Assembly: GCA_020433455.1 (NCBI GenBank) | Contig: JAGRCP010000036.1 | Coordinates: 4,407-48,048 of the forward strand | Origin: Caldilineaceae bacterium | Lineage (GTDB): Bacteria > Chloroflexota > Anaerolineae > Caldilineales > Caldilineaceae | Direction of reading: 5' to 3' | Length of the DNA stretch: 43,642 bases | Shown: positions 1 to 43,642 of the stretch, piece by piece | How positions within the stretch are numbered: position 1 is the first letter of the stretch | Layout of the letters: every line of letters starts with the position of its first letter | The notes under the pieces: generated by a model | Told to the model about the DNA's origin: nothing | The model's database searches: none | Seen by the model: only the letters and a program-made list of their open reading frames with translations | Translations under genes and position numbers: made by a program

Positions 1-220
1 ACGGCTTGCCGATGCCGATGTGGTCATTCAGGCTGCGGGGCTTGTATTGGGTGAGGATTGCGACGTTATTGATGCCGCTGTTGACGCAGTTGCTCAAGGG
101 AAAGTCGATCAGGCGAAACTTTCCGCCGAAAGGGACCGCGGGCTCGGACCGCACTTCGGTCAGTACGCTCAGGGCCTCGCTGGAGCCGCCGCCCATGATC
201 AAGGCGAATACGCTACTCAT
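1..220 (-). CDS. GlgC-like ADP-glucose pyrophosphorylase paralogue, N-terminal part, probably non-catalytic
   Basis: Partial gene: the first 73 residues are in the window and the rest lies beyond position 1. The start is ATG at 220, 14 bases after the stop of the upstream glgC, with AAAGGAG just before it, so the two form an operon. Residues 31-73 follow GlgC closely ([32 protein letters not shown]). The nucleotide-binding loop does not: GAGTRL of the neighbour is replaced by GGGSSEAL, and AKPAV by SEPAV. The Arg and Lys that act on the phosphates of the substrates (R15 and K25 in the neighbour) are therefore absent. In the family, such changes mark regulatory subunits (plant large subunit, Firmicutes GlgD). 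I infer a regulatory partner for the adjacent GlgC. Only the N-terminus is visible, so the rest could not be checked. Confidence 0.8.
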
Positions 221-234
221 TGATCTGCTCTCCT

Positions 235-1488
235 TTAGACTGTCTGGCCGTCGGCGACGATGCCGTCTGCGGGGAAGGCATCCTCATCCCGGTTGCTGTT
301 GATGAGGACGTTGCGGCCGATCTTGGCCCGGTCCGGTATGACGGCGCTCTTGCCGATGACCGTGATGCCCGCGTAGAGGCGATCGGGCAGCAGTTCGTTG
401 GGTACGCTCATGTCGCCTGTGCCGACGATTGCGCCGGCCCCGACCATGACCTGCTTGTCGATGACCACCTTCTCCAGGTGCGCGCCCGGCCCGATCCATG
501 CGTCGTTCATGACCACGCTGTCTTTGACCACCGCGCCCGGACTGACGTAGACGCCGGGGCTGAGCACGCTGTTTTCCACCGCGCCCCGCACCACGCAGCC
601 GTTGGAGACCATGCTGCGGGTAATTTTGCCCTGGGGGCCCAGCTTGACGGCCGGCCGTTCTTCCGAGCGGGTATGAATGGGCCAGCGGTCGCCGTAGAGG
701 TCAAGCTGGGGCTCATCTTCCAGCAGGGCCAGATTGGTGGACCAGTAAGCGTCCACCGTCCCCACGTCAACCCAGTAGCCCTTGAATGTATAGGCGTAGA
801 CCTTGTCTTCGGCTTCCAGCATGGCCGGAATGACGTCATGGCCGAAATCGACCCGGGTCTTGCCGTCTGCATCGACCAGGCGGCGGGCCAGGGTGCGGGC
901 GTCAAAAATGTAGATGCCCATGGAGGCCAGATTGCCTTTGTCCCGCTCTTTGGGCTTCTCGTAAAACGCAGTGATGCGGTCCTCTTCCCCCACTTCCATG
1001 ATTCCGAAGCGATGGGTCTCCTCCAGGGGCACGGGCATGACGCCGATAGTCAGGTCAGCGCCCTTGCTGCGATGGAACTCGATCATGGGCCGGTAGTCCA
1101 TCTTGTAGATGTGATCGCCTGAGAGGATGAGGACGGTGTCGCCCCGATTTTCTTCAATAAAGTTCAGGTTTTGGACGATGGCGTCGGCCGTGCCGCCGTA
1201 CCACTGCTCGCCGCGGCGGCCCTGATAGGGCTGGAGCAGGCGCACGCCGCCCCGACTGCGGTCCAGGTCCCATGGCTTGCCGATGCCGATGTGGTCGTTG
1301 AGGCTGTGGGGGCGGTATTGGGTAAGAACGCCCACCGTGTAGATGCCGCTGTTGACGGCGTTGCTGATGGGGAAATCGATGATGCGGAACTTGCCGGCAA
1401 AGGGGACTGCCGGTTTTGCCCGTTCCTCAGAGAGGACGGTCAAACGCGTACCTGCGCCGCCGGCCAAAATCATGGCAATGGTTTTCAT
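235..1488 (-). CDS. glgC: Glucose-1-phosphate adenylyltransferase (ADP-glucose pyrophosphorylase)
   Basis: Makes ADP-glucose from glucose-1-phosphate and ATP, the committed step of bacterial glycogen synthesis. The protein is 417 residues, the usual family length. The nucleotidyltransferase signature GGAGTRL lies at residues 10-16 with catalytic R15, followed by AKPAVPF with K25. The middle carries [18 protein letters not shown] and GIMEV, which form the glucose-phosphate and ATP sites. The C-terminal third is a left-handed beta-helix ([20 protein letters not shown] and later hexapeptide turns). I chose ATG at 1488 over an upstream start at 1596 because it begins directly at the Rossmann strand ([11 protein letters not shown]) and has AGAAGGG upstream. 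A catalytically altered paralogue follows 14 bases downstream, suggesting a two-subunit enzyme. Confidence 0.95.
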
Positions 1489-1575
1489 AGGCGCTGCCCT
1501 TCTGGTGATGTGTTGTGGTGGGCGAACGAGCCGACCGAAAAGTAAGTTCGGCGTAACCGGCGCATCCTGCCTCCT

Positions 1576-1604
1576 ATTGTAAATGATCCGCTGCAATCCG
1601 TAAA
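1576..1604 (-). promoter_or_regulatory. Predicted sigma-70-type promoter of the glgC pair
   Basis: On the minus strand, TTTACG (1604-1599) and TACAAT (1581-1576) are separated by exactly 17 bases. Transcription would start near 1569 and give a leader of about 80 bases before glgC. The -35 box matches consensus at 4 of 6 positions and the -10 at 5 of 6. Confidence 0.5.
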
Positions 1605-1620
1605 GAGTTTTGCGACAGAC

Positions 1621-1645
1621 GATGCGTGAACATTTGATGCGTGAT
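1621..1645. repeat. Short intergenic repeat with GATGCGTGA words
   Basis: Two copies of GATGCGTGA (1621-1629 and 1637-1645) flank ACATTT. A related stretch, ACGTGACTTGTGATGCGTGA, lies at 1819-1838 in the same intergenic gap. The same vocabulary recurs at 14558-14620 and 18732-18766, always between genes. The function is unknown. Apart from these words and the two promoters, the 1489-1917 gap shows nothing else I recognise. Confidence 0.5.
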
Positions 1646-1693
1646 TCCGGCCGAGCCCAAAAAATTTCGTTGTCCGGATTTGGCTATAATATT

Positions 1694-1721
1694 TTGAGAA
1701 TCTCTGCACCACTGGTATAAT
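1694..1721 (+). promoter_or_regulatory. Predicted extended -10 promoter for the 1918 gene
   Basis: TTGAGA (1694-1699) and TATAAT (1716-1721) are 16 bases apart. TG one base before the -10 (TGGTATAAT) makes it an extended -10 element. Transcription would begin near 1728, leaving a leader of about 190 bases before the GTG start at 1918. A second TATAAT at 1685-1690 lacks a convincing -35. Confidence 0.55.
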
Positions 1722-1917
1722 TGGCGTTTGCCATGGTGCGTCGTTGTCGGCGCGCCGGGCGTATTGTCGTTCTTTATCAGAGTGACTCCTGCGGAATTCA
1801 CGTGGTTCGCTTTCTGAAACGTGACTTGTGATGCGTGACGAAGCGTTCCTTCACGGATCAGTCGATCGCATGAAATCCGGTTTAACTATCAGACCTAAAT
1901 AAAACGAGGGGGAAAGC

Positions 1918-3510
1918 GTGCTGCAACGACCGACCCAAACAGCAGCCTTTTGGCGCGATCAATTCGAGGTCACATCCGATGATCTGGAATTTTTGTATAA
2001 TCTGCTGTTGGATGCGCAGGCGCCGAAAAGTCGGGAAGACCTGGCCGTTGCGTTGGCGGGTGAGTATCTCCGCCGGGAGAACGCAACGATTGAAACCGAG
2101 CTTGCCAAGGGCGATATTTATCTGCCCAAAGAGAGTTATGCGGAGGGCCAAACCCTGGTCTTTCCCGCCCTGGACTTTGCGGTCGGCGACGTGCTGTCGG
2201 TGCGCGACGGCCAAAATCCCGAACACGGCAAATTTGACGTCATCGCGGTGCAGCTGGCGGGAGAAGACGCGCCCCGGGAATTCGCCGCTGCTCTGCAGAC
2301 GCCCCATCGCCTGAGCGAAGGCGGCGGCAACGTACTGCTGGATGACGGCGCGCTCCTTTCCGCTGAGGAAATCTACTCGCTCTATAATGACGACATCGAT
2401 GACAGCCTCCTCTTTGCGCTGGAAGAGGGCAGCCGGCGTGAGGATTTCGTGGAGGTGGAGGCGCAGTGGCTGCTGGCCGACATGCTGGCGGAAGTCCACA
2501 TCGGCCATCTCAATATTGCCGAGGCGCTCATCGAAGTCGCCGGCCATCCTCTGTCCGCTCAAACCATGCTCGGCGATCTGGATTTGGATGAGAATGTGCC
2601 CAAAACCATGCGCCTCATCAGCCTCAACCATGCCTTGAATAAGGACAAGCGCTTCGACACGGTTGAAAAGGACGGCCGGACGCTGTGGTACCTCAAACGC
2701 ATGGAGCCCGAGGTAGTCGGCACGACGCCTGCTCTGCTGCGCTATACGCCCGTTCCTTACAATCGCTCGCTCCTCAGCGTTGAGATGCTGCAACTGGAGT
2801 GGGAGCTGGATGACGAGTGGGGCGAAAGCAGCATCGTCGGCGACGTACCTGCGCTGGTGCCCAGCACCAGCTTTACCCTCATCTATCCCCATCGCAAATA
2901 CGGTACGATTCCCCTGTCCAGCCGCACCAAGAGCTTTTTCCCCCGGCAGGAACGGGGCAAGTCCCTGGTGACGTTGGTTGACGGACGCTGGGGCACCAGA
3001 TACGAAGGCTGGGTCGCGCATCAGGGCCGCTATGTTTCCGGGCTGGGCAAGTGGATGGATGACCATGAGCTGCCCGTGGGCGCCTACATTACGCTGGAGC
3101 GCGCGGAGCAGGGAAACGAGTTGATCATCGACTTTCGCACCCGCCGGGCCAAGCGCGAATGGGCCCGGGTCGCGACGGCCGATCTGGAGACCATGCGCCT
3201 CACTTTTGACATGAACAAGGTGAAGGTCGCCTGCGAATATGACGATACCCTGATCGTAGCTGAAAGCGATCCCCAGGCTCTGGCCCAATTGCGTCAGGCC
3301 ATGGAGAGCGCCGACGATAATTTGGCGCCGTTGGTGGAGCAGATCGTGCGCGAATTAACGGGCCTCAATCCCCAGGGAACGGTTCACGCCAAGAGCGTCT
3401 ACAGCGCGGTCAACATGGTGCGACGCACGCCGCCGGGCCCGGTTTTCTATGCGCTAATCAGCAACCCGAGGTTTAAGGATGTAGGCGGCGGTCTGTTCGC
3501 CCTGGCATAG
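1918..3510 (+). CDS. Uncharacterised 530-residue protein with a HARE-HTH-like C-terminus
   Basis: I do not recognise a named family for the full length. The start is GTG at 1918, preceded by GAGGGGG at good spacing. The N-terminal 60 residues look helical ([12 protein letters not shown]), followed by a beta-rich segment (residues about 75-110) and a long mixed, acidic region. There is no signal peptide or membrane segment, so it should be cytosolic. The last 60 residues end in [15 protein letters not shown] after a helix pair. In HARE-HTH winged-helix domains the same pattern (small-residue turn, PRF.KVG.G.FAL) closes the fold, so DNA or RNA-polymerase association is possible. The next gene also ends in a winged-helix-like segment. 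The two probably act together; that is inference from adjacency and architecture. Confidence 0.75.
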
Positions 3511-3533
3511 CGACATTGAATTGACCAATCTCC

Positions 3534-3587
3534 CAATCTCTTAATCTCCTTAAATCCCGCCGTGAGATTAAGGAGATTGAGAGATTG
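3534..3587. repeat. AATCTC-family palindrome between the two unknown genes
   Basis: Arms of 20 bases (3534-3553 and 3568-3587) pair at 19 positions around a 14-base loop. The arms are built from the words CAATCTC, TTAATCTC and CTTAA. No T-run follows on the plus strand, so it is not a standard terminator. It may stabilise or separate the two transcripts. It belongs to the same family as 4070-4126, 4621-4662, 5993-6081 and 15168-15242. Confidence 0.75.
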
Positions 3588-3608
3588 CCTTCATAAAAGG
3601 AGTACCCC

Positions 3609-4043
3609 ATGAGTTTAGCTGCCGGCCGGTTGGCCCGCTTTCGCCCTACGGTGGAGAGTAAATTTCACATTGATTACGACTGGTGGGAGAAGAGCGGCCG
3701 CGACTTCCGCCTCTACCTGCGCGATCAACTCTGCGAGGAGTGTCGCGAGCGCTTTTCCGACCACACAAACACGGAAGATGTGGATTGGGTGAACCCCGAA
3801 ACGGGCGAAGTGCGGCGCACCGACGCGCTGCGCGAGTGTCTGCGCATGCGCTGCGCCAACGATCCCGATTACATCAACGAGCGGCTGCCCGTGGCCTCGG
3901 CCGTCTTTCGCATCTTTCTGGCCAACAACAACGCCCCGCTCTCGCCCACTGAGCTGAGTCGCCTCATGCCGTGGCGCTCGGCCGACTCCATCCTCAACAC
4001 CATCGGCGGCCAGCGGACGTACCTGGGCCTGCGACCGACATAA
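3609..4043 (+). CDS. Uncharacterised 144-residue Cys-containing protein
   Basis: No named family recognised. The start ATG at 3609 has a strong AAAAGGAG eight bases upstream. The first half is aromatic and charged (FHIDYDWWEKSGRDFRLYL) and contains four cysteines, C42-x2-C45 and C77-x4-C82, a spacing that could hold a zinc or other metal. The second half (residues about 98-144: VFRIFLANNNAPLSPTELS, then SADSILNTIGG) reads like a small winged helix. No signal peptide or membrane segment. It follows the 1918 gene on the same strand, separated by a palindromic repeat, and is followed by a likely terminator. A nucleic-acid-binding role is plausible but only inferred. Confidence 0.75.
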   Translation: MSLAAGRLARFRPTVESKFHIDYDWWEKSGRDFRLYLRDQLCEECRERFSDHTNTEDVDWVNPETGEVRRTDALRECLRMRCANDPDYINERLPVASAVFRIFLANNNAPLSPTELSRLMPWRSADSILNTIGGQRTYLGLRPT

Positions 4044-4069
4044 CGGACCATCTGTCCGGGCAGATCATC

Positions 4070-4132
4070 AATCGCCTAATCGCTTAATCTCACGTTGCGA
4101 AATCGAGATTGAGCGATTAGGCGATTTTTATT
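4070..4132 (+). terminator. Likely intrinsic terminator built from an AATCGC-family palindrome
   Basis: Arms 4070-4091 and 4105-4126 (22 bases, 21 paired) are followed on the plus strand by TTTTTATTT. The stem uses the words AATCGCC, TAATCGC and TTAATCTC, related to the 3534 palindrome. It would end transcription from the 3609 gene. On the minus strand there is no T-run. Confidence 0.65.
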
Positions 4133-4156
4133 TCTGATTATTGATGCACTTTCCGC

Positions 4157-6748
4157 CTACTGAGACGCGCACGCAGCCGGATTGAGCGCGCAGGCCTGGT
4201 CGGGCGTTCGGGGCCGGGCAACGGTGATGCGGCCTATGGTCGCCTCGTTGCCGGCGCCGTCGGCCAGCGCGGCGCGTTCGCCGGTGGCTTCATCGTACAG
4301 GCCTACGACCACCGACCATTGGGTTCCCGCCGCGGCAGAGGCGGGCAGGGGCAGTTGTCGCCAATCGGGCGCAATGCCGTCACGCGCCAGTGCCGCATCC
4401 GCGTCATACGCGCCAAAATAGCGGGGCAGCCCGTCGGCCTGGACCTGCTCGCCGTTTGGCCCGCGCAGATGAACAAAGACGGTCATCCCGACCGGCCAGG
4501 CGTCGCCTTCCCACCACAGCCGCACATCCACCGGATCGCCCGGCGCGTAGTCCCGTTCTACGATGGCGCCGCGCAGGCTAATCCCCTGCCCGCCACCCAC
4601 AAACGCCATCGGCGCCCCAGTCTCTCCAATCTCTTCAATCTCCCTGATCTCTCCAATCTCCCCATCCTCACCGCGTCCATACGCGCCCGCCAACTCCTCC
4701 CCCTCTCCCATCACCGTCACCACGCCCCAATCCCTGGGCAAGGTCAACGGCAGCGTGGTCACAGTGATCTCCTCGCCCGGTTGCCATTCCTCGGCCGGAT
4801 ACCAGAGAAGCGCGGGCGGCGTCAGCTGCGCGGAAGAGTAGATGACCTCGCCGCTGGGCGTGCGGATCTCCAGCCCCGGCGCATCCGTCGCCGGATCGTA
4901 CTCCGCGCCCGCCGTCCACGTGACACTGACCCGGCTTTGCCGCCAGCGGGGCCAATCCTCCACGCGCACATTGCTGACGCGGAGGGGCCCATCTGACGCG
5001 GCGGATGGGGCCTCGGTTCGGGCAAAATCGTAGAACTCGCGGGGAATGCTCTTTTGCGGCGCGCCCTTGTGCAGGAGCAGGAAGCCGTCGGCCGCATCAA
5101 CCACGCCCCACTCGCCTGCCAACATGGCCTGAACCTGGGCGTAGAGATCGCCCGGAGCCATGTCGGTGTTGGCGGTTACGTCCAGCAGGGCCCATTCCGC
5201 ATTGCCCAATAGGGGCGCGGTAGCGTCCAGCCCCGTGGGAAACTGATAGACGTAGCGCCGATGGCTTACGTGGGGGTGGACGGCCGCGGTGGCGGTAACG
5301 GCCGCATCAGGCGGAATCTGATCCACGAAGCGGGCGAGGAGGCGATGGTGTGCGGTGACGGGCGTCGGGTCATAGCGCCCGCCCAGGGGGCCGCGGCCGT
5401 AGCGGAGATAGCCGACGCCCGCCCAGCTCAGAATCCAGATGCAGAGTGCGGCCGCGAGCAGGGGACGCAAGGCGGTGCGGGCATTGGTGAAGAGGGAGAC
5501 CGCGGCCATGGTTCCCGTGCGGGCTGCGGGTAAATGCTGAAACGCAGCGGATGAACCCTCTGTGCGCCGGGCCAGCATGCGCCAGATCCGGCTTGCGCCC
5601 AGGGCCGCGGCCGCGCCTGCATAGGCGATGAGGGGCGCGCTGTAGTGAAATTCGCCGTAGTACTGGGCGGGGTAGGCGCTGAGCAGATTGGCCAGAAAGA
5701 GAGGCAACCCAATCAGGAGCAGCTCAGGACCCAGGAGGCTCAAAAAGCCGAAGGCCATGAGCAGACGCAGCGTATAGTTCACCCGGGCCGGTTCGACGGC
5801 GATCTGCCGGACCAGTCCCGGCTGGGTGAAGATGCTCCGCACCATCTCCGCCGGCGAATTCCCCAGCGCGCCGTAACGCTGAAAATAGCCGCTCTCGGCC
5901 ACGCCATAGACCTCCGCCGCGTGGGCCGGCACGATAACGAAGGTCGCCAGGTAAAACCAGACGAGGGCAGCAATCGTAACAAAAGCAGGGATGATTAAAG
6001 ATTGAAGATTGAAGATTGGTAGAGTACCTTCCCGGGACGCCCTCTGCCCAATCTTCAATCTTAAATCTTCAATCTTAAATCTTATCATCGCCCACACGCC
6101 CAACCCGGCAGCGGCCAGGGCCATTTCTTCCTTGACAGCCGCCAACAGAAGCGCGGCAGCGGCAAATTGCGCCAGGCGCCGGCGTTCAATGCTGAGGAGG
6201 GCCCACAGGATCAAGGGCGCGGCCAGGGGCGCGGCGTGAAATTCGGTGAGAAGCGCGGATTGGAGTTGGGGCGCAAGCAGATAGGCCGCGGCCAGGGCCA
6301 GCCCAATCGGTCGGCTGAGGGCGCGCAGCGGCTCTCTGCGCCAGACGTAGTCACGTTCGTTGGGCGGAATGCTCTTGTCGAAAAGGGCGAGGGTCAGCTC
6401 GTAGAGGAGCCAGGCGCCCGCGGCGACGAAGAGGGCTTGCAGCAGCAGAATGGCCCGGGTGTCGTTCCAGAACCAGTAGATCGGACTGATGAGGGCCAGA
6501 ATGGGCTCCACGTGATCGCTCATGCGGGTGGCCAGATAGCCGTTATCGGTCATCTCCACAAAGCGGCCCCGGCTGGAATTCCAGATGGCCTGGTCGATCT
6601 GGCCCAGGTCGGCTTTGTGGGTGCGCATGCCCGCGTGGAGCCGCCACGCCATGCCGGTGAAGATGCTGACGTAAAGGAGCATGAGCGCCGGCAGGACCAG
6701 ACGATAGCCGTCGCTCCGTTGGCGTATGGCGGTTGCGAGGCGGGACAT
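4157..6748 (-). CDS. DUF2079-type polytopic membrane protein with C-terminal beta-sandwich
   Basis: A large (863 residue) integral membrane protein. The N-terminus carries the DUF2079 pattern: a first membrane helix, then HKADLGQIDQAIWNSSRGR and later DHVEPIL. About ten hydrophobic segments follow to residue 440. DUF2079 proteins resemble GT-C glycosyltransferases in topology, but their substrate is unknown. The soluble C-terminal half includes a beta-sandwich (PGDPVDVRLWWEGD, VFVHLRGPNG, VVVGLYD) often seen attached to GT-C-type proteins in Chloroflexota. The start codon overlaps the stop of the DegT aminotransferase gene by one base (TGATG), so translation is coupled. Two palindromic/tandem repeats sit inside the gene (4621-4662 and 5993-6081) without breaking frame; the second adds a charged patch between two membrane helices. 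Confidence 0.85.
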   Translation of the reverse strand: MSRLATAIRQRSDGYRLVLPALMLLYVSIFTGMAWRLHAGMRTHKADLGQIDQAIWNSSRGRFVEMTDNGYLATRMSDHVEPILALISPIYWFWNDTRAILLLQALFVAAGAWLLYELTLALFDKSIPPNERDYVWRREPLRALSRPIGLALAAAYLLAPQLQSALLTEFHAAPLAAPLILWALLSIERRRLAQFAAAALLLAAVKEEMALAAAGLGVWAMIRFKIEDLRLKIGQRASREGTLPIFNLQSLIIPAFVTIAALVWFYLATFVIVPAHAAEVYGVAESGYFQRYGALGNSPAEMVRSIFTQPGLVRQIAVEPARVNYTLRLLMAFGFLSLLGPELLLIGLPLFLANLLSAYPAQYYGEFHYSAPLIAYAGAAAALGASRIWRMLARRTEGSSAAFQHLPAARTGTMAAVSLFTNARTALRPLLAAALCIWILSWAGVGYLRYGRGPLGGRYDPTPVTAHHRLLARFVDQIPPDAAVTATAAVHPHVSHRRYVYQFPTGLDATAPLLGNAEWALLDVTANTDMAPGDLYAQVQAMLAGEWGVVDAADGFLLLHKGAPQKSIPREFYDFARTEAPSAASDGPLRVSNVRVEDWPRWRQSRVSVTWTAGAEYDPATDAPGLEIRTPSGEVIYSSAQLTPPALLWYPAEEWQPGEEITVTTLPLTLPRDWGVVTVMGEGEELAGAYGRGEDGEIGEIREIEEIGETGAPMAFVGGGQGISLRGAIVERDYAPGDPVDVRLWWEGDAWPVGMTVFVHLRGPNGEQVQADGLPRYFGAYDADAALARDGIAPDWRQLPLPASAAAGTQWSVVVGLYDEATGERAALADGAGNEATIGRITVARPRTPDQACALNPAACASQ
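4621..4662. repeat. AATCTC-word tandem repeat inside the DUF2079 gene
   Basis: The plus strand reads as repeated CCAATCTC/TTCAATCTC/CCTGATCTC units. On the coding (minus) strand this gives the low-complexity peptide GEIGEIREIEEIGETG in the linker between the membrane part and the beta-sandwich. The same words make up the intergenic palindromes nearby, so this is best read as a repeat that landed in a tolerant linker. Confidence 0.7.
5993..6081. repeat. In-frame palindromic repeat inside the DUF2079 gene
   Basis: Left arm 5993-6019 (GATTAAAGATTGAAGATTGA and on) and right arm 6048-6081 (CCAATCTTCAATCTTAAATC and on) are inverted copies made of GATTGAA/CAATCTT words around a core of about 28 bases. 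In the coding frame the stretch encodes a charged segment (IRFKIEDLRLKIGQRASREG and following residues) between two hydrophobic helices, so it lengthens a loop rather than destroying a helix. Confidence 0.75.
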
Positions 6749-7869
6749 CAGGGCAGCAGCTTATCCAGCGCTTCGGCCGCGCGTTGGATATCGCGCGTCT
6801 CCAGCAGGGGGTGGAGGGGCAGGGAGAGGATCTGGGCGGCGATGGTCTCGGTGACGGGCAGGGCCAGATCGCCGAAGAGGGACGCGTAGGCGGGCTGGCG
6901 GTGAACGGGCACGGGATAGTGGATGGCCGTGGCGATGCCCTGCTCGGCCAGGGCATCGCGCAGCGCGTCCCGGCTCATGCCCGCTTCGGACGGAATGCGC
7001 ACCACGTAGAGGTGATAGACGTGATAGTTTCCTGTACCTTCCGTCGGACGGATGAGGACCGGGGGCAGGAGTTGGTCGTAACGCGCCGCCAGGGCGCGCC
7101 GGCGCTCGTTCCACTCATCCAGCAGGGGCAATTTGACCCGCAACAGCGCGGCTTGCACTTCGTCCAGGCGGCTATTGGTCCCTTCAATCTGAGAAACGTA
7201 ACGCTCTGCGGGCGTCCAGCCGTACTCCCGCAGGCGGCGGACGCGTTCGATCAACTCGGCGTCACGGCTGACGACCGCGCCGCCGTCGCCCAGCGCGCCC
7301 AGATTCTTGGTAGGGTAGAAGGAAAAGCAGCCCAGATCGCCCAGCGTGCCTACGATTTGACCGTGATAAGCGGCCCCGTGAGCCTGGGCGCAATCCTCGA
7401 TGACGCGCAAGCCATGCGCCTGGGCCAGGTTGAGCACCTCGTCCATCGTCGCGGCCTGGCCATAGAGATGCACGGGGATAATGGCCCGCGTGCGGGGCGT
7501 GACCCGCGCGGCCGCGTCCTGTACGTCCAGCGTAAAGGTCGCGGGGTCGATGTCGGCCAGAACCGGCGTTGCGCCTGCATTGCGGATAGCCGCGACCGTG
7601 GCCACCGCGGTGTGGGAGACGGTGATGACCTCGTCGCCCGGACCGATGTCGCAGGCGCGCAGGGCCAGGCTCAGCGCGTCGGTGCCCGAATTGACGCCCG
7701 CGCAATCGACCGCGCCGCAATACGCGGCGAATTCCTCTTCAAAAGCCCGGCACTCCCGGCCCAGAATATACCAGCCCGAAGCCAGCGCGCGTTGCGCCGC
7801 AGCGTCCAATTGAGCCTGGAGCGCGGTGTATTGGGCTTTGAGATCGTTAAAGGGAAGGGGCGCTGACAT
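6748..7869 (-). CDS. DegT/DnrJ/EryC1/StrS-family sugar aminotransferase
   Basis: PLP-dependent aminotransferase of about 373 residues that moves an amino group onto a keto-sugar nucleotide. The family hallmarks are visible: GVNSGTDALSLAL (residues 58-70), VIEDCAQAHGA for cofactor binding, and the Schiff-base lysine K188 in FSFYPTKNLGALGDGG. The C-terminal part has the substrate-shaping NSRLDEVQAA and HYPVPVH motifs. I chose ATG at 7869, which has AGAGGAA upstream and begins directly with the family N-terminus (PFNDLKAQY); an upstream TTG at 7920 would add 17 unconserved residues. It lies between an SDR epimerase and a DUF2079 protein in one operon, pointing to an amino-deoxy-sugar for a surface glycan. 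The exact sugar cannot be told from sequence. Confidence 0.9.
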   Translation of the reverse strand: MSAPLPFNDLKAQYTALQAQLDAAAQRALASGWYILGRECRAFEEEFAAYCGAVDCAGVNSGTDALSLALRACDIGPGDEVITVSHTAVATVAAIRNAGATPVLADIDPATFTLDVQDAAARVTPRTRAIIPVHLYGQAATMDEVLNLAQAHGLRVIEDCAQAHGAAYHGQIVGTLGDLGCFSFYPTKNLGALGDGGAVVSRDAELIERVRRLREYGWTPAERYVSQIEGTNSRLDEVQAALLRVKLPLLDEWNERRRALAARYDQLLPPVLIRPTEGTGNYHVYHLYVVRIPSEAGMSRDALRDALAEQGIATAIHYPVPVHRQPAYASLFGDLALPVTETIAAQILSLPLHPLLETRDIQRAAEALDKLLP

Positions 7870-7913
7870 ACCACGTTCCTCTTTTCTCTTTCCTTGTTTC
7901 TCGTTCGCTTTCA

Positions 7914-8906
7914 TCACCAATAATACTCACGATAGCGTCGATAATACGCAACCATCCGCGTCAACCCTTCTTCCAGGCTCGTCGTGGGGCGCCAGCCCAG
8001 AACCGCCTCGATTTTGGCGGAGCTGGAGTATACGTCGCCGATGTCGATGCGCTTGCGCGCCGCGGGCCAGGGAATCAGCTCCACCTTGCCCGTTCCCGCG
8101 ATCTTCACCAGGAGATTGGCCAGTTCCAGCAGGCTCACGGGCCCGGGACCGCCCAGGTTGTAGACCTGGCCGTTGACTGCGTCGCTTGCGCCCGCGCGCA
8201 AAAACGCATCCACCGCATCATCCACGTAGCAAAGGTCCCGCAGCTGCGAACCGTCGCCGTAGAGGCGAATGGTCTCGTCCTCCACGGCCAGGCGCACGAA
8301 CCAACCGATGAAGCCCTGGCGATTGTGGCGGGTGAGCTGGCGCGGACCGTAGATGTTGGTCAGGCGCAGGGACGCGGCGGCCAGGTCATAGGCCGTGTGA
8401 TAGACGATATGATACCACTCGCCCGCCATTTTGTTGACGCCGTTGACGTCGGTAGGGTGTTGGAGATGCTCCTCGTCCAGAGGCAGGTAGTCAGGCTTGC
8501 CGTACTGCTGGCGGGTGCCCGCGTAGATGACCTTGATATCGGGATTTTCGTGGCGGCACGCTTCCAGGATGGAGAGCTGGCTACGTGCGTTGATTTCCAG
8601 GTCGGTAAAGGGGTCTTCCATGGAGTCCAGGTGGCTCACCTGGCCGGCCAGGTTGAAGAGGACGTCCTGGCCCTGCACCAGCGCGCGCATGGAGTAGGGA
8701 TCGCGCACGTCCGCGATGTTGACGCGTACACGATCCTCATAGCCCGCGATGTTGAAGCGATTGCCGCCGTAAGCCGGAATGAGGGAATCCGCCAGCGTCA
8801 CGCGTGCGCCCAGGTCCGCCAGCCGCCGGGCCAGGTTGGAGCCGATAAAACCCAGGCCGCCGGTGATGAGGATCGATTGGTTGGTGTAGAAGTCGAGATA
8901 GGTCAT
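7914..8906 (-). CDS. Extended SDR nucleotide-sugar epimerase/dehydratase, atypical active site
   Basis: NAD(P)-binding sugar-nucleotide enzyme of 330 residues. The Rossmann motif TGGLGFIG is at residues 15-22, and the C-terminal half has RLTNIYGPRQ and GDGSQLRDLCYVDD typical of the UDP-glucose-epimerase group. The usual YxxxK catalytic pair is changed: K159 is present in DVNGVNK, but the residue four before it is Asn155, not Tyr. I recall the same NG(V/I)NKMAGEW sequence in related bacterial proteins, so it may be a family trait rather than an error. I prefer ATG at 8906; a GTG at 8939 is possible. There is no ribosome-binding site before the ATG, and a -10-like TACAAT ends seven bases upstream. 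First gene of the sugar operon. Confidence 0.88.
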   Translation of the reverse strand: MTYLDFYTNQSILITGGLGFIGSNLARRLADLGARVTLADSLIPAYGGNRFNIAGYEDRVRVNIADVRDPYSMRALVQGQDVLFNLAGQVSHLDSMEDPFTDLEINARSQLSILEACRHENPDIKVIYAGTRQQYGKPDYLPLDEEHLQHPTDVNGVNKMAGEWYHIVYHTAYDLAAASLRLTNIYGPRQLTRHNRQGFIGWFVRLAVEDETIRLYGDGSQLRDLCYVDDAVDAFLRAGASDAVNGQVYNLGGPGPVSLLELANLLVKIAGTGKVELIPWPAARKRIDIGDVYSSSAKIEAVLGWRPTTSLEEGLTRMVAYYRRYREYYW

Positions 8907-8912
8907 GCGGCT

Positions 8913-8941
8913 ATTGTATGGCAATGGGATGTGCCGCACAA
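8913..8941 (-). promoter_or_regulatory. Possible promoter giving a near-leaderless SDR transcript
   Basis: On the minus strand TTGTGC (8941-8936) is 17 bases from TACAAT (8918-8913). The predicted start of transcription falls at or next to the ATG at 8906, which would explain the missing ribosome-binding site. The -35 is weak (3 of 6). Confidence 0.3.
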
Positions 8942-9084
8942 ACGGATGGACCTATGCTATAATCTGATCGTCGGCGGTTTGTTATCATGGGGGCTGAAGA
9001 GTTAATTTTCCTACACCGGCGTGACCTCTATTGCTTCTAAATCCGTATCCTGCTGCGCTTGGCCGGCCATGCCGGATCGACGGA

Positions 9085-9246
9085 CTACTCATTGTTTTCC
9101 AGTTCTTCGCGCAGGACGCGGCGCAGCGTCTCCTCGAAGGGTTGGCTGCGCGTGTAGACGTACTCCTTGAGCACGTTGTTAATGAGTGTCTGATAGTTGC
9201 CGCCGCCCGCCTCCTCAGCCTGCGTGCGGAACCACTCCAGAATGTC
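9085..9246 (-). pseudogene. Remnant of a CopG/BrnA-type antitoxin gene
   Basis: Reading the minus strand from 9246 to the TAG at 9085-9087 gives DILEWFRTQAEEAGGGNYQT, LINNVLKEYV, then EETLRRVLREELENNE. That is the C-terminal part of the antitoxins found next to BrnT/RelE-like toxins, where (D/N)(D/I)LEWFR....G(G/N)YQT.IN is the family core. An in-frame TGA lies immediately upstream and there is no start codon or N-terminal strand, so only the tail survives. No partner toxin is visible beside it. Confidence 0.75.
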
Positions 9247-9249
9247 ATT

Positions 9250-9409
9250 TCACCGCCGTGTCCTCTGAATTATATTTGGATCTCGCTGAGCTGCACGATA
9301 CCCACCTAAGAACGCACCGAAAATATTGCCGCGTTTTCGACGAGCGATGCCGCGGTTGAAGTAGGCGTTGGCGTCGTCGGGGTTGAGAGCGATGACGCGG
9401 TCGTAGACC
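9250..9409 (-). pseudogene. Fragment of a tetratricopeptide-repeat protein
   Basis: The minus-strand frame ending at TGA 9250-9252 reads VYDRVIALNPDDANAYFNRG then IARRKRG, a textbook TPR helix pair (A..LNPDDANAYFNRG). It continues for about 25 residues without homology. There is no start: the upstream side runs into the hairpin array at 9411. It appears to be a stranded piece of a larger TPR gene. Confidence 0.6.
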
Positions 9410-9410
9410 C

Positions 9411-9542
9411 GACACCGGTTCCAAACCGGTGTCTGCTATGGGAAACCGGCTCAAGCCGGTTGCGGAAAGGCCGATCTCGCCGTGTGCGCAGTGCGTTTCA
9501 ACGCACTTTCCATATCAGGCGCCGATTTCAATCGGCGACCTG
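9411..9542. repeat. Array of four hairpins with different stems and similar tiny loops
   Basis: Four perfect short hairpins follow each other: 9411-9433 (GACACCGGTT, loop CCA), 9444-9461 (AACCGGCT, loop CA), 9490-9507 (AGTGCGTT, loop TC) and 9520-9537 (CGCCGATT, loop TC, extended by CAGG/CCTG). Stems differ in sequence but remain fully paired, and on the minus strand the loops read TGG, TG, GA and GA. The array lies 11 bases past the stop of the glycosyltransferase gene at 9554, so it may end or stabilise that transcript. Confidence 0.85.
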
Positions 9543-9553
9543 TGCTCCCCGGC

Positions 9554-10756
9554 CTATGCAATCCCCAACCTCTCCTTCAGCCCGTCAATCGCGTCTGCGG
9601 CCATGGGCGGACCGCCGGCTTCTGCAAAGGACTGGCGCAGGCGAGGCAGGCCCTGGCTCAGCTCTGGTTCGGCGAGGACGCGCCGGGCCGCGGCGCGCAG
9701 GCTCTCTACGGTGAGGTCGGCCTGGTCCAGATAGAGGCCGCAGGCCAGTTCTTCCAGCCGCGCGGCGTTGATGGCCTGCTCCACCGTGTTAGGCACGATG
9801 ACCATGGGGACGTCAAAGACGACGGCTTCGTTGATGCTGCTCATGCCGCCATGGGTAATGAAGAGATCCGCAGCCTGTAGAATCTGGAGCTGAGGCACGA
9901 ATTGAGCCACGGTAAAGTTGGGCGGAATCTCGCCCAAACTCCCGGGGTCCACGGCCTTGCCGATGGAGAGAATGACCGCATAGCGGGGATCGGCGAACGC
10001 CTCCATGCAGGCGCGGAAAAAGTCTACGTTGGCCTTGTAAAGGGTGCCCACAGCGATGTAAATGAGCTGCTGATCCGCCCCTTTCTCCAGGACCATGGGC
10101 TCCTCGGGCCGGTGGATATCGATGGTGGGACCGACATAGACGTAGGAGCTGTCGAAGTGATCGGCATAGGGCTGGAAGTAGCGGGTGAGAAAGAGGATCT
10201 TTAACGCCGCGGAGGTGGAGAGAACGTTGATGTCGCCGAACTTGCGCAGGCGATAATCGCGCACGATTTCGGTCATGCGGCGTCCCAGCACGCGCCAATG
10301 CCCCTGGCCGGGTCGGACCGCGGCCGCGGTCTTGCGCAGAACCCTGGGCTTGTTCAGCGTGGTGCGCCAGTAAAAGGGCAGGTGAGGATAAGCCGCCACG
10401 GAGGGAATGGCAAAGCGCCGGCTCGCAACATTGCCCCAGGGCGCACTCACATCAAACATGATGAGGTCGGGCCGGCCGACTGCTACCTCCTCCAGGATAT
10501 CGCCCAGCAGCATGTGAAGCGATCCTGCCACCAATCCGCCCTGGTGAATAAGATGATTGTTGTCGCGCGAGGTGACAAAAGCGTCGGCGCGGCTATATTC
10601 GCCCGCCTGCGCGCCGGTGGCGGCAATGCGCTGGGCAAAGGCCGGCCCGGCAAAATAGGTTATCTCGTTGCCCCGGGCCGCCAATTCCCGGACCAGGGGC
10701 AGGGTCGGATTGACGTGACCGTGATAGGGAATGTTGTAAAACCAGATGCGGGCCAT
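9554..10756 (-). CDS. Family 1 (MGT-type) glycosyltransferase
   Basis: A 400-residue GT-B fold glycosyltransferase related to macrolide and UDP-glucuronosyl transferases. The N-terminal acceptor domain begins with WFYNIPYHGHVNPTLPLVRE, the typical first strand and HGHxNP helix. The C-terminal donor domain has FITHGGMSSINEAVVFDVPM and PNTVEQ.INA, matching the HGG..S..EA....P signature that binds the nucleotide sugar. No signal peptide, so it acts in the cytoplasm or at the inner face of the membrane. Acceptor and donor cannot be told from sequence; a lipid or small secondary metabolite is likely in this subfamily. It is transcribed alone and ends beside a hairpin array. A second family 1 enzyme is at 31324-32547. 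Confidence 0.9.
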   Translation of the reverse strand: MARIWFYNIPYHGHVNPTLPLVRELAARGNEITYFAGPAFAQRIAATGAQAGEYSRADAFVTSRDNNHLIHQGGLVAGSLHMLLGDILEEVAVGRPDLIMFDVSAPWGNVASRRFAIPSVAAYPHLPFYWRTTLNKPRVLRKTAAAVRPGQGHWRVLGRRMTEIVRDYRLRKFGDINVLSTSAALKILFLTRYFQPYADHFDSSYVYVGPTIDIHRPEEPMVLEKGADQQLIYIAVGTLYKANVDFFRACMEAFADPRYAVILSIGKAVDPGSLGEIPPNFTVAQFVPQLQILQAADLFITHGGMSSINEAVVFDVPMVIVPNTVEQAINAARLEELACGLYLDQADLTVESLRAAARRVLAEPELSQGLPRLRQSFAEAGGPPMAADAIDGLKERLGIA

Positions 10757-10872
10757 GGGAGCATGGATGGTGGGATTGATGCGTCAGGAAGTCCCTGTGC
10801 AGGCAAAATTTTCGGCGATAAGGGTGAATCGGTCAAATATGGACGATGGCAGGGGCGCGGCCTGTTTTGCGC

Positions 10873-10901
10873 TTGCTGCCTATAATGGGTAGCGTTATAA
10901 T
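10873..10901 (+). promoter_or_regulatory. Tandem -10 boxes in front of higBA
   Basis: TATAATGGG occurs twice, at 10881-10889 and 10896-10904, 15 bases apart. The second TATAAT has TTGCTG 17 bases upstream (10873-10878). Transcription from it would start at about 10908, directly at the higB ATG (10909). The paired TATAATGGG words could also be the binding site for the HigA repressor, since HigA proteins usually bind their own promoter. Confidence 0.4.
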
Positions 10902-10908
10902 GGGGGGC

Positions 10909-11202
10909 ATGATACAGACGTTCAACTCCTCCGGAACCGAGGACACATTTGACGGTATCTCATCGCGCGCGGCGCGTAAATGCTGTCCTCCCTCGATTTA
11001 GGCAGTTGCCCGTCGCAAGCTCGACCAGCTCAACCGCGTAGATGACGTAACTGAATTGCGCATTCCGCCGGGCAATCGGCTGGAGCAACTACAGGGAGAT
11101 CGCGAACGCCAGTTCAGCATCCGAATCAATCGCCAGTACCGGATCTGCTTTATTTGGGAGGAAGGCCATGCCTACGAAGCTGAAATCACCGACTACCGCT
11201 GA
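10909..11202 (+). pseudogene. higB: HigB-type mRNA interferase toxin interrupted by a TAG stop
   Basis: The frame from ATG 10909 to TGA 11200-11202 is 97 codons, the normal length for HigB, and matches the family throughout: MIQTFNSSGTEDTFDG, then RKLDQLNRVDDVTELRIPPG, NRLEQLQGDR, QFSIRINRQYRICF and AEITDY. Codon 31 (10999-11001) is TAG. At this place I recall Trp (SLWKVA) in close relatives, so a single TGG-to-TAG change would explain it. Functional HigB cleaves mRNA at the ribosome; this copy would give a 30-residue stub unless translation restarts downstream. The end overlaps the antitoxin gene by 35 bases, the usual toxin-first order. A sequencing error cannot be excluded. Confidence 0.85.
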
Positions 11203-11560
11203 AGAAATAACCGCTCGGCGTCTGCCTACGCACCGCCCTCCGACCCATCCGGGGGAGATGCTCTTTGAGGAGTTTGTCAAGCCGCTGGGTCTGACCCAGA
11301 CGGAACTGGCCCGCCGGCTGGATGTTTCGTACCCGCGGCTCAATGAGATCATCAAGGGGCGTCGCTCCGTCACGCCGGACACGGCTTTGCGCCTGTCCAG
11401 GGTAGTCGGCATGTCGCCCGATTTTTGGCTGGGCCTGCAGCAGGATTGGGATCTCTGGCACGCGATGAACGGTCCGGCGGCCGAGGCGATTGCCCGGTTA
11501 GAGCCGCTGCCACACAATCAGGGCGACGGGCTCGGGGCGGATATAGCGCCAACCGGATGA
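11168..11560 (+). CDS. higA: HigA-type antitoxin with Xre-family helix-turn-helix
   Basis: Antitoxin of 130 residues. The HigA signature HPGEMLFEEFVKPLGLTQTE is followed by ELARRLDVSYPRLNEIIKGR, a complete helix-turn-helix (about residues 38-60), then SPDFWLGLQQDWDLWHA, the C-terminal consensus. In the family it binds HigB and represses the shared promoter. The start overlaps the end of higB. The last 21 codons extend beyond the usual HigA end and overlap the 3' end of the methyltransferase gene on the other strand (11498-11560), so the tail looks like accidental reading into the convergent gene. HigA is intact although the toxin gene carries a stop codon. Confidence 0.9.
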   Translation: MPTKLKSPTTAEEITARRLPTHRPPTHPGEMLFEEFVKPLGLTQTELARRLDVSYPRLNEIIKGRRSVTPDTALRLSRVVGMSPDFWLGLQQDWDLWHAMNGPAAEAIARLEPLPHNQGDGLGADIAPTG

Positions 11561-12322
11561 TGTTTCCTCCAGTTCCGGCGTGATGGCAGCGCAGAAGCCT
11601 TCTACCTCGGACCCGCTCGCGTTAGCCGGGGCCAGCGCCTGCGCGACTTCCAGGGGCGTAGCGCCCGTCACCTGATTCTGCTCATACACGATGCGCAGGT
11701 CGGGGTAGACGCCCGCCTGCCAGAGCGCGCCGTAGAGGTAAAGATGCATAGGCCGCCGCCCGTCTTCCGCCTGGGGCCAGAATCGTCCCAGTTTGGGATT
11801 ACCGCGGATGGAGTCGTCCGTACCCGCGACGATGACCAGCGTCCGGCGGGTGGCGGCAATCAGCTTCTGCATGCTTACGACGAGATCGGGCTGGCGATAG
11901 AGGGACCACGCCGCCAGCACCACGTCATGGGGCTCGACCGTAGCATCTTCCCAGGCCGCGCGGAGCAACTGCACGTTGGCAATGCCCTCAGCGTCCGCTT
12001 TGGCGCGCAGGATATCCAGCATGGGCGCGGCCTGATCCAGCGCGGTGACTTGCTGGACATGGGCGGCAAGGGGCAAGGCGAAGCGTCCTGCGCCCGCGCC
12101 CACGTCCAGCAGCGTATCCGTCGGCCGGACCAACTCCGTGAGCGCGGCCAGCGTTGCCTCATAGCGGCCGGGAAGGCAGGCCTCTTCGGCATAACGAACC
12201 GCCCGGCGCTCCCAATGTGCCAGGTCTTCCTCTCTGGTATAGCGACACTTGGGGTCCTGTTCCGCCAGACTGCGCCAGGCCTCGGCAAAGTCGAAGAGCG
12301 AAGGTTTTTCTTTTCGGCTCAT
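11498..12322 (-). CDS. Class I SAM-dependent methyltransferase
   Basis: A 274-residue methyltransferase. Motif I, LLDVGAGAGRFALPLA, at about residues 71-86 binds S-adenosylmethionine, and the acidic end of strand 2 is VTALDQAAPML. The later region (VVLAAWSLYRQPDL, then TLVIVAGTDDS) fits strands 4 and 5. The first 50 residues are a family-specific helical cap. The substrate is unknown. Its ATG overlaps the stop of the tryptophanase gene by four bases (ATGA), so the two are translationally coupled, hinting that it might act on indole, pyruvate-derived or tryptophan-linked products, but nothing in the sequence proves this. The 3' end runs into higA on the opposite strand. Confidence 0.85.
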   Translation of the reverse strand: MSRKEKPSLFDFAEAWRSLAEQDPKCRYTREEDLAHWERRAVRYAEEACLPGRYEATLAALTELVRPTDTLLDVGAGAGRFALPLAAHVQQVTALDQAAPMLDILRAKADAEGIANVQLLRAAWEDATVEPHDVVLAAWSLYRQPDLVVSMQKLIAATRRTLVIVAGTDDSIRGNPKLGRFWPQAEDGRRPMHLYLYGALWQAGVYPDLRIVYEQNQVTGATPLEVAQALAPANASGSEVEGFCAAITPELEETSSGWRYIRPEPVALIVWQRL

Positions 12323-13689
12323 CGCATTGCAAACCTGGCGGTAAAGTGCCGCAGCACTTTGGGATCGTAGACCATTTCCACGCCGCGAATTTCCTCTTTC
12401 ATCCCGTTGAGATACTCCAGCACCTCGGCCAGGTAATCCACGTGGCTCTGGGTATAGACCCGCCGGGGAAAGGCCAGGCGCACCAACTCCATGGCCGCGG
12501 GTTTCTCCGTGCCGTCAGGCTGATGACCGAACATGACCGAGCCGATCTCCACCGCGCGCACGCCGCCTTCCACGTAGAGGGCCAGCGCCAGCGCCCAGGC
12601 TGGATATTCATACCAGGGAATGTGGGGCAACATGCCCGCGGCGTCAAGGTAAAGCGCGTGGCCGCCGGTCGGCTTGATGTAGGGAACGCCGATGGCGTCC
12701 ATGCGTTCGCCCAGATACTCCACCGAGCGAATGCGATAGTGGAGGTAATCTTCATCCACTACCTCTTCCAGCCCTGCGGCAATGGCCTCCAGATCGTATC
12801 CGGCCAGGCCGCCGTAGGTGGGAAAGCCCTCGCCCAGGATTTCCCGGTTGCGGCACTCTTCGGCCAGCGCGCCGTCATTCATGGCTAGGAAGCCGCCGAT
12901 GTTGGCCATGCCGTCCTTTTTGGCGCTCATGGTGCAGCCGTCGGCGTAGGAGAACATCTCCTGGGCAATGGCCAGGGGCGTCTTGTCGGCATAGCCCTCT
13001 TCCCGCAACTTGATGAACCAGGCGTTTTCGGCAAAGCGGCACGCGTCCAGAAAGAAGGGTACGTCGTGGGCGCGGCAAAGCTCGCTTGCGCCCCGAATAT
13101 TGGCCATGCTTACGGGTTGGCCGCCGCCCGAATTGTTGGTCACGGTCAGCATGACCAGGGGAATTTGTTCGCGCTTTTCCGTCAGAAGCGTTTCCAGAGC
13201 GGCCAGGTCCATATCGCCTTTGAAAGGCGCGATGAATTGGGGGCTGCGGGCGATGGCGACGGGAATATCCAGCGCGGTTGCGCCCCGATCTTCAATGTTG
13301 GCGCGGGTGGTGTCAAAGTGGGTGTTGTTGGGCACAATGTCGCCCGGCTTGAGCATGGTTCCGAAGAGAATGCGTTCGGCCGCCCGACCCTGGTGCGTCG
13401 GCAATACGTACGCCAAGCCGGTGATCTTCTTGACCGCGGCCTCAAAGCGGTAGAAGGAACGGGCCCCGGCGTAGGATTCGTCGCCCATCATCATGCCGGC
13501 CCACTGGCGGGAGGACATGGCGCCCGTGCCTGAGTCAGTCAGCAGATCGATGAGGATATCTTCGGCGCGCAGGAGGAAGGGATTGTAGCCCGCTTGGGCC
13601 AAGGCGGTTTCCCGGTATTCACGCGTTGTGAACCGGATTGGCTCTACCGCTTTGATGCGAAAAGGCTCGATGATGGTATTGAATTGCAT
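12319..13689 (-). CDS. tnaA: Tryptophanase (beta-eliminating lyase)
   Basis: PLP enzyme of 456 residues that splits L-tryptophan into indole, pyruvate and ammonia. The cofactor lysine is K258 in TMSAKKDGM, with QGRAAERILFG, TNNSGGGQPVS and DACRFAENAWF lining the site. Tyrosine phenol-lyase is the close relative, so specificity residues matter: in E. coli tryptophanase they are Asp137 and His463, replaced by Thr124 and Phe in tyrosine phenol-lyase. Here the equivalents are D126 (HFDTT) and H448 (VLRHFTA), both tryptophanase-like and at the right distance from the C-terminus. ATG at 13689 has GGAG upstream. A terminator hairpin lies only about 33 bases before the start, and a methyltransferase gene is coupled downstream. 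Confidence 0.92.
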   Translation of the reverse strand: MQFNTIIEPFRIKAVEPIRFTTREYRETALAQAGYNPFLLRAEDILIDLLTDSGTGAMSSRQWAGMMMGDESYAGARSFYRFEAAVKKITGLAYVLPTHQGRAAERILFGTMLKPGDIVPNNTHFDTTRANIEDRGATALDIPVAIARSPQFIAPFKGDMDLAALETLLTEKREQIPLVMLTVTNNSGGGQPVSMANIRGASELCRAHDVPFFLDACRFAENAWFIKLREEGYADKTPLAIAQEMFSYADGCTMSAKKDGMANIGGFLAMNDGALAEECRNREILGEGFPTYGGLAGYDLEAIAAGLEEVVDEDYLHYRIRSVEYLGERMDAIGVPYIKPTGGHALYLDAAGMLPHIPWYEYPAWALALALYVEGGVRAVEIGSVMFGHQPDGTEKPAAMELVRLAFPRRVYTQSHVDYLAEVLEYLNGMKEEIRGVEMVYDPKVLRHFTARFAMR

Positions 13690-13713
13690 GAGCGGTCTCC
13701 GTTGACATCTCAG

Positions 13714-13745
13714 TTAACAAAAGCGGGGCCGCGTACGGCCCCGCT
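13714..13745 (-). terminator. Strong intrinsic terminator between the cytochrome c gene and tnaA
   Basis: AGCGGGGCCG (13722-13731) pairs perfectly with CGGCCCCGCT (13736-13745) across a CGTA loop, followed on the minus strand by TTTTGTTAAC. It ends the cytochrome c transcript 25 bases after its stop codon. Because it lies just 33 bases upstream of the tnaA ATG, it may also limit read-through into tnaA. On the plus strand CAATTTTT follows, so it could work in both directions. Confidence 0.85.
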
Positions 13746-13769
13746 CAATTTTTCGATTCCGACCGGCGT

Positions 13770-14417
13770 CTACTTCTGCTCCAAGAGATAGTTGACCACG
13801 GCTTCAAACTCATCAGGCGTCAGCATCTGCGCGAAGGCCGGCTGCATGAGGCCCGCAGTGCATGGGCCCAAAGGACATTCGGAGACTGTGAACGCTGCGG
13901 GATCCTGCAGCGAAATGCGAATGTATTCTTCCGCCGATTCGCCTTCTACCCGGGTCGCCGCGACTGTGCCGATGTGGGTCAGGTCCGGGCCCAGAGGGCT
14001 GGGCGGATCGGGCAGGCCGGGAATAATGTGGCAGGTGATGCAGGTCGCCTTGGTGATGGCTGCGACCACATCAACCGGAGAGCCGGCAGAGGAGTCAGCA
14101 GCAGGCGCTTCTGCGGCGGCCGTGTCGCTTGTATCCTGCGCAACTGCCGTTTCGTCGGTCGCGCCGGCGGATTCTGTGCTGCTTGCCGCACCCGCGGATG
14201 AAGCAACGGCTGGTGCAGAGGCAGCTGCACCGGCGCCCGTCCCGACGACCTCTGCGCCGTCTCCGCTTGCAACCACAAATTCCGCTTCCGCAGCCCTTTC
14301 CCTACTGCTTCCCGCCCATGTAAACAGGGTCACGCCCAAGATGGCGACCAGGAGCGTCGCCAACAACACGCCTGCTACCGTGGTGATTAAGGAATAGAGG
14401 GGCGAATTTTCTTCCAT
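13770..14417 (-). CDS. Membrane-anchored c-type cytochrome
   Basis: A 215-residue protein with one N-terminal membrane helix (residues about 10-33), a flexible Ala/Ser/Thr-rich linker (40-113) and a C-terminal cytochrome c domain. The haem-binding motif CITCH is at 126-130; M191 in AGLMQPAFAQML is the likely sixth ligand. Two extra cysteines (C181 and C186, ECPLGPC) lie just before it and could form a disulfide. The linker would let the haem domain move on the outer face of the membrane between respiratory partners. AAAGGAG precedes the ATG at 14417. No other respiratory genes adjoin, and a strong terminator follows, so it is a single-gene unit. Confidence 0.92.
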   Translation of the reverse strand: MEENSPLYSLITTVAGVLLATLLVAILGVTLFTWAGSSRERAAEAEFVVASGDGAEVVGTGAGAAASAPAVASSAGAASSTESAGATDETAVAQDTSDTAAAEAPAADSSAGSPVDVVAAITKATCITCHIIPGLPDPPSPLGPDLTHIGTVAATRVEGESAEEYIRISLQDPAAFTVSECPLGPCTAGLMQPAFAQMLTPDEFEAVVNYLLEQK

Positions 14418-14557
14418 CTGTCTGCTCCTTTCCTGAGCAAGTGGGTTGTATAAAGCCGAAAATAAGTGAGTTTTTACCTTAGCCTACCCTGTTCTCCTGA
14501 GCAAACTTTAGTCCTGTCGAAAATGTGTTTGGGTAACCGGAATCCGTATGGTCAGCT

Positions 14558-14620
14558 GGTGCGTGACGTGTGAATATTTGAGGCATGACAGACTCCGCAA
14601 TTCGTCATACGTCACGATCA
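14558..14620. repeat. GTGAATATTTGA/GTGACG-type intergenic repeat with an inverted half
   Basis: GGTGCGTGACGTGTGAATAT followed by TTGAGGCATGACA lies at 14558-14590, and the inverted words TCGTCATACGTCACGATCA at 14602-14620. It resembles 1621-1645 and 18732-18766. Its right half overlaps the stop codon of the DinB-like gene (TGA at 14605-14607). Confidence 0.5.
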
Positions 14621-15147
14621 ACTGCCATTTGTTGGTTATAGGCGTCTGAGCCGCCGCGCGGAATACTCAGCGTCCGCCACCCTGGACCCTGGGCGTGTTT
14701 GGCCAATAGCACGATTTGTCCCACGTGATAGGCATAATGGGTGAGCTGGCGGTTGACGGCCTCCAGTACGGTGAGCGTTTCATGGCGGATGGTGACCTCC
14801 CGGGTCATATCACTGTCGCTTAGCGGCTCCAGCGCGGCGAAGAGCAGGCCCCAGCCCGCCTCCCACGCCGCCATGATGGCGGTGCGGCTGTCGTCGTCGG
14901 TGAGAATAAACTCATTGTCCCGCAGACGGTCGGCTTTCTCTCCGTCGCTGGTGAGAAAGTCGCGCCAGCGCGAGCGCATGTTGCCCGCCATGTGTTTCAT
15001 CAAAACGGCGATACTGTTGGCCTCAGCGTCCAGGGTGGCGTAGAAGGCGTCGTCGTCGATCTGGGCGACCGCGCGTTCGGCCATGGTTTTGTACTTGCGG
15101 AACTGGTCAAGCGCGCTGGTGAGGTAAGGATTGACATTAGCGGTCAT
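14605..15147 (-). CDS. DinB-like metal-binding protein (DUF1572 type)
   Basis: A 180-residue four-helix-bundle protein of the DinB/YfiT superfamily, closest in sequence pattern to the DUF1572 group. The three metal-binding histidines can be assigned as H52 (LMKHMAGNM), H137 and H141 (LTHYAYHVGQIVLL). Members of the superfamily are hydrolases or thiol-dependent transferases; the exact reaction of this one is unknown. ATG at 15147 is chosen because AAAGGAG lies just upstream; the longer frame from 15237 would read through a repeat. It lies downstream of the deiodinase-like gene on the same strand, but a palindromic repeat separates them. Confidence 0.88.
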   Translation of the reverse strand: MTANVNPYLTSALDQFRKYKTMAERAVAQIDDDAFYATLDAEANSIAVLMKHMAGNMRSRWRDFLTSDGEKADRLRDNEFILTDDDSRTAIMAAWEAGWGLLFAALEPLSDSDMTREVTIRHETLTVLEAVNRQLTHYAYHVGQIVLLAKHAQGPGWRTLSIPRGGSDAYNQQMAVDRDV

Positions 15148-15167
15148 GGTTCGGCTCCTTTCGAGAC

Positions 15168-15242
15168 GAGCGATTAGAGATTGGCGATTAGAGATTGGGA
15201 GATTGGAGCGGAGAGGGACCGCACGCCAAATCGCCAATCTCT
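15168..15242. repeat. AATCTC/AATCGC-family palindrome
   Basis: Perfect 14-base arms AGAGATTGGCGATT (15176-15189) and AATCGCCAATCTCT (15229-15242) flank further GATTAGAGATTGG and GAGATTGGAG words. It fills the gap between the deiodinase-like gene (ending 15258) and the DinB-like gene (starting 15147). The same vocabulary occurs at 3534, 4070, 4621 and 5993. Confidence 0.8.
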
Positions 15243-15257
15243 CTGACAGAAATTCCC

Positions 15258-15920
15258 CTACACAAACGTTGCGATCTCATCCAGCGGCTTCTTGGTAATG
15301 CGCGGTACGTGCGCGTCTTCGGCCGGATACCCCACGACCAGCAGCAGGTACGCCCGTTCATAGCCGGGCCGCTCCAGAATTTCGTTGAGAAAGTGCATGG
15401 GGCTGGGCGTATGGGTGAGGGTCGCGAGCCCTGCGTGATGGAGCGCGGCAATGAGAAAGCCGGTGGCGATGCCCACCGACTCACTCACGTAGTAGTGCTT
15501 GATTTTGCGTCCGTCAGGTTGCAGCGCGTAGGGCTGGGCGAAGATCGCGATCAGGCAGGGGGCGATCTCCAAAAAGGGTTTGCGGGCATCCGTCCCCAGC
15601 GGGGCCAGCTGATCCAGCCAATCCTGGGGCGCGCGGCGGGCGTAAAATTCACGCTCTTCAGCTTCGGCCGCCTGGCGAATGCGGCGCTTGACGGCTTGAT
15701 CTTCTACGACGACAAAGTGCCACGGCTGGAGATTGGCTCCGTTGGGAGCTGTGCCCGCGGTGCGCAGGCACGTTTCGATCACCCTCCGCTCTACCGGGCG
15801 GTCTGAAAAGTCGCGCACGGTACGTCGGCGGCGCATCTGGGTGTAGAACTCGGTCGCGCGTTGGGCCATCACGTCGGGCGCATATGTCCGGAATTGGGTA
15901 AGAGGAATTGGGTCGCTCAT
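15258..15920 (-). CDS. Iodotyrosine deiodinase-like flavin nitroreductase
   Basis: A 220-residue FMN enzyme of the nitroreductase fold. [13 protein letters not shown] binds the FMN phosphate and [15 protein letters not shown] forms the re-face loop. The rest follows the iodotyrosine deiodinase (IYD) subfamily rather than generic nitroreductases: [41 protein letters not shown] and KKPLDEI all match its mammalian pattern. The three lid residues that hold the amino acid part of halotyrosine in human IYD (Glu157, Tyr161, Lys182) correspond to E89, Y93 and K114, with identical spacing. Reductive dehalogenation of halotyrosines is therefore a reasonable prediction. ATG at 15920 gives the normal length; a GTG at 15962 would add 14 residues. 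Confidence 0.85.
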
Positions 15921-16149
15921 TGGCTTTTTGATCTCGCGATCTGGAACGTGCAGATTTGTCACGGGCGCTGAAAGGATGCAAGGTTAGGGAGAGTAGGATA
16001 CAATGAGTTTATCATATTGAGGTAACATCTCCAGACTGTACTGCAGAAATTGTGTTTCCGCTTGGAATCTGAATTGGTTCATCCGCGGTTGGCCCTGATT
16101 TTTCCATGCTGAATCATCCTTCCGCATTTCCAGCAAGAGGAGCGCTTCC

Positions 16150-16548
16150 ATGAAAGATATTCCTGTCTTGCAGGCCAAACGCTTTGGCGTCTATAGCTGC
16201 CGCATGAGCGATACGCTGAAGCAGGCGACTAAGATCATGACCGTCCGCAACATCAGTTGCCTGGTCGTCGTCGGCGATTACGCTGAGCTAAAGGGCATCA
16301 TTACCCGCATCGATTTGGTGCGCGCCGCCTACTGGGAGGCCAATTGGGCGGAAGGTCTGGTGCGGGACTACATGAATCCCGACGTGGTGACGGTAAAGCT
16401 GGACGATACGTTGCAGCGCGTGATGGAATTGCTCATCGACCGTCACATCCACCGGGTGGTTGCGGTCCGTGACGAGAACGGTCGTCAGATTCCCATGGGG
16501 ATTCTCTCCGCGGCTGATATCGTCTATCATATGGCGCAGGAAGGATGA
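16150..16548 (+). CDS. Two-CBS-domain protein
   Basis: A 132-residue protein consisting only of a CBS pair. The first domain spans about residues 5-58 ([19 protein letters not shown], then [11 protein letters not shown]), the second about 70-128 ([30 protein letters not shown]). Such pairs bind adenosine nucleotides and act as energy sensors. AGAGGAG precedes the ATG. The stop overlaps the start of the metallophosphoesterase gene (ATGA), so the two are made together, and the CBS protein may sense a nucleotide that matters for its partner. This link is inferred from the overlap alone. Confidence 0.92.
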
Positions 16549-17612
16549 TGGGGTCCCAGAATAGAGCCGTCGCGCCTACAAGGCTCGGCGGTCCCATTCC
16601 TGCCGGACTGAGCTTGCTGACCGGTCTTGGGGCAGGGCTATTGGGCTATGCGTTGCTCCACGAGCCCATGGATATCGGCTTTGAGCGCCTGACCGTGCGT
16701 ATTGAGGCGACGGAGGGAGAGCTGCCGGAACAGGGGCTGCGCATCCTGCATCTTTCGGATACGCACTTTCAGGGGCGCGCCCGTCAGTTGCGCGAGCGGC
16801 GCAAAATCGCCCGCATCGTGCGCTTTACCCAAGGGTTGGATTACGATCTGCTCGTCCACACCGGCGACTTCATTCACTATGACAGCGGGCTGGAGAACGT
16901 GTTGGCGCTGCTGGATGCCCTGCCGGCGCCCCGGCTGGGGCGCTTTGCCGTTTTGGGCAATCACGACTATTCCTACTATGCCATGCGCGCGATGTTGCCG
17001 ACCATGTGGCAACGCTATCGGGATATTGAGCGCAGGGGCGTCTATAGCGATCGGGAACTGCTGGCCCGCCCGTGGGAGATGATTAACTTTGGCCGCTATC
17101 TGCGTCAAACGCCGGTGGAGACCCGCCGCAGCGGCTACAATGATGCGACCGGCCTGCGGAAGGCCCTGCTTCAGCGCGGCTTTCAGGTTCTGCATAACCG
17201 CTCCGTGCACATTCGCCACGCGGCAATCGATTTTTATCTGGCCGGCGTGGATGACGTAAGCGAAGGGCGGCCCCATCTCCACAATGCGCTGGACGGCGTC
17301 CCCCCACGCGCGCCCACTATCCTCCTGAGTCACAATCCGGATATCCTGCGCAGTCCGCGTGTGGGGCAGGCGGATCTGGTCCTGGCCGGCCACACCCACG
17401 GCGGCCAGATCGTGCTTCCCTTCTGGGGACCGGCCCACACCCAGGCTCGCTATCTGGAGCGGCGGGACGTAGCCGGTTATCTGCGGCGAGGACGCACCCA
17501 GGTCTATATTACACGCGGCATAGGCGAGGGCATCCCCCTGCGCTTTGCGGCCAAGCCCCAGATTGGGCTGATTACGGTGCTTGGCGAGAAGGCGGGCCGT
17601 CACGGAACCTGA
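16545..17612 (+). CDS. Membrane-anchored calcineurin-like metallophosphoesterase
   Basis: A 355-residue phosphoesterase of the YkuE/YaeI kind. A short hydrophobic segment (residues 19-38) is likely an anchor. All five metal-binding blocks are present: LSDTHF (71-75), HTGDFI (105-110), LGNHDYS (137-143), LLSHNPD and AGHTHGGQI, so it should bind two metals and be active. Relatives cleave phosphodiesters of nucleotides or lipid A-type molecules; the substrate here is unknown. An insert of about 50 residues after GNHD ([15 protein letters not shown] region) separates the catalytic halves. The start codon overlaps the CBS gene; ATG 16548 is an alternative three bases later. Confidence 0.9.
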
Positions 17613-17635
17613 AATGCCCCCAATCTTGTCCGACT

Positions 17636-17664
17636 TTGACGTCGGCTTAGGGACTTTGTATACT
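17636..17664 (+). promoter_or_regulatory. Strong predicted promoter of sodN
   Basis: TTGACG (17636-17641) and TATACT (17659-17664) are separated by 17 bases, each matching consensus at 5 of 6 positions. Transcription would begin near 17671, giving a leader of about 108 bases. The -10 is overlapped by the near-palindrome GTATACTTAAGTAC (17658-17671), a possible repressor site, for instance for a metal-sensing Fur/Nur-type protein; that part is speculation. Confidence 0.65.
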
Positions 17665-17779
17665 TAAGTACGGCATTGAATACGCTGGAATGCTACTCTC
17701 TCTGCAGGCGTTCCGCTGCGGATTCCGTGCAACGCCCCACATAATTTATTGATAACCCTATCGAAAGGAAAGTCAATTC

Positions 17780-18253
17780 ATGTTAAAACAAGCGCTTGCC
17801 AAACTTGCTTATGCTGTGCCCGCCGACGAAGTCAGCGCCCACTGCGACGGCCCCTGCGGCGTCTACGATCCCGCGTCCGCCCGCATTGCTGCCGAGGCGG
17901 TTCTCTCCATGACCAAGAAACTTCTGGCCCTGGATGTGCCGGCTGAGGGCGATAAGGACGCCATGATCCACTATCACAACACCTTCTCCCGCTACGTAGC
18001 CATCAAGGAGGAGCAGGCTCATATCGCCAAGACCGAGCTGCTGGTGCTGTGGACGGATTACTTCAAGCCCGTGCATCTGGAGCAGTACCCCGATCTTCAC
18101 ACCACCTTCTGGAATGCGACCAAGCTCTGCTCCTCGTGCAAGGTAGAAGTAAGCCTGGAGCATGCCAATGAGCTGATGGATGCGATTCACAACATCCACA
18201 ACATCTTCTGGGCGACCAAGGGGCGCGATGTGGAGTATTACACTGCTTCTTAA
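17780..18253 (+). CDS. sodN: Nickel superoxide dismutase precursor
   Basis: Converts superoxide to oxygen and hydrogen peroxide with a single nickel. The 157-residue precursor starts with a 20-residue leader (MLKQALAKLAYAVPADEVSA) that must be cut so that His21 becomes the N-terminus. The nickel hook HCDGPCGVYDP follows at 21-31, with both cysteines, the histidine and the tyrosine in place. The rest is the helical bundle typical of the family (HYHNTFSRYVAIKEEQAHIA, TFWNATKLCSSCK). AAGGAA lies before the ATG. The processing peptidase SodX is encoded next, beyond a terminator. The protein acts in the cytoplasm as a hexamer in known cases. Confidence 0.97.
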   Translation: MLKQALAKLAYAVPADEVSAHCDGPCGVYDPASARIAAEAVLSMTKKLLALDVPAEGDKDAMIHYHNTFSRYVAIKEEQAHIAKTELLVLWTDYFKPVHLEQYPDLHTTFWNATKLCSSCKVEVSLEHANELMDAIHNIHNIFWATKGRDVEYYTAS

Positions 18254-18287
18254 TGCAGCAGGCGTCTGATATCATATCTTGTTGATA

Positions 18288-18327
18288 AAGAGGGATCGGA
18301 TATACTTGTCCGATCCCTCTTTTCTTA
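18288..18327 (+). terminator. Intrinsic terminator between sodN and sodX
   Basis: AAGAGGGATCGGA (18288-18300) pairs perfectly with TCCGATCCCTCTT (18309-18321) around an eight-base loop, followed by TTCTT. It would end most sodN transcripts, so that the peptidase gene is expressed from read-through or a weak promoter of its own. Confidence 0.85.
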
Positions 18328-18358
18328 CCATCCGCCGGTTCAATTTGGGTTAAATTAA

Positions 18359-18730
18359 ATGTCTCCGCCCGTTACGCCGCTTCCTACTGCATCGCTAGGT
18401 GAACTGCTGCTCTGGCTGTTGCGCCGCCGCGTGCGTAAGCAGGTGACGGGCGATTCCATGTTGCCCACGCTGCGGGCTGATGATATGGTTCTCGTTGACC
18501 CCCGCGCCTATCGCCGGAAGCTGCCTCAACCCGATGAGATCGTTATTGCCCGGCATCCTTTTCACCGGGACCTGACCATCATCAAGCGTATCGCAGAGAT
18601 CACGCCCGACCGACGCTGCGTCCTGCTCAGCGACAACGCGGCAGCGGGCAGCGACAGCCGCGCCTTTGGTCCCCTTAGCCCTGCGAGCATTATCGGGCGC
18701 GTGACGTGCCGAATTTTGGCCAATGGGTGA
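18359..18730 (+). CDS. sodX: Nickel-SOD maturation peptidase (S26 family)
   Basis: A 123-residue S26-type serine peptidase related to signal peptidase I. The catalytic serine is S33 in TGDSMLPTL and the general-base lysine is K76 in LTIIKRIAEI; the last conserved box is LSDNAAAGSDSRAFGPL. There is no long membrane anchor, only a mildly hydrophobic N-terminal stretch (SLGELLLWLL). Its place directly after sodN, as in other nickel-SOD loci, identifies it as the enzyme that removes the SodN leader. The ATG at 18359 lacks a ribosome-binding site and follows a terminator, so expression is probably low, fitting a catalytic maturation role. Confidence 0.92.
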   Translation: MSPPVTPLPTASLGELLLWLLRRRVRKQVTGDSMLPTLRADDMVLVDPRAYRRKLPQPDEIVIARHPFHRDLTIIKRIAEITPDRRCVLLSDNAAAGSDSRAFGPLSPASIIGRVTCRILANG

Positions 18731-18731
18731 G

Positions 18732-18766
18732 GCGTAAGTGAATATCTGACACGTGATGCGTGACCC
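18732..18766. repeat. GTGAATATCTGA/GTGATGCGTGA intergenic repeat
   Basis: GCGTAAGTGAATATCTGACA followed by CGTGATGCGTGACCC lies between the convergent ends of sodX and the ABC permease gene. It shares GTGAAYATYTGA and GATGCGTGA with the elements at 1621 and 14558. Confidence 0.5.
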
Positions 18767-18793
18767 GTACTACACTCTGTAACGAGTAACGAA

Positions 18794-19726
18794 TTAACTC
18801 CGCTGGCGCGGATCCAGCGCATCACGCAGCCCGTCGCCGATAAAGTTGATGCTCAGCACCGTCAGGGAAATCAACATGCCCGGCCAGATCACGACCCAGG
18901 GCGTGTAGGTGAGGAAATTTTGGCCGTCAAAGAGGAGGCGACCCCAGGTGGGCACATCGGGCGGGAAGCCCAGGCCCAGAAATGAGAGTGCCGATTCGGT
19001 GAGGATGGCCGCGGCCACGGCCAGCGTCGAGGAAACAATCACCGGGCTAAGGACGTTGGGCAGGATATGCCGGCTGAGGATGCGCGTCTCCCGGGAACCC
19101 ACATTAACGGCCGCTTCCACAAATTCCTTCTCTTTAATCGAAAGAACCGTGCCGCGTACAATGCGCGCCGTGGGCATCCAGCCCAGAATCCCAATCACGA
19201 AGACAACCAACAGAAAGATGCCCATCTCGGGGCCGAATGCATCGCGCAACGTGTCGCGGAAGAGGGTAATGATGACCAGGAGCAGGGGAAGCTGGGGCAG
19301 GGCCAGCATGATGTCGGTAAAGCGCATGAGCAGGTTGTCCAGATGATCGAAGTAGCCTGCCATAGAGCCGATGAGCGTGCCGAAGAGCATGGAAACCGTC
19401 ATGGCCGCAACGCCTACGGCCAGCGAAATCCGCCCGCCGTAGAGGTTGCGCGCCAGCAGGTCGCGTCCCAAGTCGTCGGTGCCGAAGGGATGGGCCAGAC
19501 TCGGGGCCTGGTTGGAAATCGCAAAGTCAATATACTCGGGATCGATCTTCCAGACCAGCGGCCCGATCACGACGCCGAAGACAAGGATTACGAGGATAAT
19601 GAGGCCGAACATGGCCAGCTTGTGGCGACGAAACTGAACCCATGCATCACCCCACAGCGTCCGCTGCTTACGGTGCGTCTCTGCCTGTAATTGCAGACCT
19701 CCCGGGTCTGCCGTCCCTACTGCCAT
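18794..19726 (-). CDS. Oligopeptide-type ABC importer, permease DppC/OppC family
   Basis: A 310-residue inner-membrane permease with six membrane helices. The N-terminal cytoplasmic segment (WVQFRRHKLAMFGLIILVIL) and HPFGTDDLGRDLLARNLYGG are standard for the OppC/DppC group. The EAA loop that docks the ATPase is KEFVEAAVNVGSRETRILSR. ATG 19726 has AAAGGAT upstream. It follows the DppB-type permease and the binding lipoprotein on the same strand. The locus ends here without ATPase genes, so those must be elsewhere. Peptides are the usual cargo, but this family also carries sugars and nickel. Confidence 0.93.
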   Translation of the reverse strand: MAVGTADPGGLQLQAETHRKQRTLWGDAWVQFRRHKLAMFGLIILVILVFGVVIGPLVWKIDPEYIDFAISNQAPSLAHPFGTDDLGRDLLARNLYGGRISLAVGVAAMTVSMLFGTLIGSMAGYFDHLDNLLMRFTDIMLALPQLPLLLVIITLFRDTLRDAFGPEMGIFLLVVFVIGILGWMPTARIVRGTVLSIKEKEFVEAAVNVGSRETRILSRHILPNVLSPVIVSSTLAVAAAILTESALSFLGLGFPPDVPTWGRLLFDGQNFLTYTPWVVIWPGMLISLTVLSINFIGDGLRDALDPRQRS

Positions 19727-19820
19727 AACCAATATCCTTTGTCTGATAGAACGTGGATCAGGCGGCTTTTGCGGATAAAAAATAATCCGCAGAAATCAGA
19801 TCAATGCCCGCTCTATCCCC

Positions 19821-20831
19821 TTACCCATAGCGAATGCGCGGATCGAGAATGCCGTAAATGATGTCGGCAATGAGATTGAAGAAGACGATGAGGATGGCGA
19901 AGATGAGCGTCAACGTCATGACCAGCGGTACGTCGCTGCCCTGAATGGCGCGGATGAGCAATTCGCCCAGCCCATTGACCCGGAATATTTGTTCGGTGAT
20001 GATGGCGCCGGCGAAAATTTGGGGAATGCCCAGCGCGATGAGGGTGATGACGGGAATCAGGCTGTTGCGCAATACGTGACGTACCACCACAACGTGCTCT
20101 CGGAACCCTTTGGCATAGGCCGTGCGCACATAATCCTGCTTCAGATTATCCAGCACAGCGGAGCGGGTATAGCGGCTGATGGCTGCCGTCTGAAAGAGAG
20201 CCAGCACCGAAACAGGCATGATCATCTGCTTGATCTGCTTGACAAAACTGGGCCAGTCATGAACGACCAGCGTGGTGTCATAATAGGAAGGGAACCAGCC
20301 CAGCCGCACGCTGAAGATAATGATGAGCAGCAGGCCGGTAAAGAAGGTCGGTACGGAATAGCCGATGATGGAAAAAACGGTGCCGAGCTGATCAAAGATG
20401 GAATATTGGCGGATTGCGGAAATCGTGCCCAGGGGGATGGCCAGCAGCACGGCAATTACATAGGAAAGGCCCACTACCCAGAGGGTTTGGGGCGTTCTGT
20501 CGGTAATGAGATCGATGACCGGGCTGCGGGTTTGCCATGAGCGCAGGCGCAGCCGATTCGGATCGCCGATTTGCGCCCCCGTCATCTCCTCCAGAATATT
20601 GAGCGGCTCCGACCAGAAAAACTGCTTCATGAATTTGCCGTAGCGAATATGGAACGGCTGACCCAGTCCCAGGGACTCGCGGATTTGCTCGCGCACTTCC
20701 TGGGGAATGGTCATGGGCAGGCTGGCCGTGGGATCGCCAGGGGCCATGTCCAGAATCAGAAAAATGATGAAACTGATAATAATAATGGTGGGGATGGCCG
20801 TCAGCAGACGGCGGATCAGATATTGGCCCAT
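19821..20831 (-). CDS. Oligopeptide-type ABC importer, permease DppB/OppB family
   Basis: A 336-residue permease with six membrane helices. It opens with YLIRRLLTAIPTIIIISFII, the conserved DppB start, and has the GDP..... loop after the first helix. The ATPase-docking loop is QDYVRTAYAKGFREHVVVVR. It pairs with the DppC-type permease 94 bases downstream to form the membrane channel. A perfect 21-base palindrome sits between this gene and the upstream binding-protein gene, which could lower permease expression relative to the more abundant binding protein. Confidence 0.93.
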   Translation of the reverse strand: MGQYLIRRLLTAIPTIIIISFIIFLILDMAPGDPTASLPMTIPQEVREQIRESLGLGQPFHIRYGKFMKQFFWSEPLNILEEMTGAQIGDPNRLRLRSWQTRSPVIDLITDRTPQTLWVVGLSYVIAVLLAIPLGTISAIRQYSIFDQLGTVFSIIGYSVPTFFTGLLLIIIFSVRLGWFPSYYDTTLVVHDWPSFVKQIKQMIMPVSVLALFQTAAISRYTRSAVLDNLKQDYVRTAYAKGFREHVVVVRHVLRNSLIPVITLIALGIPQIFAGAIITEQIFRVNGLGELLIRAIQGSDVPLVMTLTLIFAILIVFFNLIADIIYGILDPRIRYG

Positions 20832-20858
20832 AAAATTATTCCCGAAAGGCAGGGATGA

Positions 20859-20901
20859 CGGTGATGTAGAGACGTAGCACTGCTACGTCTCTACATCACC
20901 G
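20859..20901. repeat. Perfect 21-base palindrome between binding protein and permease genes
   Basis: Arms 20859-20879 and 20881-20901 are exact inverted copies with one base between them; the core words are GTAGAGACGTAGCA and TGCTACGTCTCTAC. No T-run follows on the minus strand, so it is more likely a processing or stability element than a terminator. A small tandem (GCATCAACAAC units) lies at 20918-20943 next to it. Confidence 0.9.
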
Positions 20902-20945
20902 CCGTTCCTGCAACATCAACGCATCAACAACGCATCAACAACGTC

Positions 20946-22754
20946 TTATTCACCGCGGGTCCAGTCAGCAATGTTCCAGATTTCAGAATCCCAGCTGTTC
21001 ATCTGGAAGTTCTGGAGTGAGTTGCTGATGCCCGAGACGTCGCCGCGGGTGACCAGCGGAATCATCGCATAGTCCTGCACGATGAGATCGTTGAGCTGGA
21101 TAATGATGGCATTGCGCGCATCGGGATCAGCCGTCTCCGTCAACTCGGTGTAGAGTTGATCGTATTCTTCGCTGCACCAGCGCGGAATGTTGTTGCCCAG
21201 CCATTGATTTTCGGCCCGGGCGATCTCCTCACACTGCCAGTTGCCCATGTAGGAGGAAGGGTCGGTGCCGTCCCACGTGTTGGTGAACATCTCGATGTCG
21301 GCATAGAGTTTGCCGTAGGTGTCCGGGCTGGCCGGATCGCCGCCGAAGAAGACGCCGGCATCCACGCTCTTGAGTTCAGCCTCGACGCCGATTTGTTCCC
21401 ACCACTGCTTGACCAACGCCTGGGTCTTCTCACGTACAGGGTTGACCGAAGTCTGGTAGAGAATCTTCATGGGCATGCCGTCAGGCGTTTCGCGCACGCC
21501 GTCGCCGTCCGTATCCGCATAGCCTGCCTCGTCCAGTAATGCATTGGCCCCATCAATGTCCTGCGTAACGCAATCATCATTGTTGGGTGACCGAACCGCG
21601 GGCGGGTTGGGCACGATATTGCAGCCGGCCGTGCCGCCTGCGCCGTAAAGCTGCTCGGCAATCGTTGTGCGATCAATGGCCATGGAGAGAGCCTTGCGTA
21701 CGTTGTAGTCGGTCAGGAAGGGATGGGGATTGGGATCATCCGGCGTCCACTCGGAGCGCTTGTCGCCCAATGCCGGATCCGGATTGGTGAAGTTGACGAT
21801 CAGGCGCTCTACAGCCGGACCGAAGGTCACCACTACCTGACCATTGCCCGCAGCTTCCATGGCGTTGAGAATTTGCGGCTCCACCTGAAGATTCCAGGCG
21901 TAATCGACTTCGCCGGTTTCCAGCACGGCCCGGGCAGCCGATGCAGCATCGCCGCCGCCCTTGAGCACGACGCGGGCAAAGTAGGGCTTGTCGGCTTCCC
22001 GATAGTTCTCATTCACTTCGTAGACGACCGTGTCATTGGCCCGGAAGTCGGTGACCTTGTAGGGGCCCGTACCGACGGGGTAGAAGTTCTGGTCGCTGCA
22101 TTCCTGAGCTTTCAGCCCCATGCAGTCGGCAAATTGCGCCTGTTGCAGAACGGGCGACGTGCTGCCGACAAACGGGCCATAGGGGAAGGGCATGGCTGCG
22201 CTGAAGCTGATCTTCACCGTGTAGTCGTCCACCGCTTCGACGGATTCTACATTGGTGAAGTTGCTGGCTGCGTTGCAGCCCATTTCTTCGTCCATACAGT
22301 ATTCGCCGGTGAAGACCACATCCGCAGCGGTGAAGGGCGTCCCGTCGGCCCACATGATGTCATCGCGCAGCGTCCAGGTGATGCTCATGAGATCTTCGGC
22401 TACGCCGCCGTTATCCAGCGTGGGAATTTCGGTTGCCAGGCGCGGCACCATGACGCCGTCAGGCGCATAGTTGGCCAGCGGTTCCACGACAATGGAGGCC
22501 CCGAAGATATCCTTGGTGCCGCCGGAAAGATAGGGGTTGGCAATGGAAACGGCCTGCCAGAACAAAATGTTGACATCGCCGCCTGCGCCGCGACCGGTCG
22601 CGGCGGGCTCGGCGTCGGCGGCCGCTGCGCCGCTGTCGGTCGCTGCGCCTGTGTCCGCGGGAGCTGACGGCGTCGCGCACGCGCCGACCAACAGTATGAG
22701 GGTCAGCAACAGACCCAGTAGGATGGCGCTACGCAGATACTTGTGTTGCATCAT
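20946..22754 (-). CDS. Extracellular solute-binding lipoprotein, family 5
   Basis: A 602-residue binding protein for an oligopeptide-type importer. The lipoprotein signal is MMQHKYLRSA followed by a hydrophobic run and the lipobox LVGAC with C26, then an Ala/Asp-rich linker typical of Gram-negative-like Chloroflexota lipoproteins. Family 5 features follow: WTLRDDIMWADGTPFTAADV, YPVGTGPYKVTDF and a NVRKALSMAIDR box. ATG 22754 is preceded by AAGGAG; the longer frame from 22802 adds nothing hydrophobic. It is the first gene of the importer operon. Substrate cannot be predicted from sequence alone. Confidence 0.94.
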   Translation of the reverse strand: MMQHKYLRSAILLGLLLTLILLVGACATPSAPADTGAATDSGAAAADAEPAATGRGAGGDVNILFWQAVSIANPYLSGGTKDIFGASIVVEPLANYAPDGVMVPRLATEIPTLDNGGVAEDLMSITWTLRDDIMWADGTPFTAADVVFTGEYCMDEEMGCNAASNFTNVESVEAVDDYTVKISFSAAMPFPYGPFVGSTSPVLQQAQFADCMGLKAQECSDQNFYPVGTGPYKVTDFRANDTVVYEVNENYREADKPYFARVVLKGGGDAASAARAVLETGEVDYAWNLQVEPQILNAMEAAGNGQVVVTFGPAVERLIVNFTNPDPALGDKRSEWTPDDPNPHPFLTDYNVRKALSMAIDRTTIAEQLYGAGGTAGCNIVPNPPAVRSPNNDDCVTQDIDGANALLDEAGYADTDGDGVRETPDGMPMKILYQTSVNPVREKTQALVKQWWEQIGVEAELKSVDAGVFFGGDPASPDTYGKLYADIEMFTNTWDGTDPSSYMGNWQCEEIARAENQWLGNNIPRWCSEEYDQLYTELTETADPDARNAIIIQLNDLIVQDYAMIPLVTRGDVSGISNSLQNFQMNSWDSEIWNIADWTRGE

Positions 22755-23152
22755 AGAGTTGTTCTCCTTGTGACTCGTAGTGTGAGCGAGTGGGTACTGC
22801 ACAGTTTACTGAAAGGCAACACATGCTGAAACGGGACAAACAGTATGTGGCTGCACACAATTTGAAGAATGCGCTCATCTTCTTGATCTACTTGATCGAC
22901 GTAAGCGCTGACACTGATCGAAGGAAACTGACGTTCTGCTACAGGTTAAAGTGAGGGCGGGTAAGCGAACTTGGGCTGGATGACGTAGGCTCGTCCGCCG
23001 CTTGCAGTTGCTTGAAGAGCTGGGTCATGGATCCGGCTCTGAGCGCATTATTGGCTTGTTTGCGCCGCTACGCCCTGCATCTGAGGAAACTGGCTGTTTT
23101 GAACTTTGGCTTGTTCAAAGCGGCTGCATGGTACAGAATTTTGTGCGGGATG
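22755..23152. other. Intergenic region with no recognised feature
   Basis: About 400 bases between the binding-protein gene and the WecG-type gene, both on the minus strand. It should hold the promoter of the importer operon, but I found no convincing -35/-10 pair. No tRNA, repeat of the families described here, or credible small gene was seen. Confidence 0.5.
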
Positions 23153-23953
23153 TCAATCGTGTAAAAAATGGCGGGGTGATGCATCCGAATTGGTTCTGGT
23201 CATATGGCCCTTTTGCCCCAGGACCAGCCCGATAAAAATCGGCAGCTTCATCATCCGCCGCCAGCGCCACGGCTCCTGAATCAGGCGGTGAAGCCACTCG
23301 ATTTGCAGACGCTGCATCCAGGCCGGCGCCCGGGTCGTCACCCCGGCCGCAAAGTCGAACGCGCCGCCTACGCCCATGGCCGCCCGGACCGGCAGTTCGT
23401 GACGATGGGCGTCGATCCACAAATCCTGCTTGGGGTGACCAAACGCAACGAAAAGGATATCGGCCTGCGCGGCAACCAGACGTGCGTGGATGTCCGGCCA
23501 TGCTGCATCACCGGGATCGCCGCTATAGGTCCCTGCTACCTGAAGGTCGGGATAGCGCTGTGCGAGCCGACGGGCCGTCTCTGCGGCTACGCCCGGTCCC
23601 GCGCCCAGAAAATAGACCCGCCACCCCTGTTGGGCTGCCTTTTCACAGATGCGGTAGATGCCGTCAGAACCGGTGACCCGCTCATGCAGGCGTATGCCCT
23701 GGCGGCGCGCTGCCCAGAGAATGCCCGCTCCGTCGGGGACGCGCAGGTCGGCCCGGGCCAGGGCCGCGGCAAACGCCGGCTGGGTCTGCGCGTCGACCAC
23801 AAATTCGGGATTGACGGTGCAAATCTGGCGGCAGGAGGAAGGCGAAGGATCGTCCAGCCAGGCGGCCAGAATCTCCAACATGGCCGCGAAGTCTACGCAA
23901 TGGATATGGACGCCGGCGATGTTGAACGTTGCCGGAGCAGGGGATGAGGGCAT
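23153..23953 (-). CDS. WecG/TagA/CpsF-family glycosyltransferase
   Basis: A 266-residue GT26 enzyme that adds an N-acetyl-amino sugar (often ManNAc) to a lipid-linked sugar early in teichoic-acid, O-antigen or capsule synthesis. Conserved blocks are CTVNPEFVVDAQ, RVPDGAGILWAARRQG (the Asp is the proposed catalytic residue), VYFLGAGPGVA and LFVAFGHPKQDLWI followed by GVGGAFDFAAG and WLHRLIQEPWRW. The C-terminal basic tail would hold it at the membrane. ATG 23953 begins just before the first conserved strand; it lies 12 bases after the stop of the GT4 gene, so they are co-transcribed. Confidence 0.92.
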   Translation of the reverse strand: MPSSPAPATFNIAGVHIHCVDFAAMLEILAAWLDDPSPSSCRQICTVNPEFVVDAQTQPAFAAALARADLRVPDGAGILWAARRQGIRLHERVTGSDGIYRICEKAAQQGWRVYFLGAGPGVAAETARRLAQRYPDLQVAGTYSGDPGDAAWPDIHARLVAAQADILFVAFGHPKQDLWIDAHRHELPVRAAMGVGGAFDFAAGVTTRAPAWMQRLQIEWLHRLIQEPWRWRRMMKLPIFIGLVLGQKGHMTRTNSDASPRHFLHD

Positions 23954-23964
23954 ATTTCCCGCGC

Positions 23965-25110
23965 TTACCCGGCCCGTCCGGCAGCTTCCAGGACGGCCAG
24001 GGTCTCGGCCGCGGCTTTGTCCCACGAAAAGCGCTTTACGTTCTCATAACCGGCTGCAATGAGATCGGCCCGCAGCGCTTCGTCTCGGCTCAGACGCAAC
24101 ATGGCCGCGGCCATGGCGTCCACGTCGGTGGGATCTATCAGCAGGGCCGCGTCGCCCGCGACTTCGGGCAGGGAGGAGTTATTGGACGTCATAACGGGTA
24201 CTCCAATTTGTTGGGCTTCCAAAACGGGCAAGCCAAATCCTTCGTATAGCGATGGGAAGCAAAAAAATGCTGCGGCTTGGAGCAGTGCGCCGCGCTGTTG
24301 GTCGCTCACATAGCCGGGCAAATGAATGCGTCCCGCCAGGCTGTGGGCCCGGATGCGCGCCAGAATCGGCTCGCTCAGCCAGCCCGGGTTGCCGGCCAGG
24401 ACCAAATCATGTTCCATCTTTCCTGCTTCCGCCAATTTTGTAAAGGCGTCGATCAGCCTTAGCAGGTTCTTGCGCGGCTGGAGCGTGCCCACATAGAGAG
24501 CAAAGGGACGCGTAAGCCCCCACTCCCGGCGAACCGACTGAATTTCTGCCGGAGAGAGAAGGAGTGGCGGGGGCGCAGCAGCCTCATAAATGACTTCGAT
24601 TTTCCGCCACGGCGTCCCGTATTCGGCATGCAAATCCTGGGCCGTGGAGCGGCTGACGCAGATAACGCGCTCGGCTTGCCTTGCACTCCAGCGCGTCCCT
24701 AATTCCAAATACCAACGTTGGCGACGGCTATGGGCCTGGGGCAGGAAGCGGTAGCCTAGATCGTGGATCGTGACTACGCCCGCGGGAGCCTGACGCTGCC
24801 GCATGGCCAGGGGCAGCACGTGGGCGGGCACGAAAAGCGTATCCGGTCCGTCGTCCAGGAGCGCCGGACCCAGCGCCCGGTGAGTCCAGCCCCGCACCGG
24901 GGCAAGATACTCAACGTTCACCCGAGCGGGCAGGAAGCCGTCAGCCGGTGCGAACGCATCCGTCTGAACCGGTTCATCAACGTAGAGGCGCCAATCGTGC
25001 CGATCCGCGCCGGCAGTACGCAGGATGTGGCGGATGATTTCGTATGCGTAGCGCTCGGTCCCGGTTCGCGTGGCCCGCAGCGCGCGCGAAGCATCGATTC
25101 CTATTTGCAA
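23965..25110 (-). CDS. Family 4 glycosyltransferase
   Basis: A 381-residue GT-B enzyme of the mannosyltransferase-like GT4 family. The donor site is clear: YVGTLQPRKNLLRLIDAF, then FPSLYEGFGLPVLEAQQIGV with the two family glutamates (EGFGLPVLE), and SNNSSLPEVAGDAALLIDP. The N-terminal domain starts IGIDASRALRATRTGTERY, typical for GT4 members that build surface polysaccharides. The start is TTG at 25110, with GGGAG about ten bases before it; no ATG is available nearby. It is followed directly by the WecG-type gene, so both probably work on the same lipid-linked glycan. Confidence 0.92.
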   Translation of the reverse strand: MQIGIDASRALRATRTGTERYAYEIIRHILRTAGADRHDWRLYVDEPVQTDAFAPADGFLPARVNVEYLAPVRGWTHRALGPALLDDGPDTLFVPAHVLPLAMRQRQAPAGVVTIHDLGYRFLPQAHSRRQRWYLELGTRWSARQAERVICVSRSTAQDLHAEYGTPWRKIEVIYEAAAPPPLLLSPAEIQSVRREWGLTRPFALYVGTLQPRKNLLRLIDAFTKLAEAGKMEHDLVLAGNPGWLSEPILARIRAHSLAGRIHLPGYVSDQQRGALLQAAAFFCFPSLYEGFGLPVLEAQQIGVPVMTSNNSSLPEVAGDAALLIDPTDVDAMAAAMLRLSRDEALRADLIAAGYENVKRFSWDKAAAETLAVLEAAGRAG

Positions 25111-25180
25111 GCCGTGGCGCTCCCTCCCACGAAAAACCGTGCTGAAATTCAGATTCTAGGCTGAATCTTCCGGGATATGC

Positions 25181-25204
25181 TACAATGGCCCAGTGTGGTA
25201 TAAC
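25181..25204 (+). promoter_or_regulatory. Two possible extended -10 elements upstream of the membrane/SH3 operon
   Basis: TGCTACAAT (TACAAT at 25181-25186) and TGGTATAAC (TATAAC at 25199-25204) both have TG one base before the -10. Neither has a clear -35. They lie in the divergent gap between the GT4 gene and the plus-strand membrane protein gene. Confidence 0.35.
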
Positions 25205-25346
25205 CAGTGTGATTTCCAGTATGATTCAACGGGAGACATGGTAGCAGCCCTCGTGCGTGAGCGTCAACTTGTCGCTCGGTTTGGTTTTGGTGCGCGACGC
25301 CTGCTCGTCAATCCTGAACAACCCATCAACTCACGACTATTTTTCT

Positions 25347-25685
25347 ATGTATTGGCAAAGCCTGCTGGCTGACTTCCTTTGGATACTGGGGCTTGCCGTC
25401 GTCTTAGCCACCGTTAGCTATACGGTCTGGCTTGCGCCGGTTACAAATCGGCCTTTGCGCGTGGTCATGCACACGCCGCGTTTTCTGGCTCCCCTCTGTA
25501 TCGGCATAGAATTTTTCAGCATTGGCATGGCCATGACCGGCCTGGCGGCTTTTCGTCATTCGCCGTGGTGGGAAACTTTAGCGTGGTCAATTTTCGTTAT
25601 TCTATTTGGCATTCAAGCAATCATGTACAGCCTGGCGGGTGCACGCTACGGCTGGGATACCCCCGTTAAAGAGGAGAAGTCATGA
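25347..25685 (+). CDS. Small polytopic membrane protein, uncharacterised
   Basis: A 112-residue protein with three hydrophobic helices (ADFLWILGLAVVLATVSYTV; PLCIGIEFFSIGMAMTGLAA; WSIFVILFGIQAIMYSLAGA). No catalytic motif is visible and I do not recognise a family. The start is uncertain: ATG 25347 gives a protein that begins directly before the first helix, whereas GTG 25257 would add 30 unremarkable residues; neither has a good ribosome-binding site. The stop overlaps the ATG of the SH3-domain gene (ATGA), so the two are coupled, and a shared role at the cell surface is likely. Confidence 0.7.
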   Translation: MYWQSLLADFLWILGLAVVLATVSYTVWLAPVTNRPLRVVMHTPRFLAPLCIGIEFFSIGMAMTGLAAFRHSPWWETLAWSIFVILFGIQAIMYSLAGARYGWDTPVKEEKS

Positions 25686-27055
25686 GCGAGCGTAATTCCC
25701 TGGATGATTGGCAACTTGAGGGGTCGGGTCAGGCCGGCGATCAGTGGCAGTTGCTCGACCAGGAGCAGAGCCTGCCGGAAGATATGCGACTCCGGGAGAC
25801 GGGCGCACCCCCTGCCCAGTGGACGCCGGTGGCGTATGCTGAGGATGAGGGCGGCGGCCGCGGCGGCTGGATCTTGCCCACCTTGATCATTATCGCTCTT
25901 CTGGCGGTTATGGGGTATATCGGCTGGCTGGCTATGAACGGTTTTGAGATCGGCCTGCCGACTAATCAGGCAACGCCCACGGCTCTGCCTGATGATACCA
26001 GCGGCGAACCCGGCGTGGTTGCGGTTTCCGATGCAACCGCCGATACAGCCGATGACGCAGCTGCTGCGCCCACGGCTGAGCCTGCTACGGCCACGCCGCC
26101 GCCGGAGCCCACCGAAGCGCCGACTGCAACGCCCGCAACCGTCGTCCAGCGTGTGGTAACCGTGATCAGCCTATACGGCGTCAATGCGCGGTTGGAGCCG
26201 GGTGACGGTGATGTCGCCACGGTGCTGGAAACCGGGACCACCGGCGTGGTGATCGACGAGAGTGGTGAATGGGTTCGGATCGAACTGGATTCCGGCGAGC
26301 AATATTGGGTCTCTAATTCTGCGGAGCTGGTTGAGTTTACGACGCGTACGGTTGTGGTGGAGGAAGGCGCAACGCCGCCGGTCGGCTCTGAAGCGACCGC
26401 CGTTCCCACCGCGGCGGAAGCGACGGATGCGGCGACGCCCGCGGCCACGGAAGCCGCGACAGACGCCGACGGCGTTACCGCGCGGATCGATTCCGCTGTC
26501 GGCCTCAATGCCCGCAGCGAACCGTCTACTGATGGCGAAGTCGTTATGATTGTTCCGGAGGGGACCGAACTGCCCGTAACCGCGGTCAGCGATGACGGCG
26601 AGTGGGTGGAAGTCACCCTGGAGGACGGCCGCTCTGGCTGGCTGACCGTGGAATTTGTCACCATTACGGGCGATTTGGCCGGCCTGGAGCAAGGCGCTGT
26701 TGAACCGACGCCTGAACCGGCTACGGCAACGGAGCCCATCACCGGGACGACTGCTTTGACCGATACGACTACGGTGACGGGGACATCTACTGTGACGGAT
26801 ACCCAGCCCCAGCCGGATGTCGATCCCATGGTGAGCATTGACAATCTTCTGGGCGCGACCGCCCGCTCCGCGCCGGATACGGGCGCGGACTCCATCGCCA
26901 CGTTGGCACGCGGCACGGAGCTTCCCGCTTTGGGACGCAGCACGGACGATGAGTGGGTACAGGTGGAATTGGAAGATGGAACCGAGGCCTGGCTCTTTGC
27001 CGGGGCCGTCTCGCTCAATGTGGAGATTGGGACGCTGCCCATTGTCGAACCATAG
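25682..27055 (+). CDS. Membrane-anchored protein with three bacterial SH3 domains
   Basis: A 457-residue protein with a cytoplasmic N-terminal segment of about 58 residues, one membrane helix (WILPTLIIIALLAVMGYIGW) and an extracellular part of three SH3b domains. These lie at about 160-218 (VNARLEPGDGDVATVLETG, GEWVRIELDSGEQYWV), 267-330 (LNARSEPSTDGEVVMIVPEG, GEWVEVTLEDGRSGWL) and 387-450 (ATARSAPDTGADSIATLARG, DEWVQVELEDGTEAWL). Long Thr/Ala/Pro/Glu-rich linkers join them. SH3b domains usually bind peptidoglycan or other surface polymers. The start codon overlaps the previous gene, and a terminator follows. Confidence 0.93.
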   Translation: MSERNSLDDWQLEGSGQAGDQWQLLDQEQSLPEDMRLRETGAPPAQWTPVAYAEDEGGGRGGWILPTLIIIALLAVMGYIGWLAMNGFEIGLPTNQATPTALPDDTSGEPGVVAVSDATADTADDAAAAPTAEPATATPPPEPTEAPTATPATVVQRVVTVISLYGVNARLEPGDGDVATVLETGTTGVVIDESGEWVRIELDSGEQYWVSNSAELVEFTTRTVVVEEGATPPVGSEATAVPTAAEATDAATPAATEAATDADGVTARIDSAVGLNARSEPSTDGEVVMIVPEGTELPVTAVSDDGEWVEVTLEDGRSGWLTVEFVTITGDLAGLEQGAVEPTPEPATATEPITGTTALTDTTTVTGTSTVTDTQPQPDVDPMVSIDNLLGATARSAPDTGADSIATLARGTELPALGRSTDDEWVQVELEDGTEAWLFAGAVSLNVEIGTLPIVEP

Positions 27056-27088
27056 ATGCGGCGCGCCCCAATCGAGATGACGCCTATC

Positions 27089-27136
27089 AACCGACAGGGG
27101 CCATGCAAAAATGGTTCCTGTCGGTTCTGTTTTTTT
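27089..27136 (+). terminator. Intrinsic terminator after the SH3-domain gene
   Basis: AACCGACAGG and CCTGTCGGTT (27089-27098 and 27117-27126) pair perfectly, with an inner CCAT/ATGG, followed by CTGTTTTTTTATG on the plus strand. It separates the SH3 gene from the next membrane protein gene. Confidence 0.9.
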
Positions 27137-27165
27137 ATGCTTGAACTGAACGCGGGTGAGGATAC

Positions 27166-28035
27166 ATGATGAAAAGATTGTCCAACTACCGTTTGGGTCC
27201 TATCAGTTGGGCTGCAGGGCTGATCCTTGCGGGGATTTTCCTGCTCTTGCTCAACTTTGAGTTTTTTGCCCGCTTTGAGCCGACTGCCCAATACCTGCTG
27301 GCCGCGCTGTTGGCCCTGGCCGGAGCCGGCTTCTTTCTGGCCGCTTACGCTTCTCCCCGGGAGGATTGGGCCCAGCTCATCCCGGCGTGGACGCTCCTGT
27401 CTCTGGCGAGCATGGCCTTGACCAGCACGATAGCGGGGCTGGATCAGCGCATCAGCGCGTCGCTGATCTTCGTCGGCCTGACTGCCGCCTTCGCCCACAT
27501 CTATCTCCTCAACCGTCAGGAGAATTGGTGGGCCATCATCCCCGGCGGTTTCATGCTGGTGTTGGCTGCGGTCATTGCGCTGAGCGTACGCATCGCCCAG
27601 GCGGAACTATTGGCGGCTCTGCTCTTCCTGGGATTGGGCGGCGTCTTTCTGTTGGTTTTCGCCGCACCGACCCGTCACCGCCAGTGGTGGAGCCTGGTTC
27701 CGGCCGCCGTCCTCATCCTCTTTGGAATCTTCGTCGTGACGCTGGAGAGCGTCAACACTGCGGCGTGGTTGCGCTGGTGGCCGCTGCTGCTCATTTTTGT
27801 GGGCGGAGCCATCGGCTTTATCAACCTGCGTCGGCCCCAAAAAGAGAAGCTGGAGGTGAACACCGCTCCGCCGCCGCGTCGAAAAGACAAGTCCCTGCCT
27901 GCCGCCGCCCCTGCGCCGGCCACAGAGTCTTCCCGCGCGGCGCTGGGCGAATACGTTCGTCCCGCGCCCGGCGCCACGGTGGAGGTTCTCACCGGTCCCG
28001 ATGACGATTGGCCGGAAACCCGGGACGCCGAATAA
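27166..28035 (+). CDS. Polytopic membrane protein with internal repeats, uncharacterised
   Basis: A 289-residue protein with seven to eight hydrophobic helices and a Pro/Ala/Lys-rich soluble C-terminal tail (from about residue 225). Each helix pair is introduced by a Trp-containing boundary: DWAQLIPAWTLLSLAS, NWWAIIPGGFMLVLAA, QWWSLVPAAVLILFGI and RWWPLLLIFVGGAIGF, so the protein looks like a tandem of about 55-residue units. I do not recognise a named family. GTGAGGA precedes ATG 27166; a second ATG follows directly. It is transcribed after the terminator of the SH3 operon and could have its own promoter within the 110-base gap. Confidence 0.8.
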   Translation: MMKRLSNYRLGPISWAAGLILAGIFLLLLNFEFFARFEPTAQYLLAALLALAGAGFFLAAYASPREDWAQLIPAWTLLSLASMALTSTIAGLDQRISASLIFVGLTAAFAHIYLLNRQENWWAIIPGGFMLVLAAVIALSVRIAQAELLAALLFLGLGGVFLLVFAAPTRHRQWWSLVPAAVLILFGIFVVTLESVNTAAWLRWWPLLLIFVGGAIGFINLRRPQKEKLEVNTAPPPRRKDKSLPAAAPAPATESSRAALGEYVRPAPGATVEVLTGPDDDWPETRDAE

Positions 28036-28077
28036 TGCGGTCCGTTAGGGGCAAATTGCCTGCGTTGCCCCTGCTTC

Positions 28078-28659
28078 TCAATCCCTGACCACGATTTTAT
28101 TCCCCTCCATGCTGTCGATGACGGCCAGGGTGATGATGGGGACGCCCAGCCCGGCCAGCCGTTCGCGACCGCCTTCGAATGACTTTTCGATTACGCAGCC
28201 GATGCCGCAGAGCGTAGCGCCGCAGGTCTGAATCAACTCGACCATTGCGCCCAGGGTCTTGCCGCTGGCCAAAAAATCATCGATGAGCAGGACCCGATCC
28301 GCCGCCTCCAAATATTCGGGCGAGACGTTGAGTTCGACGATCCCGCCCTTGGTATGGCTGGGCGCTTCCGCCCGATAGGCGCCCGCGGGCATGGTGATGG
28401 GCCGGGTCTTACGCGCATAGATGACCGGCACGTTAAGCGCCAGCCCGGTCATGAGCGCCGGTGCAATGCCGCTGACCTCGGCCGTAATGACCTTGGTCAC
28501 GCCCGTCACGCCCGCCGCGGCAAAGCCGTCGGCAAAGGCTTCCCCCATCTCCCGGCAGAGCTGGGGATCGAGCTGGTGATTGATGAAGCTATCGACCTTC
28601 AGAATGCCGCCGCCCAAATTGCGCCCCTCGGCGCGGACGCGGTCTACGAGTGCCCGCAT
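28078..28659 (-). CDS. xpt: Xanthine phosphoribosyltransferase
   Basis: Converts xanthine and PRPP to XMP in purine salvage; cytosolic. The 193-residue length equals the family norm (Bacillus Xpt 194). Matching blocks are LKVDSFINHQLDP at 20-32, TAEVSGIAPALMTGLAL, PVIYARKTRP and the PRPP-binding loop VLLIDDFLASGKT at about 122-134, followed by GIGCVIEKSFEGGRE. AAGGAG lies before the ATG at 28659. No purine riboswitch is visible: only about 65 bases separate it from the upstream gene. Confidence 0.96.
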   Translation of the reverse strand: MRALVDRVRAEGRNLGGGILKVDSFINHQLDPQLCREMGEAFADGFAAAGVTGVTKVITAEVSGIAPALMTGLALNVPVIYARKTRPITMPAGAYRAEAPSHTKGGIVELNVSPEYLEAADRVLLIDDFLASGKTLGAMVELIQTCGATLCGIGCVIEKSFEGGRERLAGLGVPIITLAVIDSMEGNKIVVRD

Positions 28660-28723
28660 GAGTCTTCTCCTTCCCGAGGCAGAATAAACTTCTATGGCTC
28701 TTGCATGTTTTCGAATTGCTCGT

Positions 28724-31189
28724 TCATTTTTCGAGTTCCGGCTGCGTTGCGATGAAGGGTAAGTGCAAACGATAGGGGGCGAGCAGAATTTTGACCTCAG
28801 CCTGCCGCGCCATCTCTGGCGCGGCGCCTGTCGTGCTCGCCGTCACTGTAGCCTGCCTGAGCTCGCTGCTTCCGGCTTTTACCCTCAGACGATAGCGAAT
28901 GGCAACGGCGTCCTGTGTCGGTATCTGGCCGGTCCAGGCGACGCCTTGGCGTCCATCCGTCATCGTCAGCGTGATTTCACCCATGGAAGCCTGAAGCGAA
29001 TCCGTAAGAATTTCCATACCGTCAGGGGTAAGGCTCTCGAAGGTGACGCCTGTCTGCACCGCAGCCGGGTCGGGGTTTTCGATGATGGCGGTGACGGCGA
29101 CGCTCTCCCCGGCGGCCGCATACATGGGCGTTACCCGGAGATAGAGGATATCCTGTGCGGCAAAAAACTCGTCGGCTCCGATATCAGCCCGATAGAGGCC
29201 GTCGCCGTTGCCGTCCAGCGGCCGTGGCTGACCATCCATGTCGGACAGGAGAGAGGCGGAACCGTACCAGCCGGCGCGATCAATGAGCGGCGAATCGGCC
29301 CGCAGATGCAGGTCGCCCGCGTCAAGGTCCACGAAGCCTGGGTCTTCGTAGAGATCAGTCGGCGACGGCTGGACGCCTTCCATATCCGTCTCGTTCAGCC
29401 AAAAGCTGTTGTCGGCGGCGTAGATTGTGCCCGTCATGTGCGCGAGGGCGGTGATATGTTGGGCCAGGGCGGTTGCGGCCAGGTATAGATTGCTGTTTGT
29501 CGATCGTATCCCATAGGCTTGACCTGTCTGGCCTGCGGGAGAACCGCCTTCTCCGGCGTGGGTGTAGACGATGCTGTTATGAGCAAGCATGAGCCGACTT
29601 TCTTCCAGCACGATTCCCGCAGCATCGCCTCCGTCTTTTCCGTCGCTGCTAAAGTTTGCACCGGTGCCTGCGCCCGCGCGAATGCCCCGGATAATGTTGC
29701 CGGAGATTTGTCCCATAGCAATATCCTGCATCCTGATGCCAATAGCGCTACCGCCTTCTGCACCTGAATACAGATAATAGTGTGCAGATGGCGCAGAGCC
29801 GGCGACAATGGAACGAATGTCATTGCCATTTATATACAATTGATCGACTTCAAGCAGTGAAATGCCCATGGTCGTCAAGGAAGCGTAGCCGCCATTCACA
29901 TGTTCGATCGCGTTTTCTGTCAGGGAGACGTTGGCGGCATCAGCAATGGCGATAGCTACAGCTTCTCCGCCATAGTTTTCGCCTGTTACATTGCGAATTT
30001 CGAGATTGTCCATCGTCACTTGATCAACGCCCTCTATTCGGACGGCATGCGCGGAAAAGGGGGCTGGAACGCAAAAAGGTGAGTCAGCAGAGTTGGGGCT
30101 TGCACTTTTCTCGCTTGCTTGCGTATTGGCTGTAATCGATCCCGTCACCGGCTCAATATGCACATGGTTCAGTAGAGCTTGGTCGGCTTCCTGTACAAGA
30201 ACGCCAGTATTGATAAGGCTGGAATGGGCGGAATACGCACTAAAATCTGTGAGATTCGAGTCGCTCATGGTAAGGCTGCCGCCACGGACTGCAACGCCGA
30301 AATAGGCGCCGGCCCTATAGTCACAGTACTCTACATCGGCTGAGCAAGGCCTTCCGCCTTGAAGCTGGCCGACTTTAAGCCGATTTAGGCGGACTGCGCT
30401 GCCGTCAGCAAGAATGCCTATAGATCGGCCGCCACTGCCGGTACAACTATATGGATCGCCCGTAGATGTGCCCGCGTCGCCGCCAAGCAGATTGTCGATT
30501 GTTGCGTCTCTGATACCGATCGAATAAGTTCCGGTTATGACAATGCCAATGGCGCTTCCGCCGCGGTAATCTTCCTCATAATCTCCTGTATAGGTTATGT
30601 ATCCGCTGCCCCCCGTCAGTTGTCCAATACGCAATACATCGGCACTAAGCGCCCCTGCGCCTGATAAAGTAAGGGCGACAGCGTCTTCACCGTTGACTGC
30701 CCTTTCGTGTCCGTCGGCGCCGCGTAAATTACGGATGGCGATATGGTCGAGTGAAAGGTTTACATCCGTCATGACCAGACCGGCAGCCAGGACGCCGCGC
30801 CCATCAAGATTGAGCTGCCGTAAGGTAATGGATTGAATTCCGCTTGCACTGATGATAGGTGCAGCCGTAACAGCCGTGATGGTGGGGGGAGCCGAGTCGG
30901 TCCCGCGGATAGTCAGACTATGAGGCAATATGAGCGTCTCTGTGTAGACGCCGACTCCTATACGAATCTCCTCACCCGGGGCGGATGCGTCAATGGCCGC
31001 CTGGATTGAACTGAAGTCGCAGATCAGCGGTTCGGTCTTGCAGACCGTTATCACGCCGGCCGTACTGGTTTTGGAGAATGTCGTACTTGCATAGAGCAGG
31101 CTAATTAACAGGGCAATCGTTGTGGCAAAGAGCAGGATCAGGGAACGAAAGGAGAACGAATTGGCGGGAGTGGATCTTATCGTGTGCAT
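28724..31189 (-). CDS. Secreted right-handed beta-helix protein
   Basis: An 821-residue exported protein. The N-terminus is basic with a hydrophobic helix (LILLFATTIALLISLLYAST). IQAAIDASAPGEEIRIGVGV opens a pectate-lyase-like parallel beta-helix, with many turns such as VSLTENAIEHVNGG, LYINGNDIRSI and GQISGNIIRGIRAG up to about residue 640. The region LHLRADSPLIDRAGW and GNGDGLYRADIGADEF ends the helix; a beta-sandwich of the CARDB/DUF11 kind follows (LYLRVTPMYAAAGESVAVTA). The last residues are YRLHLPFIA plus a short charged end, similar to the LP(L/F)(V/I) tails I recall on secreted Chloroflexota proteins. No catalytic residues can be pointed to, so adhesion or glycan binding is as likely as hydrolysis. 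ATG 31189 has GGAGG upstream. Confidence 0.85.
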   Translation of the reverse strand: MHTIRSTPANSFSFRSLILLFATTIALLISLLYASTTFSKTSTAGVITVCKTEPLICDFSSIQAAIDASAPGEEIRIGVGVYTETLILPHSLTIRGTDSAPPTITAVTAAPIISASGIQSITLRQLNLDGRGVLAAGLVMTDVNLSLDHIAIRNLRGADGHERAVNGEDAVALTLSGAGALSADVLRIGQLTGGSGYITYTGDYEEDYRGGSAIGIVITGTYSIGIRDATIDNLLGGDAGTSTGDPYSCTGSGGRSIGILADGSAVRLNRLKVGQLQGGRPCSADVEYCDYRAGAYFGVAVRGGSLTMSDSNLTDFSAYSAHSSLINTGVLVQEADQALLNHVHIEPVTGSITANTQASEKSASPNSADSPFCVPAPFSAHAVRIEGVDQVTMDNLEIRNVTGENYGGEAVAIAIADAANVSLTENAIEHVNGGYASLTTMGISLLEVDQLYINGNDIRSIVAGSAPSAHYYLYSGAEGGSAIGIRMQDIAMGQISGNIIRGIRAGAGTGANFSSDGKDGGDAAGIVLEESRLMLAHNSIVYTHAGEGGSPAGQTGQAYGIRSTNSNLYLAATALAQHITALAHMTGTIYAADNSFWLNETDMEGVQPSPTDLYEDPGFVDLDAGDLHLRADSPLIDRAGWYGSASLLSDMDGQPRPLDGNGDGLYRADIGADEFFAAQDILYLRVTPMYAAAGESVAVTAIIENPDPAAVQTGVTFESLTPDGMEILTDSLQASMGEITLTMTDGRQGVAWTGQIPTQDAVAIRYRLRVKAGSSELRQATVTASTTGAAPEMARQAEVKILLAPYRLHLPFIATQPELEK

Positions 31190-31323
31190 GGTCTGCCTCC
31201 AGTTTTTCGGCTCATTGAACGCGTATTCAGTTATCCGTCTGGCGTAGAGCATACGTCGAAATTTGCTTCACGATACGTTCAGTTACCCGAATAGTGGGTT
31301 CTACATGCTAACGACTATCATGA

Positions 31324-32547
31324 TTATCGTTTAAATTCACGTTCTATTTCATCCGCCGCGCGTGGAACGCCGCCTAGTTCGGCAAACTCTTGTTGCAAGA
31401 CCGCGGCCTCCTCACGGAGCGGCGATTGCTTCATGAGCAGGTTGGTGAGTGCGTTGGACAGATTGGCGAGGGTGGCCTGGTTCGGCGCAATGGCGTAGCC
31501 GCAGCCCGTGCGGGCCACGCCTTGGGCCTGGCGCATCTGATCGCCTGCATGGGGCACGACGATCTGGGGCGTGCCGTGGACAACCAGCGCATGGGTCGTG
31601 CCCGCGCCGCCGTGATGAATCGCCGCCGCGCAATAGGGCAGGGTCGCGGCGAAATCCGCCGTTTCTGTAACCACGCAGGCCGCAAGCAGGCCATCGCCCA
31701 GCGCCTGACGCAACCGGCTATTGGCGTCCCGGCCCAGCGCCAGGATAGGTTGACCGCCTGCCTGGACCGTTGCGCGGATTGCCGTGATGAAGAAATTGGG
31801 GTCGTAATTGAAGGTTGTGCCCAGGGTGATAAAAATCCAGGGCGCGGCATAGGGGACGGGCCATGCTTCCGGCGGGACTTTGGCCGGGGTCGCCACGCCG
31901 CCCACATGACGAGTCTGCCCGCCCTGGGCCACGCCGGCAAACCAGCCCGGACTCCAGTAGCTCAGGTGCAGGCGGGGCGAGCATAGCATGGGCGGACCGT
32001 GGCGGGTCCAGTTGCGGCCGGTGACGGCAAAACGGGTCAGCAGGTCGTCCACCCGCGCGCAGGCGGCGGCGAGGGGCGAATCCGGCTCTATTGGAACAGC
32101 TGCGGCGCTCTCGCTTGGCGCCGGCCAGCCCGCGACAATGAAGGGGCAATCCGCCTTTTCCGCGGCAATGGCGGCCCCGGCCATGAACATCTCGCCCAAA
32201 ATGACGTCCGGCCCAAAGGCGGCGATGACGGCATCCAGCTCCTCTACCGCGGCCGCAACCCGTCGGACATCCAGCCACTGGTCCAGCGCGCGCAGGCGGC
32301 GGGCGGATTGGCGCGCGGCAGGGTCTATGTGATTGGGCTGGGTCAGGGGCGGCGGAAGCCGTTGCCGCCAGCCCGTTTCTTTTAGCTCGATGAAGGCAAG
32401 GCCGGCCTGCTCAACTTGTCGCCGGACGCGGGCTCCGCTGGCCCAGGCAACGGTATGTCCCCGGTTATGCAGCTCGCGCGCGGTCGCCAGATAGCCGCCC
32501 CAATCCAGGTGGCCGGCCAGCGGAGCCGACACGCAGAGCACGCGCAT
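31324..32547 (-). CDS. Family 1 glycosyltransferase (MGT/UGT-like)
   Basis: A 407-residue GT-B enzyme. The first strand is RVLCVSAPLAGHLDWGGYLA, with the usual GHxxP replaced by GHLDW. The donor domain has IFITLGTTFNYDPNFF, then AAIHHGGAGTTHALVVHGTP and VPHAGDQMRQAQGVARTG, matching the HHGGAGT...A...G.P....P...DQ..NA signature of sterol/antibiotic glycosyltransferases. No signal peptide. It lies seven bases after the stop of the lipoprotein gene upstream, so it is the last gene of the long minus-strand run. Acceptor unknown; only modest similarity to the copy at 9554. Confidence 0.9.
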   Translation of the reverse strand: MRVLCVSAPLAGHLDWGGYLATARELHNRGHTVAWASGARVRRQVEQAGLAFIELKETGWRQRLPPPLTQPNHIDPAARQSARRLRALDQWLDVRRVAAAVEELDAVIAAFGPDVILGEMFMAGAAIAAEKADCPFIVAGWPAPSESAAAVPIEPDSPLAAACARVDDLLTRFAVTGRNWTRHGPPMLCSPRLHLSYWSPGWFAGVAQGGQTRHVGGVATPAKVPPEAWPVPYAAPWIFITLGTTFNYDPNFFITAIRATVQAGGQPILALGRDANSRLRQALGDGLLAACVVTETADFAATLPYCAAAIHHGGAGTTHALVVHGTPQIVVPHAGDQMRQAQGVARTGCGYAIAPNQATLANLSNALTNLLMKQSPLREEAAVLQQEFAELGGVPRAADEIEREFKR

Positions 32548-32554
32548 GGTTCGC

Positions 32555-34612
32555 TCAGCAGCCCGGCGTGATGCGGTAGAGACCGCCGTCGCCCGTGCCG
32601 ATCCACAGCGCCCCGTCCGGCGCGGTGGCTACGGCCAACAGCGGCCAGACCAGCATCACCCGCTCGGCGACGATCTGGCCGCCGACGTTGCCCAGGCGAT
32701 AGAGGCCCGGGTCCTTGCCGTACTGGCCGAAGAAAATGGTGCCGTAGGCCCAGGAAATCCCCGTGGGCGCAGCCGTGTTGATCAGCGTCGCAACGGGCGC
32801 AACGTAGCGGGAGCCGTAATTGCCGGTGAGGGCGAGGGGGAAGCCGTAGTAGGGTGCGGTAGCATCGCTGCCCGTCGCCTGGCTCGGATTGAGCATATTG
32901 ACTTCATCGCCCGCGCTCATATTTTCAGGCACGTTGGTGGCCCCGTTGTCGGTAAACCAGATGCGGCCGGACGGGTCAACCGTGATGCCGTAAGGATTGC
33001 GTACGCCCAGGGCCGCGGTAGAAAAAGCGTTGATGGAACGCTGACTTAGAAGCGCATCCAGCGGCGCACGCACGATGCGCGCCGCATACGGATTGCCGCC
33101 GCCCGCGATGTTGTTGGCCGAGACTTCATCCATTCCCTCGATGGGGCCGTCAGACCAGCCGTCGATAACGCCGCCGGCCGATACGTAGACGTAGCCATTG
33201 GCGATGACAATGCCGTTGTTGGCGTGGAAGAGCTGGCTGTTGACGGCAAAGCCGCCGGCAAGCGCCTGATAGGAGCCGCCGTCGGGAATGACCCCGACTT
33301 CGCCCGCCCGGCTGAGATAAAGCGCCCCATTGTACCAATCCAGCCCGGTGATGCGCGTTGATTCCATGAGAATTTCCCGGAAATTAGCATCCGCTTCATA
33401 GTCATAGACGGCAACCGAACGGCTGGGATGATGCGCGTCATACAGGACCAGCGGGTCCGCCTCGCCGGTCGGCGGTGAGTCCAGCGCCAGAAACATGCGC
33501 CCGTCCGGCGCAAAGGTGATGGCCGTGATGCTGCGCGTGTTTTTGGCGAGACGGCGTTCAATGCAGAAGCCGCCCTGGGGCGTAAGCCAGCCGTCGCTGT
33601 CGCTGGGCGGTGCAAGGTTCAGCGCCGCGGCCTGGATGCCCGCGGCCGCGGCGTTGGCCCCGCCCGCATAGACCGCGACTGGCGCGGCCGCAACCGCAGC
33701 AGGCGCATCCACATCCACATCCTCGGTATTGGCGGCATTCGCGGTTTGCGGCCGGGGCACGCCGCCCACAATGGTCGGCGTGAAGCCGCCGGTCAGTGCG
33801 GCCAGGGTTTCGGGGGCCGGCGGCGCGCCGCAACTCACCGGCAGAATGAGCCCGGCATTCACGAACGTACCGGGACTTTCTACCGCACCGGGCGCGCAGG
33901 CGTTGTTGACCGGATCTACGCTGTCGCTGTCGATTTCGGCCCACAGCGCATCCCGGGCCGGCAAGGGGCTGCGCCGCTCCGGCGCGCCCGCGGTAATCCA
34001 CAGCCGTACAGTCTCCTTGTCCAGGTCGGACAGCTCGCCGATCATGGGCATGGTGTTGGACTCGATCATGGCCCATAAAAGGGAGTCATCGGGCTCGCCG
34101 GGAACGACGACCGGGCCGCTTTCGCTGCCGGCCATAAGCGGCTCATAGGCGGTGACCTGGAGGCTTTTGTTCTGGACGATGGCGCTGTGACACGAATTGC
34201 AGGTGCGCTGGAAGATTGGCCGTACATCCTCTTCGTATCCGATCACCCCGGCCGCAGGAACCTCGCCTGCGCCCCGGGTATCAAAAAGGGCCGTACTGTC
34301 TCCCGTGGCGTAGAGGCTATCGAAGCGCACGACCGTTCCCTGAGGAACGCGGCCGACGCGGCACGCGCCTACTTCGGTCTGGGGGCGTACGTTTGTATTT
34401 TCGGTCATAACGCCATAGACAGGCCGCCGGGAGGCGAGGCAGGCCACCGCATCTTCCAGCGTGACTAGGCTGCGCTGATCGACTCGTTCGATGCCCAGGA
34501 TATTGGGGTCTTCAAAGGTGAGGGGCGGCAGGTTTGTCGGCGGAGTTGCGCAGCTTGCGAGTAAAAGCGCCGTTATTACGCCCCAAAAGAGCGTCAGCAG
34601 AAAGCGTTTCAC
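32555..34612 (-). CDS. Lipoprotein with a cytochrome c domain and a beta-propeller
   Basis: A 685-residue exported lipoprotein. The signal is MKRFLLTLFWGVITALLLAS followed by the lipobox cysteine C21. Residues about 125-215 resemble a planctomycete-type cytochrome c: EDVRPIFQRTCNSCHSAIVQ with CNSCH at 138-142, and PGEPDDSLLWAMIESNTMPM carrying the likely Met ligand. From about residue 345 a six-bladed propeller of the PQQ/sorbosone-dehydrogenase type follows (AITFAPDGRMFLALD, GVRNPYGITVDPSGRIWFTD, ATAPDGALWIGTGDGGLYRI). The two together suggest an outward-facing sugar- or alcohol-oxidising enzyme passing electrons to haem. The start is GTG at 34612 with AAAGGTG before it. It follows ribF by 11 bases, an unexpected partner for a translation operon. 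Confidence 0.85.
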   Translation of the reverse strand: MKRFLLTLFWGVITALLLASCATPPTNLPPLTFEDPNILGIERVDQRSLVTLEDAVACLASRRPVYGVMTENTNVRPQTEVGACRVGRVPQGTVVRFDSLYATGDSTALFDTRGAGEVPAAGVIGYEEDVRPIFQRTCNSCHSAIVQNKSLQVTAYEPLMAGSESGPVVVPGEPDDSLLWAMIESNTMPMIGELSDLDKETVRLWITAGAPERRSPLPARDALWAEIDSDSVDPVNNACAPGAVESPGTFVNAGLILPVSCGAPPAPETLAALTGGFTPTIVGGVPRPQTANAANTEDVDVDAPAAVAAAPVAVYAGGANAAAAGIQAAALNLAPPSDSDGWLTPQGGFCIERRLAKNTRSITAITFAPDGRMFLALDSPPTGEADPLVLYDAHHPSRSVAVYDYEADANFREILMESTRITGLDWYNGALYLSRAGEVGVIPDGGSYQALAGGFAVNSQLFHANNGIVIANGYVYVSAGGVIDGWSDGPIEGMDEVSANNIAGGGNPYAARIVRAPLDALLSQRSINAFSTAALGVRNPYGITVDPSGRIWFTDNGATNVPENMSAGDEVNMLNPSQATGSDATAPYYGFPLALTGNYGSRYVAPVATLINTAAPTGISWAYGTIFFGQYGKDPGLYRLGNVGGQIVAERVMLVWPLLAVATAPDGALWIGTGDGGLYRITPGC

Positions 34613-34623
34613 AGGAGCACCTT

Positions 34624-35613
34624 TTACATTTCCGTTGCAATATTGGCAAAGATTGCCCGCGTGGTCTTGATATCCTGCTGAATTTGCACCAGCAGTTCAT
34701 CCAGCCCATTGAAGCGCTTCTCGCCGCGCAGGCGGGCAATAAATTCCAGGCGAAGGGTCTTTCCGTAGAGATTGTCTGACTCCCCCGGAGGCGGGAAATC
34801 GAGCAAATGGGTTTCCAGCCGACGTTCTCTGCCGCCCACCGTGGGGCGAACGCCCAGGTTGCTGACGCTGTAGTAGGTGCGCCACGCGTCGGGCGACGCG
34901 GTTCCATCGGCGTCGGGCAGGATGTGGCAGAGGGTCGCGTAGACGCCGTCCGCGGGCAAAAGCTTGTCGCTGCGGGTGAGGATATTGGCGGTCGGGATGC
35001 CGATGGTGCGGCCCCGCTGATCGCCCGGGGCCACCGTGCCCGTGGCGTGGTAAGCCCGCCCCAGCAGGCGCGCTGCGTCCTCGACATCGCCCTCCAGCAG
35101 GTCCTGGCGGATGATGCTGCTGCGGACGGCTTTTCCTGCCACATCAATCGGGCGGATGATGTGGAGGGTGTAGCCCAACTCGCGGCCTAATTCGGCCAGC
35201 GCAGCCAAATCGCCGGTCCGATTGCGGCCCAGAGCAAAGTCCGGCCCCGTTACCAGCCCCACCATGCCCAGATGCTCTATCAGCCGCGTTACAAATTCCC
35301 GCGGGGTGAGCGCAGCAATTTCCCTGTCGAAGGGCTGGACGACGCCGATATCGATGCCCTGCTCGCCGGCCAGACGCAGCCGCTCCTGGGGCGTGGTCAG
35401 CAGGTTGATCTCCGTATCGGGGCGTAAAACGGTGAGAGGGTGGGGAAAGAAGGTGATGAGGGCCGTGGCGGCAAGCGGCGTATGGGCTGCCGCCAGTTCC
35501 TGCATGGCGGTCAGCAACGCCTGATGGCCCCGGTGGAGGCCGTCGAAATTGCCGATGGTCACATAGGTCGGTCCGGTCTGGCGTACGTCCCGGATCGCGT
35601 TAAAGCTTTGCAT
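34624..35613 (-). CDS. ribF: Bifunctional riboflavin kinase/FMN adenylyltransferase
   Basis: Makes FMN and then FAD from riboflavin; cytosolic. The 329-residue protein has an N-terminal adenylyltransferase half (VTIGNFDGLHRGHQALL with the HxGH nucleotide-binding motif, then VTGPDFALGRNRTGDLAAL, and SSIIRQDLLEGDVEDAARLL) and a C-terminal riboflavin kinase half (GRTIGIPTANI with the PTAN metal site, VSNLGVRPTVGG and LRLEFIARLRGEKRF). ATG 35613 begins close to the first strand; a frame from 35676 would add 21 residues. It lies 95 bases after truB, in the usual place at the end of a nusA operon. Confidence 0.95.
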   Translation of the reverse strand: MQSFNAIRDVRQTGPTYVTIGNFDGLHRGHQALLTAMQELAAAHTPLAATALITFFPHPLTVLRPDTEINLLTTPQERLRLAGEQGIDIGVVQPFDREIAALTPREFVTRLIEHLGMVGLVTGPDFALGRNRTGDLAALAELGRELGYTLHIIRPIDVAGKAVRSSIIRQDLLEGDVEDAARLLGRAYHATGTVAPGDQRGRTIGIPTANILTRSDKLLPADGVYATLCHILPDADGTASPDAWRTYYSVSNLGVRPTVGGRERRLETHLLDFPPPGESDNLYGKTLRLEFIARLRGEKRFNGLDELLVQIQQDIKTTRAIFANIATEM

Positions 35614-35708
35614 AGAGGACCGTTCGAATATGACGAAGCGCTGAGTGGGCGAATCCACCCCCTGCCGCGTCGTCAAAAGATCAATTCAATAGTTCGAGCA
35701 TGCGGGTT

Positions 35709-36701
35709 CTATCCGCCGGCAAACCACTTTTCCGCTTTCCAGAGTGCGCTGCCGTCATCGCAAGCGGCGAGACGGCGCATGATGCCTGCAAAGGAACCGT
35801 TCGCATCCATGCCCTGGGCAAGCGCTGCATCAGATTCGCGCAATACATCAGACTCTGCTGCGGTCGTCTCATGGGGCAGACAGACTTGCTGACCAAACCC
35901 CAGCCGGCGAATAGCTTCATCGTCCAGCTCGCGAACGGGCAGCGACAGGGCCCAACCCGGCGGGCGTAACTGCTCGTCAAACGTCGGCGCTTCGGCCTCC
36001 AACTGATCGAGCGTATAGGCATCAGCCAGGGCTATCTCCCCCGCCGCTTCCCGACGCAGTCCGCTCAGGTGGGCGGCCGTACCCAACGCCTCGCCCAGAT
36101 CATGGGCCAGGCTGCGCACGTACGTGCCGGCTGATCCATGCACGCGGATGCGCAGCCGATTCGGCTTGATCCAGTCTACCAAAGTCAGGTCATGAATGGT
36201 AATTGGGCGGGCTTCGACTTCCACGCTTTCGCCCCGCCGCGCTTTGCGGTGCAGGCTCTCGCCGCCCTGCTTGAGCGCGGAGAAAATGGGCGGCTGCTGG
36301 GAAATCTCGCCCCGAAACGCGTCCAGCACTTCTTCCAGATTTTTTTGTGTCAGGAAGGGAACGGGCCGGGCGGCGATGATTTGGCCCAGCGCGTCATAGG
36401 TGTCTGTGGCCGCGCCCAGGGTGACTTCAGCCAGATAGCGCTTGGCGTGGCCCTGATAATATTCCACCAGGCGCGTGGCCTGCCCCAGGCAGAGGACCAG
36501 AACGCCGCTCGCCATGGGATCCAGCGTCCCCGTGTGGCCGATGCGCCGCTGTCCGCTGAGGCGGCGCACCCGCTGGACCACGTCATGGCTGGTGGGCAGA
36601 TCGTAGGCGTCGGCGGGCCGACCGGCTTCCTGCCAATCAAAGGGCAGGCCCGGCTTGTCGACCGCCAACAGACCGGTGAGGGATGAGCTTTTTTTGGCCA
36701 C
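35709..36701 (-). CDS. truB: tRNA pseudouridine-55 synthase
   Basis: Converts U55 of the T-loop of tRNAs to pseudouridine. The catalytic aspartate lies in IGHTGTLDPMASGVL; other TruB blocks are LGQATRLVEYYQG, RGEISQQPPIFSALKQGG (with the tyrosine position held by Phe/Ser context), and SAGTYVRSLAHDLGEALG. The start is taken as GTG at 36701 (MAKKSSSLTGLLAVDKP), as the longer frame from 36803 would overlap the nrnA gene. Between DKP and TSHDVV, normally joined by only a few residues, there are about 17 (GLPFDWQEAGRPADAYDLP), an unusual insertion. Length 330 residues. It follows the DHH phosphoesterase gene by 11 bases. Confidence 0.95.
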   Translation of the reverse strand: MAKKSSSLTGLLAVDKPGLPFDWQEAGRPADAYDLPTSHDVVQRVRRLSGQRRIGHTGTLDPMASGVLVLCLGQATRLVEYYQGHAKRYLAEVTLGAATDTYDALGQIIAARPVPFLTQKNLEEVLDAFRGEISQQPPIFSALKQGGESLHRKARRGESVEVEARPITIHDLTLVDWIKPNRLRIRVHGSAGTYVRSLAHDLGEALGTAAHLSGLRREAAGEIALADAYTLDQLEAEAPTFDEQLRPPGWALSLPVRELDDEAIRRLGFGQQVCLPHETTAAESDVLRESDAALAQGMDANGSFAGIMRRLAACDDGSALWKAEKWFAGG

Positions 36702-36712
36702 GATGGGGCTGC

Positions 36713-37714
36713 TTATTGCCCGGTTGCCTGTTGGGCCCGAGCTTGTTGCAGTTGGGCGACAATGGGAGGAACCGCCTTTTCCAGCGTGCCGGGCACCGTG
36801 CATCCCGCGGCCGCGGGATGGCCGCCGCCGCCCAAAGCAAAGGCCGTATCGCTCACGTTAAAGCCCGGCTTGGCCCGGAAGCTGCATTCCACTACGGGCG
36901 CTTTCCGCTCATCCGTCTTCTGGATAAAGGTTGCGCTTATATCGGCCTCAGCCACGGCGCTCAGGACGCTGCTCAGTTCCAGGTCCCCGGCCGTGGCCTG
37001 GGCCGCCGCCAGTTGTTCAGGCGCGACCGTGACCCACAGCACGCGCTCGGCAAGCCGGGCGCCGGGCAATACCTCGCCCCATAATTTCAGGGAGCGGAAC
37101 GGTTTGTTGTTCAGCGTCCGGGCCGTGATGGCCGAGAGCTGGGCGCCGTTTTCCATGAGGACGGTGGCCGCGCCCAGCACGTCAGCCGTGGTATTGCTGG
37201 TGCGAAAGCAGAGAGTATCGGTGACGAGGCCGGTAAGCAGATCCTCGGCCAGATTGCCCCGCAGCGAAACGCCCAGCCGCTGGGCCAGATAGACCAGCAT
37301 CTGGCAGACGGCTGCGCACCGGGGCTCTACCCAGTCAACGTCGCCGAAATAGGTATTGGTTACGTGATGATCGATGACTACCAGCGGACTTTTGCCATGG
37401 GCATCTTCGCGGTAGACGTTCCCCATGCGGTCCGGGCTGGACGCATCCAGTACGATGATGCAATCATAGACGTCGCCCACGCCGTCGGCGGAGACGACGC
37501 GCTCCGCGCCGGGCAGAAAGGTGAGGTTATCCGGCACGCCGTCAGCCAAGGCCAGGGTCGCCTCTTTGCCCAGCATGGTCAGGATTTCCCCCATGCCCAG
37601 CAGGCTGCCTACCGCGTCGCCGTCAGGCGCTACGTGGCTGATGCAGAGAAAGCGCTGGTTGGCGCGTACGGCATCAATGACCGCGGAGAGATGGACTTCC
37701 TGCAGGTCAATCAT
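36713..37714 (-). CDS. nrnA: DHH-family oligoribonuclease/pAp phosphatase
   Basis: A 333-residue phosphodiesterase of the NrnA type, which degrades 2-5 base RNA fragments and 3'-phosphoadenosine 5'-phosphate. The DHH domain shows [18 protein letters not shown] (motif I), [17 protein letters not shown] and [13 protein letters not shown] (the name-giving DHH). The C-terminal DHHA1 domain ends in [14 protein letters not shown], the GGGH substrate motif. ATG 37714 overlaps the last eight bases of rbfA, so the two are translationally coupled. The order rbfA-nrnA-truB-ribF is the common one in many bacteria. Confidence 0.94.
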
Positions 37715-38138
37715 GTGTGGGATCGTCCTCTTCCGCGCCGTTTCCCGTTTCGACTTCCCGCTCCGAGCGTTCTTCAGCAATCTGATCCAATATCTCCTGA
37801 ATGCGCGCCGCGCGCTGGGGCGATTCATCGTAGATAAAGAGCAATTCCGGCACCGCGCGCAAGCTGAGGCGCTGGGCAATCTCGCGTCGGATGTAAGCGC
37901 GGGCCTGTTCCAGCGCCTGCATGACGTCCCGACGCGAGACTTCCTCATCATCGTGATAGACGAAGACCTTGACGTTGCGCAGATCCCGGCTGACGCGGAC
38001 GTCGGTCACCTGAGCCAGGACCAGGCGCGGATCTTGCAATTCGGAGCCGATGATGATGCTGAATTCCTCAAAGAGCATCTGCGCCAGCCGCTCCTGGCGG
38101 ATATTGGCGGATGTTTCCATTGGCTGCTGTTCCTTCAT
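37707..38138 (-). CDS. rbfA: Ribosome-binding factor A
   Basis: A KH-like protein that binds the 30S subunit and helps mature the 5' end of 16S rRNA. The core motifs are [39 protein letters not shown] and [20 protein letters not shown]. The 143 residues end in an acidic tail ([16 protein letters not shown]). The frame starts at ATG 38138, sharing one base with the infB stop (TAATG); an internal ATG at 38120 (METSANIRQ), with AAGGA upstream, is an equally good start. Translationally coupled on both sides. Confidence 0.94.
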
Positions 38139-40006
38139 TACCGTACTCGTCGTTGCTCCATGACTTCAATCACGTCGCCCTCTTGCAGGTCCCGGGAGTC
38201 GGCCAGCTTAATGCCGCACTCATAGCCCGTGCGCACTTCGGCTACGTCTTCCTCGAAGCGCCGCAGGGTATCGACTTTCGTATTGTCGATGACCAACTCG
38301 CCGTTGCGCAGCACCCGCGCGGGCGCGTTGCGCTTGATTGCGCCGTCCTGAACCATGCAGCCGGCAATCATGCCCCGGCGCAGCTTGAAGAGCTTGAGCA
38401 CCTCGGCGTGGCCGATGACGAAGTTCTCGTAGACGGGCTCCAACATGCCGTTGATGGCGTCTTCCACGTCCTCGATCATCTTGTAGATGATGTTGTAGCG
38501 GCGAATTTCAATGCCGGACTGCTCGGCGCGAACGGCCGCGGCTTTGTCAACGCCCACGCTAAAGCCGATGATGATGGCGTCGCTGGCTTCGGCCAGCATG
38601 ACGTCCGATTCGGAAATGTCGCCGATCGCGGCCTGAAGCACGTCGATCTCCACTTCCTCGTTCTTGATCTCTTCCAGGCTGTTGACCACCGGCTCCAGCG
38701 TGCCCTGCATGTCTGCGCGCACGATCAGGTTGAGCGTCTTGGTCTCGCCTGCATCGATGCGGGCGAAGAGGTCTTCCAGCGACATGCGCTTGGCCGGCGC
38801 CTGCGCCGCGCGGGCCGCATCGGCGACGCGTTCTTCCACCACGCGCTTGGCTTCCCGGTCATTCTTGACCCGTTCAAAGATTTCGCCTGCTTCGGGGACC
38901 TCATTCAGGCCGAGGATGGTCACCGGCGCGCTGGGGCCGGCCGACTTGATGGTTTCGCCCTCGGGATCGAACATGGCCTTGATGCGTCCCCACGTCCGGC
39001 CCACGACAATGGAATCTCCCTGCTTGAGGGTTCCGTTCTGTACCAGCAGCGTCGCGGTAACGCCCCGATATTTGTCCAGTTCCGCTTCGATAACGGTGCC
39101 CAGACAATGTCCCCCGGGGTTCGCCTTGTACTGTTCTAGCTCGGCGACGACCAGAATATTTTCCAGCAGTTCATCAACGCCCTGACCGGTAAGCGCAACC
39201 ACGGGAACGACGATGGTCTCGCCGCCCCAGGCTTCGGGCTGGAGTCCTTCATTGGCCAACTCTTCCATGACCCGGTCCGGGTTAGCGTTGTTTTTGTCTA
39301 CCTTATTCAGCGCGACGATGATCTGAACGCCTGCCGCTTTGGCGTGGTTAATGGCTTCCTTGGTTTGGGGCATAACGCCGTCATCGGCTGCCACCACCAG
39401 CACCACAATGTCGGTGACCTGCGCGCCGCGGGCGCGCATGGAGGTGAAGGCTTCGTGACCGGGCGTGTCCAGAAAGGTGATCTTCTGATCGTTGACCGTC
39501 ACCTGATAGGCGCCCGTGCGCTGGGTGATGCCGCCCGCCTCGCCGCCCGCCACATCGGTTTTGCGGATGTAGTCAAGCAGCGTCGTTTTGCCGTGATCCA
39601 CATGGCCGAGCACCGCCACGACCGGCGGACGCTCTTCCAGGTCGGCCTCCCTCTCTTTGTCAATGACCTGCTCGACATAAGACTTGCGTTCCGGCTTATG
39701 GAGTCGGACTTCGCCTTCTTCGCCCTCTTCCAGGGCGACAAATTCTTCTGCCTCTTCCTCCTCGGTTTCCGGCCAGTTGACCGTGACGCCCAGCTCTTCA
39801 CCCAGAATCACCGCCGTATCGTGATCGATGCTGTGGGTGATGGGCGCCATGATGCCGAACTGCATCAGAATTTTGATGAGGTCAATGGGGCTGCGTTCGA
39901 TGAGCGTAGCCAGATCGCGCACGGTGATGTACTCTTCCACCACGACTTCGGTGGGTCGGGCCGGCGCGGCTTCTTTTACTTTTTTGGTTGGATTTTTTGT
40001 CGCCAT
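38138..40006 (-). CDS. infB: Translation initiation factor IF-2
   Basis: GTPase that delivers fMet-tRNA to the 30S subunit. At 622 residues it is a short form: after an N-terminal domain of about 75 residues ([20 protein letters not shown]) and an acidic linker, the G domain follows directly. G1 is GHVDHGKT (134-141), G3 DTPGHEAF (180-187) and G4 [10 protein letters not shown]. The G2 region reads [10 protein letters not shown] (158-167), where most IF-2 proteins have GGITQHIGAY, a small but unusual change. The remaining domains are full length and include [20 protein letters not shown] and the C-terminal tRNA-binding domain. GGGAAG precedes the ATG. Confidence 0.97.
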
Positions 40007-40475
40007 AGATTCTTCCCTTTATCGTCCTTCGTTTCTGTGTCGGGCCGGCAGGGCGCGGCACATGGGTCTGTGATGAGACTTTGCTGTTACCCGATTATTT
40101 TCAGCGGCTGATAAGCCGAAACGCGGGAAGAGATTATCGAATAGCGAATGGGGAGGCTTTTGGGGAGGCAATGCGTTAGCAGGCTGTACGAACGCTGCAT
40201 GAACAACGCCTGCATCATGCGTTGACGTCTGATAGTGCGGAGTGATTCTGGGCGGACGAGCCGCGAAGATTTGTCACGGTCAGCCTATCATAACGCTATC
40301 CTCCACGTCGCTTGTTCTGTTCGCTTCCACGCGTAGAACCGTTGAATTTCCGTCGTGGTACTTACGCCGTAATGAACTAGGCGCGTACATGACCGGATTG
40401 GGTGCGTATACTTTCCATTTTATCCCTTTTGCTTATCCCCTCTGGCTGGATGCTCGTCTTTGGCTTGCGTCAACT
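40007..40475. other. Long gap between rnpM and infB
   Basis: About 470 bases in the middle of an otherwise tight operon. A plus-strand open frame (40242-40493) has no family resemblance and overlaps the end of rnpM. I see no tRNA, terminator or known leader. On the minus strand GGGATAAAATGG (about 40418-40430) could be a -10 but lacks a -35. The gap probably holds an extra promoter for infB or an RNA element. Confidence 0.4.
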
Positions 40476-40808
40476 TTATGCTTCATCCATTGAGGTTTGG
40501 GCGTCCTCTTCTTCCTCGCCTTCCGGCAGGCCTGCCATGTATGCAATCAGCGCGGCCTGGCTTTCCTTGCTCACCTGGGTGCGTAATGCCCGGCCAATCA
40601 TGCGACCGTCGAGCGCACGTTTCCAGCATGCTTGCGTAGGATGCAGGTAGGCGCCCCGTCCCGGCTGCTTGCCCGTGGGGTCAACTTCCACGCTCCCGTC
40701 CGCCGTGCGCACCAGGCGAGTCAGCCCGCGCTTGCCGCCGCTCTGACGGCAAGCGATACAGGTGCGTTGGGGAACATGCTTGCGCCGGGGCTGCTGTTGC
40801 TTGCTCAT
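40476..40808 (-). CDS. rnpM: YlxR/RnpM RNA-binding protein
   Basis: A 110-residue protein of the YlxR (DUF448) family, recently linked to modulation of RNase P. The conserved blocks are HVPQRTCIACRQSGGKRGL, LTRLVRT and GRGAYLHPTQACWKRAL. It ends in an acidic run (EGEEEEDAQTSMDE). The start is three bases after the nusA stop, the standard position between nusA and infB. The gap that follows before infB is abnormally long. Confidence 0.94.
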   Translation of the reverse strand: MSKQQQPRRKHVPQRTCIACRQSGGKRGLTRLVRTADGSVEVDPTGKQPGRGAYLHPTQACWKRALDGRMIGRALRTQVSKESQAALIAYMAGLPEGEEEEDAQTSMDEA

Positions 40809-40811
40809 GGA

Positions 40812-42650
40812 TTAATAGTAGTCGTTATAATCATCATTGTCCTGTCGGGGACGGCGCTTTTTCTTGGCGGCCGGGCGCTTTTTCGTCTCTTGTTTGCCGC
40901 GCTTACTCTTCTTCGCGCCGCCTTTGCCCGCCTTCTTGTCGAATTCGTCTCCCTCTTCCTGCTCTTCCTCATCTTCTTCCAGATAGTCCTCAAGACCGAC
41001 AAGCAATTCGGCAGGAATTTCGAAGTCATCATCGAGTTCGATCTTGCGCCGCTGGTCCATGCGCTCGCGCAGCATGTCCGCGGTAATGATGTCGGGCAGC
41101 TCTTCGCCGCTGGTAAAATCATCGGCAGCGTCTCCTTCGCCGGCCCGTGCCTCTTCTACGGCGGCTTCCTCGACCAGATCTACTGCCGCTGCCTCCGTCT
41201 CCGTGATCTCAACCGCGTCCGCAGCGGCCGCTTCTTCCGCTTCTTCTGCGTCCGTTTCACTGCGGGACGTTTCTTCATCGGGCAATGTCGGCATTTCCAT
41301 GAGGTCGTCGAAGCGGGGCAGTTTAAGCGCTTTCCGCTCGCCGGCTGCTGCTGCATCGGCTGCCGCCAGCCGATCCAGCGCATCTGCAAAGGAGGGCATC
41401 TCGGCCGTCTCGATTGTCGGCTCATCGGCTTCCTCTGCCAGCTTGCGGGCAATCACGCTCAGGGCGTCTTCGCCGATCTCGGCCGGACCTTCGCTGTCCT
41501 CGCTTTGGAGGATGCGTTCCGCCTTGCTCAGGAGATCGTCGGTCATGGATTCGGTCTGCATGGCCAGCAGTTGGGCCTGGGCCAGGCGATCCAATCCTTC
41601 TTCAATGGCTTCGCTTTCGCTCTTGATATCGATGCGCCAGCCGGTGAGCTTGGCCGCCAGGCGGGCATTTTGGCCTTCCTTGCCGATGGCCAGGCTGAGC
41701 TGGCGATCCGGCACGATGACCGTAGCCGTTTTGATGCTTCCGCCATCGTCCAGCAAGACGTTATTTACTTTGGCCGGACTCAGGGCGTTGGCAATGTAGT
41801 CGTTGAGCAGGGGCTTCCACTCCACCACGTCGATTTTTTCGCCGTTCAGCTCGTTGACGATATTTTGGATGCGCAGACCGCGCATGCCCACGCAACTGCC
41901 GACTGCATCCACTTCCGGCTCGGTGGCCGAGACCGCGACTTTGCTGCGCGCGCCCGGCTCCCGGGAGATGGCCTTGATTTCCACCACGCCGTCCCGCACT
42001 TCGGGAATTTCCTGCTCCATGAGGCGGCGCAGCAGATTGCGATGGGTGCGGCTCAGCTTGATGACCGGGCCGCGATTGCTGCGATGGACGTCTACCACGT
42101 AGACGCGGACATAATCGCCACGGCGCAAATTTTCGCCGGGAATCTGTTCGTCGCGGGTCAGCAGGCTTTCATGCCGGTCGTCCAGCAGAACCGTTACTGC
42201 GTTGGATACGGTATCAATGCTGCGCACCTGGGCGTTGAGCAACTCGCCTACCCGGTGGGCAAAATTCTCATAGACCGTATCGCGTTCCGCTTCACGAATG
42301 CGCTGAAGGATTACCTGCTTGGCCGTCTGCGCGGCAATGCGGCCAAAGTTTCCGGAGTCGGCTTCAACCATGATTACGTCGCCCAGTTCGGCCGTGGCAT
42401 CAACCTTTTTGGCGTCCGCTTCAGCGATCTCGGTCCGTTCGTTAAAGACCTCTTCCACAACTTCGCGCTCGGTAAAGATGCGCATCGCGCCGGTGACGCG
42501 GTCGACTTCCGCCGATACGTTGGCAATAGAGCCATACTTGCGTTTGTAGGCCGAAATCAGCGCAGCTTCAATGGCCTCAAAAATGATCTCCCGGTCGAGG
42601 TCCTTATCGGTCGCTACTTGATTGATGCCCGCAATCAGCGCTTTTGACAT
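40812..42650 (-). CDS. nusA: Transcription termination/antitermination factor NusA, with long charged tail
   Basis: Binds RNA polymerase and nascent RNA to control pausing, termination and antitermination. The N-terminal polymerase-binding domain ([20 protein letters not shown]) is followed by S1 (about 135-200), KH1 with GSCVGMRG (251-258) and KH2 with [13 protein letters not shown] (323-335). From about residue 385 to 612 the protein continues as a low-complexity extension: Ala/Glu-rich acidic stretches, then a basic [20 protein letters not shown] run and an Asp/Tyr end. This is not the AR1-AR2 region of E. coli. ATG 42650 begins at the family N-terminus, with AGGAG 12 bases upstream. A promoter and a structured leader lie upstream; rimP, the usual first gene, is absent. 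Confidence 0.95.
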
Positions 42651-42710
42651 GGTTGTTTCTAACTCCTGATCCTCAAAATATCCGTACCGCGTATCGCGTA
42701 AAAAGCCGGA

Positions 42711-42790
42711 CAATAAAGAAAGTGGGGATTTCCCCACTTCCAAAGACAACTTTCAGCTCGAGGTGCAAATGCCGAAACATTTGTGTCGAG
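42711..42790 (-). promoter_or_regulatory. Structured nusA leader with a terminator-like hairpin (possible attenuator)
   Basis: Two hairpins occupy the leader. The first, at the predicted 5' end, pairs CTCGA with TCGAG (42790-42786 and 42761-42757) and CAAATG with CATTTG inside. The second is perfect: AAGTGGGGA, loop AA, TCCCCACTT (42739-42720), followed by TCTTTATTG. This has the form of an intrinsic terminator about 60 bases before the nusA ribosome-binding site. NusA controls termination, so autoregulation by attenuation is plausible; that is inference. Confidence 0.55.
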
Positions 42791-42792
42791 AA

Positions 42793-42821
42793 ATTATATA
42801 ACAGCGCGGCTTAAAATGCAA
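42793..42821 (-). promoter_or_regulatory. Strong predicted promoter of the nusA operon
   Basis: On the minus strand TTGCAT (42821-42816) and a perfect TATAAT (42798-42793) are separated by 17 bases. Transcription would start near 42786, giving a leader of about 135 bases before nusA. Confidence 0.75.
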
Positions 42822-42835
42822 GTTTGGCGGCCTTC

Positions 42836-42903
42836 AAAAAATATCCATTATGGCTGCCGCAATCCCGCGCCGGACCTGACTACAGGCCTGACTACGGCAG
42901 CCA
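42836..42903 (-). terminator. Possible terminator at the end of menB
   Basis: TGGCTGCCG at the menB stop codon (42903-42895) pairs with CGGCAGCCA (42859-42851) around a loop of about 35 bases, followed by ATGGATATTTTTTG. The long loop makes this a weaker call; the loop contains the direct repeat GTAGTCAGG twice. Confidence 0.4.
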
Positions 42904-43642
42904 TTTAATCTCTTTGAAATTCGGCTTGCGTTTTTCTAAAAATGCATTGCGCCCCTCTTTGGCCTCTTCGGTCATATAGGCCAGACGCGTCGCCTCCCCC
43001 GCGAAAACCTGCTGTCCCACCATGCCGTCATCCGTTAAGTTCATGGCAAATTTGAGCATCTTGATGGATGTGGGCGACTTGGTCAGAATTTCCTGGGCCC
43101 AGGCGTAGGCCGTCGCTTCCAGCTCGGCATGGGGTACCACCGCGTTGACCATGCCCATTTCGTAAGCCTGCTGGGCTGAATAATTGCGCCCCAAAAAGAA
43201 GATCTCCCGCGCGCGCTTCTGCCCTACTTGCTTGGCCAGATAGGCCGACCCGTACCCGCCGTCAAAGCTGGTGACGTCGGCGTCGGTCTGTTTGAAGATG
43301 GCATGTTCCTTGCTGGCCAGGGTTAAATCGCAGACAACGTGCAGGCTATGGCCGCCGCCCACCGCCCAGCCGGGCACCACCGCGATGACCACCTTGGACA
43401 TGAAGCGAATCAGGCGCTGCACTTCCAGAATATTGAGGCGGGGCATGCCTTCGTCGTCTACGTAGCCCTGATGACCGCGTGAACGCTGATCGCCGCCGCT
43501 GCAAAAAGAGTAGACGCCGTCCTTGGGGGAGGGCCCCTCTGCCGAGAGCAGCACCACGCCGATGGACGTATCTTCCCGCGCGTCGACAAAGGCAGCGTAG
43601 AGCTCGGCCACCGTTTTGGGGCGAAAGGCGTTGCGCACCTCG
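42892..43642 (-). CDS. menB: 1,4-dihydroxy-2-naphthoyl-CoA synthase, 5'-truncated
   Basis: Crotonase-fold enzyme that closes the second ring of the menaquinone precursor. The gene runs off the right edge, so the first 20-30 residues are missing; reading continues through VRNAFRPKTVAELYAAF. MenB-specific blocks are FCSGGDQRSRGHQGYVDD, NILEVQRLIRFMSKVVIAVV, GWAVGGGHSLHVVCDLTLAS, FKQTDADVTSFDGGYGSAYL and AREIFFLGRNYSAQQAYEMG, including the SFDGGYGS loop that sets MenB apart from other crotonases. It implies that the organism makes menaquinone. It ends in front of the nusA promoter. Confidence 0.96.
   Translation of the reverse strand, partial: EVRNAFRPKTVAELYAAFVDAREDTSIGVVLLSAEGPSPKDGVYSFCSGGDQRSRGHQGYVDDEGMPRLNILEVQRLIRFMSKVVIAVVPGWAVGGGHSLHVVCDLTLASKEHAIFKQTDADVTSFDGGYGSAYLAKQVGQKRAREIFFLGRNYSAQQAYEMGMVNAVVPHAELEATAYAWAQEILTKSPTSIKMLKFAMNLTDDGMVGQQVFAGEATRLAYMTEEAKEGRNAFLEKRKPNFKEIKWLP

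Follow-up and report, generated by a model that had tools for sequence, protein, structure and literature searches.

What is the function of two adjacent genes that no family library used here can name and that nearly every sampled genome of the class Anaerolineae carries? The genes, here called P1 and P2, lie in a 43,642-nucleotide stretch of contig JAGRCP010000036.1 from a Caldilineaceae bacterium. This whole stretch is referred to as the window, and the positions of all features within it are collected in Table 1. Since 54 of the 55 class genomes sampled carry it, the pair is presumably important.

Reading frames, family searches and expression signals

The initial annotation, made from the DNA alone, described a module of two proteins of 530 and 144 residues. 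Both reading frames were confirmed with unchanged coordinates. Conserved homologues align with each of them, 33 for P1 (identity 42-66%) and 34 for P2 (identity 42-82%), which supports the coding status of both. The flanking genes (window 235-1596 and 4157-8939, both on the minus strand) we take to be glgC-like, large-membrane-protein-like, DegT-type aminotransferase-like and sugar-epimerase-like.

That the module matches no family was borne out by Pfam (above cut-off), NCBIfam, PADLOC and PHROGs. In Pfam no match of P1 or P2 reached the cut-off; the best row for P1 was BAR_2 (E 0.075) and P2 had none. NCBIfam, PADLOC and PHROGs gave no row for either protein at E <= 10, and the PADLOC-DB models assigned neither to a family of a known anti-phage defence system. 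Across the homologues, the Pfam rows below cut-off (BAR_2, GSP_synth and WH_GDS1) were scattered over few members and were rejected, GSP_synth reaching E 0.0025 in the best of three P2s. Profile searches of the PDB returned no chain below E 0.1. Two rows were not believed: lambda Cro at E 0.11, matched by the N-terminal part of P1s from outside the class, and a Fur protein at E 0.21, the only row for P2. A second P1 match in the same genome (L002, E 0.06) was taken as chance because it is antisense to a long ORF, which is presumably transporter-like. In a literature search whose scope left out most subscription papers, no title among the matches listed concerned the pair.

The module appears to be expressed, as was proposed from a strong extended -10 promoter, good ribosome-binding sites and a terminator, each of which exists. 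The promoter sequence TGNTATAAT is conserved: of 37 loci, 17 have it in the 230 bases that precede P1 (shuffled mean 0.1, maximum 1). The 37 consist of the window plus 36 from the set of 55 class loci; many are close relatives, and in a few of them the match start is perhaps not the true start codon. A Shine-Dalgarno match lies within 25 nt of the P1 start in 30/37 loci, a count without a shuffled control. The terminator is a downstream hairpin followed by a T-rich stretch, and is absent from the list of a simple terminator scan. Rfam gave no match in window 1400-4300.

Two repeats were observed around the genes. Tandem 8-base units, AATCTCCC and variants, form inverted repeats at window 3526-3587, 4069-4127 and 15183-15240, the first two of which fold into strong hairpins. 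The triple-unit pattern has 51 matches in the genome, some overlapping (reversed control 0); it is a genome-wide repeat, some copies of which perhaps serve as terminators. The second repeat, GATGCGTGA, occurs three times upstream of P1 (window 1621-1644 and 1830-1838) and once elsewhere in the window. Followed by CGTGA within 20 bases, it occurs 31 times genome-wide (reversed control 0). The triple was rejected as an operator of P1 because it belongs to a dispersed repeat and is not P1-specific.

Table 1. Features of the P1-P2 locus (positions in the window; residues of the protein named)
Feature	Position	Strand	Description
Extended -10 promoter	1694..1721	+	TTGAGA, 16 nt, TATAAT with TG before the -10 box
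Ribosome-binding site of P1	1906..1912	+	GAGGGGG, Shine-Dalgarno match
P1	1918..3510	+	530 aa, GTG start; multi-domain, predicted B3-like fold
P1 N-terminal helical region, residues 9-62	1942..2103	+	DSSP of AF2 model
P1 small beta domain, residues 79-124	2152..2289	+	DSSP of AF2 model, Foldseek
P1 central winged helix, residues 192-263	2491..2706	+	VIA; present in the P1s examined from the class, from outside it and in truncated form
P1 acidic motif EWELDDEW, residues 294-301	2797..2820	+	Identical in all 34 A1 sequences
P1 B3-fold domain, residues 313-411	2854..3150	+	Foldseek and VIA on AF2 model
P1 C-terminal domain, residues 452-529	3271..3504	+	Winged-helix topology in AF2 model
Intergenic hairpin	3534..3587	+	AATCKC units, no T-run; -29.7 kcal/mol, z -6.0
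P2	3609..4043	+	144 aa, ATG start; putative partner protein
P2 cysteine set C42, C45, C77, C82	3732..3854	+	Possible zinc site
P2 C-terminal winged-helix-like region, residues 92-144	3882..4040	+	VIA Z 4.1 over 48 residues; weak
Hairpin terminator	4070..4126	+	T-rich stretch after it; -36.3 kcal/mol, z -7.5

Inheritance of the pair in Anaerolineae and its relatives elsewhere

The survey of distribution covered 400 Chloroflexota genomes, sampled evenly out of a larger group. Of these, 55 belong to the class Anaerolineae (the genome of the window included). Each of the two genes was detected in 54/55 class genomes with one match per genome, at most three P1 candidates having been scored in any genome. 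Both are missing only from G269, an assembly that is 97% complete. The gene-neighbourhood survey therefore found a near-perfect co-occurrence in the class. Both genes are present in 29/29 loci of a first set (L003-L031) and in 53/55 of a second, the other two (L066 and L092) being accounted for by contigs that stop inside P1. All 82 loci with both, of which some possibly come from one species, have P2 downstream of P1 on the same strand; the P2 profile match begins -8 to 220 bases after the P1 stop.

The distance matrices of P1 and P2 are correlated over 42 loci (r 0.85), a value reached in none of 2000 permutations. Three families were tested, with 13, 7 and 2 members, and each is monophyletic in the midpoint-rooted tree of P1 as well as in that of P2. 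With tblastn no match to P1 or P2 was found in plasmids or phages, nor any non-class P1 match in plasmids. Pattern-based scans of viral contigs gave no confirmed relative of either, and when P1 was compared by Foldseek with the BFVD viral structures, no row fell below 0.001. P1-P2 is a vertically inherited gene pair, co-inherited in the class. Its near-universal presence and conserved promoter favor a housekeeping role over one in defence.

Outside the class the two genes are found apart. The profile of a P1 alignment that includes two distant members (A4) picked up a divergent P1 in another 57 of the 400 genomes, where no P2 was detected, and P2 occurs in 34 other genomes, where no P1 was detected. 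The overlap of these lists is 0 against 5.6 expected (P 0.0015, indicative only because of shared ancestry). They include the weak P1 member G334 (E 4e-4, residues 190-259 only) and the weak P2 members G326 (E 3e-4) and G362 (E 9e-5). Comparison of an alignment of 21 non-class P1s (A5) with that of 34 class P1s (A1) gave a probability of 99.4% and E 5e-22 over P1 residues 146-526, which makes the homology of the two groups independent of bridging members. The N-terminal regions of class and non-class P1s do not align. The acidic motif EWELDDEW is not invariant in the more distant rows of A4. An acidic C-terminal tail, with 11-17 D/E within the last 40 residues, is found in 11/21 non-class P1s; examples are L168 5425-7371 and L167 5143-7023. 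The lineages with P1 alone, P2 alone or both provide a natural experiment on how the pairing arose.

Neighbouring genes were counted by blastp in 22 non-class P1 loci, in 16 loci fetched from the 34 with P2 only, and in the 55 class loci. Relatives near the non-class P1s were FemAB in 14, Mur ligase in 11, PIG-L in 9, ROK in 8 and YebC in 2 loci. In the 16 P2-only loci, YebC and an EF-G-like gene are together near P2 in 6, and rhomboid is near it in 5; a Macro-domain gene stands near P2 in 5 other P2-only loci. The arrangement of P2 near YebC and the EF-G-like gene is seen in L123 (4820-9039), L136 and four others. None of the 55 class loci has a YebC, EF-G-like, FemAB or Mur relative, and a Macro relative is near in 3. 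No constant neighbour partner exists among the YebC, EF-G-like, FemAB, Mur, PIG-L, ROK, rhomboid and Macro genes.

The predicted B3 fold and winged helices

The clearest feature of P1 is one that the initial annotation missed: a predicted B3-like fold at residues 313-411. The AF2 model of P1 has a mean pLDDT of 87.7 and pTM of 0.70. In a Foldseek search of the PDB, plant B3 domains were best (VAL1, E 2.3e-3, probability 1.00), followed by the B3 domains of the bacterial restriction enzymes NgoAVII and LlaJI; no row had E <= 0.001. With VIA the domain matched FUS3 (6j9b_A; Z 10.3, 97 residues, 2.4 A), VAL1 (Z 10.2) and ARF5 (Z 10.1), these top three at 2.3-2.6 A over 95-97 residues. The 15 best rows are all B3 domains (Z 9.1-10.3), and LlaJI.R1 reached Z 8.1. 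A VIA Z under 8 perhaps reflects only a common arrangement; the B3 rows lie above this value and cover the whole domain. On the model, residues 313-411 thus have the B3 pseudobarrel fold. No enzyme fold was assigned to P1 or P2 by the structure search, and no nuclease family or fold is listed for either, absence from a list being different from exclusion.

The B3 region is basic in the class, with a mean net charge of +5.1 against -26 for the whole protein in 34 class P1s. Among 99-residue segments scanned for charge along P1, the one starting at 313 ranks 21st of 432 and the maximum starts at 322. Two arginines of the B3 domain, R357 and R371, are invariant in A1. An excerpt of PMC4267653 describes characterised bacterial B3 domains as binding specific DNA as monomers. 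Given the fold and, in the class, the basic charge, P1 would be a DNA-docking scaffold whose B3-fold domain contacts DNA. Protein partners would be bound by the central winged helix, which is acidic, and possibly by that at the C-terminus: P2, as the constant small partner of P1 in the class, and perhaps RNA polymerase. P1-P2 may then be a vertically inherited operon encoding a core DNA-binding factor of the class that serves transcription or chromosome organisation. We regard this explanation as evenly balanced between right and wrong; the DNA binding, the P1-P2 complex and the process served are what we infer.

Confidence goes no higher because of the acidic B3 regions of relatives and of class members that have no B3 half. 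The B3 region of 21 non-class P1s has a net negative charge (mean -5.2), which makes DNA binding doubtful outside the class. In two class families, one genome each (L134 4717-5934 and L135 4611-5846) carries a P1 with only the N-terminal half beside P2. Their P1 ORFs of 266 and 268 aa are kept to about residue 262, the B3 half was not detected, and the P2 profile match begins 15-18 bases past the P1 stop. That P2 is kept without the B3 half counts against the core DNA-binding factor, as does the separation of the two genes outside the class, by which neither needs the other everywhere. The analysis found neither a P1 binding site nor a regulon, and the repeats that precede P1 are genome-wide. 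The fold matches come from one AF2 model, and sequence profiles recognize neither B3 nor HARE-HTH above cut-off in P1. The B3 model PF02362 gave no match over cut-off in 61 genomes, none in the genome of the window, and no row among 34 class or 5 non-class P1s; it was silent above cut-off in 14/14 control genomes too.

Winged helices had been proposed at the C-termini of both proteins. At least one winged helix is supported in P1; by fold comparison it is central (residues 192-263) and not C-terminal. VIA aligned it with the S. aureus RNA polymerase delta subunit (8x6g_E; Z 8.2, 75 residues, 3.1 A) and with the RpoE chain of 9a6y (Z 7.6, 24% identity). Because forkhead (FoxP4), Z-alpha and other winged helices lie within 1 Z of delta, the likeness is not specific, and the central part is best described as a predicted winged helix of delta-like fold. 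It is acidic in 34 class P1s (mean -8.1, range -13 to -4), mildly so in 21 non-class P1s (mean -2.0, range -8 to 1), and is kept in the truncated P1s of L134 and L135 as well as in A5.

At the C-terminus of P1 the model does predict a winged-helix topology. DSSP gives H-H-E-H-H-E-E from residue 452, or helix-strand-helix-helix-strand-strand from 469. Fold searches barely covered this stretch and listed no match for it. The more specific claim of a HARE-HTH-like end finds no support in sequence or in model. PF05066 matched one of 34 P1s (E 0.15) and nothing in the genome of the window; in control genomes 6/14 had matches, 3 of them over cut-off. The HARE-HTH domain has an extra helix inserted in the HTH, according to an excerpt of PMC11037411. 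No such helix is present in the P1 model between 214-218 and 229-242, or between 491-498 and 506-515. A comparison of the central and C-terminal winged helices with hhalign gave 48.5% probability over 17 columns, and a duplication is unproved. Residues 79-124 may form an SH3- or chromo-barrel-like domain, as suggested by Foldseek rows without printed ranges.

The P2 model has a pLDDT of 88.8 and pTM of 0.81. Its helix-turn-helix-like end survives as a weak match at residues 92-144: VIA found at most Z 4.1, which is not convincing, and none of 37 Foldseek rows was below E 0.001. The proposed set of cysteines, C42-x2-C45 and C77-x4-C82, is present in P2 and, since several class members lack it, is not defining. 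In a hand-picked set, equivalents of C42, C45 and C82 occur in 16/16 non-class P2s and in 13, 12 and 15 of 19 class P2s; that of C77 occurs in 2/16 and 11/19. A zinc site formed by these residues is plausible but would be dispensable.

Alternative readings and comparison with known systems

A broader version of the core DNA-binding factor is tentative and less likely than not. P1 could serve as a general factor of transcription or of the chromosome, in Anaerolineae as well as in other P1-bearing Chloroflexota, with a plant-type B3 DNA reader joined to a delta-like polymerase-binding winged helix.

The pair might instead be an RNA-polymerase-associated factor whose delta-like winged helix binds polymerase while the rest modulates initiation or recycling, with no specific DNA targets. 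The resemblance to S. aureus delta and RpoE, the acidity of the central winged helix in the class, its persistence in class, non-class and truncated P1s, and the acidic tail of about half of the non-class P1s are consistent with such a factor. It is nevertheless doubtful: other winged helices tie with delta, PF05066 does not identify a HARE-HTH domain, outside the class the acidity of the central winged helix is slight, and the acidic tail is lacking in 10/21 non-class P1s and in those of the class.

A role on RNA or in translation, in which the winged helices and the small beta barrel bind RNA, is rather improbable. YebC and the EF-G-like gene near P2 in 6/16 P2-only loci, rhomboid in 5, and YebC near P1 in 2/22 non-class loci would fit it, as would a SelB winged-helix fragment and EF-P low in the P1 Foldseek list (E 0.7-1.3). 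However, the bacterial B3 domains described in the excerpt of PMC4267653 bind DNA, YebC and the EF-G-like gene are near none of the 55 class loci, and a Macro-domain gene takes their place in 5 other P2-only loci. A derived restriction or modified-DNA-sensing system, with the B3 domain and winged helix reading DNA marks, is suggested by the restriction enzymes NgoAVII and LlaJI being the bacterial B3 folds matched, but is very unlikely given that no nuclease family or fold is listed for P1 or P2, that across 26 class loci no neighbour cluster is common to more than 13 (save P1, P2 and frames overlapping them), that PADLOC is empty and plasmids and phages are without a match, and that near-universal, vertical inheritance is unlike that of typical defence genes.

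The core DNA-binding factor that we prefer has partial counterparts among known proteins. The winged helices at large, such as forkhead, Z-alpha and MecI, resemble that of P1 (Z 7-8, 59-72 residues), whereas the P1 domain is acidic and belongs to no recognizable family. RNA polymerase delta is similar to the central winged helix (Z 8.2), which is acidic in the class; P1 differs from delta and HARE-HTH proteins in having no PF05066 match and no extra HTH helix in its model, and its length is roughly three times that of the RpoE chain (173 residues). R.NgoAVII and LlaJI.R1 share with P1 a B3 fold in a bacterial protein. Unlike them, P1 has no recognized nuclease, and its distribution is near-universal and vertical and not defence-like.

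The plant B3 domains (VAL1, FUS3, LEC2 and ARF) have a fold like that predicted for P1 residues 313-411 (Z 9-10, about 97 residues), at 12-20% identity and with no Pfam B3 match in P1. In contrast to them, P1 is bacterial, with a winged helix before the B3 domain and a winged-helix-like end after it. On its model we rate P1 as a protein with the B3 fold, distinct both from the plant factors and from any recognizable restriction enzyme. The model offers a testable starting point, a bacterial B3 fold beyond those of restriction enzymes. According to an excerpt of PMC2688026, one proposal derives the plant B3 factors from the transfer of a bacterial EcoRII-type endonuclease gene, and because of this proposal a housekeeping bacterial B3 protein would bear on the question. 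If the broader reading is true, P1 would be such a non-restriction protein and a candidate for a link in how the plant B3 domain arose, which is a matter of debate.
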